64,000 nt of DNA from Leeuwenhoekiella nanhaiensis (GTDB lineage: Bacteria > Bacteroidota > Bacteroidia > Flavobacteriales > Flavobacteriaceae), in the NCBI RefSeq assembly GCF_002744755.1, contig NZ_KZ319291.1, forward strand, positions 1 through 64,000, given 5' to 3'. Below are positions 1 through 64,000 of this stretch, piece by piece (positions within the stretch are counted from its first letter, which is position 1; each line of letters begins with the position of its first letter). A model generated the notes under the pieces. It was not told where the DNA came from. It searched no databases and saw only the letters and a program-made list of their open reading frames with translations. The position numbers and the translations under genes are program-made.

Positions 1-6
1 TTTAAC

Positions 7-780
7 TTACACAGTTAATAGGATAGTGTCATAGTAGGTAAACGTTATTATACTGACGCCATCGTCCTGAGTTATGGGATAACCGTCTGAATCGTAGGTA
101 TACGTGTAGTTTTCTTCCCAGATAACCCGGTTGTCTGATAAATTTATTCTTTTAGAAGATAAAACATTATTTACTCTCGAAGGAAAATCTTCCCACAATA
201 AAAAATGAGGTTTAAGATGTCTAAAGGGATTTATCTTATCATCGTATGTATACTGAATTTCAGATTCGGTATTTGAATCAACAATCGTTTCTTGTAAAAC
301 TACATTTCCGGCGGCGTCATAGCTGTAAACATAAATACTTCGTAAGTCCGGGTCATCCTGTGCGTAATACGCAATATTTTGAATACGATTATTTAGAATC
401 GTAAATTGAAAGGTTTCATCTAAAAAGTTTTCATTGTAAATGTCTTTACGCGTCACCAGTACTCCATTTTCGTAAATATATTCCTCAAAATAGTCGTCAT
501 AGACAGCATTTATATCCCTTTTTTCTGAGCGAATCAGTAGACCGCTTTCATAAATATATTCCCTGATAAAATCTTCAAATTCATTGGATGTAGATATGGC
601 GTAATCTAATGTTTGATCTTCATTATAAAACAACTCAATCTTATAGTTACTTTCTCCTGACTTCTCGTAGGTTTTTAGAAGCTTAACAGTTTCCGGAGAG
701 TTATCTATAGTATTCTCAGAACCTGAGTCACATTGAATAAAAAAGAATAAACATAAAATGGCGAAAAGATAATTCTGCAT
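7..780 (-). CDS. Putative lipoprotein with YD-like repeats
   Basis: The protein starts with a lipoprotein signal (MQNYLFAILCLFFFIQC) and a lipobox-like FIQC, so export and lipidation at the inner or outer membrane are likely. I chose the ATG at 780 rather than an in-frame one 18 bp upstream because it sits directly before the signal peptide. The mature part is rich in short Tyr/Asp/Gly units such as YDAAGNVVLQE, YIYENGVL and YDSDGYPI, which resemble degenerate RHS/YD repeats. It ends just inside the window and lies 38 bp downstream of sbcC on the same strand, but it is AT-richer than sbcC and probably a separate unit. Function unknown. Confidence 0.7.
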   Translation of the reverse strand: MQNYLFAILCLFFFIQCDSGSENTIDNSPETVKLLKTYEKSGESNYKIELFYNEDQTLDYAISTSNEFEDFIREYIYESGLLIRSEKRDINAVYDDYFEEYIYENGVLVTRKDIYNENFLDETFQFTILNNRIQNIAYYAQDDPDLRSIYVYSYDAAGNVVLQETIVDSNTESEIQYTYDDKINPFRHLKPHFLLWEDFPSRVNNVLSSKRINLSDNRVIWEENYTYTYDSDGYPITQDDGVSIITFTYYDTILLTV

Positions 781-817
781 AGTAAGATTATTATCCAAGC
801 AATATAAAATTAAATAT

Positions 818-3800
818 CTAAACCACCTTTAAGGTGCTATATCCCTGTCCGTTTTGCGTAAGCTGAATTTGGGTGGCGATACGCTCTTTCAGACTGTCTA
901 CGTGGCTGATGACGCCAATCATCTTGGACGATTCTGCTTGCAGCACTTCAAGAGTATCAAGGGTTTGATCCAGGGTTTCCGGGTCGAGTGTACCAAAACC
1001 TTCATCAATAAAGAGGCTGTTGATTTCAATATTTCGCGAAGCCAAATCAGACAAGGCCAATGCCAGCGCCAGACTCAAAATGAAGGTCTCGCCGCCACTA
1101 AGCGTTTTAATAGAACGGCGTTGCCCGCCCATATGCTCATCAATGGCTACCAGACTGTCATCCTCTTCATCACCCGGCTGATCAATGCGGTAGCGGTCTG
1201 TAAGTTGTATCAGGCGTTTATTGGCCAAAAGCAGTAATTGCTGCAAGGTAAGATCCTGCGCAAAATTGTTGAATTTGTCTCCTTTAGAATCGCCAATTAA
1301 TTCGTTAAGAATGTACCAGTGTCTCGATTCTTCAATACTGGTGTTTATTTCCTGCAGCAGTTGCTCGATGGCTTCGAGGTTTTGTTTTTGATTTTTTAGC
1401 AATCGCGAAACCTCATTAAATCCGGTTTCATTTTTTGTCAGGGCTTCATTCTGCTTGAGCTGCTGTTGTTTCAGTTCCTCGAGAGGTATTTCACCGGCGG
1501 TTTCTTTTAAGCTGGCAATAGCTTCTTTAAGTTTGGAATGTAAGGTATTAAGCCGAAGCAGGGCATTTTGTAAATTTTGATGCTCGGTAGCCAAAGCCTG
1601 AGCTTCTCCTAACGGTAAGCGCTGTTGTAAAGCCAGTTCGATAGAGTCGTAGCCCTTTTGCTGCAGTGCAGCAGTCAGCTTTTCGCTCAATCTGCTCAGC
1701 TGCTCCTGCACTTGTTTTGCGGTGGTTTCAGCTGTTTTTAAAAGCTGCTGTTGCTGTTGCAGATTTTGTTCATTGCGGTTCCAGTCGGTTTCGATGCTGT
1801 TGATGGTATGCTCGAATTCTGAAATTTTCCCCGTAAAGCGTTTTTCGATTTCATGAGAAACCTGTTTTCCCTGTTTTAATAGCGTACTCAGGTCTTCAGC
1901 CTGACTCTTTAAGGTGTTCAACAGCTTGAGTTCATTTTCCAGGTTTTCAGCCTGATTAAGCTCGCGTTCCTGTTCTTCCAGACTGTTTTCAAGCTCTCTA
2001 AAACTGCCTGCGGAAACTTCTTTTAAAAGGTCTTTAAATTCTTTGTCAAAGTTTTCCTGCTCGGTTTTAAGCTGGGCAGTCCCCACGTTGATGCGCTCCT
2101 GAATGAGTTTTTCCTGCTTTTCCAGTTGGCTTAGCGAGGTTTCGGTAGCCGTACGTTTTTTGGATAACTCGTTAAGTTCCTGCTTTAGCGTGTCAATTGC
2201 CGTTTTGAGTCCGTTTTCTGCTAACGGAAGATCTTCTGCATACGGGTGATGCAGCGCACCACAGAGGGGGCAGGGCTCATTATCGTTTAATTCACGGCGG
2301 TAATCACTGAGTTGCTTTTGCAGATTCTCGATCTCCAATTTGCTTTGTTTGGCTTCGAGCTGAGCTTCTTTAAGTTCGATCTGAGACTTTAACGCATGCA
2401 GCTGTTCCGGTAAACCTTTTTGTTGCGCTGTGATTTGTGTGGCTTCGTTTTGCCGTTCCTGCAAGACGCTCTTGAGATGCTCTATTGCAGTGGCGCTTTT
2501 TTCAGCCTGGCGCAATTGCTTCAGTTGTTGTTGAAGTTTTTCCTTTTTATCGCTTACCGCCTGATTCTTGAGATCAAAACGAACTTCAAGCTCCTCATAG
2601 GTTTTCTGTTTACTGGTTAGTTTACGCTGTACTTCAGCCTCAAATGCAGTAGAATCGGAAGGATCGCTGTCAAAATGAAGTGGCGATGCCAGACTTTTGA
2701 GATGGGTTTTGGTATTGGTAAAACTGGTGGCGATGGTATTGCGCTTCGCTATCAACTTGCGTAAATCCGTTTTATAAGCGTCCAGCTTTTTGGAAAAATG
2801 CTCGGGTGAAACATCCAGCTTAAACACTTCACTGATTTCATGTTTAAGTCGGTTGCGTTCTGCTTCAGCAGTTTTGATCTCCTCGCTTGCTGTCGTGATT
2901 TCACTTTGCTTGTCTTTAACTTTTTCGGTAAGACTTTGCCAGGTGTTGAGGTCGTCGCCATATACCTGAATCTCCTGATGCCGCTTGAGTTTGAGTCCTT
3001 TTTCGGCATCAAATTCCTGCTGACGGACTTTTAGTTCGCGGAGTTCGTTTTCGGTTTTAGCCAGTTCGGCCTCTTCCTGCCGGAGTTTGGTTTTCAGGTC
3101 GATTTCCTTAGCCAGACGTTCCAGTTTCGACTTAATCGCTTCGCGTTCCTGCTGCAGTTTTTCGCCTTCGGTTTGCTTTAGTTTATAGACTTCTTCTTCT
3201 AATAATTGCTCTTTATAGGTTTCAATTTTTCCTTTTTTAGCGTCAATAGCAGCTGCACGTTCTTTGTTTTTCAGAAACACTTCCTGCCCGATACGGCGGT
3301 AGATTTCGGTTCCCGTTATTTTCTCGAGCAAAGCCCCGCGTTCTTTTTTGGGCACCTGAAGAAACTTGGCAAACTCGCCCTGAGCCAGTACCACACTTTT
3401 GATAAACTGATCGTAGCTCAGCCCGATGAGTTCTTCATTCTTCGCAGGCACATCTGATTTTTTCAGGTCTAAAAGTGCACCGCTCTCCAGATCTTCCAGC
3501 TCCATATGGTAGTCGCGTAAATTCCCGGTGCGGGCGGTAGAGATCGACCAGGTAGAAGCAAAAATACCGGCTTTGCAACGGTAGGTTACTTTGGCGAAAG
3601 CTTCGCTCTGATTCCGGGTAAGGATCGCGCCTTTTTTCAGGATTTCGTTAGTACTCATTTTACCCAGACGCGGCACCTGATTGAAAAGCGCCAGCGAGAT
3701 CACATCGAGAATCGTGGTTTTGCCGCTTCCGGTAGGTCCCGTGATCGCAAACAGACTGTTTTGCAGAAAGGGTTCCTGGGTAAAATCGATATGATGTTCC

Positions 3801-3847
3801 CCACGCAGGGAATTGATATTTTGAAAATCAATTTTTAATAGCTTCAT
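818..3847 (-). CDS. sbcC: Exonuclease subunit SbcC (Rad50-like ATPase)
   Basis: This is the SMC-like ATPase of the SbcCD nuclease, which processes DNA ends and cleaves hairpins in the cytoplasm. It has an N-terminal Walker A (GPTGSGKTTILD), very long Gln/Glu/Lys-rich coiled coils, a central zinc-hook CPLC (Cys526 and Cys529), and a C-terminal ABC signature LSGGE plus Walker B (SLFIDEGFGTLDP). Its 1009 residues are typical of full-length SbcC. The ATG lies 1 bp after the stop of sbcD, so the two genes are co-transcribed and probably translationally coupled. Confidence 0.97.
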   Translation of the reverse strand: MKLLKIDFQNINSLRGEHHIDFTQEPFLQNSLFAITGPTGSGKTTILDVISLALFNQVPRLGKMSTNEILKKGAILTRNQSEAFAKVTYRCKAGIFASTWSISTARTGNLRDYHMELEDLESGALLDLKKSDVPAKNEELIGLSYDQFIKSVVLAQGEFAKFLQVPKKERGALLEKITGTEIYRRIGQEVFLKNKERAAAIDAKKGKIETYKEQLLEEEVYKLKQTEGEKLQQEREAIKSKLERLAKEIDLKTKLRQEEAELAKTENELRELKVRQQEFDAEKGLKLKRHQEIQVYGDDLNTWQSLTEKVKDKQSEITTASEEIKTAEAERNRLKHEISEVFKLDVSPEHFSKKLDAYKTDLRKLIAKRNTIATSFTNTKTHLKSLASPLHFDSDPSDSTAFEAEVQRKLTSKQKTYEELEVRFDLKNQAVSDKKEKLQQQLKQLRQAEKSATAIEHLKSVLQERQNEATQITAQQKGLPEQLHALKSQIELKEAQLEAKQSKLEIENLQKQLSDYRRELNDNEPCPLCGALHHPYAEDLPLAENGLKTAIDTLKQELNELSKKRTATETSLSQLEKQEKLIQERINVGTAQLKTEQENFDKEFKDLLKEVSAGSFRELENSLEEQERELNQAENLENELKLLNTLKSQAEDLSTLLKQGKQVSHEIEKRFTGKISEFEHTINSIETDWNRNEQNLQQQQQLLKTAETTAKQVQEQLSRLSEKLTAALQQKGYDSIELALQQRLPLGEAQALATEHQNLQNALLRLNTLHSKLKEAIASLKETAGEIPLEELKQQQLKQNEALTKNETGFNEVSRLLKNQKQNLEAIEQLLQEINTSIEESRHWYILNELIGDSKGDKFNNFAQDLTLQQLLLLANKRLIQLTDRYRIDQPGDEEDDSLVAIDEHMGGQRRSIKTLSGGETFILSLALALALSDLASRNIEINSLFIDEGFGTLDPETLDQTLDTLEVLQAESSKMIGVISHVDSLKERIATQIQLTQNGQGYSTLKVV

Positions 3848-3848
3848 T

Positions 3849-5066
3849 TTAGGCCGGGTCTGCGTTGGTAATTTGTTCTAAAACTTCCTGAAAGGCTCGG
3901 GTCACCTGAGCTTTGATTTCAGCATCGTAAGTGTGCTGTTCCAACATTTTGGCAAAAACTTCCCGGGGTTTTAAATCTTCAAGCTTTTGGTGCGCATCAA
4001 AGAGTTTTCCGGTTTCGCGAAGTTGGTTTTTAAAGCTCGCACGATGCTTAACGATCTCCATACCGGGCTTTTCAAACTGCGTCACCAGATCGTCTAGTTC
4101 ATTGATGAGCCTCGCATCAAAATCTTCTTCGAGCAATTCGACTTCAATCAGATTGGTGAGTTCGCCTTCGGCGGAAAGCAGGCTCAATTTGGCTTTGATT
4201 TGGTCTAAAGTGCCACTCACTTTTATCAGCTTACGAAAAGCAGGAACAGCGATGCTTTGCGGCTCAAATCCCGCTTCAGTATCCAATATTAGTACGCGTT
4301 TTTCATCTTTCCGCTCACTAAATGAAAGCGGTAGAGGCGAGCCGCTGTAAAAAGCGGGAATTGCCGCGTTGATGCGCTGCGGTTTGTGAATATGACCTAA
4401 GGCCACATAACTGAAATAGTCACCAAACTGACTCGCCTGAAAAGCCGCCTGATTGCCTATTTGAATGTCGCGCTCACTTTCGGAGGACTCGATTCCGGCG
4501 GCATACAAGTGCCCCATCGCGATCACGGGAAGACCCGGGAATTGCTGTTTACAAAGCGCGGCTGCCTGCGCAAACACGGCTTCGATTCCTTTGCGGATGG
4601 CTTCTATACGGTTGTCATAGCTCACCCCTTCTTCGGCAGCGCGCAGATCACTATCCCGCAAAAACGGAATCGCTACCACGACCAGTTCAACTTCACCTGC
4701 TTTATTGCGGATAGGGATGAGGCAATGAGCGGGGTCCTGAGGCATCCCGCCGATGATGTGTACGTTAAGTGCTTCGAGAATTTCACGAGGAGCATCCAGC
4801 ATAGAGGGCGAATCGTGATTGCCGCCGGTGATCATGATTTTGCAGTTGAGGTTGCTCAGCTTTTTGAGTGCCAAATAGTACTGGCGGCGGGCTTCGGCCG
4901 AAGGATTGGCCAGGTCAAACACGTCACCCGAAATCAAAACCACTTCAACCTCATGCTCCTGTATGCAGTTAAGCAACCAGGTTATAAAGCGCTCAAAGTC
5001 TTCGTGGAGGTAGTGTTTATGTAGCTTTTTGCCGATATGCCAGTCGGCGGTATGGAGGATTTTCAT
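3849..5066 (-). CDS. sbcD: Exonuclease subunit SbcD (Mre11-like)
   Basis: This is the metallophosphoesterase nuclease subunit that pairs with SbcC. The Mre11 metal-binding motifs appear in order: DWHIGKK near the N-terminus, SGDVFD, GNHDSP, GHLYAAG and GHIHKPQ. The C-terminal ~120 residues match the SbcD capping and SbcC-interaction region. At 405 residues it is a normal length. It is the first gene of the sbcD-sbcC operon. A possible -7 element (TAACTTCG on the minus strand, 5098-5105) lies about 30 bp upstream of the ATG. Confidence 0.97.
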   Translation of the reverse strand: MKILHTADWHIGKKLHKHYLHEDFERFITWLLNCIQEHEVEVVLISGDVFDLANPSAEARRQYYLALKKLSNLNCKIMITGGNHDSPSMLDAPREILEALNVHIIGGMPQDPAHCLIPIRNKAGEVELVVVAIPFLRDSDLRAAEEGVSYDNRIEAIRKGIEAVFAQAAALCKQQFPGLPVIAMGHLYAAGIESSESERDIQIGNQAAFQASQFGDYFSYVALGHIHKPQRINAAIPAFYSGSPLPLSFSERKDEKRVLILDTEAGFEPQSIAVPAFRKLIKVSGTLDQIKAKLSLLSAEGELTNLIEVELLEEDFDARLINELDDLVTQFEKPGMEIVKHRASFKNQLRETGKLFDAHQKLEDLKPREVFAKMLEQHTYDAEIKAQVTRAFQEVLEQITNADPA

Positions 5067-5234
5067 GTGCCCGGTTTTAGTCGCGTAGGAGGAAAGCCGA
5101 AGTTACAAAAATTGGAAAGGTTAACTATTCAAAATTAGTGGTGGTAATGGGATTTTGGATGAAATAGACTAAGTATTATTTATAATTGTAATTTTTTATT
5201 AAATAGAATTATTGATTGTTTTAAGGATTTCCTC

Positions 5235-5273
5235 AATACGGCTAAATATCTAAATACTATATTTAGCCGTATT
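5235..5273. other. Orphan 15-bp perfect hairpin in a divergent intergenic region
   Basis: The 283-bp gap between sbcD (leftward) and the LRR-like gene (rightward) is AT-rich and has no ORF. It contains an inverted repeat with perfect 15-bp arms (5235-5249 and 5259-5273, left arm AATACGGCTAAATAT) and a 9-nt loop. No long T-tract follows on either strand, and no gene end is adjacent, so it does not look like a normal terminator. It may be an operator, an RNA leader hairpin or a REP-like palindrome. Confidence 0.6.
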
Positions 5274-5349
5274 TTGAAGTCTTGAATGTTGAAATGCTTT
5301 TACAGCTTATTTTTCTCGGGATCAATATTCATTAATCCACTATTCTCAT

Positions 5350-7734
5350 ATGAAGATTTTTAGCTTTGTTTTTTTATTGGTTCTAGTTTTAAAAACTTAC
5401 GGTCAATGTCCAACCCAAGCCGTGCAACTTACGACTCAAGAGCAGATAGATGCTTTTAAAGTAACTTATCCTAATTGTACTGAATTAAATGTATCGCTTT
5501 CTGTAAGTGATAATATTGGAACGATCAAGAATGTAAATGGACTATCCAATATTGAAATCATAAATTCTTCCCTAAATCTATCAAGGTTAGACAGTTTGGT
5601 AGATTTTAATGGGTTGAATAATCTGAAAGAAATTAATGGAGATTTTAGTTTATCAAACACAAATCATCCTGGTTTGGCAGGTCTTCAAAGTCTTAAATTT
5701 ATTAAAGGTAATTTTGATTTCTCTTACAATAGTCTGCCAGATTCAGCAATATTATCATCTCTTAGCCAAATTGGAAGAAATTTTAGTATTCGCAGTAATG
5801 ATGATTTATCCTTACTTAGTAATCTCAGCTCATTGGATTCTATTGGAGGGGATCTAAATTTTGGAAGTAATCGAGACAAATATATAAAGGGCCCCAATAT
5901 GTTGAGAGTGGTTTCGGGCAACGTTTTATTTACTGGAAATAATTCTATTGAAATTTCAGGATTTGAAAATTTAGGAGGGATTGGTAAGTCTATAACTATA
6001 GAGAATAACTCAAATCTTTTAAACCTCTCAGGAATGAGTAATTTAAAAATTGTAGGAGGAGACTTTGAAATTGAGGACAATGAAAAACTAGAAATAGCAG
6101 GTGGTTTTGATATTCTTGAGGAAATACTAGGAAATTTAGGACTTTACAGAAATCATAATTTAAAATCCTATGATAGCTTCAACTTTTTAAAATCAATAGG
6201 TGGAGATTTGAGATTTATTCAAAGCCGCTCTCAGGAAATACGGGGGTTTGAAAACTTGTTACGTATTTCAGGTACATTTAGTTGTTATAGCAGCAGCACT
6301 GGAATTATTGGGTTTAATAAATTAAAGGAGATAGGAGGAGCCTTTTCAATTGATGAGAACCGTTCATTGAAAACGATTGATGGTTTTCGAGCCTTAGAAA
6401 TTATAGGTGGTTCATTCAACCTTTATAAGAACGAAGAGCTTATCTCTCTAATTGGCTTTGAAAAATTACAGAATGTCGAGGGTAGTTTCAGAATTATGTA
6501 TAGCCTTAAGCTAGAAGTCATAAGTAAATTTGAAAGTTTAGAAAACCTTAATGGTGATTTTTTCCTTTTTGTACATTCCTTGAAAAGTTTAAATGGATTC
6601 AACGCTTTAAAAAGTGGTGTCTCTGATTTTCAAATCAGAAGTGGATATCAACTGGAAACTATTTCAGGATTCAATACTCTTCAAAAAATAGATGAAGGTT
6701 ATGAAGTGTGGAAATTTAGAATTGAGAATAATCCAAATTTGATTTCGATTTCAGGTTTCAATGGACTTAAAGAAGTTAAAGGCGGAATGCAAATCTACGA
6801 TAACCCTAAACTCCAAAATGTTAACGGATTTTCTGCTATAGAGTTAATCGAATATGGAATTCATTTTAAAAATAATTCAATTACTAACCTTGATGAATTT
6901 AATAATTTAAAAACACTGGGATATTTTAGTTTATCTAGTAATTCTGGAGTTTGTTCAATAAGAGGTTTTAATTCTTTGGTTGATCATATGGGACAATTTT
7001 TCATATATAATTCGACTATAAGTGATTTAAGCGGTTTTAGCAATGTTAATTCAATGGAATGGGTGAGTTTTAATGACACATCCATTGAAAATCTTACTGG
7101 TTTTCAAAATTTAAAACGTATTGATATTAATTTTGATATGACGTCTTGTGATGTTACCCATTTTTCCGGTTTTAATAGCCTTACCGATATTGGTGAAGAA
7201 TTAAATATTAATATAAATACCGGATTTCAGAAAATTGACGCTTTTGAAAACTTGAGGAAAATAGGAAAACGAATTTATTTAGGAAATAATGAAGATCTAA
7301 ATAACATCGGGTCATTAGATAATATTGAAGAAGTAGGTAGTTCGATTAGCATCTATAATAATCCTAATCTGAGCGTCTGTAATATTAATATTGTATGTCA
7401 ACTTTTAGAGGAAGGCCGTGCCGGTGTTGAGTATAACAAGGAAGGTTGTAACACAAAAGAAGAAGTGAGTGCTGCGTGTAAGGGTAGTCTAAAAATAGAT
7501 GATAATAACTCAGACTTGTTCAGTTTTTATCCTAACCCAACCAACGATTATATAAAAGTAAATTATCCTACAGAACTGCCAGAACGCATAGAATTACTAG
7601 ATATTAGTGGAAAGATACTAAAAGACACCAATCAGGTTGAAACTTTAGATTTGAGAGAGTTTGGACCAGGGATTTATTTTTTAAAATTTATCTTTGACCA
7701 AAGGACTTACTCTAAGAAAGTCGTGAAAAATTAA
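5350..7734 (+). CDS. Secreted LRR-like repeat protein with T9SS sorting domain
   Basis: The protein has a signal peptide (MKIFSFVFLLVLVLKTYGQ) followed by about 650 residues of roughly 24-residue repeats of the form GFNxLxxIxGxFxIxxN. These resemble the receptor-L / leucine-rich-repeat-like solenoids common in secreted Bacteroidota proteins. A Cys-containing cap (CNINIVCQLLEEG...GCN) closes the solenoid. The last ~75 residues (FSFYPNPTNDYIKV to YSKKVVKN) are a type A T9SS C-terminal sorting domain, so the protein should be exported through the Por secretin and anchored at the surface. The gene is clearly AT-richer than its neighbours. A binding or adhesion role is plausible but unproven. Confidence 0.85.
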   Translation: MKIFSFVFLLVLVLKTYGQCPTQAVQLTTQEQIDAFKVTYPNCTELNVSLSVSDNIGTIKNVNGLSNIEIINSSLNLSRLDSLVDFNGLNNLKEINGDFSLSNTNHPGLAGLQSLKFIKGNFDFSYNSLPDSAILSSLSQIGRNFSIRSNDDLSLLSNLSSLDSIGGDLNFGSNRDKYIKGPNMLRVVSGNVLFTGNNSIEISGFENLGGIGKSITIENNSNLLNLSGMSNLKIVGGDFEIEDNEKLEIAGGFDILEEILGNLGLYRNHNLKSYDSFNFLKSIGGDLRFIQSRSQEIRGFENLLRISGTFSCYSSSTGIIGFNKLKEIGGAFSIDENRSLKTIDGFRALEIIGGSFNLYKNEELISLIGFEKLQNVEGSFRIMYSLKLEVISKFESLENLNGDFFLFVHSLKSLNGFNALKSGVSDFQIRSGYQLETISGFNTLQKIDEGYEVWKFRIENNPNLISISGFNGLKEVKGGMQIYDNPKLQNVNGFSAIELIEYGIHFKNNSITNLDEFNNLKTLGYFSLSSNSGVCSIRGFNSLVDHMGQFFIYNSTISDLSGFSNVNSMEWVSFNDTSIENLTGFQNLKRIDINFDMTSCDVTHFSGFNSLTDIGEELNININTGFQKIDAFENLRKIGKRIYLGNNEDLNNIGSLDNIEEVGSSISIYNNPNLSVCNINIVCQLLEEGRAGVEYNKEGCNTKEEVSAACKGSLKIDDNNSDLFSFYPNPTNDYIKVNYPTELPERIELLDISGKILKDTNQVETLDLREFGPGIYFLKFIFDQRTYSKKVVKN

Positions 7735-7804
7735 AGTTTAATAGGGTGTTTATTTTAAGAATACGGGTGCATTTAAAAATGCGAATTAAATTGGTTTTAA
7801 ACCA

Positions 7805-8986
7805 CTAAAACGCCTCTCCAATACTCAGATAGAAATTGCTTCCGTCTCGTGTAAAGGCATAATCAAAGCGTATAAAGATGTCTTTTTGCTTAAAAAGCAG
7901 AAAGCGGGCCCCTGCTCCGGCCGACCATTTTAAGTTATTCATTCGTATTTCATCCCAGCCGTCAAAAACTTCGCCCACGCCGGTAAATACTGTTGCTCCT
8001 ATACGGTCACTAAAGCCCAACTTTAGCGGTAAAAAACGGTATTCTACCTGAGCCGCGATTTGATTGCGGTCTCTAAACCTTCCGTCAAAATACCCCCGCA
8101 TAATGCTTTCACCGCCCAGATAGGACAACTGGTTAAAGGGCACATCACCTCCAAAGTTAAACTGCCCGATGAGCTGTGCGGCCAATACATCGTTTTTACC
8201 AACCGGAGTAAAAAAGCGGCTGTCTGAAGTGATGAGTTGGTATTTGACATCACTTTGCCAAAACGGATTGTAATTGAGATAGGCAAATTCACTAAAAAAG
8301 GCATCACGTTCGTTAAGCACATTATGGCGCTCATCATAAACAAAACCGATACCCATACCAAAATTGGTTGAGCCGTTAGCGCCAAAAGGTAACTCGATAT
8401 CCAGGGGTTCATCACTGTCTTCGGGAGACTCAAAGCTCACATTGGTAAGGCTGCGAAAATCGGTTTCCAGACCTATATAAAAATTGTCAAGAACCTTGCG
8501 TAATACCCGCTCTTTAATCTGAATCTGCGTCGCATCTACGATAGCGATGTTGTCTTCGGGAACGTCATTGCCAATACCATAATATTTCAAAGGGAACTGT
8601 TCAAAATCAAGATCTCCCAGAAAAAACCATTTGTCCTGATCTGAGTAAATCGCGTGGTTGATGCGCAGGCCGTATTGGCCATTAAACGTAAAAAAGGCAT
8701 AGGCGTTGATTTCGCTAAGCCTGTTATTGGTGTCTTCATTGGCATAAAAAACCATTAAAGGCACAACACCAAATTCTAAACCCGTTTCAGGACGAACGCC
8801 CATAACCGGATAAATGAGGAATTGCGATTTTTCCTGCGAAACGGTGTCATTAAAAATTTTATTGATGTATCGGGTGATGAAGCCTTTTTTGCGGGAATCT
8901 TCCGGGGATTCCTGTGCAGAAGCAGAAAGGCCGATGAAAAGCAGGAGGCCTGTCGCCAGTAAAACCGGGTTTATAGTCTTTTTCAT
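7805..8986 (-). CDS. Omp85/BamA-TamA-like outer membrane barrel protein
   Basis: The 393-residue precursor has a signal peptide (MKKTINPVLLATGLLLFIG...SASAQ). The rest is alternating beta-strand sequence that looks like the C-terminal barrel of the bacterial surface antigen (D15/Omp85) family. The GGESIMRGYFDGRFRDRNQ segment corresponds to the conserved (V/I)RGY-type motif, and the chain ends in YLSIGEAF, with a terminal aromatic as in outer membrane proteins. No POTRA domains are visible, so this is a short barrel-only member rather than BamA itself. I chose the ATG at 8986 because the only upstream in-frame start is a TTG inside a likely promoter element. Confidence 0.85.
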   Translation of the reverse strand: MKKTINPVLLATGLLLFIGLSASAQESPEDSRKKGFITRYINKIFNDTVSQEKSQFLIYPVMGVRPETGLEFGVVPLMVFYANEDTNNRLSEINAYAFFTFNGQYGLRINHAIYSDQDKWFFLGDLDFEQFPLKYYGIGNDVPEDNIAIVDATQIQIKERVLRKVLDNFYIGLETDFRSLTNVSFESPEDSDEPLDIELPFGANGSTNFGMGIGFVYDERHNVLNERDAFFSEFAYLNYNPFWQSDVKYQLITSDSRFFTPVGKNDVLAAQLIGQFNFGGDVPFNQLSYLGGESIMRGYFDGRFRDRNQIAAQVEYRFLPLKLGFSDRIGATVFTGVGEVFDGWDEIRMNNLKWSAGAGARFLLFKQKDIFIRFDYAFTRDGSNFYLSIGEAF

Positions 8987-9307
8987 AGGCGTCAAAGTTA
9001 GGCCAATAAGGGTTCTGCAGATGATAAATGAATGTTAAGCAACTGGATGGATTTTTCGACTTTCAGGTATAACCGAATGGCTTAAGGTTTTGTGACTCTA
9101 AGTTACCGTACGAATCAAAAGGGAGAAATACTTTTAGAAAGAAGAGGTATAAAGTGCAGTTTTAAAGTCGTCGTGTAGCACTATGATTAGGTTTTGGCAG
9201 ATGATCTCAAGAAGTCTTACGGCTAAAATCACATTTTTCCATAAAACTTAACTTCTTCTATTTGAGTAAGAAAGGTATTTTTCTATTTTTAAAGTTTTGT
9301 TAAAAAT
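8987..9307. other. Divergent intergenic region, 321 bp
   Basis: This separates the leftward Omp85-like gene from the rightward TPR-CHAT gene. Apart from the -7 candidate at 8993-9000, I see no ORF, repeat or strong hairpin. The 60 bp before 9308 are T-rich and could hold the CHAT promoter, but no clear TAnnTTTG match is present. Confidence 0.5.
8993..9000 (-). promoter_or_regulatory. Candidate Bacteroidota -7 element (TAACTTTG)
   Basis: On the minus strand this reads TAACTTTG, an exact match to TAnnTTTG. It lies only 6 bp upstream of the ATG of the Omp85-like gene, which would give a leaderless or near-leaderless mRNA. No -33 TTG was found at the expected spacing, so the call rests on one element. 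Confidence 0.35.
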
Positions 9308-12300
9308 ATGAAAAAATCAGCCATACTCCTTGCGCTGGTTCTGCTCTCCCTAAAGCTGACCGCCCAAAGCGATTCGCTCTACTCGCGTGCTTACGATACC
9401 TATAGGTTGTACAGCACTGAAGCCAAATCTTTACTCAGACCCAGGGCAGACAGCCTTCTGGTTCAATACCTCCGGACGGCATCTGAGATGGAAACAGATT
9501 ATTTACCTGCCCGTATTATGAACCTGGCGACGGGAGCTTTTGCCGATCGGGCCGTTCAATTTGATACGGCTCAGATAGCTCCAAAAATTAAAAGCCAGCC
9601 GCTCTTTCAGGCTTTTAAAAATGCCTATACCCTGAAAGCAGAAGATTTTAAAAACCCTTTGAATCTTCACAAGCGTCTTACTACAGATTCGCTCGTGGCA
9701 GAACGGGAGGGAGGGGATCTAAAAGCGGAATATTTCGCTCAAATAACCGAAGCACTTTACAATCAACGACAGTATTCACTGGCTGAAACCTACGGAAATC
9801 GTGCATTGCAACTTATTACGGAAGAAAACCGTTACGAGCCGGTGCAATTGCATCGTATGCTGGGCGGTATTTATTATCAAATGGGTAATCGCAAGAAGGC
9901 AATTGGGCATTTTAAGCAATGTTACGATCTGGCGCTTGATGAAGACGTGCAGGACAGTAATGTGATAAGCAGTATCGCCTGGAATATGGGAGCCCTCAGC
10001 TATTCCAATTCCAGATATGAGGAAGCACTTCCATACCTTATAGAATCTGCTAAACATTACGAGATCGCTAACGGAAACACACCGTATCTCATTTCACGCT
10101 ATGCATTGCTTGCCGATTGCTATTACTACACTTCCCAGTTTAAAAAAGCGCAGATCGCTGGTCTCAAGGCTAAATCCCTTGCCGAAGATGTAATTAAAAC
10201 CGATGATGTCTATCTCAGCGGATTGGTAGCTTCATCGCTATCCCGTATTTACGCCACTCAGGGTAAGTTTGATGAGGCCCGTGCCCTGCTCAAACCTGCT
10301 TTACAAAACACACTTAAGGCCTATGGTGAAGCTTCTTCATTAAGCGCTGCCTTTACGGGTGACCTGGCACAACTGGAAGCGAGTGCCGGTAATCTGGATA
10401 CTGCTGAGGTATACTTTAAAAAGGCCCTCGATATGGCCCGGGGTACAGACCGCATTTATACCAATACGGCAGCCCTCACCGAATTGATTGGGTTTTATAG
10501 CGGCAGTGACCAAATAAGCAAAGCAGGGCCCTATATCGATGAGGAGAAAAGCCTTCTGGTTGAAAACAAGGATACGACTTCGGTGATCTTTTATGCCAAT
10601 CGGTTTTATAAAATAAGAGCTCTTATGGCCAACGGAGACTACGACGAAGCCGGGCAATTGCTTCAGGAGCGCGCAAAGGGCTTGTCTAAACTTTCAGGAG
10701 TAGAAAGTTCACATATTGAAAACCTGATGTTATCGCTTAGCCTAATGCAAAAGCAATACGAAGCCACAAAAGAGAAGACTTACTTGGAAGAAGCTATGAG
10801 TCAGCTGGACACCTATATCGAAAAACTGGTTCGGCAAAAATCTTCCCTCACCTATGATGCTTCCAAAATTTTCTACGGCGATCAGGTTTCAGACCAGATT
10901 CCTGTTGCTCTTGATTTGATTTATGAAAATTTAAAAGAGCACCCCACGTCAGAGAATTATACCAGAGCCCTTCGGTTTATGGAAATCAACAAAGGCTCAG
11001 CACTTCTTGACGGTCTAAAGGCTTCTACCCTGGCAAAAACCTACGGGGTAGACGAGCGACTTTTGGTACAACAGGATACTATTAAGTCTGCCATTGAGGC
11101 GATTAACGAAGAACTAAATGCAGCTGTGGTAGCTGATACCAGAGCCGCTTTGATAGATCAACAGTTGGCGCTGCAAAGGCAGGAAGAGGCTTTAAACGCA
11201 CAATTAAAAGAAAATTATCCCCAGTACTATCAGGCCAGTACCTTGTCTTTATCAGAAACTTCCGCGTATTATCAAAAGAATTTATTAGAATCCGGTGAGG
11301 TGGTTCTTGACTATTTTCTTGCTGATGACACCGTATACCTTTTGCAGCTCAGTAAAGATCAGGTGAGTTTGCAAAAAATGACCGGTGCCGAAGGACTTAA
11401 AAGTAGGGTTGAGCGCTTATATGTCAGCCTGAAAGAAAGGGCATGGTACAAGGAAGATATTGATGCTATTTCTGCGATGCTTCTTCCTCAATTGCCGGCT
11501 GCTTTTACAAGACTTACCATTATTACTGATGATGTGCTAAGCAGTATTCCGTTTGAAATCTTAAAGTCAAACGGTAAAATGCTGATAGAATCGGGCCCAG
11601 TGCGTTATGCCGGTTCGTTACAACTGCTCGATGAGCAGGTTAAGCTAAAAACTAAAAAGGGTACCAGGTGGCTGGGATTTGCACCGGAATATGCTAATGC
11701 TTCGCTACAGGCCAACTTTGAAGAAGTAAACCGTATTGCTGAAAAGATGCAGGGCAGGGCAGTTACCGGTAATGCGGCTACCAAAACCCATTTCAAAGAG
11801 CAGCAGGGCGATTACAGCATTTTGCACCTGGCTACACACGGCAGGCTTGACGAGATTAATCCAATGAATAACAGCCTGCTTTTTGCGGATACTGAACCCG
11901 GTGCAGATGCTGAACTCAGTGTACTCGAGATATACGGTTTAGAACTCAATGCAGGTCTGGCCGTGCTCAGCGCCTGTAATACAGGTAGTGGTAAGTATGA
12001 AAAAGGAGATGGGGTGATGAGTCTTTCGCGTGCGTTTAATTATGCCGGCGTATCGAGTACTCTGGTGAGTTTATGGCAGGTTCCAGATAGGGAGACCGCG
12101 CAAATTATGACCGCTTTTTATGATTACCTGAAGGAGGGCAAAGCCAAAGATATAGCCTTGCAATTGGCTAAACAGGATTACCTGAAAAGCACTACAGATG
12201 AAGCGTTAAAGCATCCGTATTATTGGGCGGGATTTGTTATAAGTGGTGATGTATCCTCGGTAACTTCCACTTCGTATGTTTGGTTTGGGTTGGGGCTACT

Positions 12301-12361
12301 ACTGCTAATTGTAATAAGTTTTTTTATATTCATAAAAATCAGAAACAGAGGTATGAAATAG
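9308..12361 (+). CDS. TPR-CHAT caspase-like protein, exported and membrane-anchored
   Basis: The protein has a signal peptide (MKKSAILLALVLLSLKLTAQ), a long helical TPR-containing region over roughly residues 100-650, then a CHAT domain over roughly 700-985. The caspase-type dyad is intact: His844 in LHLATHGR and Cys890 in VLSACNTGSG. A single C-terminal transmembrane helix (WFGLGLLLLIVISFFIFIKI) with a basic tail (RNRG) follows. This topology puts the TPR and protease domains in the periplasm with a membrane anchor. CHAT proteins are proteases or scaffolds, often activated by TPR sensing. No partner substrate gene is adjacent. Confidence 0.9.
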   Translation: MKKSAILLALVLLSLKLTAQSDSLYSRAYDTYRLYSTEAKSLLRPRADSLLVQYLRTASEMETDYLPARIMNLATGAFADRAVQFDTAQIAPKIKSQPLFQAFKNAYTLKAEDFKNPLNLHKRLTTDSLVAEREGGDLKAEYFAQITEALYNQRQYSLAETYGNRALQLITEENRYEPVQLHRMLGGIYYQMGNRKKAIGHFKQCYDLALDEDVQDSNVISSIAWNMGALSYSNSRYEEALPYLIESAKHYEIANGNTPYLISRYALLADCYYYTSQFKKAQIAGLKAKSLAEDVIKTDDVYLSGLVASSLSRIYATQGKFDEARALLKPALQNTLKAYGEASSLSAAFTGDLAQLEASAGNLDTAEVYFKKALDMARGTDRIYTNTAALTELIGFYSGSDQISKAGPYIDEEKSLLVENKDTTSVIFYANRFYKIRALMANGDYDEAGQLLQERAKGLSKLSGVESSHIENLMLSLSLMQKQYEATKEKTYLEEAMSQLDTYIEKLVRQKSSLTYDASKIFYGDQVSDQIPVALDLIYENLKEHPTSENYTRALRFMEINKGSALLDGLKASTLAKTYGVDERLLVQQDTIKSAIEAINEELNAAVVADTRAALIDQQLALQRQEEALNAQLKENYPQYYQASTLSLSETSAYYQKNLLESGEVVLDYFLADDTVYLLQLSKDQVSLQKMTGAEGLKSRVERLYVSLKERAWYKEDIDAISAMLLPQLPAAFTRLTIITDDVLSSIPFEILKSNGKMLIESGPVRYAGSLQLLDEQVKLKTKKGTRWLGFAPEYANASLQANFEEVNRIAEKMQGRAVTGNAATKTHFKEQQGDYSILHLATHGRLDEINPMNNSLLFADTEPGADAELSVLEIYGLELNAGLAVLSACNTGSGKYEKGDGVMSLSRAFNYAGVSSTLVSLWQVPDRETAQIMTAFYDYLKEGKAKDIALQLAKQDYLKSTTDEALKHPYYWAGFVISGDVSSVTSTSYVWFGLGLLLLIVISFFIFIKIRNRGMK

Positions 12362-12430
12362 CTTAATAGCTCAAATTTTTCAAGGGTTTTAGTTATACAG
12401 GTTTAAATTCTTACTAATTGGAAAAAAAAT

Positions 12431-13561
12431 TTAATTTTCTGGAAAATAGGTGGCTAGACGTTCATCCAGATCATGCCTCCCATTAAAATAACTCGCCACT
12501 ATTTTCCCTTCTGGGTCTATAAGATAACTTGTGGGTATTGCTTGTACTTTGTACATTAGAGATACGTCACCTTGAGTTCCTTCTGGCTCAACCAGATTGG
12601 TCCATATCAGTTTGTCCTGTTCAACCGCTTTACGCCATTTAGTTTCATCAAAGTCTAGTGAAATACTTACAATTTCGAAGCCTTTTTGATTGTAACGCTC
12701 ATAAAGTTCGAGCAATCCGGGATGTTGTTTTCTACAGGGACCACACCATGAAGCCCAAAAATCGAGATAAACATAGTTACCTTTGAACGAGTCAAACTCT
12801 ACTAATTCTCCTTTCAGATTGTTAAGCTCAAAATTTTTGGCCATAGCTCCAGGTATCATATCCTGAGAAAGGTTGAGGTATCGGGCAACACGTTTTCCAT
12901 ACTTTGAGTTTTTCACCACGGGAGAGAGCCCATCATATAAATCTTGGGCTTCCTTATTAGACAGGTTCATACTTAATTCTTCTATGAGGTAAGCCGCATA
13001 TTTGGAATCGGGATGCTCTTTAATGAATCCCACTTTGTCTTCCGTTCTGAGCTCCCAATAAAGCGATCCGTATTTTTGCTTTAAATTCGGATCTTTGGTT
13101 TCGCTATATTCAGCTTTATAGCTGTCGTGCAGATGTTTTTTTGGAGCGATCCAGGCCATAAAATCAGTTTGCTGGCCCTGCATTTCACCTCCTGTGATAG
13201 GAACATTTTCCAGATATTTTTGGTCCCGAGCATCGATCGTAATATCGGTGTCTTCGACAAAGAAGAACCTGTACCAGTTGCTTTCCATTCCGCTTATCCT
13301 TAGCAAATATTTGTCAGCTTCTTCTGCCGGGTTCACTTGAAACGAAAACGTATTTTCAGAGGTATAAGCCGTAAGCACGGGGCTGTTGTCGTCCATATTT
13401 TTGATGCTCACCTTTGTGCTGTCTGATAAACCGGTGGTTTGACCTTTAATCAAAAGGCTTTGAGCTGTTGAAGCATTAGAAACCAAAAGGCTAAAGCCAA
13501 GTAGTAATACGATGTTCAATAGACTTTTAGGGTTTGAAAGGGAGTTTTTAGTGAAGGTCAT
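12431..13561 (-). CDS. TlpA-like thiol-disulfide oxidoreductase with DUF4369-like N-terminus
   Basis: The protein carries an N-terminal signal peptide, a beta-rich DUF4369-like domain (about residues 35-130), a helical linker, and a C-terminal TlpA/AhpC-TSA thioredoxin domain (about 235-376). The active site is WCGPC (Cys273 and Cys276), followed by a cis-Pro segment AIPTSYL. It probably acts as a periplasmic thiol-disulfide exchange protein, a family greatly expanded in Bacteroidota. It converges on the CHAT gene with 69 bp between them. Substrate unknown. Confidence 0.9.
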   Translation of the reverse strand: MTFTKNSLSNPKSLLNIVLLLGFSLLVSNASTAQSLLIKGQTTGLSDSTKVSIKNMDDNSPVLTAYTSENTFSFQVNPAEEADKYLLRISGMESNWYRFFFVEDTDITIDARDQKYLENVPITGGEMQGQQTDFMAWIAPKKHLHDSYKAEYSETKDPNLKQKYGSLYWELRTEDKVGFIKEHPDSKYAAYLIEELSMNLSNKEAQDLYDGLSPVVKNSKYGKRVARYLNLSQDMIPGAMAKNFELNNLKGELVEFDSFKGNYVYLDFWASWCGPCRKQHPGLLELYERYNQKGFEIVSISLDFDETKWRKAVEQDKLIWTNLVEPEGTQGDVSLMYKVQAIPTSYLIDPEGKIVASYFNGRHDLDERLATYFPEN

Positions 13562-13819
13562 AATAGAATATGGGTTGAATGGTTTGCAGTCAAAAATGGC
13601 ATTACAATGATTTAAATATAAGGCAAATGTTCTTAATACATTTATTTGATTAATTATAACAATCTTATTGTCAAAGACTTGTTAGATTTTCGAATTAATT
13701 TCAATTTTAAATGGAAACTAATCTGAAACCTGAAACCTGAATCCGCCAAAACACCTTTGCCCGCGACAAACAACCGCATTAGCAGGGGATTCTACATGGC
13801 ATCGCTAAGGTCTACCTGA

Positions 13820-13827
13820 TACTTTTG
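13820..13827 (+). promoter_or_regulatory. Candidate -7 element (TACTTTTG)
   Basis: This is an exact TAnnTTTG match 29 bp before the ATG at 13857. The surrounding 295-bp divergent gap (13562-13856) is AT-rich and otherwise shows no ORF or hairpin. No TTG at -33 was found. Confidence 0.4.
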
Positions 13828-13856
13828 TAAAGTATTAAAACCTTTAAAAAAGTTCT

Positions 13857-15314
13857 ATGCGTCTATTTGAAATTTTGCTGCTGGTATCGCTCACCATTTT
13901 ACCGTTTTGCTGGAAATTCTTCGCCCGTAAATTCAGTTCTTATTATTTAATAGGCGGACTCGCTGTTCTGATAATCCTCCAGTTGGTCGTTGAAGGCTAT
14001 CGCTGGCAATTGCTTCCGGCCTATCTGCTTGCCGTGATTTTAGCCTTACGCATACGGTTTGCAAATGCTGAAAATCCGTTTCAATTTTCAGCCCTTAGCG
14101 TATTCAGAGGTTTGGGATATCTGTTACTGCTTGTCCCGGCCTGGGTTTTACCACTGGTTTTGCCGGTTTTTAAATTGCCTGAGCCCCGTGGACCTTTCGC
14201 CGTAGGCTCAAAAAATATACATCTGGAAACTAACAGACCGGAACCGATCACGGAAAATAAGGAAGATAAACGCCAACTCATGCTCAAAGTCTGGTATCCT
14301 GCGATGGCAGATGATACGCCAACTGAAACCTATGTCCCGGGTGCCGGTCGCGATGCTTTTGCGTTAAAATACGGTCTGCCTGCTTCGGCGCTCAATTATC
14401 TGGATTATGTCAAAACCTACGTGCATCCAGAAGCTCCATTTGCCGAAGGACGCTTCCCGGTTTTGATTTTTTCGCACGGCTACGGCTCCAAGGCCACCGG
14501 GTATTATGCTTTACTGAGTGAAATCGCCAGCCAGGGCTATATCGTCATCAATATGAATCACACCTATGAAAGCCTGGGGACTACCTTTCCGGATGGGAGC
14601 GAGGTCTATTTTGATTATGCCTGGCAGCAGCAAATTGCCGCAAATCAGATGGAAACCATTACACCCATTCAGCAGGCTTTTCACGATTCGATCTCCTTTG
14701 AGCAGCGCCAAAAGATTGTACGCGATGCCGTGCAGGACTATTTTGAAGGCGATATCCAGGAGCGCTGGGTGCAGGATATGCAGGAGGTTTTAGATCGTTT
14801 ACCGCAATGGAATAGGAGCGGATTTCTAAAAGACAGGATGAATCTCAATCAGATAGGTGCTTTTGGGCATTCCGTGGGTGGGGGAGCGGCGGGCAGGCTT
14901 AACCTGTCAGATACCCGCATTAAGGCTGGAGCCAATCTCGACGGCATTCAATGGGGGACCAAAATAGATACTCTGTTTCAAAAGCCGTTTTTGTACGTTT
15001 CGGCAGACTGGCCTGCGGAGCACGAAGACCTGAACGCACACATCTATCACAAGAAAAGCACCGACTATTTTTACCAGGCCAAATTGCTGAATTCCGGGCA
15101 TCCCAATTTTATGGACATTCCGTTTATGGTTCCTGTTAAAGCTTTGGCAGGTACGGGTAGTATTGATGCCGAAAAAGGCATCCACATCGTAAGCGATCTG
15201 GTCACCACCTTTTTTGACCGGCATCTTAAAAAGGAGCCCAATGCCAATCTGGAATCATTTTCAACATCAAGCCTGCTGGAGTTTCAGATTTTTAAAGGCG
15301 ATTCTATTCGCTAA
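13857..15314 (+). CDS. PAF-acetylhydrolase-like alpha/beta hydrolase with N-terminal membrane helices
   Basis: The first ~120 residues hold about three hydrophobic helices, which suggests inner-membrane anchoring. The rest is an alpha/beta hydrolase similar to the platelet-activating factor acetylhydrolase / dienelactone hydrolase group. It has an oxyanion-side motif FSHGYGS, the nucleophile elbow GHSVGG (Ser339), an Asp in NLDG and a candidate catalytic His in SGHPNF. It probably hydrolyses an ester, but the substrate cannot be deduced. The S41 peptidase gene starts 39 bp downstream and is probably co-transcribed. Confidence 0.82.
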   Translation: MRLFEILLLVSLTILPFCWKFFARKFSSYYLIGGLAVLIILQLVVEGYRWQLLPAYLLAVILALRIRFANAENPFQFSALSVFRGLGYLLLLVPAWVLPLVLPVFKLPEPRGPFAVGSKNIHLETNRPEPITENKEDKRQLMLKVWYPAMADDTPTETYVPGAGRDAFALKYGLPASALNYLDYVKTYVHPEAPFAEGRFPVLIFSHGYGSKATGYYALLSEIASQGYIVINMNHTYESLGTTFPDGSEVYFDYAWQQQIAANQMETITPIQQAFHDSISFEQRQKIVRDAVQDYFEGDIQERWVQDMQEVLDRLPQWNRSGFLKDRMNLNQIGAFGHSVGGGAAGRLNLSDTRIKAGANLDGIQWGTKIDTLFQKPFLYVSADWPAEHEDLNAHIYHKKSTDYFYQAKLLNSGHPNFMDIPFMVPVKALAGTGSIDAEKGIHIVSDLVTTFFDRHLKKEPNANLESFSTSSLLEFQIFKGDSIR

Positions 15315-15353
15315 TAAATGCTATTTTTAGCCGAATACATCCAAGGTTCAGCT

Positions 15354-16727
15354 ATGCGTAAACTTCTATTTTTCATTTTAGTGTCTTCGTTTCTGATTTC
15401 GGCAAACGCACAATCCCGCTTTTCAAAGCAACAGGTCGCCGAAGATTTAGAGGAGCTCAAAGACTTGCTCATAAATGCCAATTACAATGCGTACGCCTAT
15501 ACTGCAAAAGCCGAATTTGATTCGGTTTACGATGGTTTAAGACCTGAAATTAAAACCGATTCCCTGAATTTTTTGAAAACGACCAACCTGTTTCAGCGGA
15601 TGGTCGATGTGGTCAAAATGGGTCATACCTCCATTCCGTTTCCTGCGCAGTCGTATATCGAATATGTAAGCGGTGGTGGAACGGTTTTTCCGCTAGAACT
15701 TACTTTTGAGGACGATAAAACCTTTGTGCGTAAAAACTGGTCTGCAACTGAAGCACTCCGACCCGGCACTGAAATTCTCAGCATAAATGGGATGCCTATG
15801 CCTGAAGTATTGGCGAAACTGCATCCCTATGTGGCCGGTGAGCGGGAGTATCTTAAAAACGCGAAGATTGAACTCTTCTCCTTTCCCAGAATTTACTGGC
15901 AGGTGTTTGGCGCTGTCCCTTCTTTTCAGGTCGAAGCGCTTCAGGATGGGAAGTCGGTCTTAGTTGAAGTGCCCGCGGTGGCAGGCATATCCGGTTATGA
16001 AAGCCTGCGCAATGAAACACTCGACGGCGTTCAGGATTTCCGCTTTATACAAAACAAAGCCTATATGAAATTGGGAAGCTTCAGCGGGGATGAGGAACAA
16101 TTTAAAGCCTTTGTTGATTCAGCCTTTACCGAAATACGCAACACCAAAACCGACACCCTGATTCTTGATTTGCGCAACAATTCCGGCGGAAATGACAGCC
16201 AGAGCGATTACCTGCTCAGTTATATTGCAGACCGGCCTTTTCGGTGGAATTCGGCCTTCAGTCTTAAAACCAGTAAAGCCCTGAAAGAACACGTACGCAG
16301 CGAGCGCGACACCACCGCTGCGTTTTGGAAGGAAGCCCTCACGCACGCTGATGGTGAAATTTACGATTATGCCTTTGAGCCTTACGAGCCCAAACCCGAA
16401 GAACAACGTTTTACGGGCACCGTCTATGCGCTGATCAACCGCCAATCGCATTCTCAGGCAGCCGTTACTGCCAGTCAGCTTCAGGACTACGGTTGGGCAA
16501 CTTTGGTAGGCGAGGAGACCGGCGACTATCCTTCCTTATATGCTTCCGTGTTTTATGTTAAACTGCCTCAGACGGGTATTGTGGTTCAGCTTTCAAAAGG
16601 GAAAAGCCTTCGGGTAAATGGGAGTGATGCCGAAGAAGGCGTGATCCCCGATCTCAAAATACGCGATCACCTGCTGGATGATGAGGACGAAATTCTCGAC
16701 GGACTCCTGCATGTTCTTTCGCGCTAA
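15354..16727 (+). CDS. Secreted S41-family peptidase
   Basis: The chosen ATG at 15354 gives a clean signal peptide (MRKLLFFILVSSFLISANAQ); an in-frame ATG 36 bp upstream would place extra residues before it. An N-terminal helical domain is followed by a PDZ-like segment (GTEILSINGMPM) and a tail-specific protease (S41) core: LILDLRNNSGGN, then NRQSHSQA where the nucleophile Ser is expected, and VGEETGDYPS. The usual catalytic Lys of CtpA-type enzymes is not obvious, as in many Bacteroidota S41 members, so activity is likely but not certain. It probably works in the periplasm. Confidence 0.85.
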   Translation: MRKLLFFILVSSFLISANAQSRFSKQQVAEDLEELKDLLINANYNAYAYTAKAEFDSVYDGLRPEIKTDSLNFLKTTNLFQRMVDVVKMGHTSIPFPAQSYIEYVSGGGTVFPLELTFEDDKTFVRKNWSATEALRPGTEILSINGMPMPEVLAKLHPYVAGEREYLKNAKIELFSFPRIYWQVFGAVPSFQVEALQDGKSVLVEVPAVAGISGYESLRNETLDGVQDFRFIQNKAYMKLGSFSGDEEQFKAFVDSAFTEIRNTKTDTLILDLRNNSGGNDSQSDYLLSYIADRPFRWNSAFSLKTSKALKEHVRSERDTTAAFWKEALTHADGEIYDYAFEPYEPKPEEQRFTGTVYALINRQSHSQAAVTASQLQDYGWATLVGEETGDYPSLYASVFYVKLPQTGIVVQLSKGKSLRVNGSDAEEGVIPDLKIRDHLLDDEDEILDGLLHVLSR

Positions 16728-16783
16728 TCGGCGCAAAATTAAGTCTTTAAAATTTTCTGCTTTAAAAACGTCACAGGATTACG

Positions 16784-16791
16784 TATCTTAG
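16784..16791 (+). promoter_or_regulatory. Possible -7 element (TATCTTAG)
   Basis: A 7/8 match to TAnnTTTG in the 188-bp gap between the S41 peptidase and iorA, followed by the short ORF at 16801-16887. Weak evidence without a -33 element. Confidence 0.25.
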
Positions 16792-16800
16792 GGCAGCGCT

Positions 16801-16887
16801 ATGAAAACCACCTCAATTCCTGGCCTTTTCGGCTTAAGAATTCGTGCAAACCTTCTTCTTCGGAAAGTTATGGTATTCTGGTGTTAA
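16801..16887 (+). CDS. Possible 28-residue ORF upstream of iorA
   Basis: ATG to TAA encodes 28 residues beginning MKTTSIPGLFGLR and ending VMVFWC. It starts 10 bp after a weak -7 element and ends 28 bp before iorA, the position of a leader peptide. It has no recognisable family and could well be chance. Confidence 0.15.
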   Translation: MKTTSIPGLFGLRIRANLLLRKVMVFWC

Positions 16888-16915
16888 CCTTAAACCCTAG
16901 TAAAAACAGCGTATT

Positions 16916-17380
16916 ATGCCACAGTACACCTTAACAATTAACAATCAGGAACATCAGGTTGATGTTGCTGCAGACACGCCCATTCTCTGGGTGCTGCGCG
17001 ATCACTTAAAACTGGTAGGAACCAAATACGGCTGCGGAATTGGCCAGTGCGGAGCCTGTACCATCCACGTAAACGGAAGCGCGGTACGCTCGTGTTCGCT
17101 TCCTGTAAGTGCGGTTGCGGGCGGCTCTATGCAACTCACCACGATTGAAGGTCTATCTGAAAATGCAGACCATCCTGTGCAACAGGCCTGGCTGGAGGTC
17201 GATGTGCCCCAGTGTGGCTACTGCCAGGCGGGACAGATTATGAGCGCCGCGGCTTTGCTGAAAAGCAATCCCAATCCCAACGAGGATGAGATCAAGACCG
17301 CTATGAGCGGAAACCTCTGCCGCTGCGGTACGTACACACGAATAAACAAAGCAATCGCTCTGGCAGCACAAAAACAATAA
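16916..17380 (+). CDS. iorA: [2Fe-2S] subunit of isoquinoline 1-oxidoreductase-type molybdenum hydroxylase
   Basis: This small xanthine-oxidase-family subunit carries both [2Fe-2S] clusters. The plant-ferredoxin-type ligands are Cys40, Cys45, Cys48 and Cys60; the second cluster ligands are Cys100, Cys103, Cys135 and Cys137 (CGYC...CRCG). Its 154 residues are the usual length. It passes electrons from the molybdenum centre of the large subunit encoded 5 bp downstream. It has no signal of its own, as expected if it is exported by the Tat system together with IorB. The symbol is by family similarity; the substrate is not known. Confidence 0.9.
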
Positions 17381-17385
17381 GGACT

Positions 17386-19575
17386 ATGGCATTTATTAAA
17401 ACCAAATACAATCGCAGATCATTTCTAAAGGTTTCGGCGGCGGGAGGTGCCGGCCTGATGTTGCAGTTCAGTTGGCTGCGCGGTATGGCTCAGGATACAA
17501 ATCCTGCAGAAGAAGCTTTTGATCTCAACGCATACATACGCGTCAATACAGACGGGACGGTGACTATTTTTTCACCAAATCCGGAAATTGGTCAGAACGT
17601 AAAAACCTCGATGCCGCTTATTGTGGCCGAAGAGCTTGATGTCGCCTGGGATCAGGTACACGTAGAGCAAGCGCCTTTAAATACCGATAAATATCAGGGC
17701 CAAATTGCCGGTGGTAGTCAGTCTATACGCCGCAGCTGGGATGGTCTGCGTATGGCAGGAGCTTCGGCAAGACATCTGTTTTTAGCCGCAGCGGCTAAAA
17801 AATGGGATATCCCTATTGAAGATTTAATCACGGAAGACGGTCAGGTAAAACACCTGCCTACCAATCAGTTTGTGGCCTATCCCGATCTCATTCAGGATGC
17901 TGTGATGATTCCGGTACCGGAAGAAGTAAAACTAAAAGATCCTGCCGACTTTAAACTGATAGGGACTGCGGTTAAAAATGTAGATGGTATGGGCATTGCG
18001 ACAGGTAAGCCGCTTTTTGGTCTTGACTATATGCGTGATGATGCGCTTATCGCAATGCCGATACATCCGCCGGCTTTCGGTCAGAAGCTTAAATCTTTTG
18101 ATGCCACGGCTGCCAAGGCGATGCCGGGAATTCACGATGTATTTACCATCAATACCACGCTGGAGAAACCCCAGTGGTCTGATGTCAATGCGTTTAATGA
18201 GCTCGTAGTCGTGGTAGGTGACAGCACCTGGCAGGTGATGCAGGCTAAAAAAGCCGTTGAGGTAAGCTGGGAGACTGTTGAGGAGCTTGAAGATACTGCC
18301 ACTCACCAGGAGAAGATGGAACAAGTCTTCAGCAGCGGAAATGGAGAAGTGAAGCGTAAGGATGGCGATCCTGATGATGCTTTTGCAAAAGCAGATAAAA
18401 TTGTTGAGGCCAGTTATTACGGTTCGTTTTTAGCTCATAATACGATGGAGCCGATGAACTTTTTTGCCGATGTACAGGCAGATAAAGCTGAGCTGGTTGG
18501 GCCTATTCAAACTCCGGAATCTTTGCGTAAATCAGCTTCGGCACTGTTGAATATTCCGGAAGAAAATATCACTGTCGATATGACACGTATGGGTGGTGGT
18601 TTTGGCCGCCGTTTGTATGGAAATTTCGGACTTGAAGCGGCAGCGATTTCGCAGAAAATAGGCAAACCGGTAAAACTGGTTTACAGCCGCGAAGACGATA
18701 TGACTCAGGGAACCTATCGCCCTTCGTATATGTTGAAGTACCGTGCAGCGCTTGATGCTGATAAGAATTTGATAGGTTTTGAAGTACGCGGCTCGGGAAT
18801 CCCTGAGAGCCCTATTTTTGAAAACCGCTATCCTGCAGGAACCGTAAGTAATTATAAAGCAGAAAATTTTGGAGTGGAAACTGCGATTTCCACCGGAGCC
18901 TGGCGTGCGCCGCGGTCTAATTTTACCGCGGGAGCCGAGCAATCCTTTTTGGACGAGGTTGCTGAAGCAGCAGGTAAAGATCCTATAGATTTCAGACTGG
19001 AGCTTTTTGATAAGGCGATCAGCAATCCGGTAGGGGAGCGCAACGATTACGATCCCGAGCGTTACGCCGGCGTGCTCAAACTGGTAAAAGAAAAAAGCAA
19101 TTGGGGAGCAGAACTCGACGGTGTTTACCGTGGTGTTTCGGCGTATTACTGCCACAACTCCTACGTGGCTCAGGTAATTGATTTGGTTAAAGATGAAGAT
19201 GGCAATCCCGTGATCAAAAAGGTTTGGGCCGCTGTTGACTGCGGAATCGTGGTCAATAAAGAAGGTGCGCTCAACCAGATTGAAGGCGGAATCGTAGACG
19301 GTCTAGGTCACGCGCTGTACAGCCAGCTTACTTTTGAAAAAGGTAAAGCCATGCAGCAAAACTTTAACCGCTACCGACTCATCAAAAACAACGAGGCACC
19401 GGCAGAGATCGAAGTCTTTTTTGTAGAAAACGGTATTGCACCCACCGGTCTTGGTGAGCCCGGTTTACCACCGGTAGCCGGTGCCTTTGCCAACGCGATG
19501 TACAAAGCAACCGGAAAACGCTATTACCGCCAGCCCTATATGATCCTCGATCAGCAGGAGAAGGTATTGGGTTAA
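17386..19575 (+). CDS. iorB: Molybdopterin-binding subunit of IorB-type aldehyde/N-heterocycle oxidase
   Basis: The protein begins with a twin-arginine signal (NRRSFLKVSAAGGAGLMLQF), which fits Tat export of a folded cofactor enzyme to the periplasm. Xanthine-dehydrogenase-family motifs follow: MGGGFGRRL, TGAWRAPRSN, VWAAVDCG and the GLGEPG loop with the expected catalytic Glu691. Its 729 residues match the monomeric IorB type. It hydroxylates an aldehyde or N-heteroaromatic compound; the substrate cannot be predicted. No cytochrome c subunit or maturation factor is adjacent. Confidence 0.92.
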   Translation: MAFIKTKYNRRSFLKVSAAGGAGLMLQFSWLRGMAQDTNPAEEAFDLNAYIRVNTDGTVTIFSPNPEIGQNVKTSMPLIVAEELDVAWDQVHVEQAPLNTDKYQGQIAGGSQSIRRSWDGLRMAGASARHLFLAAAAKKWDIPIEDLITEDGQVKHLPTNQFVAYPDLIQDAVMIPVPEEVKLKDPADFKLIGTAVKNVDGMGIATGKPLFGLDYMRDDALIAMPIHPPAFGQKLKSFDATAAKAMPGIHDVFTINTTLEKPQWSDVNAFNELVVVVGDSTWQVMQAKKAVEVSWETVEELEDTATHQEKMEQVFSSGNGEVKRKDGDPDDAFAKADKIVEASYYGSFLAHNTMEPMNFFADVQADKAELVGPIQTPESLRKSASALLNIPEENITVDMTRMGGGFGRRLYGNFGLEAAAISQKIGKPVKLVYSREDDMTQGTYRPSYMLKYRAALDADKNLIGFEVRGSGIPESPIFENRYPAGTVSNYKAENFGVETAISTGAWRAPRSNFTAGAEQSFLDEVAEAAGKDPIDFRLELFDKAISNPVGERNDYDPERYAGVLKLVKEKSNWGAELDGVYRGVSAYYCHNSYVAQVIDLVKDEDGNPVIKKVWAAVDCGIVVNKEGALNQIEGGIVDGLGHALYSQLTFEKGKAMQQNFNRYRLIKNNEAPAEIEVFFVENGIAPTGLGEPGLPPVAGAFANAMYKATGKRYYRQPYMILDQQEKVLG

Positions 19576-19598
19576 TCAGCAATTTTTACCGGAATTAA

Positions 19599-19633
19599 AA
19601 AGCAAGCGACCCGAAAGGGTCGCTTGTTGTTTT
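19599..19633. terminator. Bidirectional rho-independent terminator
   Basis: A perfect 10-bp stem (19603-19612 with 19617-19626, arm CAAGCGACCC) and a GAAA loop sit between the converging iorB and GH128 genes, with a T-run to the right and an A-run to the left, so it can serve both strands. Confidence 0.85.
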
Positions 19634-19665
19634 AAGGAAATTAGAAAGGTGTTGAGATGCCGTTC

Positions 19666-22600
19666 TTAATCTACAATAACTTTTATAGATTCGGTTTTTG
19701 TGTTTGTAGCAACCTGCACAATATAAATCCCTGAGCTGAATTGCCCCAATGTATTTGTCACGCCATTTGCCAGATTGCCATTACCCAGCAATTGCCCTGT
19801 TATGGTATACAAACGGTAAGAAGCGCTTGCGTCACCTGAATAATTGCAGTAAAGTGTACTGTTAGCACTAAAAAGCTGAATACCTTTATCTGATGAGGAA
19901 TTTTTCTCAGTTCCCAGTCGCTCTGTGTCGGCCAGTTTTTCAATTTCTTCTTTAGGTAATCCGTAATTGAAAATTTTAAACTCGTCATAGCTTATTTGGG
20001 ACAGCGGGTCCGGGTATTGTGATTTCCCCAGATAATTTGCTGTTGTATTCCCAAGATCAGCAGGTTTTAAGGTTACTTCAGCACTTCCAGCAGCATTTCC
20101 GTTGACGTACAGGGTCGCGGTATTTCCGGCCTGTACAATTGCCACGTGCATCCATTCATTTAGGGAGAGCGTGAGATCGGTACTCACCCGGTTTCGGGTG
20201 CCGTCATGTTCAATTTCGTACTGAAATTTTCCACTTCCGTTAGCGGCCTCAAGCGCCATCCAGTTGTCTGTGCCCGTACCAAAATCGAAAACACGATTCC
20301 AGTTTGAAAGCTGATCCAGCTTTATCCAGGTGGATACCGTAAAATCAGTCAGTGCACTTACAACCCCTTCAGGTAACTGAATGTAACCGCCGCCTGTAAG
20401 ATGTATGGCATTTTGCTTAGCACCGGTTTCACGGGTAAAAGTGGTCATCGCCAGGGCGTCTTTCATATTCCAGACATCAAGAACTTTATCGCCTTCACCC
20501 TCAAAATTGAAATAGAGGTGTCTGCCGTCTTGCGGTTTAGCTTCAAAGATCTCGTTGTTTTCCTGTTCACCGGCAGCAGTAAACGGAACTATTTTAAAAA
20601 AATAGGATGTGCCATTCGTGAGATTTTGATCCACATACGGTGTGCCGGTAACCGTGGCTAGGGTTTCAAAATTACCATCAGCCGCATCGGCACGTTTGAT
20701 GTAATAACTTTCATCGTAACGGGCATCCCAAAATAGACTGACCTGGGCATCTGCTGCGCCTATACGAACACCGTTTACAGCATCAGGAATGCTTACTGCC
20801 GGTGTTGTAACGGCCAGTGTTTCTGTAAAAGTACCTGTACCTGCAGTATTTAAAGCTGCTACACGATAGTAATAGGTGGTTGAGGCAGTAAGATTTTCAT
20901 CAATAAACGTCAGTTCTGAAAAATTGCTGGCAATATCCGTATAGGTTCCGTTTGCGATGGCTGCACGCTGTAAAACATACGAACTTGCATTTGCAGGAGC
21001 TTCCCAGTTTAAAGCAATGCGAAACGGAGATAGTGCTTCACCGGTAAAGCCTGTTGGAGCTTGTGGTAATTCTTCTTTTACAAATTGAACGACATTTGAC
21101 CAGGGTGATGCCGTACCATCTTTACCAATAGCGCGTATGCGGTAATCTGCCTTCTCCTGTATACCGTCTTCTTTAGTAAGCACAGTAAAATCTTCGGTCT
21201 CAAAAAATGCCGAAAAGTTTGATTCTCCTTCTAATTTACGTTCTACAACGTATTTAGAAATCAAATCAAAATTGTTGCCGGTCCATTTCAAATCAATGGA
21301 CTTGTAATCATCTGCAACCTCATATTCTAAAACCGGAGCAAGGGGTTTCCAGGTGGTTGTGTATTCATATGCCGTTTTAAAGGCTTTTTCTGAAGCATTA
21401 GCTGCATAGTATTGTCCGGCAGGGGTTAATACCACTTTGATGGTACCGCTATCGCCTTCCCAGCTGGCCACAACAGGAGCGGTTTTTAACCATTCGTAAT
21501 TTGTGTGATTTGGATTTCGTGATCTGAAAGCGTCGTCAATGGTCACAAACATAGCCCGTGCATCTTCTACCCAATTGTAAATGGAATAGCGTTCTACATA
21601 ATCGGTATTGTCAAGCAGATCTAGAATTGCGATGAGGTCATTTTTGTGTTTTTGGGCGTTGGCGTCAGTCAAAACCTGAGGGCCATCCGGAAAATTATTA
21701 CCTGTCCAGTTTGCTCCTATATTCCATTCGGTAATCCATAAGGGTCTTTTATATCGGTTGTAGATGTTTTGTAGATCGCTTGCCCACTGGCTCGGAGATT
21801 TGTACCAATAGCAGTGTATGGCCATATAATCTACCCGGTAATTTCGGGCTTCGGCCTGTTGCATAAAATCACCCAGCCAGGGATTAAAAGGATCTGAGGT
21901 TGCGGGAGAACCCAGTCTGAGACCAGACTGAAGTAATCCCGGCCAGCCGTCAATTGCTCCCTGTACATCTAAATTAGCCTGATCGGGACGATCCGGTTCG
22001 TTATAACCCAGAAGATGCGTATAGCCTTCTTTAGTATTCGCCGGCCCCAGGTCTGGCCACCAGCGTGTTTGACGAATAGGAACGTATTCAATATTTGGAG
22101 AGCTGTTTAAGCCCGTATTCCAGTTGTAATACCAGGTGATATCAAGTGCGGCCTGTTCGGCATCACCTCCACCGGCAAGACCTTTTTTGCTTACTTCGTG
22201 CCATTTCATTGTGCGTATAAAAGAAACGGTCCCATACAAGTACGGTTGTAAAACCGGAATTTCGAGATCTTCGTCTTCCGCAATAAAAACCCGGCTGTAG
22301 CCTGTACCGTTTGCATTAGAAGCCAGAGTAGCCATAAAGCCTTTCTTCAGCTTGAGAGACTTAATTTTATTATCCAGATCGCCCAGATTGTTATGTGGAG
22401 TCACAGTCACGAAGGTTTGAGACTGTCCGCCATAATTTTCTTCGGTGTAGACGGTAAGCGGACTGTAATCTGAAGCATACGTTGTCAACCGGCTGCCTGC
22501 ACCTGATGCGCTTACCGAAACATTTGTACCTTCAACAGCGTTGGCCCCGTCTACACGTATAAATTGTAAAACCGAAGCTATAACTTCCGAAGGGCGAAGC

Positions 22601-24366
22601 TTGTCAAAATACACAACAGCATCATCACTGATATTAAGCCGCGCATTGATGAGGGGATTTACCGGGTTACTGAGGTGCAACCGGGTATTACCTGTGAGAT
22701 TTAAGTTGGTTTTAGCATAACTTATGGAGCTTAGGTTTTGACTAGTGATTGTTTGCTCTACCGTTGAAGGAGCAGAGACCGGAGTGGGAGCGAAGGTGTC
22801 TGCCTCAAAGCTGATGTAATCTAAAGTTGCATTGAGTGTCCCTTCATTATGATTTCTTCCGATGATGAGCTCTTCAGTTTCTTTTTTCAATACTGAAAGA
22901 TTGGCAAGTCCAAAGCTTCCTGACGCTGCCTCAACAATTAGAAAAAAGGTACCGTCTGCCGAAGGTGTAAAGGTAAGCGCCTGGGTTTTTAGGCGGTCTG
23001 AAACCGGAAAGGAGGTTGTTTTTAAAACAGAGCTCCCGTCTGGATTGCCGGCAATACTCCAGGTCAAATCGCTTGTGGTTCCGTTGAGGCCTTCCGCAAG
23101 AGCTGAAAATTCATAGGTTTGATCAGCCTGCAAGTCTATAGGAAAGGAAAACTTGCGCGTACCGGAAACATTTTCCCAGTTGAGGGCTAAAATACGCCCT
23201 TCAAAATTACCGTCGTCTTCTTCGAGAAGGTGCCCTGATGTAACATCAAGATAGCGAACTCCAGCTGTGCTGTTTGCTGTAGCCCAGTTTACACCGGCAT
23301 CGGTACTTGCCCAGCCATATTGGTCAGGACTGCCTTTCTGATCAATGGCCAGACCATCCCATTTGTTAATCAGGTCGCTTGACTTGAGTTGGAGTTGCCC
23401 AATACCGTACAGCCCCCAGTCGCCGGTAATGGTCAGATAGTGTTTGCCACTAGCGGGTGCAGTAAAGGCGAGCTTACCCTCTCTAAGTCTAAAATTAGCA
23501 GCAGTAGTATAGCTTTCTGAGAAGAGTCGGTTTGTTCCTGCCTGGTCTGAAGAGATAGCTACCTGCAATTTGGCACCGGGGGACGTATTAGCGACAAGCT
23601 CATATAACCATGAAAACTCGTAAGAAGCTCCTACCTTAAGATCTATGGGATAGCTGTAGGTTGAGGTACTGTAATCATTACCATCCCAGCGGATATACAT
23701 CAGGCGTCCGTTAAAGGTTGAACCGTCGCTGTCCAGAACATGTCCCGAAGATAAATCCATATACCTTACACCAGAGCCGGCGTTTGCGGTATTGAAAATC
23801 GAAGTGATTTGATTGTTGCTCCATCCGTAGTCTGTGGGTTTGCCCGAGTTGTTACCGGGTGTTCCGGCCCAGGCACCCAAAAGATTATCAGGGCCGTAAG
23901 TCACAGGGTTTGCACTATCAGAACCCGAAATCTGCTCTAATTTTTGAGAAGTTAAATAATATCCGTCCAGATAAATGTGAAGGTCATCACCGTCTACTAT
24001 ATAACGATAAGTTTGCTTCTGAGCATTATCTACCGAAAGGCTGAGATTTTGTGGAGCATTCAGGTCTGTCGTTAGGTTTAATTCAGTTTTAGAAAGACTG
24101 GTTCTAAAACCCCTTCCCAATTTGTTTTTGTAAAATACATCAAGGCCTCTGCCTGTCGCCGCGTCAATCTGTGCCGGAAATTCAAGACTGAAATGAGAAG
24201 CATTTTGCGTGTGGAGCTTCACGGTATCTTTGGAGCTGTCAAATACTGCTTGTGTACGCAGATTTTCATTGAGACTGCTCTGCACCGGGAATGCAGGGAC
24301 CTGAGCACGAAGGTTGGTCAGACTAAGCGTAATTATGACTAATAGGAAAAGGTAATGTTGTTTCAT
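19666..24366 (-). CDS. Secreted multidomain GH128-type glycoside hydrolase with T9SS sorting domain
   Basis: The 1566-residue protein has a signal peptide and a beta-rich N-terminal domain, then two related ~170-residue modules (about 163-335 and 336-495; both contain DxYGW, GVRY.D..SGH and a YP/FPIDL segment). A beta/gamma-crystallin-like module follows (about 635-705: YTEENYGGQSQTF). The catalytic domain (about 715-1000) resembles GH128, an endo-beta-1,3-glucanase family, with Glu790 in GYNEPD and Glu880 in ITEW as acid/base and nucleophile. Three fibronectin-III-like domains, a LamG-like domain (about 1300-1470) and a T9SS type A sorting domain complete it. The arrangement points to surface or secreted beta-glucan degradation. 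Confidence 0.88.
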   Translation of the reverse strand: MKQHYLFLLVIITLSLTNLRAQVPAFPVQSSLNENLRTQAVFDSSKDTVKLHTQNASHFSLEFPAQIDAATGRGLDVFYKNKLGRGFRTSLSKTELNLTTDLNAPQNLSLSVDNAQKQTYRYIVDGDDLHIYLDGYYLTSQKLEQISGSDSANPVTYGPDNLLGAWAGTPGNNSGKPTDYGWSNNQITSIFNTANAGSGVRYMDLSSGHVLDSDGSTFNGRLMYIRWDGNDYSTSTYSYPIDLKVGASYEFSWLYELVANTSPGAKLQVAISSDQAGTNRLFSESYTTAANFRLREGKLAFTAPASGKHYLTITGDWGLYGIGQLQLKSSDLINKWDGLAIDQKGSPDQYGWASTDAGVNWATANSTAGVRYLDVTSGHLLEEDDGNFEGRILALNWENVSGTRKFSFPIDLQADQTYEFSALAEGLNGTTSDLTWSIAGNPDGSSVLKTTSFPVSDRLKTQALTFTPSADGTFFLIVEAASGSFGLANLSVLKKETEELIIGRNHNEGTLNATLDYISFEADTFAPTPVSAPSTVEQTITSQNLSSISYAKTNLNLTGNTRLHLSNPVNPLINARLNISDDAVVYFDKLRPSEVIASVLQFIRVDGANAVEGTNVSVSASGAGSRLTTYASDYSPLTVYTEENYGGQSQTFVTVTPHNNLGDLDNKIKSLKLKKGFMATLASNANGTGYSRVFIAEDEDLEIPVLQPYLYGTVSFIRTMKWHEVSKKGLAGGGDAEQAALDITWYYNWNTGLNSSPNIEYVPIRQTRWWPDLGPANTKEGYTHLLGYNEPDRPDQANLDVQGAIDGWPGLLQSGLRLGSPATSDPFNPWLGDFMQQAEARNYRVDYMAIHCYWYKSPSQWASDLQNIYNRYKRPLWITEWNIGANWTGNNFPDGPQVLTDANAQKHKNDLIAILDLLDNTDYVERYSIYNWVEDARAMFVTIDDAFRSRNPNHTNYEWLKTAPVVASWEGDSGTIKVVLTPAGQYYAANASEKAFKTAYEYTTTWKPLAPVLEYEVADDYKSIDLKWTGNNFDLISKYVVERKLEGESNFSAFFETEDFTVLTKEDGIQEKADYRIRAIGKDGTASPWSNVVQFVKEELPQAPTGFTGEALSPFRIALNWEAPANASSYVLQRAAIANGTYTDIASNFSELTFIDENLTASTTYYYRVAALNTAGTGTFTETLAVTTPAVSIPDAVNGVRIGAADAQVSLFWDARYDESYYIKRADAADGNFETLATVTGTPYVDQNLTNGTSYFFKIVPFTAAGEQENNEIFEAKPQDGRHLYFNFEGEGDKVLDVWNMKDALAMTTFTRETGAKQNAIHLTGGGYIQLPEGVVSALTDFTVSTWIKLDQLSNWNRVFDFGTGTDNWMALEAANGSGKFQYEIEHDGTRNRVSTDLTLSLNEWMHVAIVQAGNTATLYVNGNAAGSAEVTLKPADLGNTTANYLGKSQYPDPLSQISYDEFKIFNYGLPKEEIEKLADTERLGTEKNSSSDKGIQLFSANSTLYCNYSGDASASYRLYTITGQLLGNGNLANGVTNTLGQFSSGIYIVQVATNTKTESIKVIVD

Positions 24367-24676
24367 AGGTTATAGTTGTTAGCGAAATCGATATCGTAAA
24401 AAAGCAATGGTTGAGCTTTTAGTTTGTTTGGTATACAAGTTTCTTAAAATGGCGGCTTTTATTCAGGGGGTATTTGGGGTAAACTAGAGGGGTAAAGTGT
24501 TCAACACACATTTATTTTAGGGACAGACCTGATATAGGGGCTATGCTGACTCCAGAATTGTTTTTTGAATGGTTGTAAGATTCTCTTTCAGGAAATTAAA
24601 AATCTGTTGTAAAAGCTTGTTATCTTTAGAATAGCGTAAAGCCTTGATATTTAATTAACCAAAAGCAAGAACTGAA
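24367..24676. other. Divergent intergenic region, 310 bp
   Basis: It separates the GH128 gene from the VOC gene. It contains a G-rich run (24463-24493) and a possible -7 element TATCTTTA (24620-24627, 7/8 match) about 50 bp before the VOC start. I see no ORF, repeat or strong hairpin. Confidence 0.5.
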
Positions 24677-25120
24677 ATGGCATCAATCAACCCATACATT
24701 CATTTTGACGGCAATGCCGAGGAAGCCTTTGTATTTTATAAATCTATTTTTGGAGGAGACTTTGCCATGCTGATGCGCTTTAAAGACGTGCCTGCAAATC
24801 CTGATTTTCCCATAGATGATGCAGATGGCAACCGCATCATGCACATCGCATTACCCATAGGTAAAAGTGATATCCTGATGGCCAGTGATATTCATCCCGG
24901 ACTGGGGCCTTTAAATCATCGGGAAAACCGAAGTAAAATTTCGATTAGTGCCGAAACTCTTGAGGAGGCCGAAAAGTTATTTAAGGGTCTGTCTGAAGCA
25001 GGCGAGGTAGAAGTTCCTTTTGCTGAAAGCTTCTGGGGTTCTCATTTTGGAATGTTTCGGGATAAATATGGGATCGAGTGGATGATTGATTACGACCCAA
25101 AGTATCGGGGCGAGGGATGA
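24677..25120 (+). CDS. VOC-family (PhnB/glyoxalase-like) protein
   Basis: A 147-residue cytoplasmic protein with the PhnB-like start INPYIHFDGNAEEAFVFYKSIFGG and the paired beta-alpha-beta-beta-beta units of the vicinal oxygen chelate superfamily. The ending (FGMFRDKYGIEWMIDYD) is typical of this family. Members include metal-dependent enzymes and many uncharacterised proteins, so no substrate is assigned. It appears monocistronic. Confidence 0.85.
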   Translation: MASINPYIHFDGNAEEAFVFYKSIFGGDFAMLMRFKDVPANPDFPIDDADGNRIMHIALPIGKSDILMASDIHPGLGPLNHRENRSKISISAETLEEAEKLFKGLSEAGEVEVPFAESFWGSHFGMFRDKYGIEWMIDYDPKYRGEG

Positions 25121-25201
25121 TAACCGGTAAACCTGTTCATTTTTCCCGATTATTAGTGATCTAAATTTTTTTGAACTTAAAAATTAGTGGCAGAATCCCT
25201 A

Positions 25202-25573
25202 CTAAGGTATTTCCTTAATTAGAATGGTATCGGCCTTAATAGTAAGTTCATAAAGGTCTGAAATGGGCCATCCATTGATGTAATATCCAAATCTTTTGAG
25301 ATGTTGCTCATCATTGATCCTGAATGAAAGGAAGTATGACCCATCTGTTTTTGGGACATGGCTCATATCGATTTGGTAATCCAGATTTTGATTGGGTTTA
25401 AGACCAGTTACTTTATCCGGATTTTGATTGGGTTCAATACTTAAGGAATCAATCTGAAAAGTGGTGTCGTTTTTAATTTGGAAGTTGACGGTAGTCTTAT
25501 TTTCGCAACCGGAACAGCATACTATAATTAAAATTAAAATAGATAGGTAGGTTTTAAGCATTGTTTTTTCCAT
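25202..25573 (-). CDS. Small putative lipoprotein
   Basis: A short protein with a hydrophobic N-terminus (LSILILIIVCCSGC) ending in a lipobox-like cysteine, then a ~100-residue beta-rich region (NFQIKNDTTFQIDSLSI...). Two ATG codons are possible (25573 or 25561); the second gives a tighter signal peptide. I do not recognise the family. It marks the left edge of an accessory stretch reaching to about 28880. Confidence 0.6.
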   Translation of the reverse strand: MEKTMLKTYLSILILIIVCCSGCENKTTVNFQIKNDTTFQIDSLSIEPNQNPDKVTGLKPNQNLDYQIDMSHVPKTDGSYFLSFRINDEQHLKRFGYYINGWPISDLYELTIKADTILIKEIP

Positions 25574-25661
25574 AATTGATATTCGGAAATATGTGATTGT
25601 ATGTGCGTAAACATACTCAAACTAGTTATTAAATCACAGTCTTAGTTATTTAAAAGTTCTT

Positions 25662-25946
25662 TCAAAGTATATTCTTCATATCCTGCCGACCTATAATGGT
25701 CATGATCTCAACAGTATCAGTATTGATTCTATAGTATATGGTATCTACTCCGCAAACACAACGTCTGTATCCTTTTTTAATACGATCTACCGCTTCAAAA
25801 GCATATGGATTTTCACTAATGCGATCAAAATATTCAAAGAAGCGGTTATAATACTGTTCAGCCTGTGTACTGCCGAATTTATAAACGCCGTATCTGTAAA
25901 TGCGAATTAAATCTTCTTTAGCCGTATTACTAAGCCTGTAATTCAT
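25662..25946 (-). CDS. RelE/ParE-family toxin
   Basis: At 94 residues it has the ParE toxin layout: MNYRLSNTAKEDLIRIYRYG, a helical GSTQAEQYYNRFFEYFDRI, YAFEAVDRIKKGYRRCVCG and a C-terminal IYYRI...VEIMTIIGRQD strand segment. ParE toxins act on DNA gyrase; RelE relatives cleave mRNA. The sequence suits the ParE branch, but the target is inferred. It starts 1 bp after the antitoxin stop, so the two are one operon. Confidence 0.88.
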   Translation of the reverse strand: MNYRLSNTAKEDLIRIYRYGVYKFGSTQAEQYYNRFFEYFDRISENPYAFEAVDRIKKGYRRCVCGVDTIYYRINTDTVEIMTIIGRQDMKNIL

Positions 25947-25947
25947 C

Positions 25948-26181
25948 TTAATCAGAAGACTTAGCCTGAGCTAATATATCTTGTTTACTGTCGGTTGTAA
26001 AACCACTGCGTTCGGCTTCATCGAGTTTTGTTCGTATCCAGTCTATCTCAGCTTGCTGTTTGCGGGCTTGCCTAACAAGGTCATTGATCAATTCACTTTT
26101 ACTGGTGTATTCCTGTGAGTCAACCTGTTCTTTTAACCAGTCATCATTGGGTTTTGTAAAGGAAATACTTTGACGTGCCAT
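25948..26181 (-). CDS. ParD-like antitoxin (ribbon-helix-helix)
   Basis: The ATG at 26181 gives a 77-residue protein starting MARQSISFTKPNDDWLKEQV, the usual ParD/RHH start; a longer in-frame version from 26244 would add 21 residues unlike this family and run into the upstream repeat. The N-terminal RHH should bind the operon promoter, and the charged C-terminus should neutralise the toxin encoded 1 bp downstream. A short inverted repeat, TCAA..TTGA (26186-26195), lies just upstream and could be part of an operator. Confidence 0.85.
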   Translation of the reverse strand: MARQSISFTKPNDDWLKEQVDSQEYTSKSELINDLVRQARKQQAEIDWIRTKLDEAERSGFTTDSKQDILAQAKSSD

Positions 26182-26250
26182 AATATCAAGTTTGATGTAA
26201 ATATACACCAATTCTGCATCAGAATATTGAAAAGGATACATCACCTGCCG

Positions 26251-26317
26251 CTCCTGCGCGATTGTATCGCGCTGAGTTTATTCAAGCTTCTTATGTATAA
26301 TATAATCGTGCGGTAAC
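26251..26317. repeat. Palindromic island repeat, copy B
   Basis: This ~67-bp element contains the hairpin GCGCGATTGTATCGCGC (26256-26272, 7-bp arms, TGT loop). It shares a 22-bp identical left block and a 14-bp identical right block (ending ATCGTGCGG) with copy A at 27069-27136. It lies just downstream, in transcription terms, of the 203-residue ORF. Confidence 0.85.
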
Positions 26318-26330
26318 TGATGAAAGCTAA

Positions 26331-26942
26331 CTACGTTGCGCCGGAAGCATTTGCTTTACCCCAATGCCATCTATTTGAATTATTCCTCTTGTCGGTGATA
26401 TAAATCTTTACTTGTTCATAAATGCTATCAAATAATTCAATCTCGTTTTTTAGCTCAGCTGTGATAAAAATATCTTCTAACCTGGCATTTCGGTCTTTTA
26501 GAACCGTATCTGTTTTATAAAGCGGAATAAAATTAAAGTATTTAGAATACGAAGGAGTTGCCTTTAAGTCTTTGTTGTAAGGAATAGATATCCCAGTCGT
26601 TTTATTTTTGATTTTTTGTTTAACCCATTTTGGATTGGCAATTTTATCTCCAATTGTCAACTCAATGAAACTATTCAGTGCAATAGATTGTCTTTTTTCA
26701 GACAGGCAATGCGTAAATAGTGATAATTCACTGTCCGAATGGTAAGAGAAAAACGCTGGACCAATGTTTACAATAAATAAATTTTTATTGATAAATCGTT
26801 GACCACTAGATTGCTGTGTTATTTTTAGAACTCTTTTTTGACACGAAAAAATAAGAGCTTGAACGAAATAAACTTCCAGCACGAACTTTTCAGAATGTAG
26901 CTGGTTTAAATCTGCAAGATGTATTTCAGGTTGACTTTCCAT
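26331..26942 (-). CDS. Hypothetical protein (203 residues), island ORFan
   Basis: An AT-rich gene with an ATG start and no signal peptide or membrane helix. I do not recognise any domain. The protein mixes beta-like segments (VLEVYFVQALIFSC, KNLFIVNIGPAFFSY) with a basic C-terminal third. It lies between the two copies of the palindromic island repeat, and its stop is 14 bp from copy B. Codon and base use differ from the flanking core genes, which suggests horizontal acquisition. It could be a toxin or defence-like effector, but nothing in the sequence shows this. Confidence 0.55.
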   Translation of the reverse strand: MESQPEIHLADLNQLHSEKFVLEVYFVQALIFSCQKRVLKITQQSSGQRFINKNLFIVNIGPAFFSYHSDSELSLFTHCLSEKRQSIALNSFIELTIGDKIANPKWVKQKIKNKTTGISIPYNKDLKATPSYSKYFNFIPLYKTDTVLKDRNARLEDIFITAELKNEIELFDSIYEQVKIYITDKRNNSNRWHWGKANASGAT

Positions 26943-27068
26943 TTAATGATCTTAGCCCTATAAATTAGTAATTACTTGAAGGTTATTCTAACTGTTTACC
27001 ACGCGATACAATTCCCTATATTCATTGGGACAGGCAGCGTGTTAACGTGAGATTAGTTTTTTTCGTTG

Positions 27069-27136
27069 CTCCTGCGCGATTGTATCGCGCAGAGGTTATT
27101 TTAGCTTACTATAAAATGATATAATCGTGCGGCAAC
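27069..27136. repeat. Palindromic island repeat, copy A
   Basis: The same ~67-bp element as at 26251-26317, with the hairpin GCGCGATTGTATCGCGC at 27074-27090. An extra half-copy on the opposite strand (CGCGATACAAT, 27002-27012) can pair with the hairpin arm. It lies just downstream, in transcription terms, of the 559-residue ORF. Confidence 0.85.
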
Positions 27137-27167
27137 CGGGGCTTAACGCTCACGGCCGCCTACTCGA

Positions 27168-27181
27168 TTGTGCGTAGTAAT
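27168..27181. repeat. Left inverted repeat of the 559-codon cassette
   Basis: TTGTGCGTAGTAAT abuts the stop codon of the ORF at 27182-28861 and is an inverted copy (13 of 14 bases) of the repeat at 28864-28877. The match extends outward to TACT after a 1-nt gap. Confidence 0.75.
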
Positions 27182-28861
27182 TTATTTTTTATAGATAAAC
27201 ATCAGTCCCAGAGGTGACTTTTTCAAATTCTGTCTTTCTCTGTCCGTTTCCTTCATTTTTTCCACGGTTTTAGGTAAATCCTTAATTTTTGGTGCGTCCA
27301 TTATTTGATTCAAGGCGACTGTTGAAAGTCCATATAATGGTGTACCTAAGCAAGCAGAAGCTATTTCAACTGAACCCATTACCAACCACGAGCCAAAGTC
27401 TTTTCCAGCGATTTTCCATTTTTTGCTGACGAGTTTTTTTATGTTTTCTTGATGTTGATTAAAAGCGAAATTCAAGTTATTAAAAACTTTGTGTGATGTA
27501 CTCGTAAAATCAAGTTCATTAGCCATAACCAATTCGTCTATTCCTTTCGATAGAATTTCTCGAATTTCATTAATTGCCCCAGCTTTTCTTAATTCTATTA
27601 ATCCAGTTGGTGGTATTTTACCAATCCATTGAAGTTTTGTATTGTCCAGACCGTTTAAACCTTTTACAATGTGCATTTTTTGATAATCCTTATCAGGATA
27701 AGTTCTTTCAGAGTCATATTCCAGTTTCCATTTGAAATATTCCCAAGAAGTCGGTGCGTCAATAAGTGGGAAACCTCCAACTTTTGTTGCTTTTGCAAGT
27801 AATTCGTTGCAAACACTCATTCTACCCAAACCCATCATAGAAACTATGATTCCAGGATTGTTTGTCTGCATTGCTCTCATTGATTCTCCTTCAGTTTGAT
27901 TTTTTATCTGAATTTCAAGGGGTTCTTTAAATTCAGTGTCAAAGAGAACACGTTTTGGGTCTTTGATTTCTTTGGAAACTTTTTCTACAGTATCTAATTC
28001 TTTGCCAAATTCAAGAAGCTCATCAATACTTTGGAACTCTCTACCAAAAATCTTTTTTGCGTGATATAAAGCATCTTTTTCTCCAAGTTTTTGAATTTCT
28101 TCGAAAGCAAATTCATCCATCATTTCTTTGTCCGGAAGAATTGCTACAATTGGGTTTTCAAATTCTGCGAGTGCAAGTTCTTTGTATTGTAGAATGTTTA
28201 AAGCGTGTTTTAATAGGAAATAAACTCTTTGATTTTTATCCCATATTTTAAACATATGCCTTGACCTAATAAAAGGACAAGGAAGTATTATTGTATCTGT
28301 ATAGATTCCACATTTTGAGGCAATATTCTCATTATTTGCAGGAAATAAATCTCCTCCAAAAACTGCTTTAATTGAATCATTGTCGTCTTCTAAATGTATG
28401 TAGCCTGATTCGGCTGTCAGTTCCCAAAATTCTTCAAGGTCTTTAAGTAAAGATTCAATTGGTTCATTCAAGTAATCTATGTCGTGTTTCCCATAAGCAA
28501 TTACTTGAGCAAGTTGATGCGGACTAGCATTTGCTTCTATCATCATTTGATAGAAATGATTAAAGTTACCCTCAATCCTATTGAAATAGCCTTCTTGAAT
28601 TTGGCGTAATGAAATGGCGCTTTTCATCTTTTCTCGATGGTCCATATTTTCCGCCATAAGCGCCATAGAGCGAACAAATCCATCAATCGTATCTAAATCT
28701 GGTTCTCCGTTTTTATCAAACCTAGCTTTTAGCAAGCTTGCCTCAACTTTTTCTCTTAAATGTTCTGCAATATGAATTTTGCCCTCTTTGAGCTTATCTC
28801 TAAGAATCAGAACTCTCCTCTTGACTCTTTCTTCGTATTCTTTTTCTTCTTTAGATTTCAT
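27182..28861 (-). CDS. Hypothetical protein (559 residues), IR-bounded ORFan
   Basis: A large AT-rich gene that I cannot assign to a family. The N-terminal ~110 residues are charged and helical (KSKEEKEYEERVKRRVLILRDKL). The middle mixes acidic helices with a hydrophobic segment (TIILPCPFIRSRHMFKIW). Near the C-terminus a hydrophobic stretch, SWLVMGSVEIASACLGTPL, might associate with a membrane, and the tail is basic. There is no signal peptide, Walker motif, HTH or nuclease motif that I can see. The ORF is enclosed almost exactly by 14-bp inverted repeats, leaving no room for its own upstream promoter inside them. It could be a defence or conflict gene on a small mobile cassette, but this is inference. 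Confidence 0.6.
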   Translation of the reverse strand: MKSKEEKEYEERVKRRVLILRDKLKEGKIHIAEHLREKVEASLLKARFDKNGEPDLDTIDGFVRSMALMAENMDHREKMKSAISLRQIQEGYFNRIEGNFNHFYQMMIEANASPHQLAQVIAYGKHDIDYLNEPIESLLKDLEEFWELTAESGYIHLEDDNDSIKAVFGGDLFPANNENIASKCGIYTDTIILPCPFIRSRHMFKIWDKNQRVYFLLKHALNILQYKELALAEFENPIVAILPDKEMMDEFAFEEIQKLGEKDALYHAKKIFGREFQSIDELLEFGKELDTVEKVSKEIKDPKRVLFDTEFKEPLEIQIKNQTEGESMRAMQTNNPGIIVSMMGLGRMSVCNELLAKATKVGGFPLIDAPTSWEYFKWKLEYDSERTYPDKDYQKMHIVKGLNGLDNTKLQWIGKIPPTGLIELRKAGAINEIREILSKGIDELVMANELDFTSTSHKVFNNLNFAFNQHQENIKKLVSKKWKIAGKDFGSWLVMGSVEIASACLGTPLYGLSTVALNQIMDAPKIKDLPKTVEKMKETDRERQNLKKSPLGLMFIYKK

Positions 28862-28863
28862 TC

Positions 28864-28877
28864 ATTATTACGCACAA
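28864..28877. repeat. Right inverted repeat of the 559-codon cassette
   Basis: ATTATTACGCACAA lies 2 bp upstream of the ATG of the 559-residue ORF and is the inverted partner of 27168-27181 (13/14). Confidence 0.75.
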
Positions 28878-29022
28878 CTAGTATTAACATCAAAAAAAAT
28901 TGCGGATATCTCATCTCTTAAACGGTTTTCCAAAATTTTTACTTTCATAAAACTAGCCATTTTAATATCTCAAAATTCACTGAATCAAGGTTTTCAGGAG
29001 AAACTTATCAACGTAATTGTTA

Positions 29023-29055
29023 ATAAAAAAGCGACACCTATTAAGGTGCCGCTTT
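29023..29055 (-). terminator. Rho-independent terminator of clpB
   Basis: Read on the minus strand, the stem AGCGGCACC / GGTGTCGCT (one G-U pair) is followed by a run of Ts, 23 bp after the clpB stop. Confidence 0.85.
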
Positions 29056-29077
29056 CAGTTTATAGGTACAATGCTCT

Positions 29078-31681
29078 TCAGTCGTTGCTCACCAGATCGT
29101 TTTGATTGCGAAACACGAGTTCGTCATCAAAGGCATCGAGTAAGATGATGCTGTCTGTGGTCACTTTACCGCTCAAAATTTCTTTAGAAAGCTGGTTAAG
29201 CACTTCTTTTTGAATGGTACGTTTTACCGGCCGTGCGCCAAACTCAGGCTGAAAACCGCGGTCTGCCAGGTACGCGATGGCATCGGTTGTGGCATCAAGC
29301 GTAATGCCCTGTTTGGCCAGCATACGGGTCACGCCTTTAAGCTGCAGGCTTACGACCTTCTCGATATCTTTTCGCGTAAGCGGGGCAAACATCACAATAT
29401 CGTCTATACGGTTGATGAATTCGGGCCGTATGGTTTGTTTCAGCATACCCAGTACTTCGGTTTTTGCGCCTTCCATCGCGGTCTCAGGATCTTTGATGGT
29501 TTCAAATTTCTCCTGTATGATATGACTGCCCATATTTGAGGTCATAATGATGATGGTATTCTTAAAGTCAGCCAAGCGGCCTTTGTTATCTGTAAGTCGG
29601 CCTTCATCAAGCACCTGTAACAGGATATTAAAGGTGTCCGGATGTGCTTTTTCAATCTCATCAAGCAAAATAACGCTGTAAGGCTTGCGGCGTACGGCTT
29701 CGGTAAGCTGACCGCCCTCGTCGTAACCCACATATCCCGGAGGCGCACCTACAAGACGGCTCACGCTGTGACGCTCCTGATACTCACTCATATCAATACG
29801 GGTGATGTTGTTTTCGTCGTCAAACAGGTATTCGGCCAGAGCTTTAGCGAGTTCGGTTTTACCCACCCCGGTTGTACCTAAGAACAGGAACGAACCAATA
29901 GGCCGTTTCTGATCCTGCAAGCCGGCGCGGCTGCGGCGTACCGCATCACTCACCGCGATAATGGCTTCCTGCTGGCCTACCACACGTTTGTGCAGGTCGG
30001 TCTCTAGGTGCAGCAATTTCTCGCGCTCGCTTTGCAGCATTTTGGTTACGGGGATACCCGTCCACTTGGCTACCACTTCGGCGATGTCTTCGCTGGTCAC
30101 TTCTTCTTTAATCAGGCTGTTATCGCCCTGATTGGCTAGTTGCTGCTGCAATTTTTCAAGCTCTTCCTGAGCCTGTTTGATCTTTCCATAGCGCAACTCA
30201 GCTACCAGACCGTAATTGCCTTCGCGTTCGGCACGCTCGGCTTCGAGCTTAAAGTTTTCGATATCCTGCTTGGCATTCTGAATGTTGTCAACCACTTCTT
30301 TTTCGCTCTTCCACTTGGCGTTGATCTCGTTGCGCTCTTCTTTCAAATTGGCCAAATCAGCGTGCAAAGACTTGAGTTTAGTCTCGTCTTTTTCGCGCTT
30401 AATGGCTTCAATCTCAATCTCCAATTGCATAATCTTACGATCAAGCACGTCGAGTTCTTCGGGCTTGGAGTTGATTTCCATACGCATTTTAGAAGCCGCC
30501 TCGTCCATCAGGTCAATCGCCTTGTCGGGTAAAAAGCGGTTGGTGATGTAGCGCTGCGAAAGCTCTACAGCAGCGATGATCGCGTTGTCTTTAATACGCA
30601 CCTTGTGATGGGTCTCATACTTTTCTTTGATCCCGCGTAAGATGGAAATCGCAGATTCGGTATCCGGCTCAAAAACGCTCACTTTCTGGAAACGTCGCTC
30701 CAAAGCCTTATCCTGCTCAAAGTACTTTTGATATTCATCTAGCGTAGTGGCACCAATGGCGCGTAACTCCCCGCGGGCTAGTGCAGGCTTGAGGATGTTT
30801 GCGGCATCCATCGCGCCCTGACCGCCACCGGCACCCACAAGGGTGTGAATCTCGTCTATAAAGAGAACGATATCGCCGGCTGCTGTGGTTACTTCCTTGA
30901 TCACCGCTTTAAGGCGCTCTTCAAACTCCCCTTTGTACTTGGCACCTGCAATCAACGCGCCCATATCAAGCGCCCAGATTTGCTTTTCCTGAAGGTTTTC
31001 GGGCACGTCGCCGTCTATAATACGGTGTGCGAGACCTTCGGCAATCGCGGTTTTACCGGTACCGGGTTCACCCACAAGAATCGGGTTATTTTTGGTACGT
31101 CGCGATAAAATCTGCAAAATGCGGCGAATCTCCTCATCACGACCTATCACCGGATCAAGCTTGCCATCGCGGGCCAGCTGATTCAGATTTTTGGCGTATT
31201 TGCTAAGCGAATTATAGGTTTCTTCAGCACTTTGTGAAGTCACGCGGTCGCCTTTACGCAATTCTTCAATAGCCGCTTTCAGGTGTTTCTCGGTAACGCC
31301 TTGATCTTTTAAAATCTGCGCGATCTTGCTGCTCGATTTAAAGATGGCTAAAAAGAGATGCTCTAATGAAACATACTCATCATTCATCTTTTTGGCGATG
31401 TTACCGGCTTCGGTCACCGTTTTACCGGCTTCGCGAGACAACATAATATCGCCGCCGCTTACCTTGGGAAAGCTGGTAAGCGTGCTTTCTAAAATCTGCT
31501 TCAGCAGATTGACATTCACATCCAGTTTCTGTAATAGAAAAGGCGTAACGTTCTCATCAACCTCAAGAATGGCTTTAAAAATATGCTCATTCTCTATTTG
31601 CTGATGGCCATACCCCTGAGCAAGCGCCTGGGCCTGCTGTATGGCTTCCTGTGATTTTATAGTGAAATTATTAAAGTTCAT
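29078..31681 (-). CDS. clpB: ATP-dependent disaggregase ClpB
   Basis: At 867 residues it is full-length ClpB. It has the double Clp N domain (1-145), an NBD1 Walker A GEPGTGKT near residue 207, the ClpB-specific coiled-coil middle domain (about 405-525), an NBD2 Walker A GTTGVGKT near 607, and the C-terminal small domain. It works with DnaK to dissolve protein aggregates in the cytoplasm and is normally heat-shock induced. It is divergent from ytxJ across 230 bp. No CIRCE or other operator was recognised upstream. Confidence 0.98.
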
Positions 31682-31911
31682 CGTATTTCTGTTTTTCCCT
31701 GTTCGGGATTGATTTCAGTTGTTTGAGTATGCTTTGGCAACTACTATACCAGTAAAAATAACCGACTTTTCGGCAGTTAAACCACGCTATTAAACTGTCT
31801 TTTCGTCAGGTTAACCTTGGGATTCCCTTAGTAGAATAGCCCGCAATCTTTCCTTAAATTTACGCCGTCCTGAACACAGCAGGCGTTAAATGAATTTTAA
31901 AAAGAACGGAA

Positions 31912-32304
31912 ATGGGATTTTTTGACAAGTTTAAAAGTGCACGCGATGTGGCCAAAGAAGAAATAAAAGAGATGAAGTGGATTCCCTTAGAGCGTATGAA
32001 CCAGCTCGATGAGATTGTGGAAATTTCAAAGGCAGTTCCCGTGGTGATTTTTAAACACAGTACCACCTGCGGGATCAGCCGTATGGCTTTGCGGGGATTT
32101 GAAAAGAATTACGATTACGATAAAAAACAGCTCGAACCGTATTTTCTGGATTTGAAACAATACCGCGAGATTAGCAATGCGATCGCCGACCGTTTTAACG
32201 TGCAGCACGAAAGTCCGCAATTGCTCCTGGTAAAAAACGGAACCGTGACCTATCACACTTCACATTCAGGCATTGATGCCGGGATTTTGAGCGAAAAGAT
32301 TTAA
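31912..32304 (+). CDS. ytxJ: Bacillithiol system redox-active protein YtxJ
   Basis: A 130-residue thioredoxin-fold monothiol protein with the family motif KHSTTCGISRMAL. Cys53 is the only cysteine, as expected for a bacilliredoxin-like protein that exchanges with bacillithiol. This implies bacillithiol is used as the low-molecular-weight thiol, as known for many Bacteroidota. It is cytoplasmic. Its own terminator follows 25 bp downstream. A possible -7 element TAAATTTA (31855-31862) lies 50 bp upstream. Confidence 0.9.
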   Translation: MGFFDKFKSARDVAKEEIKEMKWIPLERMNQLDEIVEISKAVPVVIFKHSTTCGISRMALRGFEKNYDYDKKQLEPYFLDLKQYREISNAIADRFNVQHESPQLLLVKNGTVTYHTSHSGIDAGILSEKI

Positions 32305-32328
32305 GGATAGTAACATGACTAAAATGAA

Positions 32329-32358
32329 AAAAGGCCGAAGTGAAAACTTCGGCCTTTT
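32329..32358. terminator. Bidirectional terminator between ytxJ and the OMP gene
   Basis: A perfect stem, AAAAGGCCGAAG with CTTCGGCCTTTT, around a TGAAAA loop. It is A-rich on the left and T-rich on the right, between two convergent genes. The remaining ~160 bp of the gap are AT-rich and empty. Confidence 0.85.
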
Positions 32359-32522
32359 ATGTTGATTGTTTTTTGAGAGATGTTTAAAAAAAGGCTAATT
32401 CAAATAAACAAACCGTAGAAAAAGACAATCTTTAAAATCGATTATGTAAATCGTTAAAACAAATTTAAGAAAAATTATTTATTAAATGTAAACTTTACAT
32501 TAAAAATCTGTTAGGTTTTGTG

Positions 32523-34970
32523 TTAAAACATTCCGCCTCCAGATGCCTCATTATCATCACGTTGCTTACGACGCTTCGCGCGGTACTTGCTATCCCCAAA
32601 ACGGTAGTTGAAACCGGCGTAAATGGTGTTGCTTTCCCAGTTAAACTGTCCCTGAATCAAATACGGACTGCTACCGGTAAAGCGGGCTTTCATCGTATTG
32701 AAAATGTCGTTGTAGTTTAAACTAATAGTTCCCTTGCCTTCCCAGATGGAGTAGCGCGCGCCAATATTGGTCATAAACATGGATTTATTTCTAAACTGAA
32801 TCCCTGCCTGCGGCCCGCGGAACATCGCAAAAGCGGTAAACGTAAGCTGCTTGGTCGCGTTAAAATTGTTGATCACCCGGGCGTTATACACCGTGTTTTC
32901 GACCTCTTCAGAAGTCTGAATGATATCTGCTGCCGTAGGGTTTTCAATATTGGGGTCCAGCATTTCGGTGATTCCCGTCTGAGTCTGGTTAAACAGGTCA
33001 TAACTCGCGTTGATGCTCCACCAGTCAAAAGCTTTAAAGTTGCTGCTCAGTTCAAAACCGTAAGCGGTGGTCGAGTCAAAGTTGTCCTGGGTAAGCACCA
33101 TACGGTCCAGATTAAAACGGTCAACATAAACCGCCTGGTTGATCTGGTCTTCAATGATGCGGTAGAAGACACCGGCAGTAAAGCTTCCTTTTTCAAAGCT
33201 TCGGGTGTAGTTGGCCTCCAGCGAATTGGTAAACTGCGGCAGCAGATTCACGTTTCCGTATTCGGTAACTAGAGGCGAACTCCACTCACGAATAGGATTT
33301 ACCTGCCCTACACCGGGGCGGTCAATACGGCGGCTGTAGCTTAGCTGATACTGGTTTTTTTCCGAAGGATTAAAAGTCACGTAGGCTGAGGGATAGACTT
33401 CAAAATAATCATTGGTAAAGGCACGAACGCTATTGGTATCGGCTTCCACATTTACCTGCTCAGCACGTAAACCCGCCTGGTACGACCATTTTTCGTAATT
33501 CTTACCGTAGGTCACATAAGCTGAATAAATGTTTCGGTTGTAGTCAAAATGCGTACTTGGAGTAGGCACGAGGTTTCCTTCGGCATTAAAAGACTGGCCG
33601 GTGCTGCTGTAGCCAATATCGGTATTAAACAAAATCGCCTGCGCACCTAGTTCAAGTTTTTCGCTTTCGCTTAACGGATTCACATAATCCAGATTTAGCG
33701 TGGTGCGGTTGCGTTTGGTATCTACAAAATCTTCGTAATCAGAAAGCGGAGTGGTTCCCGTAAAGTCAAAAAAGGTGTCTTCTTCTGCGTCAAAGGTGTT
33801 GTAATCGGCTTCAAACTCGATGTTGTGGCCTTCTTTTTCAAAGTCAAGCTTGTAGTCAAAATTGTACTGCTGCGAGTAATTGTCCATATCTGCGCCAAAA
33901 TCCTGCATCAGATTACGGCTCATATCATCGGCATACACAATGTCAATATTCCCACCGGGCTCGCCTTTAAAGCTGTTTTGTGAGGTAAAGACACTAATGG
34001 TGTTTTTCTCATTCAAATACACATCAAGACCCACCTTAAGCAGGTGTGATTTGCGGTCGTTAAGCATATCAAAAAACTGGGTTGAGTTATCGCCTTCGCG
34101 AAAAATAGTCCCGTAATTGGCATTCTTGGCGATGGTATTGCTGTAATTGGAATACAGATTAAATTTTCCGTTGCGGTAGTTAAGGTTTAAACCGCTGTTA
34201 AACTGGGCGTTTTTCTCATACGAAAGGCCGGCGCTCACGTCGCCGTTAAAGCCCACATTCGCGTTTTTGTGCAGTACGATGTTGATGATTCCGCTCATTC
34301 CATCGGGGTTGTACTTGGCCGAAGGATTGGTAATCAGTTCAATTTTTTTGATGGAGTTAGACGGAAGTTGTTTGAGCAACTGGTCTGGCGCGATGTTAGA
34401 CAATTTGCCGTCTACCATCACCTGCACGTTGCTGTTACCGCGCAGGGTAAGCGCTCCTGATTGCTGATCAAGACTCACCGAAGGGATGTTGTTCATGATA
34501 TCTGCAGCAGTCGCGCCCGCCGTGGTCAGGTCTTTACCAATATTGATGACCTTTCGGTCAATTTTCTGCTCAATGGTAGTGCGCTCGGCAACCACATTAA
34601 CCGCATCCAGTTCGGCGGCTACAGCGTCCATATTGATTTTCCCGTAATCGGTCTCGCGGTGATCGCGGTCTACCACCAGGTCGCGGGTGACCGGCTCATA
34701 ACCTATAAACTGAACTTTCAAGGTATAGGCGCCTTCCGGAATTTTTTTGATTTCAAAAACACCGTCGTCATTGGTGATACCACCGGTAAGGGTTTCGCCG
34801 GTGCTGGTCATAATAACTACGGTGGCGTAGGGGATGGGCTGGTTGAGTTGCGTATCCATCACCACGCCGGAAACCGAGCCGGTTACGACTTCGGGGGCTT
34901 TGGGTTGGGCAAATGCCGCAAAACTGAATAATACAAATAGTAGGCTAAGCAGCCTGTGGTTAGATTTCAT
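32523..34970 (-). CDS. Outer membrane beta-barrel (TonB-receptor-like) protein with CarboxypepD_reg-like domain
   Basis: The ATG at 34970 gives a signal peptide (MKSNHRLLSLLFVLFSFAAFAQ); an in-frame extension of 21 codons upstream lacks signal character. A carboxypeptidase-regulatory-like beta-sandwich (about 30-110) is followed by a plug-like region (about 120-220, with TAADIMNNIPSVSLD) and a long OMP barrel of the PF14905 type, ending in a basic RAKRRKQRDDNEASGGGMF tail common in this family. No SusD partner is adjacent, so a polysaccharide-uptake role is not supported; the ligand is unknown. Confidence 0.88.
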   Translation of the reverse strand: MKSNHRLLSLLFVLFSFAAFAQPKAPEVVTGSVSGVVMDTQLNQPIPYATVVIMTSTGETLTGGITNDDGVFEIKKIPEGAYTLKVQFIGYEPVTRDLVVDRDHRETDYGKINMDAVAAELDAVNVVAERTTIEQKIDRKVINIGKDLTTAGATAADIMNNIPSVSLDQQSGALTLRGNSNVQVMVDGKLSNIAPDQLLKQLPSNSIKKIELITNPSAKYNPDGMSGIINIVLHKNANVGFNGDVSAGLSYEKNAQFNSGLNLNYRNGKFNLYSNYSNTIAKNANYGTIFREGDNSTQFFDMLNDRKSHLLKVGLDVYLNEKNTISVFTSQNSFKGEPGGNIDIVYADDMSRNLMQDFGADMDNYSQQYNFDYKLDFEKEGHNIEFEADYNTFDAEEDTFFDFTGTTPLSDYEDFVDTKRNRTTLNLDYVNPLSESEKLELGAQAILFNTDIGYSSTGQSFNAEGNLVPTPSTHFDYNRNIYSAYVTYGKNYEKWSYQAGLRAEQVNVEADTNSVRAFTNDYFEVYPSAYVTFNPSEKNQYQLSYSRRIDRPGVGQVNPIREWSSPLVTEYGNVNLLPQFTNSLEANYTRSFEKGSFTAGVFYRIIEDQINQAVYVDRFNLDRMVLTQDNFDSTTAYGFELSSNFKAFDWWSINASYDLFNQTQTGITEMLDPNIENPTAADIIQTSEEVENTVYNARVINNFNATKQLTFTAFAMFRGPQAGIQFRNKSMFMTNIGARYSIWEGKGTISLNYNDIFNTMKARFTGSSPYLIQGQFNWESNTIYAGFNYRFGDSKYRAKRRKQRDDNEASGGGMF

Positions 34971-35451
34971 AACTGTTTGATTTTTGATTGATGTTAAAAC
35001 ATAATACTTTGTATTGCATAATAGCTGAAACAAAGTACCCCGTGATTAGCGGTTTATTAAAAGACGTTCGTGTTAGATTTTTGTTACAGTAAAAACTACA
35101 TTTATTTTGGTAATCTAAATTTTCAACCCCATAGGTCTCTGAAATTTAATGGTTTACAGGGTTTTGAAAAAAGCAGCGCTGAGTAACTAAGCCTATTGTT
35201 TTAAAAATAAAAACCCGGGACCGCTAAATCCCGGGTTTTCAAGCTTGAACGCTAGAAATTAACACTAACCATCAAAACTAATTTATAAACAATTCAAACT
35301 TGGAAGTCGACTTCTATTTTATAGACTGACCAACTCTGGCATTGTTACAGCTACCGGAATCATTTAACGCGTTTTTATGATGGTATAAGGCTTCTGTGCG
35401 TGTATTTACACCTAACTTGAAATCCTGAAAAACTGCTAAAGAACACCCCTT
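34971..35451. other. Divergent intergenic region, 481 bp
   Basis: It lies between the OMP gene (leftward) and the CoA-binding gene (rightward). Near 35033-35041 a minus-strand TACTTTG resembles a -7 element and could drive the OMP gene. At 35210-35239 there is a terminator-like hairpin reading leftward although no leftward gene ends there. At 35273-35280 an exact minus-strand TATnTTTG-class match (TAGTTTTG) is present. The rest shows no ORF that I trust. Confidence 0.5.
35210..35239 (-). terminator. Orphan terminator-like hairpin
   Basis: Perfect 11-bp arms (AAAACCCGGGA / TCCCGGGTTTT) with an 8-nt loop. On the minus strand the stem is followed by TTTTTATTTTT. No annotated minus-strand gene ends here, so it may close a short untranslated RNA from the 35240-35450 interval. 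Confidence 0.6.
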
Positions 35452-35814
35452 ATGAAAAAGAAAACCCTGGTTTTAGGCGCCTCGCTTAATCCTTCCCGCT
35501 ATTCACATATGGCTATTAATCGTCTCGTGCAAAATGAGCAACCTGTGGTAGCACTGGGTTTGCGTGAAGGTAAAGTTGCCGGAGTTTCTATTGATACCGG
35601 AAAACCTGCCTATGAAGATGTACATACAGTGACGCTGTATCTAAACGCTACCCGACAGGAAGAGTACTACGATTATATTGAAAACTTAAAACCCGAACGG
35701 GTGATTTTTAATCCCGGTACGGAGAATCCTTTTTTTGCGAAAAAACTTCAGGCTGCGGGCATTGAACCCGACTATGCCTGTACTTTAGTGCTTTTGGGTA
35801 CGAATAGCTACTAA
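35452..35814 (+). CDS. CoA-binding domain protein (YccU-like)
   Basis: A 120-residue Rossmann-like protein beginning KKTLVLGASLNPSRYSHMAI, with PVVALGLREGKVAG and a C-terminal RVIFNPGTENPFFAKKLQAAGI, matching the CoA_binding_2 family. Members bind CoA, but their function is generally unknown. It is cytoplasmic. Its last 30 bp overlap the 3' end of the converging symporter gene. Confidence 0.88.
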   Translation: MKKKTLVLGASLNPSRYSHMAINRLVQNEQPVVALGLREGKVAGVSIDTGKPAYEDVHTVTLYLNATRQEEYYDYIENLKPERVIFNPGTENPFFAKKLQAAGIEPDYACTLVLLGTNSY

Positions 35815-37230
35815 ACCTAAAAAGGTAAGCAGACCATTCAGGATCAGAATAAAGAAGCCGAATTCAAAATTGAGATACTTCAGTGAGAGCAGACTCAGTA
35901 CATAGCCTGTTATGGGCGTGAGAATTGCGATTACGGGTACGAGGGCATCTTTTACCTGCCATTTGGTAAACAATCCAAAAGCATAAAGTCCCAGTAAAGG
36001 CCCATAGGTGTAGCCCGCAAAAACAAAGAGTTTTGCGATCACACTTTCATCGGCAATCAGGTATTTAAAGCCTATAATCACCAGAACCAGCACTATCGAA
36101 AAGAGGATGTGTATCTTTTTACGCATCGCGATTTGTTTGGCTTTTTCGTATTTCTTTTCGATCTCCAAAATGTCGATACTGAATGAAGTGGTCAGCGCAG
36201 TTAAAGCACTGTCTGCACTGGAATAGGCTGCGGCGATAAGTCCCAGGATAAAGCAAATCGCGATGCCGAAGCCCATTCCGGCTTTGGTGGCAATAAACGG
36301 AAACAGGTCGTCTTTAGAAGCTTCAATCCCATTGTTTTCAGCATACACCGTAAGCAAAACCCCCAGTGCCAGGAAGATGAAGTTTACAACGGTTAGTACG
36401 ATTGTAAACCAAAACATATTCTTCTGGGCATCTTCAAGGCTGCGACAGGTAAGGTTTTTTTGCATCATATCCTGATCGAGTCCCGTCATAACGATAGCGA
36501 TAAACGCACCGCTGATGAACTGTTTGAAGAAGAAGTCGGCACTTTTCCAGTCGTCAAAAAAGAACATTTGCGACAGATTGCTATCGGCTATAAAACTAAA
36601 AATAGAGCCGGCATCCAGGCCTAAATCGGCAGAGACAAAATAGATAGCCACACCCAGCGCAATCAGCATAAAGAGGGTTTGCAGGGTGTCTGTCCAAACG
36701 ATGGTTTTAATTCCGCTTTTAAAGGTGTAGAGCCAGATGAGTAAAATGGTGATGGTTACGGTTACCCAAAACGGTACGCCCATACTGTCAAAAACCAGCA
36801 GCTGCAACACATTGGCCACCAGATACAGGCGGAAACTGGCGCCTACGACCCGGCTTAGAATGAAAAAGGAAGCTCCGGTTTTGTACGAGGCAGGGCCAAA
36901 ACGCCCCTCGAGATAGGAGTAAATGGAAGTCAGATTGAGGCGGTAATACAGCGGAAGCAGAACCAACCCGATTACCGCGTAGCCTACCGTATACCCCAAA
37001 ACTACTTGAAAATAGCTAAACTGCGAGGCTTCAACCCAGCCGGGTACCGATATAAAGGTTACCCCCGAAAGTGAAGCGCCAATCATCCCAAAGGCCACCA
37101 GATACCAGGGTGATTGCTTACTGGCCTTAAAAAAGTCTTCGTTAGAGCCACCCTTTCCGGTAAAATAGGAAACCAAAACAAGAGTGATAAAATAACCTGC
37201 AATGAGTAAAAGTATGGTTGTGGGCTGCAT
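35785..37230 (-). CDS. Sodium:solute symporter (SSS family)
   Basis: A 481-residue integral membrane protein with about 13 hydrophobic helices, in the size range of SSS transporters. Family features include the TM1-2 GGSNEDFFKASKQSPWYLVAFGMIGAS region, GVTFISVPGWV, the long loop ahead of FISGAFIAIVMTGLDQDMMQKN, and AAAYSSADSALTALTTSFSIDIL. It imports a solute with Na+ at the inner membrane. The substrate (sugar, sialic acid, amino acid or other) cannot be read from the sequence. Its end overlaps the CoA-binding gene by 30 bp. Confidence 0.9.
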   Translation of the reverse strand: MQPTTILLLIAGYFITLVLVSYFTGKGGSNEDFFKASKQSPWYLVAFGMIGASLSGVTFISVPGWVEASQFSYFQVVLGYTVGYAVIGLVLLPLYYRLNLTSIYSYLEGRFGPASYKTGASFFILSRVVGASFRLYLVANVLQLLVFDSMGVPFWVTVTITILLIWLYTFKSGIKTIVWTDTLQTLFMLIALGVAIYFVSADLGLDAGSIFSFIADSNLSQMFFFDDWKSADFFFKQFISGAFIAIVMTGLDQDMMQKNLTCRSLEDAQKNMFWFTIVLTVVNFIFLALGVLLTVYAENNGIEASKDDLFPFIATKAGMGFGIAICFILGLIAAAYSSADSALTALTTSFSIDILEIEKKYEKAKQIAMRKKIHILFSIVLVLVIIGFKYLIADESVIAKLFVFAGYTYGPLLGLYAFGLFTKWQVKDALVPVIAILTPITGYVLSLLSLKYLNFEFGFFILILNGLLTFLGLVAIRTQKH

Positions 37231-37255
37231 AATTTTCCTGCGTTTTCTAGGGCAA

Positions 37256-37263
37256 CGAAGATA
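37256..37263 (-). promoter_or_regulatory. Possible -7 element of the symporter gene (TATCTTCG)
   Basis: A minus-strand 7/8 match to TAnnTTTG, 26 bp upstream of the symporter ATG. Single-element evidence. Confidence 0.3.
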
Positions 37264-37312
37264 AGGTATAAAACTTCAATCTGCCGAAGTCGCATAATCT
37301 GTAAAGTAAACT

Positions 37313-37320
37313 TACCTTTG
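37313..37320 (+). promoter_or_regulatory. Candidate -7 element (TACCTTTG)
   Basis: An exact TAnnTTTG match 64 bp upstream of the ATG at 37384, placed to drive the 76-residue gene and the PAP2 phosphatase. Confidence 0.45.
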
Positions 37321-37383
37321 TGGCACTTTTTGATCCGGAAGGTTTTCGAAACAGGCAAACAGCCGGATGTTTAATTGAAACTT

Positions 37384-37614
37384 ATGGAACTTCCTAAATT
37401 TATACTGGGCGATAATACTGATTATCCCGATTCTATTTTTGTTATTCATACCGATTTTCCGCGTTTTATCATCGATCTCAAGAACGATGAGGTAGAATGG
37501 CTGGAGGATTTTGATAAAAACGATGAAGACGAATTAGCTTCGGAAGCCGAAAATCTCATTCAGGCAGCAACTGATTTTTACGACCGGGAAGTTGCCCGTT
37601 ACGAAGAAGAATAG
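37384..37614 (+). CDS. Small acidic conserved-looking hypothetical protein
   Basis: The ATG at 37384 gives 76 residues (MELPKFILGDNTDYPDSIFV...); a TTG three codons upstream is also in frame. The protein is very acidic, with a beta-like N-terminal half (SIFVIHTDFPRFIIDL) and a helical C-terminal half. Its stop directly abuts the ATG of the PAP2 gene, so translation is probably coupled. I do not recognise a domain. A role tied to the phosphatase is possible only from the context. Confidence 0.75.
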   Translation: MELPKFILGDNTDYPDSIFVIHTDFPRFIIDLKNDEVEWLEDFDKNDEDELASEAENLIQAATDFYDREVARYEEE

Positions 37615-38187
37615 ATGAACGAGCTGAAGCAACTGGATTATGACCTGTATCTCTGGCTCAATAATTTGGGCTCGGAGACCTGGGATCCTTTTTGGCTTGT
37701 ACTTACCGATAAGTGGAGCAGCATCCCGCTGTATGCGGTTTTGCTGTTTTTGATTTTTAAGCGTTTTGGGCTGAAAGGCACTTTATATACGCTGGTTTTT
37801 GTAGCGCTGCTGATAACAGCTACAGATCAGCTGGCCAATGTATTTAAGCACGGTTTTGAGCGGTTGCGCCCATGCCGTCAGGAAGGTATTATGGAGCAGG
37901 CCCGCTTTATCGCGGTACGCTGCGGGAGTTACGGATATTTTTCGGCTCACGCGGCGAGTTCGATGGCGCTGGCTGTTTTTGTAGGTTTGCTGTTAAAGTC
38001 CCGCTTCAAATGGGTGTTTCCGCTGTTGTTAGTCTGGGCCTTATTGGTGGGCTACAGCCGCATTTACGTAGGCGTGCATTATCCCGGTGATGTACTTACC
38101 GGTTTTGTGATCGGGATCCTGATTGCGCTAGCGCTGGTGGCCCTGCATCGTTTTGGCTATGCCAAAATTTTTAAAAACGAAGAGTAG
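37615..38187 (+). CDS. PAP2-family membrane phosphatase
   Basis: A 190-residue inner-membrane protein with about five helices and the three PAP2 signature blocks: KHGFERLRPCR (KX6RP), YFSAHAASS (PSGH-like, catalytic His) and SRIYVGVHYPGDV (SRX5HX3D). It probably dephosphorylates a lipid phosphate, such as undecaprenyl pyrophosphate or phosphatidylglycerophosphate; which one is not determinable. The start codon follows the stop of the upstream small gene with no gap. Confidence 0.92.
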   Translation: MNELKQLDYDLYLWLNNLGSETWDPFWLVLTDKWSSIPLYAVLLFLIFKRFGLKGTLYTLVFVALLITATDQLANVFKHGFERLRPCRQEGIMEQARFIAVRCGSYGYFSAHAASSMALAVFVGLLLKSRFKWVFPLLLVWALLVGYSRIYVGVHYPGDVLTGFVIGILIALALVALHRFGYAKIFKNEE

Positions 38188-38259
38188 TTTAGTTGTAGGC
38201 AGTGCAGATGTCTGAATTGACATGTTAACCGCGCACTTCTACCGAAATAGATTGATTAG

Positions 38260-39204
38260 ATGAAAGTATTAGTTACCGGAGCTGCCGGTTTTATAGGTTC
38301 GCATTGCGCCGAACGTCTTAAGGAAATGGATTTTGATGTCGTGGGGATTGATAATTTTTCGCCCTATTACAGTCCTGATCTTAAAGACCGAAACGCCAAA
38401 TATCTGGAAGACGCCGGTATTCCGGTTAAGATTGTTGACCTTAGGGAACCGAAAGATTTTAAAATTTTGGATACCGATTTTGATTATATTTTTCACTTTG
38501 CGGCACAGCCGGGTATCGCGTCTTCGTCGAGTTTTGAAGATTATTTGCTCAACAACCTGGTCGCGACTAAAAACCTGATTGATTTTGCGCTAACCTGCAA
38601 AAACCTGAAGCTGTTTACCAATATTTCGACTTCGTCTATTTATGGTCTCCACGCCACCCTGACCGAAGATGAGGCACCTGAGCCGGCATCGTTTTACGGG
38701 GTGACCAAACTGGCTGCAGAGCAATTGGTGCTTTCCAAAACCCGGGAGAAAAAGATGAAAACCTGCTCGTTACGTCTGTTTTCGGTTTACGGACCCCGGG
38801 AACGCCCGGAAAAATTATACACCAAGTTGATAGGTTGCGGGTTTTTCCATCAGGAATTTCCCTTGTTTGAAGGCAGTGAAGACCACGTACGCAGTTTTAC
38901 TTTTGTTGAAGATATTATTGACGGAGTGGTAAGCGTGATTGGCAAGGAAGAAACCATAAATGGCGAAGTCATCAATCTGGGGACAGAGCAGGAACATACC
39001 ACAGGAGAGGGCATCGCGATTGTAGAAAAACTACTCGATACTAAAATCCGAAAAATCAGCGTACCCAAACGCGGGGGCGACCAGATGTTTACCAAAGCCA
39101 ATATTGACAAGGCACGCCGCCTGCTCAATTACAATCCTTCAACGACGCTTGAGCAAGGCCTCAAGGAACAAATAGAATGGTATCGCAAGGAGTTTGTACT
39201 CTAA
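38260..39204 (+). CDS. NAD-dependent nucleotide-sugar epimerase/dehydratase
   Basis: An extended short-chain dehydrogenase/reductase of 314 residues with the NAD-binding GAAGFIGSH near the N-terminus, the FHFAAQPG segment and the catalytic YGVTK (Tyr-x-x-x-Lys). The SVYGPRERPEKL region and the loop PKRGGDQMFT resemble UDP-glucuronate or UDP-glucose 4-epimerases. It is cytoplasmic and would supply a nucleotide sugar for surface glycans. It lies 72 bp after the PAP2 gene, possibly in the same transcript. Substrate inferred only at family level. Confidence 0.88.
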   Translation: MKVLVTGAAGFIGSHCAERLKEMDFDVVGIDNFSPYYSPDLKDRNAKYLEDAGIPVKIVDLREPKDFKILDTDFDYIFHFAAQPGIASSSSFEDYLLNNLVATKNLIDFALTCKNLKLFTNISTSSIYGLHATLTEDEAPEPASFYGVTKLAAEQLVLSKTREKKMKTCSLRLFSVYGPRERPEKLYTKLIGCGFFHQEFPLFEGSEDHVRSFTFVEDIIDGVVSVIGKEETINGEVINLGTEQEHTTGEGIAIVEKLLDTKIRKISVPKRGGDQMFTKANIDKARRLLNYNPSTTLEQGLKEQIEWYRKEFVL

Positions 39205-39231
39205 ATGCATTTCGTTTCAAAATAAGCCTTT

Positions 39232-39495
39232 ATGCGATTGAGTGAGAAAGACCGGAAGTTCCTGAAAAGCTGGGAACAGAAGCGTACCGCTAAATTTCAA
39301 TACGGTCTGGGAATTGTAATTCAGATCGTACTTTTTGCAATTACCTATAAAGTTGCGGTGAGTTATGTGACTACCGCTATGTTTGGTCCTGATGATTTAA
39401 TACAATTCGGGCTTCTGGGACTTATTCTGGGGATTGTCATTGCATTTCTGAAATACAAAAGAAACGAGAAGCGCTACAAAAAATTGAACTCCTAA
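39232..39495 (+). CDS. Small membrane protein (2 TM)
   Basis: 87 residues with two predicted membrane helices (GLGIVIQIVLFAITYKVAVSYV and LIQFGLLGLILGIVIAFLKY) between basic ends. It starts 27 bp after the epimerase stop on the same strand and is probably co-transcribed. Family not recognised. Confidence 0.65.
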   Translation: MRLSEKDRKFLKSWEQKRTAKFQYGLGIVIQIVLFAITYKVAVSYVTTAMFGPDDLIQFGLLGLILGIVIAFLKYKRNEKRYKKLNS

Positions 39496-39547
39496 ATTTT
39501 TTTGTAGTACATATTTGAAGTATTTTAGAATTTTTAAAATAACATCA

Positions 39548-40558
39548 ATGAGATTTTCATACCTGACGGTTCTTTTAGCCGTGACCGCATTTAGTTGTAA
39601 AAACACGAATAAGTCTACTGACGAAACAGCAACCGTTGCAGATTCTACCCACACCCAATTAATTACCAATCCCATTACTGACGGTTTTTACGCAGATCCT
39701 TCAATCGTAGAGGCAGATGGTAAATTCTATATTTATGCGACTAAAGATCCCTGGGGGAAAGAAGATCTTGCAGTTTTAGAGTCATCCGATTTTAAGAACT
39801 GGGAATTGAAAAGCATCAACTGGCCTACTAAAGAAGCCTGTACCAGCCCAACTTCTAACGGGTCAATGGTTTGGGCACCTTCGGTTATCAAAGCTCAAAA
39901 CGGAAAGTATTATATGTATGTTTCGGTGGGTAGCGAAGTCTGGGCCGGTGTAGCCGAAAGTCCGCTGGGCCCTTGGAAAAATGCAAAAGAAGATAATTCG
40001 CCTTTAATCAAAGGTGATTTGTTTCCGGAATATCATATGATAGATGCGGAAGCTTTTATTGATGACGACGGGCAGGCCTATTTGTACTGGGGTTCGGGTT
40101 TGAACTGGGTAAACGGGCATTGTTTTGTGGTAAAGCTGAAAGAGGATATGATCACGTTTGATGGCGAAATCAAAGATGTAACTCCGGCTAATTATTTTGA
40201 AGCGCCTATTATGATTAAGCGCGACAGTACCTATTATTTGATGTATTCAGACGGAAAGGTGATCGAAGACACCTACAAGGTGCGTTATGCTACCGGAGAC
40301 AACCCCTACGGGCCTTTTACCGAAGCTTCCAACAGTCCTATCCTTTCTACCGAAACCGACTCGATCACCTACAGTCCCGGACATCATACGGTGTTCACTA
40401 AAAACGGACAGGATTATATTTTATACCACAGGCATTCGGCCAATTCACCTAACTCAGAAGATTTGCTGCGTGAACTGTGTGTAGACAGTTTAAACTATAC
40501 GCCTGAAGGTTTGATCAAGGCAGTAAAACCATCGGGGATTGCGGCTTTTGAGGAGTAG
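39548..40558 (+). CDS. GH43-family glycoside hydrolase lipoprotein
   Basis: The ATG at 39548 gives a lipoprotein signal (MRFSYLTVLLAVTAFSC) with a clear lipobox. The mature protein is a five-bladed GH43-type beta-propeller: the base Asp in FYADPSIV, a second Asp in MIDAEAFIDDDG and the general-acid Glu in YFEAPIMIK are all present. GH43 enzymes are mostly alpha-arabinofuranosidases, beta-xylosidases or related. It is likely anchored in the outer membrane or periplasm. It converges on meaB with a 4-bp gap. Confidence 0.9.
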   Translation: MRFSYLTVLLAVTAFSCKNTNKSTDETATVADSTHTQLITNPITDGFYADPSIVEADGKFYIYATKDPWGKEDLAVLESSDFKNWELKSINWPTKEACTSPTSNGSMVWAPSVIKAQNGKYYMYVSVGSEVWAGVAESPLGPWKNAKEDNSPLIKGDLFPEYHMIDAEAFIDDDGQAYLYWGSGLNWVNGHCFVVKLKEDMITFDGEIKDVTPANYFEAPIMIKRDSTYYLMYSDGKVIEDTYKVRYATGDNPYGPFTEASNSPILSTETDSITYSPGHHTVFTKNGQDYILYHRHSANSPNSEDLLRELCVDSLNYTPEGLIKAVKPSGIAAFEE

Positions 40559-40562
40559 AACT

Positions 40563-41612
40563 TTAGTCCTTTGTAGTATTTAAATCCAGCAAGAACTGTG
40601 CTGCCAGAAATGGCGTGGTTTCGCCCGAATTTATGGCAATAAGTTGTTTTTGTAAGGCTTCCTGAATCTCGGCGCTATTATAAAACCGATCTTTCAGCGC
40701 GTTTTCGATGCTGCTTTTTAGCCAGTAGGTGTTTTGGTTTTTTCGGTTTTCTTCAAAATATCCGGAGGTTTTGACCTGTTCAAAATAGCTTTCAATAAGC
40801 TCCCAGATTTCGTCAATACCTTCTTTGTTAAGCGCGCTGCAGAGTTTGGTTTTAGGTTGCCAGCCGCTGGCTTTGGGAGGGTAGAGGTGCATGGCTTTGG
40901 CAAAAGCATTTTTGGCGTGTTTGGCGGCATTGATGTTTTCGCCATCGGCTTTATTGATGACAATGCAGTCTGCCATTTCCATAATGCCGCGCTTTATGCC
41001 CTGCAGTTCGTCGCCGGCACCGGCCAGTTTCAGCAATAAAAAGAAATCGGTCATCGCATGTACCGCGGTTTCGCTCTGACCCACACCCACCGTTTCTATA
41101 AAAATAACGTCATAGCCCGCGGCTTCACAGAGCATAATAGCTTCGCGGGTCTTTCGGGCTACGCCACCCAAAGAATCGCCGGCTGCCGAAGGTCTTATAA
41201 AAGCTTGTGGATTTGTGGAGAGCTGCTCCATACGCGTTTTATCACCCAGAATACTGCCGTGAGAGACCGAGCTGCTAGGGTCTATTGCCAGTACGGCGAG
41301 TTTTTTTCCGGCTTTGATGACGTGATTGCCCAGGGCTTCAATAAAGGTGCTTTTGCCTACGCCCGGAACTCCTGTGATCCCAATGCGCACCGACTTGTTG
41401 GCGTGCGGGAGGCAGCCTTCCAAAATCTGCTGTGCTAATTCCTGATGCGTACTTGCGGTGCTTTCTACCAGTGTAATGGCCCGGCTAAGTGCTGTGGTGT
41501 TGCCATTACAAATTTTTGAAATCAGATCGTTTGCATCCAATTGCTTTTTCCGCCTTGCGATGAGTTTACCGGCTGCGGTGCTGTCAATATGGTTGGCTTG
41601 TTCTGACTTCAA
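40563..41612 (-). CDS. meaB: Methylmalonyl-CoA mutase-associated GTPase MeaB
   Basis: A 349-residue G3E-type GTPase of the MeaB/ArgK family with Walker A GVPGVGKSTF, the LAIDPSSSVSHGSILGDKTRM block, FIETVGVGQSE and the NKADGEN specificity motif. It protects or reactivates adenosylcobalamin-dependent methylmalonyl-CoA mutase. No mutase gene is within the window. The only in-frame start at the expected position is a TTG (41610-41612). A possible -7 element TAACTTTA (minus strand, 41635-41642) lies 22 bp upstream. Confidence 0.93.
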   Translation of the reverse strand: MKSEQANHIDSTAAGKLIARRKKQLDANDLISKICNGNTTALSRAITLVESTASTHQELAQQILEGCLPHANKSVRIGITGVPGVGKSTFIEALGNHVIKAGKKLAVLAIDPSSSVSHGSILGDKTRMEQLSTNPQAFIRPSAAGDSLGGVARKTREAIMLCEAAGYDVIFIETVGVGQSETAVHAMTDFFLLLKLAGAGDELQGIKRGIMEMADCIVINKADGENINAAKHAKNAFAKAMHLYPPKASGWQPKTKLCSALNKEGIDEIWELIESYFEQVKTSGYFEENRKNQNTYWLKSSIENALKDRFYNSAEIQEALQKQLIAINSGETTPFLAAQFLLDLNTTKD

Positions 41613-41666
41613 GGTTTTGGTATTAATTGGTGTCTAAAGTTACGTGAAATGAAAAATACAATTTAG

Positions 41667-41729
41667 AAATACGAAATACGAAATACGAAATACGAAATAC
41701 GAAATACGAAATACGAAATACGAAATACG
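41667..41729. repeat. Heptanucleotide tandem repeat (AAATACG)9
   Basis: Nine perfect head-to-tail copies of AAATACG plus a degenerate tenth, in the 298-bp gap between meaB and uspA. It begins 24 bp upstream of the putative meaB -7 element. Such arrays are prone to copy-number change by slippage. The rest of the gap holds the uspA operon terminator. Confidence 0.98.
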
Positions 41730-41850
41730 AAATATTCCAATTACACACAAAAGGTGAGGAGGTGCGAGCCAGGAAGCGATTCTAAAACTCAAACATCAAC
41801 TGACCTAATCTGCTTTCTTTGGCAACAATTTAAACGCAACAGTTACAAAC

Positions 41851-41890
41851 AAAAAAGGTGAAATGGGGAAACCCGTCCCAATTTCACCTT
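41851..41890 (-). terminator. Terminator of the porin-BCCT-uspA operon
   Basis: On the minus strand a long stem (AAGGTGAAAT-rich arm with its complement CACCTT) with a ~9-nt loop is followed by TTTTTTG, 20 bp after the uspA stop. Confidence 0.85.
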
Positions 41891-41910
41891 CTAACTAGTG
41901 TCGCTTAATT

Positions 41911-42768
41911 CTACTTTACAACCAGTAAGGGTCTGCTCAGGTGCTCTTCAAAAAGTTCTTCAGTGAGACTGCCGATGAGCAAGGACGAAATATTGTTACT
42001 ACCCTTGTCAGATAAAATTATCAGATCGGGCTTTTGCTTTTCGATCTCCAGGGTAAACTTTTCAATAACGCTGCTTTCTTTGGCGTAAATCAGGTGAAGC
42101 TCATCCGGGTTGTTAGTATTCAATTTTTTGACAAACTTGATCGCCTTTTGTTGCAGGTGCTTTTCAATCTTTTGCGCGGCGTCTTCACGGGTAACGTAAG
42201 GTGAAAACTGAATTGGAACGTGATAAACGTGTACGGCATTGAGCTGAACCTGCAATTTGTTTTTCAGCATCTCTGCCAATGCAAAGGATTTTCGCGAATG
42301 CGCAGAAAAATCGGTTCCTACCCAAATCTTTTCCAATTGCTTTTGGGCTGTTTTGGGTATTGAAAGAATGCTGCATTTAAGCAGGCGCAACAACTTTGAA
42401 GGTACAACCCCGGTTCCTTTTTTAGGCGACTTATTCCCTAAAAGAACCAGATCAATTTGATATTTGTTTGCGGTATAATGTATAAGCGACTCGGTGTTTG
42501 AATCCTCAGAAATAAGCACCTCCCAAGGGGCCGATGCGGTATAGCGGCTTTCTACTTTTTCGTTGAGTTCGTCACCTATAATCTGATCAAGATTTAACTT
42601 TTTTAACTCTTCATCAAAGAGCTCAGAAATTTCGTATTTCTTGATGTTATGAATGAAATATACCTGTTCAACATTCAATTTATCAGCAAGAAACGAACTG
42701 TATTCGATCAGGTGGTTGTCCATAGAAGACAGGTCTAAAGCAACCATGATGTTTTTTATTGACTCCAT
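41911..42768 (-). CDS. Tandem universal stress protein
   Basis: 285 residues made of two UspA domains (about 1-140 and 141-285). The second domain keeps the ATP-binding GxxGxxG-type loop region (LSDKGSNNISSLLIGSLTEELF), and the first has LLGNKSPKKGTGVVPSKLL. USPs are cytoplasmic ATP/AMP-binding stress proteins. It begins 2 bp after the stop of the BCCT transporter, so it is probably translationally coupled and may regulate or respond to osmolyte uptake, as known for some transporter-linked USPs. Confidence 0.9.
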   Translation of the reverse strand: MESIKNIMVALDLSSMDNHLIEYSSFLADKLNVEQVYFIHNIKKYEISELFDEELKKLNLDQIIGDELNEKVESRYTASAPWEVLISEDSNTESLIHYTANKYQIDLVLLGNKSPKKGTGVVPSKLLRLLKCSILSIPKTAQKQLEKIWVGTDFSAHSRKSFALAEMLKNKLQVQLNAVHVYHVPIQFSPYVTREDAAQKIEKHLQQKAIKFVKKLNTNNPDELHLIYAKESSVIEKFTLEIEKQKPDLIILSDKGSNNISSLLIGSLTEELFEEHLSRPLLVVK

Positions 42769-42770
42769 AA

Positions 42771-44381
42771 TCAGGCTTTTTTGTTTCGGCGTTCTACAAT
42801 TTCTTTTACGACATCTTCATAATCATCCCGTTGTTTCTGCGATTTTTTCTTTTGCATTTTTTGGAAATCTTCCCTCAGACCATTATAGAGGGAATAACAC
42901 ATAATAATGAGGATTATGGCAAAGGGCAGCCCGGTAACTATGGTAGCCGTTTGTAAGGCTTCGAGTCCTCCACCTATAAGCAGTACTGCGGCAACTGTAC
43001 CTTCAGTTACAGCCCAAAAAATACGTTGTCCCACAGGAGCTTCAATTTTTCCACCGGAGGTTAAACTGTCAACCACCAGGGAGCCTGAATCTGAAGAGGT
43101 AATAAAAAAGCCTGCGATCAGAATGACAGCTACCACATTGATAACCATAGAAAGCGGGTAATCTTCAAAAAATACGAATAGGGCGGTCGCAATATCATCG
43201 TTTACTGCGGCAACGATGCTCCCGTCACCTCCTAAAGCCTGTTGTATGGCTACACTTCCAAAAGCAGACATCCAGAAAAAGGTTACCAGTGAAGGCACGA
43301 GTAATACCCCTAGAATGAATTCTCTGATGGTTCTTCCCTTTGAAATGCGGGCAATAAACATCCCCACAAATGGCGACCAGCCTATCCACCAGCCCCAGTA
43401 AAAGACCGTCCAGTCGTTTTGCCAGGATGTGCCGTCAAAGGTTTCACTCCAGGTAGCAATACTTAAAAAGTTTGAAAAGTAGCTTCCGGTGTTTTCTATA
43501 AACGAGCGGAATATAAATAGAGTAGGACCTAAAATCAAGGCAAGCAACAATAATAAAACTGCCACGCGCATATTCCATTCACTTAAAATACGTACCCCTT
43601 TATCTACTCCTAAAACGACTGAGGTAGTTGCTACCAGCGTAATCCCTGCAATGAGAAGTACCTGAGTGAGGGTTCCGTCAGGAAGACCAAAAACGTGGTT
43701 CAGACCACTTGCGATCTGCTGTACGCCAAAACCCAGTGAGGTAGCCAGGCCAAAAAGCGTCGCCAAAACCGCAAAAATATCAATAGCATCGCCTATTCTC
43801 CCATGGATTCTTTCGCCTAAAAACGGATAAAATATTGATCGTATGGTGAGCGGTAAACCTCTGGAATAGGTGAAATAGGAGAGTGCCAAACCTACCAGTG
43901 CATAAACGCCCCAGGCGTGAAAGCCCCAGTGCAAAAAGGTAAAGTTCATAGCCTCCTGTGCCGCGGCAATAGTATTAGGTTCTGCTGTAGGCGGATTGGT
44001 AAGGTGATTTATAGGTTCGGCTACTCCAAAAAACAGCAAGCCTATACCCATACCCGCACTAAAAAGCATAGCAAACCAGGAAAGTGTTTTAAATTCAGGT
44101 TTTGCTTTAGGGCCGCCTATACGCATAGTACCAAATTTCCCCACTGCCAGATAAATTAAAAACAGCAGAAAAAGGTTAATGGTAAGAATGAAAAACCAGT
44201 CAGCATTCTCAGCAACGGCGTGTTGAATATCACTAAAGATTTTTTCCGCTTTTTTCTTAAAGGTGAGCGTAAGTGCGATACTGATGATAATGATAATTGA
44301 AGAGGTAAAAAACACCGGACCGTTGACCTCAAGGCCAAAGATTGATTTTTTCTCGTCGCTTCGCGTAATTTTTTTAGCCAT
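42771..44381 (-). CDS. BCCT-family betaine/choline/carnitine transporter
   Basis: A 536-residue inner-membrane protein with about 12 helices. The BCCT signature WWIGWSPFVGMFIARISKGRTIR is clear, as are the ATSLGFGVQQIASGL and SGSLVVDSLTSGG segments. It imports quaternary ammonium compounds such as glycine betaine, probably with Na+ or H+. The highly charged tail could act in osmosensing. It lies between an outer-membrane porin-like gene (9-bp gap) and uspA (2-bp gap), in a probable osmoprotectant uptake operon. Confidence 0.95.
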   Translation of the reverse strand: MAKKITRSDEKKSIFGLEVNGPVFFTSSIIIIISIALTLTFKKKAEKIFSDIQHAVAENADWFFILTINLFLLFLIYLAVGKFGTMRIGGPKAKPEFKTLSWFAMLFSAGMGIGLLFFGVAEPINHLTNPPTAEPNTIAAAQEAMNFTFLHWGFHAWGVYALVGLALSYFTYSRGLPLTIRSIFYPFLGERIHGRIGDAIDIFAVLATLFGLATSLGFGVQQIASGLNHVFGLPDGTLTQVLLIAGITLVATTSVVLGVDKGVRILSEWNMRVAVLLLLLALILGPTLFIFRSFIENTGSYFSNFLSIATWSETFDGTSWQNDWTVFYWGWWIGWSPFVGMFIARISKGRTIREFILGVLLVPSLVTFFWMSAFGSVAIQQALGGDGSIVAAVNDDIATALFVFFEDYPLSMVINVVAVILIAGFFITSSDSGSLVVDSLTSGGKIEAPVGQRIFWAVTEGTVAAVLLIGGGLEALQTATIVTGLPFAIILIIMCYSLYNGLREDFQKMQKKKSQKQRDDYEDVVKEIVERRNKKA

Positions 44382-44390
44382 AGTTATCTT

Positions 44391-45527
44391 TTAAAAATAA
44401 TATCCAATATTAATATTAAAGCGGGCTTCCCATTTAGCATCAGGATTACCTGTTGAAAAATCGTCTACAAAATTCCCGCCCAGCCAGGAATGATTATACC
44501 CCGCAGCATAATCAACATAGGTATACACCTGTCCGGCGGTCAACAATATACCGGTAACATTTTGAAAGGAGTCGGTAAACCCGCGTTCTTTTTTCTGCAT
44601 ATATCCAAAATCATTATAGAATTTCAGCTGTGACACTGGTCCCCAGTTTACATTCACCACTTTAGAGGCTGCGAAAGTATACATATTGAAGCGGGCGGCG
44701 ACTTCATAAGGCGTGCCGTATGCTCCCATTTGTATAATCGCGTTAGATTGACCTGCTGCATTTACAGGATTGTGAGCAACAGTGATTATTTCGGTTTTAA
44801 AATTCCAGTCTCGCCAGTCTAACTCGTGATGCAGGGCCAGGGCATAATGATCTCCGTTACGGTCTGTGTCTATATTGTACAACTGGCCGTATTGTGCCGA
44901 AAATCCCAACTGATTATTACCGGTATTTCCCAGTTTACGTAGCAGTTTTACATTAAACTGATTGGTTTCCTTATTGCGGCCCACCACATCATAGGAATAC
45001 CGGCTGCTGCTGTTTTCAACATCTCCTCCAAAATTGAGCTCTTCGGCATTTTTAAAAAAAGCTATGGCATATTCCCAGCGATCCCCGGTATGCAGGTATT
45101 TAATTCCCATATCGTGGTCATCCTCAAGACCGGCATAATAAGTAATGTTGAAAAACCAGTTATTTGAATTGTATTGCTTTATTCCAAAAGGAACATAAAC
45201 CAGGCCGGCGTGCAATTCATCTTTTTCACTAAAACGGTAACCCACCCAGCCTTGTTTTAGAAATCCGCCACCAAAAGCTTCCGAGTACAGGCGGTATTCG
45301 GCATTTAAAAAGACGTTTTTAAAAGAAGCTCGGGCATTGATGCGAAACATATCGTAGCCAAACTCGCCGCCTTTGGTTTTTTGTTCTTCTTTCCAGGAGG
45401 AATACACGTAGTTAAAGCGCAAAGCACCACCCAGTTCTAATTTCGGCTTTTCTTCTTGCTGAGCGTAAGCCCATTGCGTGCCAAAAATCGCGGAATATAC
45501 AAGTGCATAGAGGTAGTTTTTCAGCAT
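44391..45527 (-). CDS. Outer membrane porin-like beta-barrel protein
   Basis: The ATG at 45527 gives a signal peptide (MLKNYLYALVYSAIFGTQWAYAQ). The mature protein is an alternating amphipathic beta-strand sequence with a terminal FNINIGYYF (C-terminal Phe), typical of an outer membrane barrel, and resembles phosphate-selective-porin-like proteins of Bacteroidota. It is the first gene of the operon with the BCCT transporter, so it may admit the same solute across the outer membrane. A minus-strand TAATTTG about 40 bp upstream may be the -7 element. Confidence 0.78.
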   Translation of the reverse strand: MLKNYLYALVYSAIFGTQWAYAQQEEKPKLELGGALRFNYVYSSWKEEQKTKGGEFGYDMFRINARASFKNVFLNAEYRLYSEAFGGGFLKQGWVGYRFSEKDELHAGLVYVPFGIKQYNSNNWFFNITYYAGLEDDHDMGIKYLHTGDRWEYAIAFFKNAEELNFGGDVENSSSRYSYDVVGRNKETNQFNVKLLRKLGNTGNNQLGFSAQYGQLYNIDTDRNGDHYALALHHELDWRDWNFKTEIITVAHNPVNAAGQSNAIIQMGAYGTPYEVAARFNMYTFAASKVVNVNWGPVSQLKFYNDFGYMQKKERGFTDSFQNVTGILLTAGQVYTYVDYAAGYNHSWLGGNFVDDFSTGNPDAKWEARFNINIGYYF

Positions 45528-45673
45528 CAAAAGAAGGGTTTAGGTTAGAACAGCAGGCAAATTAGTTGGATTTTTATAGAAACTAAAGTAAAACGGCTGC
45601 ATTAGCATATATTTAAAGCTTCAATATCTGGTTTTCTAATCATGTTAAGCCTGGCAGACTAATTCTGGTTATA

Positions 45674-46024
45674 ATGAATCCCGCAGAAACTTATATTCTT
45701 TCTCAACCCGAGCCTTTTAAACGTATTCTATTGGAGCTACAGGTGATTATTGAGCATACAGCTCCCGAAGCGGAGTTGCTGTATAAGTGGCATTTGCCCT
45801 TCTATTATCTGAATGGAAAAATGTTCTGTTTTTTGAATTTTAGGAAGCGTTTTGTGGATTTGAGCTTTGTTTATGGAACAGACCTGAATGATCCCGACAA
45901 GCATTTAATAGCAGGTGAAAATCGGAAACGGCTACGGTCCCTGAGATATCATAAACTGGAAGATATTGATGCTGAGGTATTGATTGAATTCCTAAAGCAA
46001 CTTAAAGTTCTTATAAAGAATTAA
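45674..46024 (+). CDS. DUF1801-family protein
   Basis: 116 residues, starting MNPAETYILSQPEPFKRILLELQVII, with KWHLPFYYLNGKMFCFLNF and RSLRYHKLEDID, which match the DUF1801 (YdhG/YdeI-like) fold. Cytoplasmic; function unknown. Monocistronic. Confidence 0.82.
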   Translation: MNPAETYILSQPEPFKRILLELQVIIEHTAPEAELLYKWHLPFYYLNGKMFCFLNFRKRFVDLSFVYGTDLNDPDKHLIAGENRKRLRSLRYHKLEDIDAEVLIEFLKQLKVLIKN

Positions 46025-46125
46025 GCATCTCTTCTTATAAATGAGGAATACCGTAAGCCTTTAGCGCTTAAAAGTCCTAACTTCCCGAATTGAATGGTAC
46101 CAGATTCACTTATCTAATTCGGAAT

Positions 46126-47094
46126 ATGAAAATAGTTACACTACAGATTGCAGCGGTTTTTTTGTGCTTTTTTGCTTCCTATGCTCAGGAGGCTGCAGCT
46201 TATGATGATTTAATTCTTGAAGCAAACAGGCTTTACCAGTCGCAAAAATATTCGGAGTCTGGTAAAACCTATGAAAAGGCTTTTAATCTAACCGGGGATG
46301 ACACCCAGACTTCTGATCGTTATAATGCAGCCTGTTCCTGGGCGCTGGCAGATGAAGCCGATAAGGCTTTTAAGCACTTATTTATCATTTCTCGACCTGA
46401 GGGATATACGAACTACAGTCATATTTCTCAGGATACAGATCTTACTAGTTTACATAATGATACCCGCTGGGATGATATTCTTACACGGGTAAAGCAAAAT
46501 AGGGAAGAGGTAGAGCAATACTGGGATAAACCACTGGTAGCTGTCTTAGACAGTGTTCATCAAAGTGATCAAAGCGTACGGAAAACACTTGGGGCACTAG
46601 GGGATCAACACGGTTGGCAGTCAGAAGAAGTAAAAGCTCAATGGAAAAAAGTAGACCGGGTAGACTCTATTAATTTGATCAAAGTAAAACGCATCCTGGA
46701 TGAACACGGTTGGCTAGGCTCTGATGTGCTTGGCGACGAAGGTAATATGACCTTGTTTTTGGTTATTCAGCATTCTGATCTTGAAATACAGGAAAACTAC
46801 CTTCCTTTACTGCAAAAGGCAGTTTCAGAAGGAAACACTCCGCCTCATTTTTTAGCTCTTTTACAGGATCGCATTGAGATACGGAACGACAGGCCTCAAA
46901 TTTACGGCAGTCAGGTGGGGCGCACAGAAACCGGTGAAGCTTTTGTCGCTCCGATGATTGACCCTGATCACGTAGATGAGCGAAGAGCTTCAATAGGGCT
47001 TGACTCTATGGAGTCTTACCTTTCTAATTTTGATATGGAATGGGATTTAGAGGCCTATAAACGGAGCTTGAAATCTCCGGATAAAAACGAGTAA
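46126..47094 (+). CDS. Exported TPR-like / DUF6624-like protein
   Basis: The ATG at 46126 gives a signal peptide (MKIVTLQIAAVFLCFFASYAQ); an in-frame TTG 36 bp upstream is unlikely. Residues ~25-135 form TPR-like helices (LYQSQKYSESGKTYEKAFNL). The C-terminal ~190 residues, with QHGWQSEEVKAQWKKVDRVD, DEHGWLG and LQDRIEIRNDRPQIYGSQ, resemble DUF6624. Probably periplasmic. The esterase-like gene starts 17 bp downstream, so they are probably one operon. Function unknown. Confidence 0.75.
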   Translation: MKIVTLQIAAVFLCFFASYAQEAAAYDDLILEANRLYQSQKYSESGKTYEKAFNLTGDDTQTSDRYNAACSWALADEADKAFKHLFIISRPEGYTNYSHISQDTDLTSLHNDTRWDDILTRVKQNREEVEQYWDKPLVAVLDSVHQSDQSVRKTLGALGDQHGWQSEEVKAQWKKVDRVDSINLIKVKRILDEHGWLGSDVLGDEGNMTLFLVIQHSDLEIQENYLPLLQKAVSEGNTPPHFLALLQDRIEIRNDRPQIYGSQVGRTETGEAFVAPMIDPDHVDERRASIGLDSMESYLSNFDMEWDLEAYKRSLKSPDKNE

Positions 47095-47111
47095 TCATAT
47101 ATAAACGAATA

Positions 47112-48008
47112 ATGAAAAAGCATTTTAAAAGTCTATTGATTCTGTGTCTGGTTTTAGGGATAACCTTAAGTAGAGCCCAGGAAGCCGAGCCCCAAACTAC
47201 TGCAGATTATACACTGTATAAACCTCAACAAACGGATGCCGTTTTAATCTTGTTTGGTGGGTTTGGAGAAAACGCTGCGGGTATTGAAAACGAGTACCCC
47301 ATAACCGATTTAGCCTTGTCTAAAAATGTAGCAGTGGCCTATCTAAACTATAATCGTAAGATTTTTTTACAGGAGGAAGAAAAGGCGCAATTGGCACAGG
47401 TGCTTCAGAATCTAATCGCCTCAAACAACCTGCCTGACGATGCGGTTTATATCGGCGGTTTGTCTAGCGGCGGAGCTTTGTCGTTAGTAATAAGTAATTA
47501 TCTGACGGAAAATACATCCTATGGATTTAAACCGGCCGGCGTTTTCGCTGTGGATGCTCCAGTAGATCTGGCGGCGCTTTATCGTATTGCCAAAGAAAAT
47601 GTAGCGCGTAATTTTTCACCCGCTGCGGCCGGAGAGAGCGCCTTTATGCTTCAGTTTTTTAATGCGCAATTGGGAAATCCTGATGAGGATATCGCTCCTT
47701 ATGAAACGTATAGCGCTTTTGTCTATGAAACTGAAAACTTTCAGAATTTGAAAGCTTTAGAAAATACCAAAATTCGTTTTTATACAGAGCCCGATAAAAC
47801 TTGGTGGAAGGAAAATATGGGAGTTGACTACGAGCAAATGAATGCTTTTCATTTGGAGCGGCTATCTGAGTTTTTGACCGCTAAAGGCTACGAAAACGTA
47901 GAACTTATTACGACTGAGGGTAAGGGATATAGGGCAGACGGAAGCAGAAATCCGCACAGTTGGTCTATTGTTGATCAGGAAGCTTTGCTGCACTGGATGC
48001 TTGATTAA
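47112..48008 (+). CDS. Exported alpha/beta-hydrolase-like protein
   Basis: A signal peptide (MKKHFKSLLILCLVLGITLSRAQ) leads into a ~275-residue alpha/beta-hydrolase-like domain: VLILFGGFGENAAG as the oxyanion loop, IGGLSSGGALSL as the nucleophile elbow (GxSxG, Ser118) and a C-terminal SRNPHSWSIVD with a possible catalytic His. Substrate unknown. It is probably co-transcribed with the DUF6624-like gene and ends in a strong terminator. Confidence 0.72.
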   Translation: MKKHFKSLLILCLVLGITLSRAQEAEPQTTADYTLYKPQQTDAVLILFGGFGENAAGIENEYPITDLALSKNVAVAYLNYNRKIFLQEEEKAQLAQVLQNLIASNNLPDDAVYIGGLSSGGALSLVISNYLTENTSYGFKPAGVFAVDAPVDLAALYRIAKENVARNFSPAAAGESAFMLQFFNAQLGNPDEDIAPYETYSAFVYETENFQNLKALENTKIRFYTEPDKTWWKENMGVDYEQMNAFHLERLSEFLTAKGYENVELITTEGKGYRADGSRNPHSWSIVDQEALLHWMLD

Positions 48009-48024
48009 GAAGTGATTCAGTTAT

Positions 48025-48063
48025 AAAAAAATCCGTGTCTGATATTCAAACACGGATTTTTTA
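48025..48063. terminator. Bidirectional terminator
   Basis: A stem with arms AAAAATCCGTGT and ACACGGATTTTT around an 11-nt loop, between the hydrolase gene and the converging TlpA lipoprotein gene. Confidence 0.88.
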
Positions 48064-48082
48064 GTTTTCTAAAGTCTACGAA

Positions 48083-49996
48083 CTACTGCCCTGCAGCCAG
48101 TGCGATCATCATATCGAGTTCTTCAACCAGACCGTCTGTATTGCCATCAAAGCCCACGGCTTTAAATTTGATTTTTCCGTCAGGACCTACCACAAACTTG
48201 GTAGGAATACCGTCTACTTCATAAGCAGAAACCACGTCGTATTTGCGACTGCCTTCTTCTTCAGGAGTGTCCATCAGCACGTTAAAAGTGTAGTTGTTTT
48301 GCTTGATGAAATCACTTACTCCTTTTTCACGGGCTTCACCGCTGGTGCTTTCCCAGGTGTCTATAAAGAGGAATTCTACGTTTTCGTTATCAGCGTATTT
48401 GGTAACCGCTTTTTGCATTCCGGGGAAGGAAACTTTACACGGTCCGCACCAGGTTGCCCAGAAATCAAGAACTACCGTTTTTCCTTTTAAATCGGCAAGA
48501 GCGATTTCTTCACCTTCCAGGTTTTTAAGACTAAATTGTGGCGCTTCTTCATCAAGCATTTCTTTTTTCAGCTCTGCCAAAGCCTTGTCATGAGCGACCT
48601 GCTCCAAAGAACTTAGGTAGCTTTCAAAGCTTTCTTCCTGTTCTGTATTGGCGTAAGCAGTAGCCAGATATTCTTTGGTCTTGGTGGTAGCTTTACCGTC
48701 TTTAACCAGCTCAGCGGCTTTTTCAACAATCTTTTGATATTGCTCATCTGCTGCCAGAAATTGAATGTAGCGCTCGTAAACGTCTGGCGAGGTGGGGTCT
48801 GCAACGGCATCTTCCTGAACCGCGATGGCTTCCTGTACTTTACCTTGTTTAAAAAGAATCAGGGCATAGGTGTCTGAGTACATAGCCCGGGTAGATTTCA
48901 TATTATTCGCATACTGGCGGGCTGTATAATACTCCGGCTTGTTTGATTTTTCGGCCTCAATAATAGCAAGAGATTTTTTAGATAATTCTTCCGCCAGATC
49001 AAGGTTTTCCCCGCTTTCGGCGTAGCCCCAAGCAATATTATTCAGGGTTGAGGCTTTAGACGAATCGTCACCGGCCATCTCCATATATTTTTTGAAATTT
49101 TCGGTATCCCCGGCATTGAGGTATGATTCAGCTAAACTGCGGTATAGAAAATTTTTCTGAGTACCGTCTGTTCCTACCTTTTCATTGAATTCTTCAAGTA
49201 ATGCAAGCTTTTCTTCAGGATTTTTAGCTCCACGCATTTTAGAAACATAAGCGTTTTGAGCGATTTGACTCTTGGGATATTTTTCCATGAAAATCGCCTG
49301 AATCGAATCGGTTTTGGACTGATCCCTTTTGATCTGATATATCGTAATCAGTTTTTGATACTCTTCTTTTGTAAGCTCCTGCTTTTGGGAGTATGCGGCG
49401 AGTTCTTCATCCAATTTCACTCCTGCAGCTTTAGCATCTGCCTGATTCATTACCTGCATCTGTATCGTGAACCAATCATTTTTAAGCTCGGGATTCTTTT
49501 CAAGAGCGCGGTTGATGGCAGCCAAAGTAGAGTCTGGCGTTGTTTTCATACCGTAATAGCTGCCCTGAGCGAGTTTGTAAAAAGCAATCCCGGCTTCAGA
49601 ACCGGCAACGGGAACACCTGCCTCATTATATAGGCTTAGCGTATATCCCTGATCTTCATTGGAGTCGTAGTCCTTTCCATTTTTAAAATTAAAAACAAGA
49701 CCCTGCGCCGAATCGGGAATTGCAATACTACCCTTATAACGTTCTCCGTCTTTTACCAGATCAATATCCTGAGGATAACTTTTAGTATTTACGGTGTAGG
49801 CGTAAAATGCTTCTATATCTAGAGAATCTTCCGTTTTTTCAGGTGTATACCAAAGGCTCAAACTGTCGCCTGGCATCGGTTTAGCTTCAGAAAGTTCGAG
49901 GTTTCCAATTGTTAATGGGGTTTTCTCAGGTTCGTCTGTACAGGAAAGTACAGCCAAAGTGGTTAAGGCTAGTGCGGAGATGCGTAAATAGTTCAT
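48083..49996 (-). CDS. TlpA-family thioredoxin lipoprotein with TPR region
   Basis: 637 residues. A lipoprotein signal ends in AVLSC. A beta-rich N-terminal domain (about 25-130) is followed by a long helical, TPR-like section (about 150-470) and a C-terminal TlpA/AhpC-TSA domain with WCGPC (Cys517 and Cys520) and the cis-Pro segment GIPTKFV. It probably carries out thiol-disulfide exchange in the periplasm, tethered to a membrane. The TPR section may bind a partner. Substrate unknown. Confidence 0.9.
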   Translation of the reverse strand: MNYLRISALALTTLAVLSCTDEPEKTPLTIGNLELSEAKPMPGDSLSLWYTPEKTEDSLDIEAFYAYTVNTKSYPQDIDLVKDGERYKGSIAIPDSAQGLVFNFKNGKDYDSNEDQGYTLSLYNEAGVPVAGSEAGIAFYKLAQGSYYGMKTTPDSTLAAINRALEKNPELKNDWFTIQMQVMNQADAKAAGVKLDEELAAYSQKQELTKEEYQKLITIYQIKRDQSKTDSIQAIFMEKYPKSQIAQNAYVSKMRGAKNPEEKLALLEEFNEKVGTDGTQKNFLYRSLAESYLNAGDTENFKKYMEMAGDDSSKASTLNNIAWGYAESGENLDLAEELSKKSLAIIEAEKSNKPEYYTARQYANNMKSTRAMYSDTYALILFKQGKVQEAIAVQEDAVADPTSPDVYERYIQFLAADEQYQKIVEKAAELVKDGKATTKTKEYLATAYANTEQEESFESYLSSLEQVAHDKALAELKKEMLDEEAPQFSLKNLEGEEIALADLKGKTVVLDFWATWCGPCKVSFPGMQKAVTKYADNENVEFLFIDTWESTSGEAREKGVSDFIKQNNYTFNVLMDTPEEEGSRKYDVVSAYEVDGIPTKFVVGPDGKIKFKAVGFDGNTDGLVEELDMMIALAAGQ

Positions 49997-50128
49997 TCTA
50001 AATGTTTTTTGATTGTGACTAAAAATAATAAGAATTCTTCACATAGCTGTTTTCGTTACTTAGGAAGAAAACTAAAACAAGCCGGAACGAGCAGAGCAGA
50101 GTGTGAAGGCAGCAAAATATGCCATTAA

Positions 50129-50174
50129 AAATTAAAGGATTGCTAAAACAAGAGTCTTGGTAATCCTTTAATTT
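50129..50174 (-). terminator. Terminator of kdsA
   Basis: Perfect 13-bp arms (50129-50141 and 50162-50174, AAATTAAAGGATT) with a 20-nt loop, T-rich beyond on the minus strand, 25 bp after the kdsA stop. Confidence 0.75.
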
Positions 50175-50198
50175 GAACTATTCTTAGTCTGTTAAATT

Positions 50199-51014
50199 TT
50201 ACCCTGCAACCACCTTACGTATCGCTACCAGTTTGGTAAGTAAACCTTCCAGTAAGCTTAGGTCAAGCATATTAGCTCCGTCGCTTTTGGCATTTGCGGG
50301 GTCGAAATGGGTCTCGATAAACAAGCCGTCAACACCCGCCGCGATGCCGGCCTTTGCCATAGTGCCTATAAGTTCAGGTCGGCCGCCGGTTACCCCGCTG
50401 CTTTGATTGGGCTGTTGTAAGGAATGCGTGACATCAAGTACCGTTGGCGCGTATTGCTTCATGGTGGGGATGCCTCTAAAATCTACGATAAGATCCTGAT
50501 AGCCAAACATCGTTCCGCGATCGGTGATCCAGACGTTTTCGTTGCCGGTGTCGGTCACTTTAGTAACGGCGTGTTTCATCGCCTCCGGACTCATAAACTG
50601 CCCTTTTTTGAGGTTCACGACTTTACTGGTTTCGGCAGCAGCGACAACCAGATCGGTTTGACGTACCAGAAAAGCCGGAATTTGCAATACATCTACATAT
50701 TCGGCAGCCATTGCCGCGTCTTCGTTCACGTGAATGTCAGTCACCGTTGGGACTTTAAAAGTCTCTGAAACCTTACGTAGAATCTTTAGCGCTTTTTCAT
50801 CACCAATACCCGTAAAACTATCGAAGCGGCTGCGGTTAGCCTTTTTAAAACTTCCCTTAAACACGTAGGGAATACCCAATTTATCAGTTATACCTACCAC
50901 TTTTTCGGCAATGCGCATCGCCATTTCCTCGCCTTCAATGGCACAGGGCCCGGCAAGCAGGAAAAAGTTATTGGTATCTGTATGTTTAATCTGGGGAATA
51001 TTGGAAAGTTTCAT
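50199..51014 (-). CDS. kdsA: 3-deoxy-8-phosphooctulonate synthase
   Basis: KdsA condenses phosphoenolpyruvate and D-arabinose 5-phosphate to KDO-8-phosphate in the cytoplasm, the first committed step to the KDO of lipopolysaccharide. The 271-residue TIM-barrel sequence shows GPCAIEGEE near the N-terminus, FKGSFKKANRSR, DIHVNEDAAMAAEYVDVLQIPAF, the TDRGTMFGY loop and the C-terminal GLFIETHFDP. The size is normal and all key segments are present. It has its own terminator. Confidence 0.97.
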   Translation of the reverse strand: MKLSNIPQIKHTDTNNFFLLAGPCAIEGEEMAMRIAEKVVGITDKLGIPYVFKGSFKKANRSRFDSFTGIGDEKALKILRKVSETFKVPTVTDIHVNEDAAMAAEYVDVLQIPAFLVRQTDLVVAAAETSKVVNLKKGQFMSPEAMKHAVTKVTDTGNENVWITDRGTMFGYQDLIVDFRGIPTMKQYAPTVLDVTHSLQQPNQSSGVTGGRPELIGTMAKAGIAAGVDGLFIETHFDPANAKSDGANMLDLSLLEGLLTKLVAIRKVVAG

Positions 51015-51310
51015 GCTGTTCTAGTTTAAAGGGGTAAATATAGTGTATAGAAAATACGAAATACGAAGTGAGAAGTACAAAGTGATGAATTCAGAGTCTT
51101 GAGTGCAGCGTTTTCTAGGTAAGTGGTAAGAGGTTATTAAGTTGGCAGTCTCAGTAGGCAGTTGGCAGAATTTAAAATTTAAGGTTGAGAATTCAAGGAT
51201 TGTAAAAAGGTAATTTTTTATGGTTTTTTCTTAAACGATTCCACGATTCCATAGGAAAAAGTGAGAAGTAAAAAAGGGAGAATAGAAAGTAGAAAGTAAA
51301 ACGGTTTGTC

Positions 51311-51332
51311 GGTTCGAGCGCAGTCGAGAACC
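51311..51332. repeat. REP-like element with GAGCGCAGTCGAG core
   Basis: GGTTC and GAACC arms flank GAGCGCAGTCGA. From memory, sequences with this core are common interspersed palindromes in Bacteroidota genomes, often linked to RAYT transposases. Only one copy was seen here. Confidence 0.55.
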
Positions 51333-51427
51333 TATTGTTGATGACAACTATCAGGTACAAACTACAAAGTGGGAATAAACAGAAACCGAAGTAAAATAAA
51401 TTCCAATTAACGAATAACTTTTAACCA

Positions 51428-51455
51428 ACAGAAAACAGAAAACAGAAAACAGAAA
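51428..51455. repeat. Heptanucleotide tandem repeat (ACAGAAA)4
   Basis: Four perfect copies followed by a degenerate one. It has the same 7-bp period as the AAATACG array at 41667-41729 and the pair at 51052-51065. Confidence 0.9.
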
Positions 51456-51488
51456 ACAAGAAACCCTTGAACTTTAAAACTATAACCT

Positions 51489-51607
51489 GCAACCGCTTGC
51501 GGTAGGGATAGCAGCGGCATCCTTTTTTGTTACTACAGACTTCCTGCGCCATTTGGCGCATTAGGTGAAGCTGCTAACAAAAAAGATAGAGCGTATAGCC
51601 CGGTTGC
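51489..51607 (+). ncRNA. Candidate structured RNA, rod-like fold
   Basis: Nested complementary arms show a folded transcript of ~119 nt. The outer stem is GCAACCG (51489-51495) with CGGTTGC (51601-51607), the middle stem is CTTTTTTGTTA with TAACAAAAAAG (11 bp, perfect), and the apical hairpin is TGCGCC-ATTT-GGCGCA flanked by CTTC/GAAG. Unpaired blocks GGATAGCAGCGG and GATAGAGCGTATAGCC sit opposite each other as an internal bulge. I recall similar blocks recurring between genes in Flavobacteriia, possibly the Flavo-1 motif, but cannot confirm this. Strand is inferred from that memory. Confidence 0.6.
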
Positions 51608-51707
51608 TGCTTGTGACTGATTTTCAATTTTTTACATGATTTTATACAAGCAGCAAGCCGCCCAAATTATAATTGAAATAAGTGCTTAAAAGTCCGTGAA
51701 TTAACCG

Positions 51708-51715
51708 TATCTTTG
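51708..51715 (+). promoter_or_regulatory. -7 element of typA (TATCTTTG)
   Basis: An exact TAnnTTTG match 22 bp before the typA ATG, followed by GCGCCC. It lies downstream of the structured element, so the main typA transcript would not include it. The -33 TTG is not obvious. Confidence 0.55.
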
Positions 51716-51737
51716 CGCCCTAAAATAAGGGCTACTT

Positions 51738-53534
51738 ATGAATATTAAAAACATTGCGATTATCGCGCACGTTGACCACGGTAAAACCACCCTGGTAGAC
51801 AAGATTATGTACCACTGCCAGTTGTTTCGTGAAAACGAAAACACCGGTGATTTGATTCTGGATAACAACGATCTGGAGCGTGAACGCGGTATTACTATTA
51901 CTTCTAAGAACGTTTCGGTTATCTATAAAGACACCAAAATTAACATTATTGATACTCCGGGTCACGCCGATTTTGGTGGGGAGGTTGAGCGGGTACTCAA
52001 TATGGCTGACGGGGTGTTGTTGCTGGTTGATGCCTTTGAGGGGCCTATGCCACAAACGCGTTTCGTACTGCAAAAGGCAATTGACCTGGGTCTTAAACCG
52101 TGCGTGGTTATTAATAAAGTAGACAAAGAAAACTGTACTCCTGAAGAAGTTCACGAGAAGGTTTTTGACCTGATGTTTGAGTTGGGTGCCGAAGAATGGC
52201 AGCTAGATTTCCCTACGGTTTACGGTTCGGCTAAGAACAACTGGATGAGTGACCACTGGGAAAATGAGACCGAAAATATTGAGCCCCTTCTCGATATGGT
52301 GATGGATCATATTCCTTCTCCTAAAATTGAAGAAGGTAGCACACAAATGCTGATTACTTCTCTCGATTTCTCTTCATTTACCGGTCGTATCGCTATTGGG
52401 CGTTTACAACGCGGTACTTTGAAGGAAGGAATGAACGTATCGCTGGTTAAGCGTGACGGAAGCATCAAAAAAGCAAAAATTAAAGAATTACACACCTTTG
52501 AAGGACTTGGGCGCAAGAAAGTAGCTGAAGTTCAGGCAGGTGATATTTGTGCTCTTGTAGGTATTGAAGGTTTTGAAATTGGGGACACTGTTGCCGATTT
52601 TGAGAATCCGGAAGGACTGAAGACCATCGCGATCGATGAGCCTACGATGAGTATGTTGTTTACGATTAACGATTCGCCATTCTTTGGTAAAGACGGAAAG
52701 TTTGTGACTTCACGTCACATCAAAGACCGTTTATTTAAAGAACTAGAGAAAAACCTGGCACTTCGCGTAGAAGAAACCAATAGTGCCGATAAGTTTATGG
52801 TATATGGCCGTGGGGTATTGCACCTTTCGGTATTGATCGAGACGATGCGTCGTGAAGGGTACGAACTGCAAATTGGTCAGCCGCAGGTAATCATCAAAGA
52901 AATTGACGGTGTTAAATGCGAACCTATTGAAGAATTGACTATTGACCTGCCGGAGGAAGTTTCAGGTAAGGCTGTAGAAATGGTGTCTATCCGTAAAGGG
53001 GAGATGTTGAGTATGGAAGCCAAGGGCGATCGTATGGTTTGCCAGTTTTTAATTCCTTCACGAGGGATTATCGGTCTTCGTAACCAGTTGCTTACTGCAA
53101 CTGCCGGTGAAGCGATTATGGCTCACCGTTTTAAAGAATATCAGCCGCTCAAGGGAGACATTCCGGGTCGTAACAACGGTTCGCTGGTTTCTATGGAAAA
53201 AGGTACCGCTATCCCATATTCTATTGATAAACTGCAGGATCGTGGTAAGTTCTTCGTTGATCCGGGTGAGGATATCTACGAAGGTCAGGTAATTGGTGAA
53301 AACAGCCGTCAGGATGATATGACCGTTAATATTACCAAGACTAAAAAATTATCAAACGTACGTTCTTCCGGAGCAGATGATAAGGCCAAAATTGTACCGG
53401 CCATTAAATTCTCTTTAGAAGAGGCTTTAGAATACATACAAAAAGATGAATATGTTGAGGTTACTCCAAACCATTTACGTCTGCGTAAGGTATTATTAAC
53501 CGAAAACGAACGTAAGCGTAACAAGTCGGTTTAA
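51738..53534 (+). CDS. typA: Ribosome-associated GTPase TypA/BipA
   Basis: A 598-residue translational GTPase. G1 [13 protein letters not shown]3 [12 protein letters not shown] and G4 NKVDKE are present, followed by the EF-G-like domains II, III and V and the BipA-specific C-terminal domain ([23 protein letters not shown]). It acts on the 70S ribosome in assembly and stress adaptation. The length is normal. It ends in a strong terminator that overlaps the stop codon of the converging toxin gene. Confidence 0.97.
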
Positions 53535-53556
53535 CCGTCTGAGATTTTGTTTATTG

Positions 53557-53588
53557 TAAAAAGCACTTCCGTGAGGAGGTGCTTTTTT
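53557..53588. terminator. Bidirectional terminator of typA and the toxin gene
   Basis: AAAAAGCACTTCC pairs with GGAGGTGCTTTTT around a GTGA loop. The right end overlaps the toxin stop codon at 53587-53589. Confidence 0.88.
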
Positions 53589-53862
53589 ATTGGCGTGAAG
53601 CCTTAGTGCAGATGATATTGCTGATGTAAATCACGCCATCTTTCTCTTTGTATAGCAGCTTATAATCCCGAACTAGTATCTTTCTATAATCTGCATTGAT
53701 TTCATCTTGCTGATACTGTTCAGGAAATGTGATTGCCCTGGAGGCATTTAAGATGTCTCGTTTTACAATCGCTCTCGCGGACGGAATATCTTTATAACGG
53801 TAATCTAAAATGTGTTTTAGGGAGTCAATGGCCTGTCTAAGCCAAACAACTTGGAGGGACAT
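53587..53862 (-). CDS. RelE/ParE-family toxin (second module)
   Basis: 91 residues with the ParE layout: SLQVVWLRQAIDSLKHILDYRY, a helical middle, NADYRKILVRDYKLLYKEKDGVIYISNIICTKASRQ at the C-terminus. Probably a gyrase inhibitor or ribonuclease toxin. It starts 2 bp after the antitoxin stop. It is only distantly similar to the toxin at 25662-25946. Confidence 0.87.
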   Translation of the reverse strand: MSLQVVWLRQAIDSLKHILDYRYKDIPSARAIVKRDILNASRAITFPEQYQQDEINADYRKILVRDYKLLYKEKDGVIYISNIICTKASRQ

Positions 53863-53864
53863 TA

Positions 53865-54107
53865 TTAATCGGGGATTTGATTTTCTACATCTTCAATAGA
53901 AGTAAATTCTCCGCGTCTCAATTGATCTTCTGCATTTTCAAGCTGCAGATTGTACTCTTTTCGAGACATTGGGCTTCCATCGGGAAAATAAGCCACAATT
54001 TCATCCTGATAATAATTTTCGAAAACCCCATGTACGATTGCGAGTACTTTGTCATCGCCTCTTTCTACATAAGACTTAATACGTTTTTTAAGTTCCTGCG
54101 TTCCCAT
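53865..54107 (-). CDS. Probable antitoxin partner of the ParE-like toxin
   Basis: 80 acidic residues (MGTQELKKRIKSYVERGDDKVLAIVHGVFENY...) ending FTSIEDVENQIPD. I do not see a classical RHH, AbrB or Phd DNA-binding segment, but the position 2 bp upstream of a ParE toxin, the size and the charge fit an antitoxin. From memory, similar small proteins precede ParE genes in other Bacteroidota. Whether it autoregulates is unclear. Confidence 0.75.
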   Translation of the reverse strand: MGTQELKKRIKSYVERGDDKVLAIVHGVFENYYQDEIVAYFPDGSPMSRKEYNLQLENAEDQLRRGEFTSIEDVENQIPD

Positions 54108-54119
54108 GTCATTTTTTTA

Positions 54120-54127
54120 TAAAGTTA
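54120..54127 (-). promoter_or_regulatory. Possible -7 element of the second toxin-antitoxin operon (TAACTTTA)
   Basis: A minus-strand 7/8 match to TAnnTTTG, 13 bp upstream of the antitoxin ATG. Confidence 0.3.
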
Positions 54128-54349
54128 GCTAAAAGTTTTAATCTCCTAGAGCGCGCCTTACAATTGCCCTTATTGGTTATTTCAATTTTTTTCAAAAAAA
54201 TAGAAATTTCACGCAACCTTTTTGATTAATTGTAGTCTATACAGTTAAACACTCCATTTACATAACCGTTTTACTGAAGAAATGCGGTGAGTTGATTGGT
54301 TTACGAAAAATTACGATCTGTATGATTTTAGGGTGTTATACAGGTCACC

Positions 54350-54378
54350 AACACCTCCTTCGGGAGGTGTTTTTTTTG
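54350..54378 (+). terminator. Orphan rho-independent terminator upstream of the polysaccharide operon
   Basis: A perfect stem AACACCTCC-TTCG-GGAGGTGTT (54350-54371) followed by a run of Ts. The nearest rightward gene upstream, typA, already has a terminator 760 bp earlier, so this one ends either a small RNA or a leader transcript. Confidence 0.85.
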
Positions 54379-54404
54379 AAATAAACTTCTCGCATTAAAT
54401 TTTG

Positions 54405-54411
54405 TACTTTG
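54405..54411 (+). promoter_or_regulatory. Possible -7 element (TACTTTG)
   Basis: It resembles the -7 element with one base fewer in the spacer, 20 bp upstream of the TTG start of the acetyltransferase. Weak alone. Confidence 0.3.
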
Positions 54412-54431
54412 CCCATACCAAAGTCTAAAAC

Positions 54432-55394
54432 TTGATAAGCGTAACTAAATATACTCCCGATTACAAATCCCGCTGGGATCGCTTTGTAGCCTCATTGATG
54501 GGCTCTAAAAACAAAGGGGTTAAAAACACCAGCTTTTTATTTTCGCGTGATTTTATTGCCTATCACGGCAAGCGTTTTGAAGATCACAGCCTTCTTTTTT
54601 TTAAGGATGAAAAAGTGATTGCGGTGCTACCGGCAAATCTCGAAGGAGCTACGCTTTTCAGTCATCAGGGGCTTACTTATGGTGCACTAATTCTGGAAAA
54701 AGGTATCGCTTTCGGGGAAGTAAAACAGGTTTTCGAGGCTTTACTGCAATACTTGAAAACGGAAGGATTTCAACAGTTTCAAATCAAATTGATTCCGCAG
54801 TTTTATATGCAGCAACCGGCTTATGAACTCGAGCATCTATTGCTGGAAGCCGGTGCGCAGGTGGTTAAGAGTCAGTTGAATTTTGGGATTGATTATAACC
54901 GGCCTTATTTTATTCATAATACTAAAGAACGGCGTGCGCGCCAGGCCTCAGAGCGGGGTTTGCGTTATGTGGAAGGCGATTTTGCCGGATTTTGGAATAC
55001 TGTTTTAAAACCACGGTTGGCTACAAAATTTGATACCGAACCCGTTCACAGCCTGGCCGAAATAGAGCTGCTTAAAAAGCAGTTTCCCTACAACATCAAG
55101 CAGATCAATTGTTATCAGGGCGAAACCCTGCTTGCCGGGATTACCTTGTTTCTAACGGAAGACGTGGTAAAATCCCAGTACGGCGCCACCACGCCCGAAG
55201 GTGAAAAACTGCGTGCGATGGATTTTCTGTTTGTGAACCTGATTCAGGATTATAAAGATGCGGGATATCGTTTTTTTGATATGGGGACCGTGCAGGGCGG
55301 CCGTGATGAAGATTACAATTTCGGTCTCATCAAACAGAAGGAAGAACTGGGCGCTCAGGTCTATTTGCAACACACGTTAAAGCTCGATTTATGA
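54432..55394 (+). CDS. GNAT/FemAB-like acyltransferase of the polysaccharide locus
   Basis: 320 residues beginning with a TTG codon (ISVTKYTPDYKSRWDRFV), which is the conserved start of this group; no ATG lies nearby. The N-terminal half (FEDHSLLFFKDEKVIAVLPAN) and the C-terminal GNAT-like half (YRFFDMGTVQGGRDEDYNFGLIKQKEELGAQ) resemble FemAB/GNAT proteins that act on nucleotide sugars or lipid-linked sugars. It overlaps the aminotransferase by 4 bp (ATGA), so the two probably make an N-acylated amino sugar together. Confidence 0.8.
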   Translation: MISVTKYTPDYKSRWDRFVASLMGSKNKGVKNTSFLFSRDFIAYHGKRFEDHSLLFFKDEKVIAVLPANLEGATLFSHQGLTYGALILEKGIAFGEVKQVFEALLQYLKTEGFQQFQIKLIPQFYMQQPAYELEHLLLEAGAQVVKSQLNFGIDYNRPYFIHNTKERRARQASERGLRYVEGDFAGFWNTVLKPRLATKFDTEPVHSLAEIELLKKQFPYNIKQINCYQGETLLAGITLFLTEDVVKSQYGATTPEGEKLRAMDFLFVNLIQDYKDAGYRFFDMGTVQGGRDEDYNFGLIKQKEELGAQVYLQHTLKLDL

Positions 55395-56494
55395 ACATTC
55401 CGTTTTTAGATTTAAAGCAGATCAATGCACCTTACGAGCAGCGTTTTAAAAAGCGGTTTGAAGATTTTTTAGGTAGCGGAACCTATATTTTGGGTGAGGC
55501 AGTAAGTGATTTTGAAACTGCTTTTGCGCGGTATTGCGGTACCGATTTTTGTGTGGGTACGGGTAACGGTTTTGATGCGCTTCGGCTCATTTTTGAGGCT
55601 TATAAAGTGAAAGGTAAGCTGGCTTCGGGAGACGGAGTCCTGCTTGCCGCGAACAGTTATATCGCCACGGTGCTTGCGGTCATTCAGGCCGGGTTAAAGC
55701 CTGTTTTTGTGGAAGCCGAAACCCAATTCTTCAATATAGATCTTGATAAAATTGGAGAGCCGGATACTTCAGTAAAGGCACTTGTGGTAACACATCTGTA
55801 CGGACAGTTAGGACCCATAGAAGCCCTTTCGGCTTATGCCAAAAAACAGCAATTACTGCTTATTGAAGATGCCAGTCAGGCACACGGGGCAGTAGTGAAC
55901 GGTAAAAGAGCAGGTAGTTTTGGCGATGCCGCAGCTTTCAGCTTTTATCCCACTAAAAATCTCGGAGCTCTGGGTGATGCCGGGGCGGTTACTACTTCAG
56001 ATGAGCGACTGGCGAAAACCATTCAAAGTTTACGTAATTACGGCCGTAAGGATGCTCAGCATTACACAAGTCTTGGTTTCAATTCGCGGCTTGATCCGCT
56101 GCAGGCCTGTTTCTTAAATGAAAAACTAAACGATCTCGATGCGCAGAATAACAGGCGCCGCCAGATTGCGTCCCGGTATCTCAAAGAGATTCAAAATCCC
56201 GAAATCAGGTTGCCTTTTTTTGACTTTTCATCAGGTCACGTGTTTTATGTTTTTGTGGTTTTGGTCAACAACCGCCCTCATTTTTTAGCGTATCTAAACC
56301 AAAACGGAATAGGTTCTGCCATTCATTACGAAGTGCCTCCTTATAAACAGGAAGCGCTTAAATCGTTTAATCATTTGAGTTTTCCGGTTACCGAAGCAAT
56401 TGCAAAAAGCTGTGTGAGTATTCCGCTTAACCCCGCGCTTACTGAAGCAGAAGTAAACCGGGTGATCACCGTTCTAAACGCGTATCATGCTTAG
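55391..56494 (+). CDS. DegT/DnrJ/EryC1/StrS-family sugar aminotransferase
   Basis: A 367-residue PLP enzyme. Lys189 in FYPTKNLGALGDAGA forms the Schiff base; other family blocks are VGTGNGFDALRL, ANSYIATVLAV, EDASQAHGA and FNSRLDPLQA. It transfers an amino group to a keto-sugar nucleotide (FdtB/QdtB-like), giving a 3- or 4-amino sugar for the surface polysaccharide. It overlaps the upstream acyltransferase by 4 bp and the flippase by 8 bp. Confidence 0.93.
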   Translation: MNIPFLDLKQINAPYEQRFKKRFEDFLGSGTYILGEAVSDFETAFARYCGTDFCVGTGNGFDALRLIFEAYKVKGKLASGDGVLLAANSYIATVLAVIQAGLKPVFVEAETQFFNIDLDKIGEPDTSVKALVVTHLYGQLGPIEALSAYAKKQQLLLIEDASQAHGAVVNGKRAGSFGDAAAFSFYPTKNLGALGDAGAVTTSDERLAKTIQSLRNYGRKDAQHYTSLGFNSRLDPLQACFLNEKLNDLDAQNNRRRQIASRYLKEIQNPEIRLPFFDFSSGHVFYVFVVLVNNRPHFLAYLNQNGIGSAIHYEVPPYKQEALKSFNHLSFPVTEAIAKSCVSIPLNPALTEAEVNRVITVLNAYHA

Positions 56495-57782
56495 GTTTGT
56501 TCGCAAACTTTTCGCCCAAAATATCCTATTACAAGTGGGTTCGCTCAATAGTGTGGGTATTGCGGTACGGGTGGTTTGCGGTCTCATCACGTCTAAACTC
56601 ATTGCGGTGTACCTGGGTGCGTCAGGGATGGCCTTGCTGGGCGATCTGCGTAATTTTATGAGTTCGTTGCAAAGCCTAGGACAGTTGGGCGTTAGCAATG
56701 GGGTGATAAAATATACCGCCACGTATAAAAAACAACCCGAAGCACTTCATAAACTCGTCGCCACCGTACTGAAACTCCCTTTTTTAGTTTCGTTAGGTTT
56801 AGGTTTAATCGTGGTGATTGCTGCTCCGGATCTCAATACTTTAATTTTTGAAAATACGGCAGATTACACGTTAATCATACGTCTTGCAGGAATCGTATTA
56901 CCTCTCTTTACCCTACAAACGCTGTTGCTCAACATCCTCAACGGGCTGGGAGATTTCCGTAAGGTGATTTTTATAAACATGAGTATCAATGCTTCAGGCG
57001 TTTTGTTGTCAGCGCTTTTAATTGTCTGGTTCTCGCTTTTTGGGGCGATGCTAGCTCTCCTTTTAAGTGGCGTGCTTGCTTTGGGTATTACACTGGTTTT
57101 TCTAAGGAAGTATTTCGCGAAGGCGAAAGAGCTATTCCTTCTAAAAATAGACGCTTCCCTTCTTAAGAAATTGGGTTCTTATGCGTTTATGAGTTTGTTT
57201 TCGGCGGTTGCCGCGCCCTGGGTGTATATCGCGATACGGCAATACATCATCGAGACAGACGGAATCGAAAATGCGGGATACTGGGACGCGATGCTGCGGC
57301 TCTCTGATTATTACCTGATGTTTGCCACGAGTATCCTTACCTTGTATGTTTTACCCAAACTTGCAACTTCCGGAACACAAACAAACCTGCGCAAAGTCAC
57401 GACCGACTTTTACAGGAGTATTTTGCCTTTTTTTGCTTTGGGGCTTCTTGTAATCTTTTTGCTGAAAGGTTTTATCATCAGACTGATTTATGATGCATCA
57501 TTTCTCGAGATGCAGTCCATTTTTATCTGGCAACTGGCAGGCGATTTGGTGCGTGTGGCGAGTCTGGTAATCGCTTATGAGATCATTGCTAAACGAATGG
57601 TGAAAACCTTTGTGATTACGCAACTGATTTCGCTTAGCATCATTTATTTCAGCAGCGTCTGGCTGGTTTCCCGCTACGGATTTGTAGGTGCTGGGATGGC
57701 GCATTTGCTGAGTTATTCCTTGTATTTACTGGTGGTTGTGATTCTATTTAGAAAGAAATTATTCGCGAGGATAACTCAGTAA
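56487..57782 (+). CDS. wzx: O-antigen/oligosaccharide flippase (Wzx-like)
   Basis: 431 residues with about 12-14 membrane helices in the polysaccharide transport (MATE/MOP) superfamily pattern, e.g. NSVGIAVRVVCGLITSKLIAVYLGASGMALLGDLRNF at the N-terminus. It moves undecaprenyl-linked repeat units across the inner membrane. It overlaps the aminotransferase gene by 8 bp. A palindrome at 57104-57140 lies inside the coding region without breaking the frame. The symbol is functional rather than orthology-proven. Confidence 0.88.
   Translation: MLRFVRKLFAQNILLQVGSLNSVGIAVRVVCGLITSKLIAVYLGASGMALLGDLRNFMSSLQSLGQLGVSNGVIKYTATYKKQPEALHKLVATVLKLPFLVSLGLGLIVVIAAPDLNTLIFENTADYTLIIRLAGIVLPLFTLQTLLLNILNGLGDFRKVIFINMSINASGVLLSALLIVWFSLFGAMLALLLSGVLALGITLVFLRKYFAKAKELFLLKIDASLLKKLGSYAFMSLFSAVAAPWVYIAIRQYIIETDGIENAGYWDAMLRLSDYYLMFATSILTLYVLPKLATSGTQTNLRKVTTDFYRSILPFFALGLLVIFLLKGFIIRLIYDASFLEMQSIFIWQLAGDLVRVASLVIAYEIIAKRMVKTFVITQLISLSIIYFSSVWLVSRYGFVGAGMAHLLSYSLYLLVVVILFRKKLFARITQ
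57104..57140. repeat. Palindrome embedded in the flippase gene
   Basis: Nested inverted repeats: AAGGAA...TTCCTT outside (57104-57109 with 57135-57140) and TTTCGC-GAAG-GCGAAA inside (57113-57128). The inner core resembles TTTCGCGAAAGCGAA-type repeats that I recall from flavobacterial genomes. Confidence 0.5.
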
Positions 57783-57784
57783 TT

Positions 57785-58927
57785 TTATGTTTCCGTTCGT
57801 TCTTTAATCTGCTCCCAGGCTTTGAGGTATTGTCCGGCAACTTCGGTAGCATCGTGATGTTTTTCGATAAAAGTTCTGGCGTTTTGGCCTATTTCCAAAA
57901 TGCGTTTTGGGTTTTCGATCAAGGTTTCCAGATCCCTAACGATTTTGCTCACATTAGGAATAGTGTTTATGGCCACTTCGTTTTTTTCCAAATTATAGCT
58001 TTTACAAAATGCTTTACCGGCTCCGGTAAACACGACTTTGCCTTGAGCCATTGCCTCAAGTGCGTTGTAGCCCTGGTCAAGTGCGTAAGCCTGATCGAGA
58101 ACGATATGCGCATCTTCGTACGTCCTTAAATATTCGGTGTAAGGGAGGCTGCGAGCGGTGCGTACCTCAATGCGATTCCCATATTTTTCCTGAATCTGTT
58201 CTAAAGCGGCTTCAAAAAAGTCATTTCCTTTTTTATAGTAGTTGGTCTGATTGATTCCGTGGAAAATAACAATAGGCTCTAGACTGGTGTTGGGTTTAAA
58301 CTCCAGTTTTTCCACACAAACCGGGTTTGGGATCATCCCCAGATAATCAGGTTTTCCCGCGTAAGCAGGGTGATAATCCAGATCGGTACTGATGATTGCA
58401 TCTTTTTTAGCAAAAATAAACTCGTGGTATTTTTTATGGGCAGGTGTGAGGTATTTTTCGCTGTATGGAAAATGAATATCCGGGTGTTGCAATGCGGGAT
58501 GATGCAGTAGTTTGTCAAGGTTATTCAGGTACACATAATCATCGCCACAGGCTAAAATTACCAGTTTTTTGGTCAGGGCACGCAGGCGTTCGATGACGCG
58601 CTTTTCCATAAAATACGGACTCTTAAGCGGGTATTCGTTGATGAGTTGAATGACGTCATACGGTTTTTGATCAAAGAGAAAATCCATCGCCCGATAGCCT
58701 ATTTCCATGGTTGCGATGTCAAAACCCGTAAACCGAAACAAGGCTTTGCGATACCAGTTGAGCGGAGCAAAACCTTCAATACGCCGGGCCTGTAACAGTA
58801 CATCTGAAGGGTATTTCTTAAACGAATCACCGGGACTCACGAGCGTGACTTCGTGCCCCAGGCTTTGTAAACCCGTTTTTAGACTGTTATGTAGGTTACT
58901 GTATTCGCCTACGAGTAAAATTCTCAT
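57785..58927 (-). CDS. Glycosyltransferase (GT4-like)
   Basis: 380 residues with a GT-B architecture: N-terminal MRILLVGEYSNLHNSLKTGLQSLGHEV, central PIVIFHGINQTNYYKKGNDFFEAALE, and a C-terminal donor-site region DAHIVLDQAYALDQGYNALEAMAQGKVVFTG containing the expected Glu. It adds a sugar in polysaccharide or O-antigen synthesis at the cytoplasmic face of the inner membrane. It points opposite to the flippase operon and ends 2 bp from the flippase stop. A minus-strand -7-like TAATTTCG (58946-58953) lies 18 bp upstream. Confidence 0.87.
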   Translation of the reverse strand: MRILLVGEYSNLHNSLKTGLQSLGHEVTLVSPGDSFKKYPSDVLLQARRIEGFAPLNWYRKALFRFTGFDIATMEIGYRAMDFLFDQKPYDVIQLINEYPLKSPYFMEKRVIERLRALTKKLVILACGDDYVYLNNLDKLLHHPALQHPDIHFPYSEKYLTPAHKKYHEFIFAKKDAIISTDLDYHPAYAGKPDYLGMIPNPVCVEKLEFKPNTSLEPIVIFHGINQTNYYKKGNDFFEAALEQIQEKYGNRIEVRTARSLPYTEYLRTYEDAHIVLDQAYALDQGYNALEAMAQGKVVFTGAGKAFCKSYNLEKNEVAINTIPNVSKIVRDLETLIENPKRILEIGQNARTFIEKHHDATEVAGQYLKAWEQIKERTET

Positions 58928-58963
58928 CTATTTAGTATCTTAAGCCGAAATTATACATAATCC

Positions 58964-60049
58964 CTGAGACCCATCCCCAAAAATATCGCTATTCTGGTTG
59001 AATCCCTAGCCGGAGGAGGAGCAGAACGCTCGGCTGCCTTGCTGAGCACACAACTTACCCAAATAGGGAATAAGGTGTTTATCATCTCGATTACAGATCA
59101 GATTGGTTACGAGCATAGCGGCGAACTTTTCAATCTGGGTTTGTATAAAAACAAGTTGAATGATCCGTTAGACAAATACCGAAGGTTGCGCATTACGCGT
59201 GAATTTCTGAAGGTTAAAGCGATTGATTATGTGCTTGATTTTCGCTTTCGGAAAAGTGCCGTTAAGGAATATTTTGTCAAAAAACTGCTGTACCGAAATT
59301 TTAAACCTGTATACATGGTGCGCAGCGCCAATCTCAATTATTACTTCCCTAAAAGTACTTCGGCGACTCGCTTACTGTTTAAAAATGATCCCATTTGTGT
59401 GTTAACCGACCAGATGAAGGAACTTGTTGAGCAGCGTTATGGTTTGGAACATATTCACATCATACCGAATAGTATCTCGGTTGCCACTTACCAAAAAGTA
59501 AAGACGAAAAAATTTGATAATCCATACATCGTAACGGCCGGTCGTCTGTACGATCACAAGCAGTTTGATGAGCTGATTAAGGCTTACGCCGAAAGCGAAC
59601 TGCCCGGTAAGCAAATCGATCTGCGTATTTTGGGACAGGGGCCTCAATTGAAGAGGCTTCAAAAGCAGGTTGAAAAACTACAACTGAAAAATCGCGTGCA
59701 CTTTGAAGGCTTTGTCAAAAAGCCCGAAACCTATTTCGCCGGTGCGCTGTTTTTCGCTTTTTGCAGCAAGTTTGAAGGTTTTCCTCGGGTGTTGCTCGAA
59801 AGTCTGGCTTGCGGCACTCCGGTGGTCTCTACCGACTGCCCCACAGGTCCGGCAGAATTGCTCGACGGCAGCAACGGAATCCTTGTACCCCATCACGATT
59901 TTGAGGCGTTTAAAAACGCCTTAAATCAATTGGCAGGCGATACCGATTTATTAAACCAGTACCGCGAAAATGCACAGGCCAGTATTGCCCGTTACGATCA
60001 TCAGGAGGTCAATAAATTGTGGAAAGCGTTTATTGAAGGGATGCAATGA
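58964..60049 (+). CDS. GT4-family glycosyltransferase with probable CTG start
   Basis: The frame is open from 58961 and encodes, from CTG at 58964, (M)RPIPKNIAILVESLAGGGAERS..., including the GGGAER acceptor-loop motif conserved at the start of GT4 enzymes. The first ATG/GTG/TTG in frame is a TTG at 59039, after that motif, and a start there would delete the first Rossmann strand. I therefore take CTG (58964) as the likely start, giving about 361 residues; ATC at 58973 is another option, or an ATG was lost. The C-terminal domain has ILGQGPQ and KFEGFPRVLLESLACGTPVVSTD (EX7E). Role: sugar transfer in polysaccharide synthesis. Confidence 0.8.
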   Translation: MRPIPKNIAILVESLAGGGAERSAALLSTQLTQIGNKVFIISITDQIGYEHSGELFNLGLYKNKLNDPLDKYRRLRITREFLKVKAIDYVLDFRFRKSAVKEYFVKKLLYRNFKPVYMVRSANLNYYFPKSTSATRLLFKNDPICVLTDQMKELVEQRYGLEHIHIIPNSISVATYQKVKTKKFDNPYIVTAGRLYDHKQFDELIKAYAESELPGKQIDLRILGQGPQLKRLQKQVEKLQLKNRVHFEGFVKKPETYFAGALFFAFCSKFEGFPRVLLESLACGTPVVSTDCPTGPAELLDGSNGILVPHHDFEAFKNALNQLAGDTDLLNQYRENAQASIARYDHQEVNKLWKAFIEGMQ

Positions 60050-60066
60050 TTTGCATTCAGAAATAG

Positions 60067-60112
60067 GGTCGCAATGCATTGCGACCGTACATTATTAATA
60101 GCGCATTGCGCT
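60067..60112. repeat. REP-like palindromes beside the RAYT gene
   Basis: Two palindromes in tandem: GGTCGCAATGCATTGCGACC (60067-60086, perfect 20 bp) and AGCGCATTGCGCT (60100-60112). The second overlaps the transposase stop codon. The layout of palindromes next to a RAYT gene is the usual REP arrangement. Confidence 0.8.
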
Positions 60113-60629
60113 AGTTCAATTTATCCTTTTTCCAATTACGTACATTGTTTTCAATATAATTTGAAATGGCAAGATGCGATTTTTCGTTTCGGATAATGCG
60201 ATCGTGATATAGGGATTGCCACGCAAAATCGGGATTGGTTTTTCGTGCGTTTGTGGTAACCCCAATTTTAAATCCACGTATAATGGATGCCAGATTTTTT
60301 GATTGTGGGCCAAATTTATTCGGGCGTGATGTGTTTTGGGTATTGAATTCATTTTCACCAATTCCGATAACGGCGTGAAAATGGTCGGGCATCACCACAA
60401 ATTTGCCCATCCATAAATTCATATCGGGACGCATTTCAAATGTTTTTAACCATTCCTGTTCGGCAATTTTTCCAATGTCTGACAATTCCATTTTTCCCAG
60501 ATTGATTTCGCCAAAAAAGTGTTTACGGTCACGGGTGCAAATGGTAATAAAATAAAGACCTGCATTCGCGTAATCCCAGGTAGGATGGCGTGCAGATTCA
60601 TTGCGGTATTTGCCTTTGTATTTATCCAT
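60111..60629 (-). CDS. REP-associated tyrosine transposase (RAYT)
   Basis: A 172-residue Y1/HUH transposase of the IS200-like REP-associated group. It has the HUH motif PDHFHAV (His83 and His85, counted from the ATG at 60629), an N-terminal GLYFITICTRDRKHFFG and the catalytic Tyr (about residue 158) in SNYIENNVRNW. An in-frame start 15 bp upstream is possible. Such enzymes nick and spread REP palindromes; here a pair abuts its 3' end. It sits between two glycosyltransferase genes. Confidence 0.9.
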   Translation of the reverse strand: MDKYKGKYRNESARHPTWDYANAGLYFITICTRDRKHFFGEINLGKMELSDIGKIAEQEWLKTFEMRPDMNLWMGKFVVMPDHFHAVIGIGENEFNTQNTSRPNKFGPQSKNLASIIRGFKIGVTTNARKTNPDFAWQSLYHDRIIRNEKSHLAISNYIENNVRNWKKDKLN

Positions 60630-60733
60630 TTTAAATAAAGTCAAATCGATTTAAATAATTATCAATGAATTATTTACGTTGAAATTAATCAAAAATCCAC
60701 TGCCTTGTCCATTTCTGAATATTCGAATTCAAC

Positions 60734-61666
60734 CTAGAAACTCGTAACCCGAAATCCTTTTTTAAGCAACCGGCTTTTAAAGCTTCTTAAGCCTCGTAAG
60801 AGTGGGGCAGGGAGAGCGAGTAGCAGACGTTGTTGAGGGTTTAGGTATCGCGTATTGAGTTTTTTGCGCATCAGGTAATACTGCTCCTGTGCGCCTTCGG
60901 TTTTAAAGTGATTGCAGAGAAAATACCAATAGCGGTGGATGTATTTGTGCAGGCTTTTATGATTGGGATTTTCGTGAAGGTAAGGCTCTAGATTGGCAAT
61001 GCGTTCCCGGTGCAGATTGCTGTGGGTAACCTGATTTTCACTTTCAAAACGATATTGCAAAGTGGCGCGGGTAGCGTAAGCCATTTTAAATTTTAAATGT
61101 GCTCTGATGTAAAAATCTACATCTTCAAAATAGGTAATCTGTGAATCAAAACCGCCGATAGTTTTTATGATCTCTTTTTTAAAAGCAAAACTGCTGGGTG
61201 GTACCAGGGGCTGAAAAAGAGAGGCTTCGAAAAAATCAGGAATTAAAAGTTGAGACTCTGCTGTTTTGAGGTTGATTTTAGGAGGTACGCAGTTTCCATC
61301 GCTGAATAGCTCAGCATAGGCTGTGCCGTATAATTTAGCTTCCGGAAATTCTTGACTTAACTCAAAGAGACTTTGCAAATGCTGCGGAGCCCAAAGATCG
61401 TCGGCGTCGAGTAAAGCGATGATTTCACCTTTAGCAGCAGTAATCCCCTTGTTTCGCGCTGCACTCAAGCCCTGATTTTCCTGATTGATCAGTCTGATAT
61501 TTGATGCGTTAAAAGTTTGAAGAACTTGCAGACTGTTATCGGTAGAGCCGTCGTTGATCAGAATGATTTCGTAGTCCGTAAAGCTTTGCGCCAATACTGA
61601 TTGGATGGTTTGAGCTACAAAATTAGCCTTGTTATAAACGGGGATAATGACAGAAAACCGGGTCAA
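60734..61666 (-). CDS. GT2-family glycosyltransferase
   Basis: 310 residues with a GT-A fold: N-terminal FSVIIPVYNKANFVAQTIQSV, EIILINDGSTDNS, the DxD-type LLDADDLW metal site and a GGFDSQITYFEDVDFYIRA acceptor region. It starts with TTG; no ATG lies nearby. The C-terminal ~90 residues are basic and helical, suitable for membrane association. It adds a sugar to the growing repeat unit. It is divergent from the next glycosyltransferase. Confidence 0.9.
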   Translation of the reverse strand: MTRFSVIIPVYNKANFVAQTIQSVLAQSFTDYEIILINDGSTDNSLQVLQTFNASNIRLINQENQGLSAARNKGITAAKGEIIALLDADDLWAPQHLQSLFELSQEFPEAKLYGTAYAELFSDGNCVPPKINLKTAESQLLIPDFFEASLFQPLVPPSSFAFKKEIIKTIGGFDSQITYFEDVDFYIRAHLKFKMAYATRATLQYRFESENQVTHSNLHRERIANLEPYLHENPNHKSLHKYIHRYWYFLCNHFKTEGAQEQYYLMRKKLNTRYLNPQQRLLLALPAPLLRGLRSFKSRLLKKGFRVTSF

Positions 61667-61727
61667 AAGCTTTAGTTTTAATCAAAAATAGGGATTCTCA
61701 CCACGCCCGACGCATGATCAGTCGCCT

Positions 61728-62834
61728 ATGGCTCAAAAATTACAAATTGTTGCTTTTGATAATCCGTTTCCGCCCAATTATGGCGGAGTCATTGATGTAT
61801 TTTATCAGATCAAGGCACTGGCAGCTTTGGGAGTTAGCATCGAATTGCATTGTTTTACCGATACAAGACGGGATTTTGAAGTGGTGGAGTCTTTTTGCGA
61901 TGCGGTTTATACCTATCCCAAAACATCACGCTTTAAAGCCTTATTTTCCAAAAAACCCATTGCACTGGCAACCCGGGAAAACCGAATGCTTACTCAAAGA
62001 TTGTCGCAATCTGACGCACCGGTTTTGCTTCAGGGTTTGCAATCTGCGGCAATGCTTGTGAATGGTTTAGGCAATAGCAAAGCGGTTTATCTGCGTATTC
62101 AAAATATCGAACAGCAGTATTATCGGGGGTTGGCAAATGCGATTAATAATCCGTTGAAAGCCCTGATCTATAACTGGGAGGCCCGTAAATTTGAGAGTTT
62201 TGAACCCTGTCTTAAGTCGCCTCAGACCCTGTTTACCCTTTCCCATCACGAGCAGCATTACTATTCTCAATTGAATGCTTCGGTCTATGTACCCGTTTTT
62301 CACGAAAATGAAATTGTTCAACAATGTTCTGAGTTTGGTGAGTTTGCTCTTTACCACGGTAATCTTTCGGTAGCTGATAATTTGAAAACCGCATGTTTTT
62401 TAATAGACGTATTTAAAGAGGTCGATTATCCTCTGGTTATCGCAGGGAGTTTTCGGCAGGAAGTAATCCAAAAAAAGATTAAAAATTACAAACACCTAAG
62501 CTTTGAGCCGATTGAAACTGCCGAAAAACTGGATGCTCTTCTGGCCCGCGCGCATATTACTTTAAACCTTTCTTTTCAGCGGTCGGGAACCAAATTAAAA
62601 GTGATGAATGCGCTGTTTAAAAGCAGGCATTGTATCGTCAATGAAAATGTGATTGATGAGCCGGAAGCATTGGCCGCCAGCCACCTGTGTACTTCGGTAG
62701 TAGCTATTCAGGAAAAAATCAGGGATTTACGTTCAGAGCCGTTTACCGAATTTGAAAAGCGCCAAAAGCTATTGGAAGGTATCTTTAACAATCGAAAGAA
62801 TGCTCAAAAAATTAAGCAAAGCATTTTTTCGTAA
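61728..62834 (+). CDS. Glycosyltransferase (GT4/GT-B-like)
   Basis: 368 residues starting MAQKLQIVAFDNPFPPNYGGVIDVFYQIKAL, which matches the NPFPP.YGG.. start of a GT-B subgroup, with VFKEVDYPLVIAGSF and a weak donor-site region (LLARAHITLNLSFQRSGTKLKVMNAL). The usual EX7E motif is not clear. Probably the last sugar-adding enzyme of the polysaccharide locus here. Confidence 0.8.
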   Translation: MAQKLQIVAFDNPFPPNYGGVIDVFYQIKALAALGVSIELHCFTDTRRDFEVVESFCDAVYTYPKTSRFKALFSKKPIALATRENRMLTQRLSQSDAPVLLQGLQSAAMLVNGLGNSKAVYLRIQNIEQQYYRGLANAINNPLKALIYNWEARKFESFEPCLKSPQTLFTLSHHEQHYYSQLNASVYVPVFHENEIVQQCSEFGEFALYHGNLSVADNLKTACFLIDVFKEVDYPLVIAGSFRQEVIQKKIKNYKHLSFEPIETAEKLDALLARAHITLNLSFQRSGTKLKVMNALFKSRHCIVNENVIDEPEALAASHLCTSVVAIQEKIRDLRSEPFTEFEKRQKLLEGIFNNRKNAQKIKQSIFS

Positions 62835-62876
62835 GCATGCTGAATCAAAAATATTTTGAAGCGATAAATTTTAAAA

Positions 62877-62889
62877 TCCGGTTACCGGA
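62877..62889 (-). terminator. Weak terminator of ftsE
   Basis: A short palindrome TCCGGTTACCGGA directly after the ftsE stop, followed on the minus strand by TTTTAAAATTT. The stem is only about 5 bp. Confidence 0.4.
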
Positions 62890-63573
62890 CTAAATGGTTT
62901 TTTGTACCACTTCAAAGATCTTGTTACCGTCGCACTTCAGGGTTTTAGAAGGGTATTTCAAGAGCAGCGCATAATCGTGCGTGGCCATCAGAATGGTATT
63001 TCCGTTTTTGTTGATTTCCTGTAAAACGCCCATCACTTCAACCGAAGTTTGCGGATCCAGGTTTCCGGTGGGCTCATCGGCCAGGATCAACTCGGGATCG
63101 TTGAGCAAGGCACGTGCAATGGCAACACGTTGCTGTTCGCCACCAGACAGCTGATAGGGATATTTAAAACCTTTGGTCTTCATCCCCACTTTATCGAGTA
63201 CTTCGTCAATCTTGTTGTCCATCTGCGTTTGATCTTTCCAGCCGGTAGCTTTCAGTACAAACTTGAGATTTTCTTTAACCGTCCGGTCATTCAGCAATTT
63301 AAAATCCTGAAACACCACGCCCAGTTTTCGGCGTAAAAAAGGAATCTGCTTTTCTTTTAGAGTTGCGAGATCGTAGTCTACAATCGTACCCTCTCCCTGT
63401 TGCAGGGGCAAATCACCGTAAAGGGTTTTCATAAAACTACTTTTTCCGCTTCCGGTTTTCCCAATAAGGTACACAAATTCACCTTTGTTGATGGTAAGAC
63501 TTACATCTGAAAGAATAAGGCTTTCGCGTTGAAAAATAGAAGCGTTGTGCAGCTTTAAGACCGGTTGTGACAT
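62890..63573 (-). CDS. ftsE: Cell division ATP-binding protein FtsE
   Basis: A 227-residue ABC ATPase with Walker [13 protein letters not shown], signature [15 protein letters not shown] and Walker [14 protein letters not shown]. The [23 protein letters not shown] block is typical of FtsE. With FtsX it controls periplasmic cell-wall hydrolysis at the septum. FtsX is not in the window: the gene to the left is a glycosyltransferase and the next to the right reads the other way, so ftsX must be elsewhere. Confidence 0.92.
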
Positions 63574-63605
63574 AGTTTTTTCTAAGATAACGTGGTGTAC
63601 GCGAT

Positions 63606-63613
63606 CAAAAGTA
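63606..63613 (-). promoter_or_regulatory. Candidate -7 element of ftsE (TACTTTTG)
   Basis: An exact minus-strand TAnnTTTG match 33 bp upstream of the ftsE ATG. No -33 TTG was found. Confidence 0.4.
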
Positions 63614-63797
63614 CACTATTTCTTGTGTTTGATAAAAAATCCCGCTGTTGAAAAGTCGTTCAAAATAAGCGGGCAGAACTTCTTTTTAAGAACCTTGCGC
63701 TAGATATAATTATCCTAGTTTTGCAGCGTTAGTATGTGAAGCAGGCTTTTGTTTCAGATACACGAAACTAGGCTCTTTGCTATCAAATCTGATATTT

Positions 63798-64000
63798 ATG
63801 ATTAAAAAATATGTGTTTACCGCTCTGGTAATCCTTCTAACCGGCGCAACGGCTGCAGCCCAGCAGACTGAAGCTTTTACAAATGATCTGGCCAAATACG
63901 ACAAGGCGCTTACGCTCTACAACAGCAAGCAATATCTGGCCGCTCAGACACTTTTTAACGAAATCAAGCAGGAGACAACAGACCCGACGATTGAGGGCGA
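63798..64000 (+). CDS. Exported TPR-like protein, 5' part only
   Basis: The frame is open from the ATG at 63798 to the window end (67 codons). The signal peptide MIKKYVFTALVILLTGATAAAQ is followed by AKYDKALTLYNSKQYLAAQTLFNEI, a TPR-like helix pair. Bacteroidota have many large exported TPR proteins of this kind; the rest lies beyond the window, so no function is given. Confidence 0.75.
   Translation, partial: MIKKYVFTALVILLTGATAAAQQTEAFTNDLAKYDKALTLYNSKQYLAAQTLFNEIKQETTDPTIEG

Follow-up and report, generated by a model that had tools for sequence, protein, structure and literature searches.

Between the divergent genes kdsA and typA, the window (the 64,000-nucleotide stretch of Leeuwenhoekiella nanhaiensis DNA analysed here) carries a structured stretch. 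The first-pass annotation had named both neighbours from the letters alone, and NCBIfam matches above cut-off (TIGR01362 and TIGR01394) bear the names out. The three perfect stems it had drawn are all present, namely GCAACCG/CGGTTGC (7 bp, 51489-51495 with 51601-51607), CTTTTTTGTTA/TAACAAAAAAG (11 bp, 51522-51532 with 51575-51585) and TGCGCC/GGCGCA (6 bp, 51545-51550 with 51555-51560), and so are the purine-rich blocks that face each other. The stretch had been described as free of ORFs, which holds among ORFs of at least 40 aa except for a single overlapping minus-strand ORF of 46 aa (51421-51561). The fold of 51480-51615 beats chance (RNA z -2.35, with 3 of 200 shuffles equally good), and the guess that this might be Flavo-1 proved right: Rfam RF01705 matches 51497-51609 on the plus strand with 49.1 bits against a gathering score of 42, the sole Rfam match at gathering score across the 64-kb window.

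Two points of the earlier drawing need revision. The outermost stem of 7 bp exists but is not conserved, being found by eye in only two of five genomes, the window's own (G000) and G004; and 51489-51607 does hold the structured core, but the unit is longer than drawn and reaches 51663. The stretch 51499-51663 folds as a three-way junction (RNA z -4.18, DNA z -3.85; none of 200 shuffles is as stable), consisting of an outer stem P1, a long rod P2, whose core is conserved and whose tip varies, and a side hairpin P3. Its plus strand is the strand of the Rfam model, and its ends, 51499 and 51663, match insertion boundaries found in two other genomes. The features of the locus are as follows.

50199-51014, minus strand: kdsA (NCBIfam TIGR01362)
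51489-51495, plus strand: 5' strand of the earlier 7-bp stem, pairing with 51601-51607; in G000 and G004 only, of five genomes
51497-51609, plus strand: part matched by Rfam RF01705 (Flavo-1), 49.1 bits, gathering score 42
51499-51663, plus strand: whole element, three-way junction with a type B frame; fold z -4.18, conserved in five congeners
51499-51503, plus strand: 5' strand of the P1 outer stem, GCGGT, pairing with 51657-51661
51505-51521, plus strand: P2 base and conserved 5' core, GGGATAGCAGCGGCATC, from the Rfam alignment
51522-51584, plus strand: variable apical hairpin of P2; 18 of 60 columns invariant in five species
51585-51601, plus strand: conserved 3' core and P2 base, GATAGAGCGTATAGCCC, from the Rfam alignment; 16 of 18 columns invariant
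51604-51615, plus strand: 5' strand of the P3 accessory hairpin, pairing with 51645-51656
51616-51644, plus strand: long P3 loop, conserved in the orthologue group; 20 of 31 columns (51615-51645) invariant
51645-51656, plus strand: 3' strand of the P3 accessory hairpin, pairing with 51604-51615
51657-51661, plus strand: 3' strand of the P1 outer stem, GCCGC, followed by a CCA tail; pairing with 51499-51503
51708-51715, plus strand: TATCTTTG, likely -7 box of the typA promoter, downstream of the element; conserved in five species
51738-53534, plus strand: typA (NCBIfam TIGR01394)

The motif at 51708-51715 is one that we take to be a -7 box (consensus TAnnTTTG). Given its position downstream of the element, use of this promoter would place the element outside the typA leader.

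The paired structure is supported by how its sequence varies. When the copies at the typA locus of five species are aligned, 89.4% of cells pair, versus 39-50% when the alignment is slid, and some pairs of the apical hairpin are altered on both sides. In total six pairs show such two-sided changes, against a shuffle mean of 3.9 (43 of 500 shuffles reach six), and one slid version of the alignment likewise shows six; the covariation score of 0.133 exceeds the shuffle mean (0.098), and 2 of 500 shuffles attain it. By itself, this five-orthologue covariation is suggestive only. A larger set came from parsing 173 candidate copies, of which 26 were dropped for orientation ties or contig edges; four of the remaining 147 could be assigned to neither type, and P1 was not parsed in 8 of the 93 type-B copies. 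In 74 of 85 type-B copies, many of them mutually related copies from the congener G007, the inner three P1 pairs are all Watson-Crick, in six different sequences. Counted over the 15 distinct combinations, 31 of 45 pairs are Watson-Crick, whereas the shuffle mean is 19.0 and none of 5000 shuffles is as high; the count is limited to the inner three pairs because the parse fixes the outer G-C pairs. The check on homologues suggested in the first-pass annotation thus finds covariation over the 85 copies and a weaker signal with the five orthologues alone, so that the absence of covariation, one half of what was to speak against a structured element, is not what the homologues display.

The copy beside typA is one of many. 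The window's own genome has 12 Flavo-1 matches above cut-off, 19 at E<=1e-3 and 23 at E<=10 (18 copies in a shallower multi-genome search), and the family was found in 26 of 40 genomes, this one included, with 1-81 copies each. G007 has 82 copies at 44 sites, and the single-contig genomes G213, G424 and G309 hold 29, 33 and 20. Across the class the distribution is patchy, with matches in 135 of 396 genomes and 65 of 199 genera; as at most 11 candidates per genome were scored in that scan, its copy counts are floors. Twelve of the 44 sites in G007 are clusters of copies in the same orientation, with up to eight copies each (L083-L091, L266), and in the clusters examined the repetition mostly takes in the intergenic flanks as well as the element.

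Some individual copies stand in particular surroundings. Copies lie directly behind 5S rRNA genes (L007, L144, L145, L146), and three contigs of G004 begin within a 5S gene, about 173 bases ahead of a Flavo-1 copy. The copy at G007:C2:1943539-1943620 (L223) has its hairpin tip inverted relative to most other listed G007 copies, as is expected from flipping between the arms of a palindrome. In the window's genome a 658-aa gene (L348, G000:C3:363716-365998), which by eye lies between a 518-aa gene and a dnaE-like gene, is flanked by two copies in opposite orientation, both of which have counterparts in G004. At positions 1516-1722 of L393 the end of a 69-aa ORF is encoded by the element; possibly the end of a gene was replaced by an insertion.

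The ends and flanks of such copies bear on whether the element has moved. Named genomes scanned with a strict pattern yielded 72 stretches, 38 of them in the uncultured Aquimarina sp. 821-3Z, 19 in the Flavobacteriaceae MAG DT_37 and 15 in nine others, including Mesonia, Salegentibacter, Eudoraea, Aureivirga, Haloflavibacter and a Weeksellaceae strain. Counting complete copies with sufficient flank, Aquimarina 821-3Z has 32 of 84-102 bp with a mean identity of 0.94, and DT_37 has 18 of 82-84 bp with a mean identity of 0.92, values raised by the choice of copies through an exact core pattern. Related flanks are rare, with one pair on the left and one on the right in Aquimarina 821-3Z, and two on the left and none on the right in DT_37. 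The left edge is fixed, since 36 of 36 and 20 of 20 copies in the two genomes start with GCGTTA, a sequence outside the pattern used in the edge analysis, and the base preceding it is always T or C. The 20 positions before this edge hold at most 1.19 bits in Aquimarina 821-3Z, while some in DT_37 reach 1.53 bits (a T run and a G), so that a flank preference or a longer unit is possible in DT_37. The right flank is A/T-rich, with up to 1.05 and 1.69 bits per position in Aquimarina 821-3Z and DT_37, the edge itself being placed by its CGCC; given these flank signals, the left and right edges are not equally sharp. Among 34 and 18 copies no target duplication of 4-9 bp was found above chance, at least 40 of 200 shuffles reaching the observed count. 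In these two genomes the element thus occurs as multiple copies with a fixed left end in mostly unrelated flanks, as expected of a mobile palindromic repeat. At four sites compared in three relatives no clean empty site was seen; the counterpart held an element, a remnant or a different region, and one counterpart was not found. Carriage by phages or plasmids was also considered and set aside, the strict patterns hitting one and two viral stretches and no plasmid.

Taken together, we consider it probable, at roughly three chances in four, that the feature beside typA is a small non-autonomous mobile palindrome, in the form of an old copy that has become fixed. This reading is argued for by the defined left end, by similar copies in unrelated flanks without target duplication, by the covarying paired structure, by helices whose decay shows no family-wide strand preference, and by a mostly intergenic placement with few divergent sites. 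The unit measures 82-102 bp in the two many-copy genomes and 165 bp here, is bounded by fixed ends (5' Y|GCGNNAGGGAT ... NNCGCC(C) 3') and folds on one strand into the three-way junction of P1, P2 and P3. It may move in the form of folded DNA, with an enzyme supplied from elsewhere acting on it in trans. Tandem arrays would grow through recombination, and the tolerance of intergenic sites for copies, together with the usefulness of some, might explain why they persist. On this reading, the Rfam label of an sRNA would mark the folded core of a repeat and not a dedicated RNA gene. RF01705 describes the same sequence and core structure as the element in the window, but neither the P1 pairing nor P3 falls within its 76 model positions. 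Rfam classes the family as an sRNA gene; the copy number, the ends and the strand symmetry seen here point instead to a dispersed element.

What the mobile-palindrome reading has to accommodate is conservation. At the typA locus the element is present in five congeners (G000, G004, G001, G002 and G008), in all five of which P1 and P3 are kept by eye. From P1 through the 5' core 20 of 24 columns are invariant, as are 16 of 18 in the 3' core, 11 of 13 on the 5' side of P3 (51602-51614) and 20 of 31 in the P3 loop, against 17 of 146 in the upstream intergenic stretch on the kdsA side. One could therefore suppose that this copy, mobile by origin, now serves as an insulator, a terminator or a regulator site upstream of typA, a possibility of some weight that we nevertheless regard as unlikely for this locus. 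The fetched stretches near typA of eight other congeners (G011, G005, G009, G003, G010, G006, G007 and G012) gave no Flavo-1 match at E<=0.1, which argues that the element is not needed for typA generally; by eye, that of G006 holds a degenerate element-like stretch. Moreover, the stretch from the element to typA is itself conserved (62 of 72 columns), so that the conservation of P3 may in part reflect the upstream or promoter region of typA.

Other orthologous copies are conserved too. Fourteen of 20 copies in the window's genome have a counterpart in G004 with at least one common flank. Between these two genomes the core is identical at 330 of 339 positions (97.3%) and the apical part at 298 of 317 (94.0%), compared with 3557 of 3906 (91.1%) in ORFs and 1015 of 1314 (77.2%) in intergenic flanks around the same copies. 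These figures come from 9 of 13 compared pairs, four being unparsed (three of which give cores of 38/39, 38/39 and 20/21 under another parse), and since pairs had to be detected in both genomes the core identity is biased upward and that of the apical part less affected. Plain decay does not describe these Flavo-1 copies. Conservation above intergenic flanks is not expected of neutral relics, and to that extent it speaks against reading the copies as mobile relics; some copies, perhaps this one, may have been co-opted by the host.

The same conservation could mean that Flavo-1 is a true RNA, with copies transcribed as 5' or 3' UTR elements or as small RNAs and with the plus-strand fold bound by protein at this locus. 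Such a reading, which appears rather improbable to us, would account for the conserved purine-rich 3x3 loops, found on one strand only, and for the covariation. It fares less well with the wobble pairs, since selection for an RNA on one strand should let G.U pairs pass but not A.C mismatches, whereas family-wide the two occur about equally: 23 G.T and 20 A.C in 120 distinct apical hairpins (duplicates merged, 2 of 143 skipped), 4 and 4 in 51 of 56 distinct P3 stretches (by an imperfect parse that cut short the window's own P3), and 2 and 3 in P1 of the type-B copies. As a control, ten tRNAs from the fetched loci showed 10 G.T and no A.C among 120 pairs. At the window's own locus the balance is 8 G.T to 1 A.C in helices 1-4 and 7, as an RNA would predict, and in the four other species the complete structure gives 14 to 8, counts made on a fold that was chosen with G.U allowed.

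Orientation relative to genes bears on the same question. The 44 sites of G007 comprise 20 convergent and 3 divergent ones (p 4.9e-4 for 20:3) and 21 tandem ones, the latter mixed as 12 sense and 9 antisense; among 39 classed copies of Aquimarina 821-3Z and DT_37, 11 are convergent and 5 divergent, and the tandem ones are again mixed (13 sense, 10 antisense). ORFs called by a simple length-based script overlap the element at 4 of 44 sites in G007 (ORFs of 90-107 aa) and 3 of 43 in Aquimarina 821-3Z and DT_37. A replichore bias in G007 was not significant (10+/7- versus 8+/15-, Fisher p 0.20, with the origin taken from the GC skew of 20 stretches and one boundary site excluded). A role as terminator was considered: type B shows by eye GGAT..ATCC followed by a T run; because this is absent in type A, we did not adopt it, and a simple terminator scan gave one site with 0.5 expected. 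The window's copy, moreover, lies between divergent genes and upstream of the likely typA promoter, which does not favour an RNA. In the available text of a Flavobacterium psychrophilum transcriptome study (PMC9723704), several 5' transcribed regions coincide with Flavo-1 matches, in favour of an RNA, but the matches are described as indistinctly sense or antisense, and many lie in no transcribed region. With some 20 copies in the window's genome, 82 in a congener, both orientations and no family-wide wobble excess, a gene for a discrete sRNA of about 120 nt is not well supported.

If the element is a mobile palindrome, an enzyme has to be found for it. REP and BIME repeats are palindromic, mostly intergenic, multi-copy, arranged in arrays and associated with RAYT transposases. 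The element resembles them in being palindromic, dispersed, mostly intergenic, multi-copy, in arrays and without target duplication, and a REP-type repeat moved by a RAYT (Y1/HUH) transposase would also fit the Y1_Tnp matches over cut-off in five of five genomes tested from the pattern scan, Aquimarina 821-3Z and DT_37 included. It differs in being longer (82-165 bp), in its three-way junction and in that no fixed tetranucleotide was seen beside it in Aquimarina 821-3Z. In addition, Y1_Tnp does not track copy number across the 40 genomes, being over cut-off in only 4 of the 10 that hold at least 10 copies, and a whole element lies near only 1 of 46 Y1_Tnp loci, that one a gene fragment with stops, while single element motifs lie near eight further loci. 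We therefore consider a REP-type origin quite improbable, although the five-of-five result leaves room for a Y1 enzyme that acts in trans. Genes between neighbouring copies were likewise considered as movers and by eye resemble housekeeping or accessory genes; neither they nor the Y1 transposases yielded a mobilising enzyme. REP surveys (PMC12306157, PMC3733652) were consulted in excerpts.

Other known systems match in part. BOX and RUP are MITE-like modular repeats, and the element shares with them small non-autonomous units, fixed ends and a modular interior; unlike them, it has a terminal inverted repeat of only 5-6 bp, no target duplication such as marks a classical MITE, and no parent insertion sequence that we could find. 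Integron attC sites end in GTTRRRY/RYYYAAC boxes; we rejected this candidate as well, since by eye the boxes are absent and the ends read GCGTTAGGG...AACGCCC.

6S RNA is a single-copy RNA gene with a large open bubble. A 6S-like regulatory RNA, the other guess of the first-pass annotation, shares with the element nothing but the long rod and can hardly be upheld given the many copies, the two small 3x3 purine-rich loops of the Rfam Flavo-1 structure in place of one large central bubble, and the absence of any 6S family among the five Rfam matches at E<=10 for the stretch, 6S-Flavo (RF01685) included. In the excerpted sources, RF01685 is listed as Bacteroidetes (PMC2864571) and the 6S RNA of F. 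psychrophilum is counted apart from Flavo-1 (PMC9723704).

The frame of the element is not tied to Flavo-1. At two orthologous sites, where G000 and G002 carry Flavo-1, the sister species G004 and G001 have the same frame with another core, roughly GATTGA-N4-TTGTTG-RAGCTC-hairpin-AGCGAS-N4'-GAAAGCCC. This pattern occurs at 20 places in 8 of the 40 genomes, the window's own not among them, and the reversed pattern, run as a control, gave no match. GCNNNA precedes GGGATTGA at 16 of the 20 places, AAAGCCCG stands on the right at 18, and the N4 arms are complementary at most by eye. Twelve of the 20 loci were scanned with Rfam, and in these no family covered the second core above gathering score, one copy giving a sub-threshold Flavo-1 score of 31 bits. 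A tandem G.A motif, GGAGC/GCGAC, was also noted by eye in the second core (L324-L343, e.g. L334, L337, L339). We tentatively propose, at somewhat less than even odds, that Bacteroidota have a new class of mobile hairpins with at least two interchangeable cores, Flavo-1 being one of them, and with a shared three-way-junction frame and fixed ends; these hairpins would move, probably as folded single-stranded DNA, by means of a not-yet-known enzyme.

In the accessible part of its original description (Weinberg et al. 2010, PMC2864571), the table row for Flavo-1 reads RNA y, cis-regulatory n, switch n; its function is left blank in the portion of PMC9029176 available, and the literature searched, some of it in excerpts, gave none. 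In the main texts of the freely accessible papers searched, we did not see Flavo-1 treated as a mobile repeat. If true, the mobile-repeat reading would turn an RNA family of unassigned function since 2010, with matches in 135 of 396 genomes of the class, into the core of a mobile repeat and change the annotation of Flavo-1 matches. The lack of consistent orientation to transcripts, as reported in the available text of PMC9723704, would fit. The question would then no longer be what Flavo-1 RNA does, but which enzyme moves the element and which copies the host uses.

Upstream of the element the window holds two further sequence features. A palindromic motif, TTCGAGCGCAGTCGAGAA, lies at 51313-51330 and at the same place in G004 and G002; it recurs at one further fetched place each in G000 (L121) and G002 (L153/L165), and is perhaps another dispersed repeat. 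At 51427-51463 there are about five tandem copies of AACAGAA.
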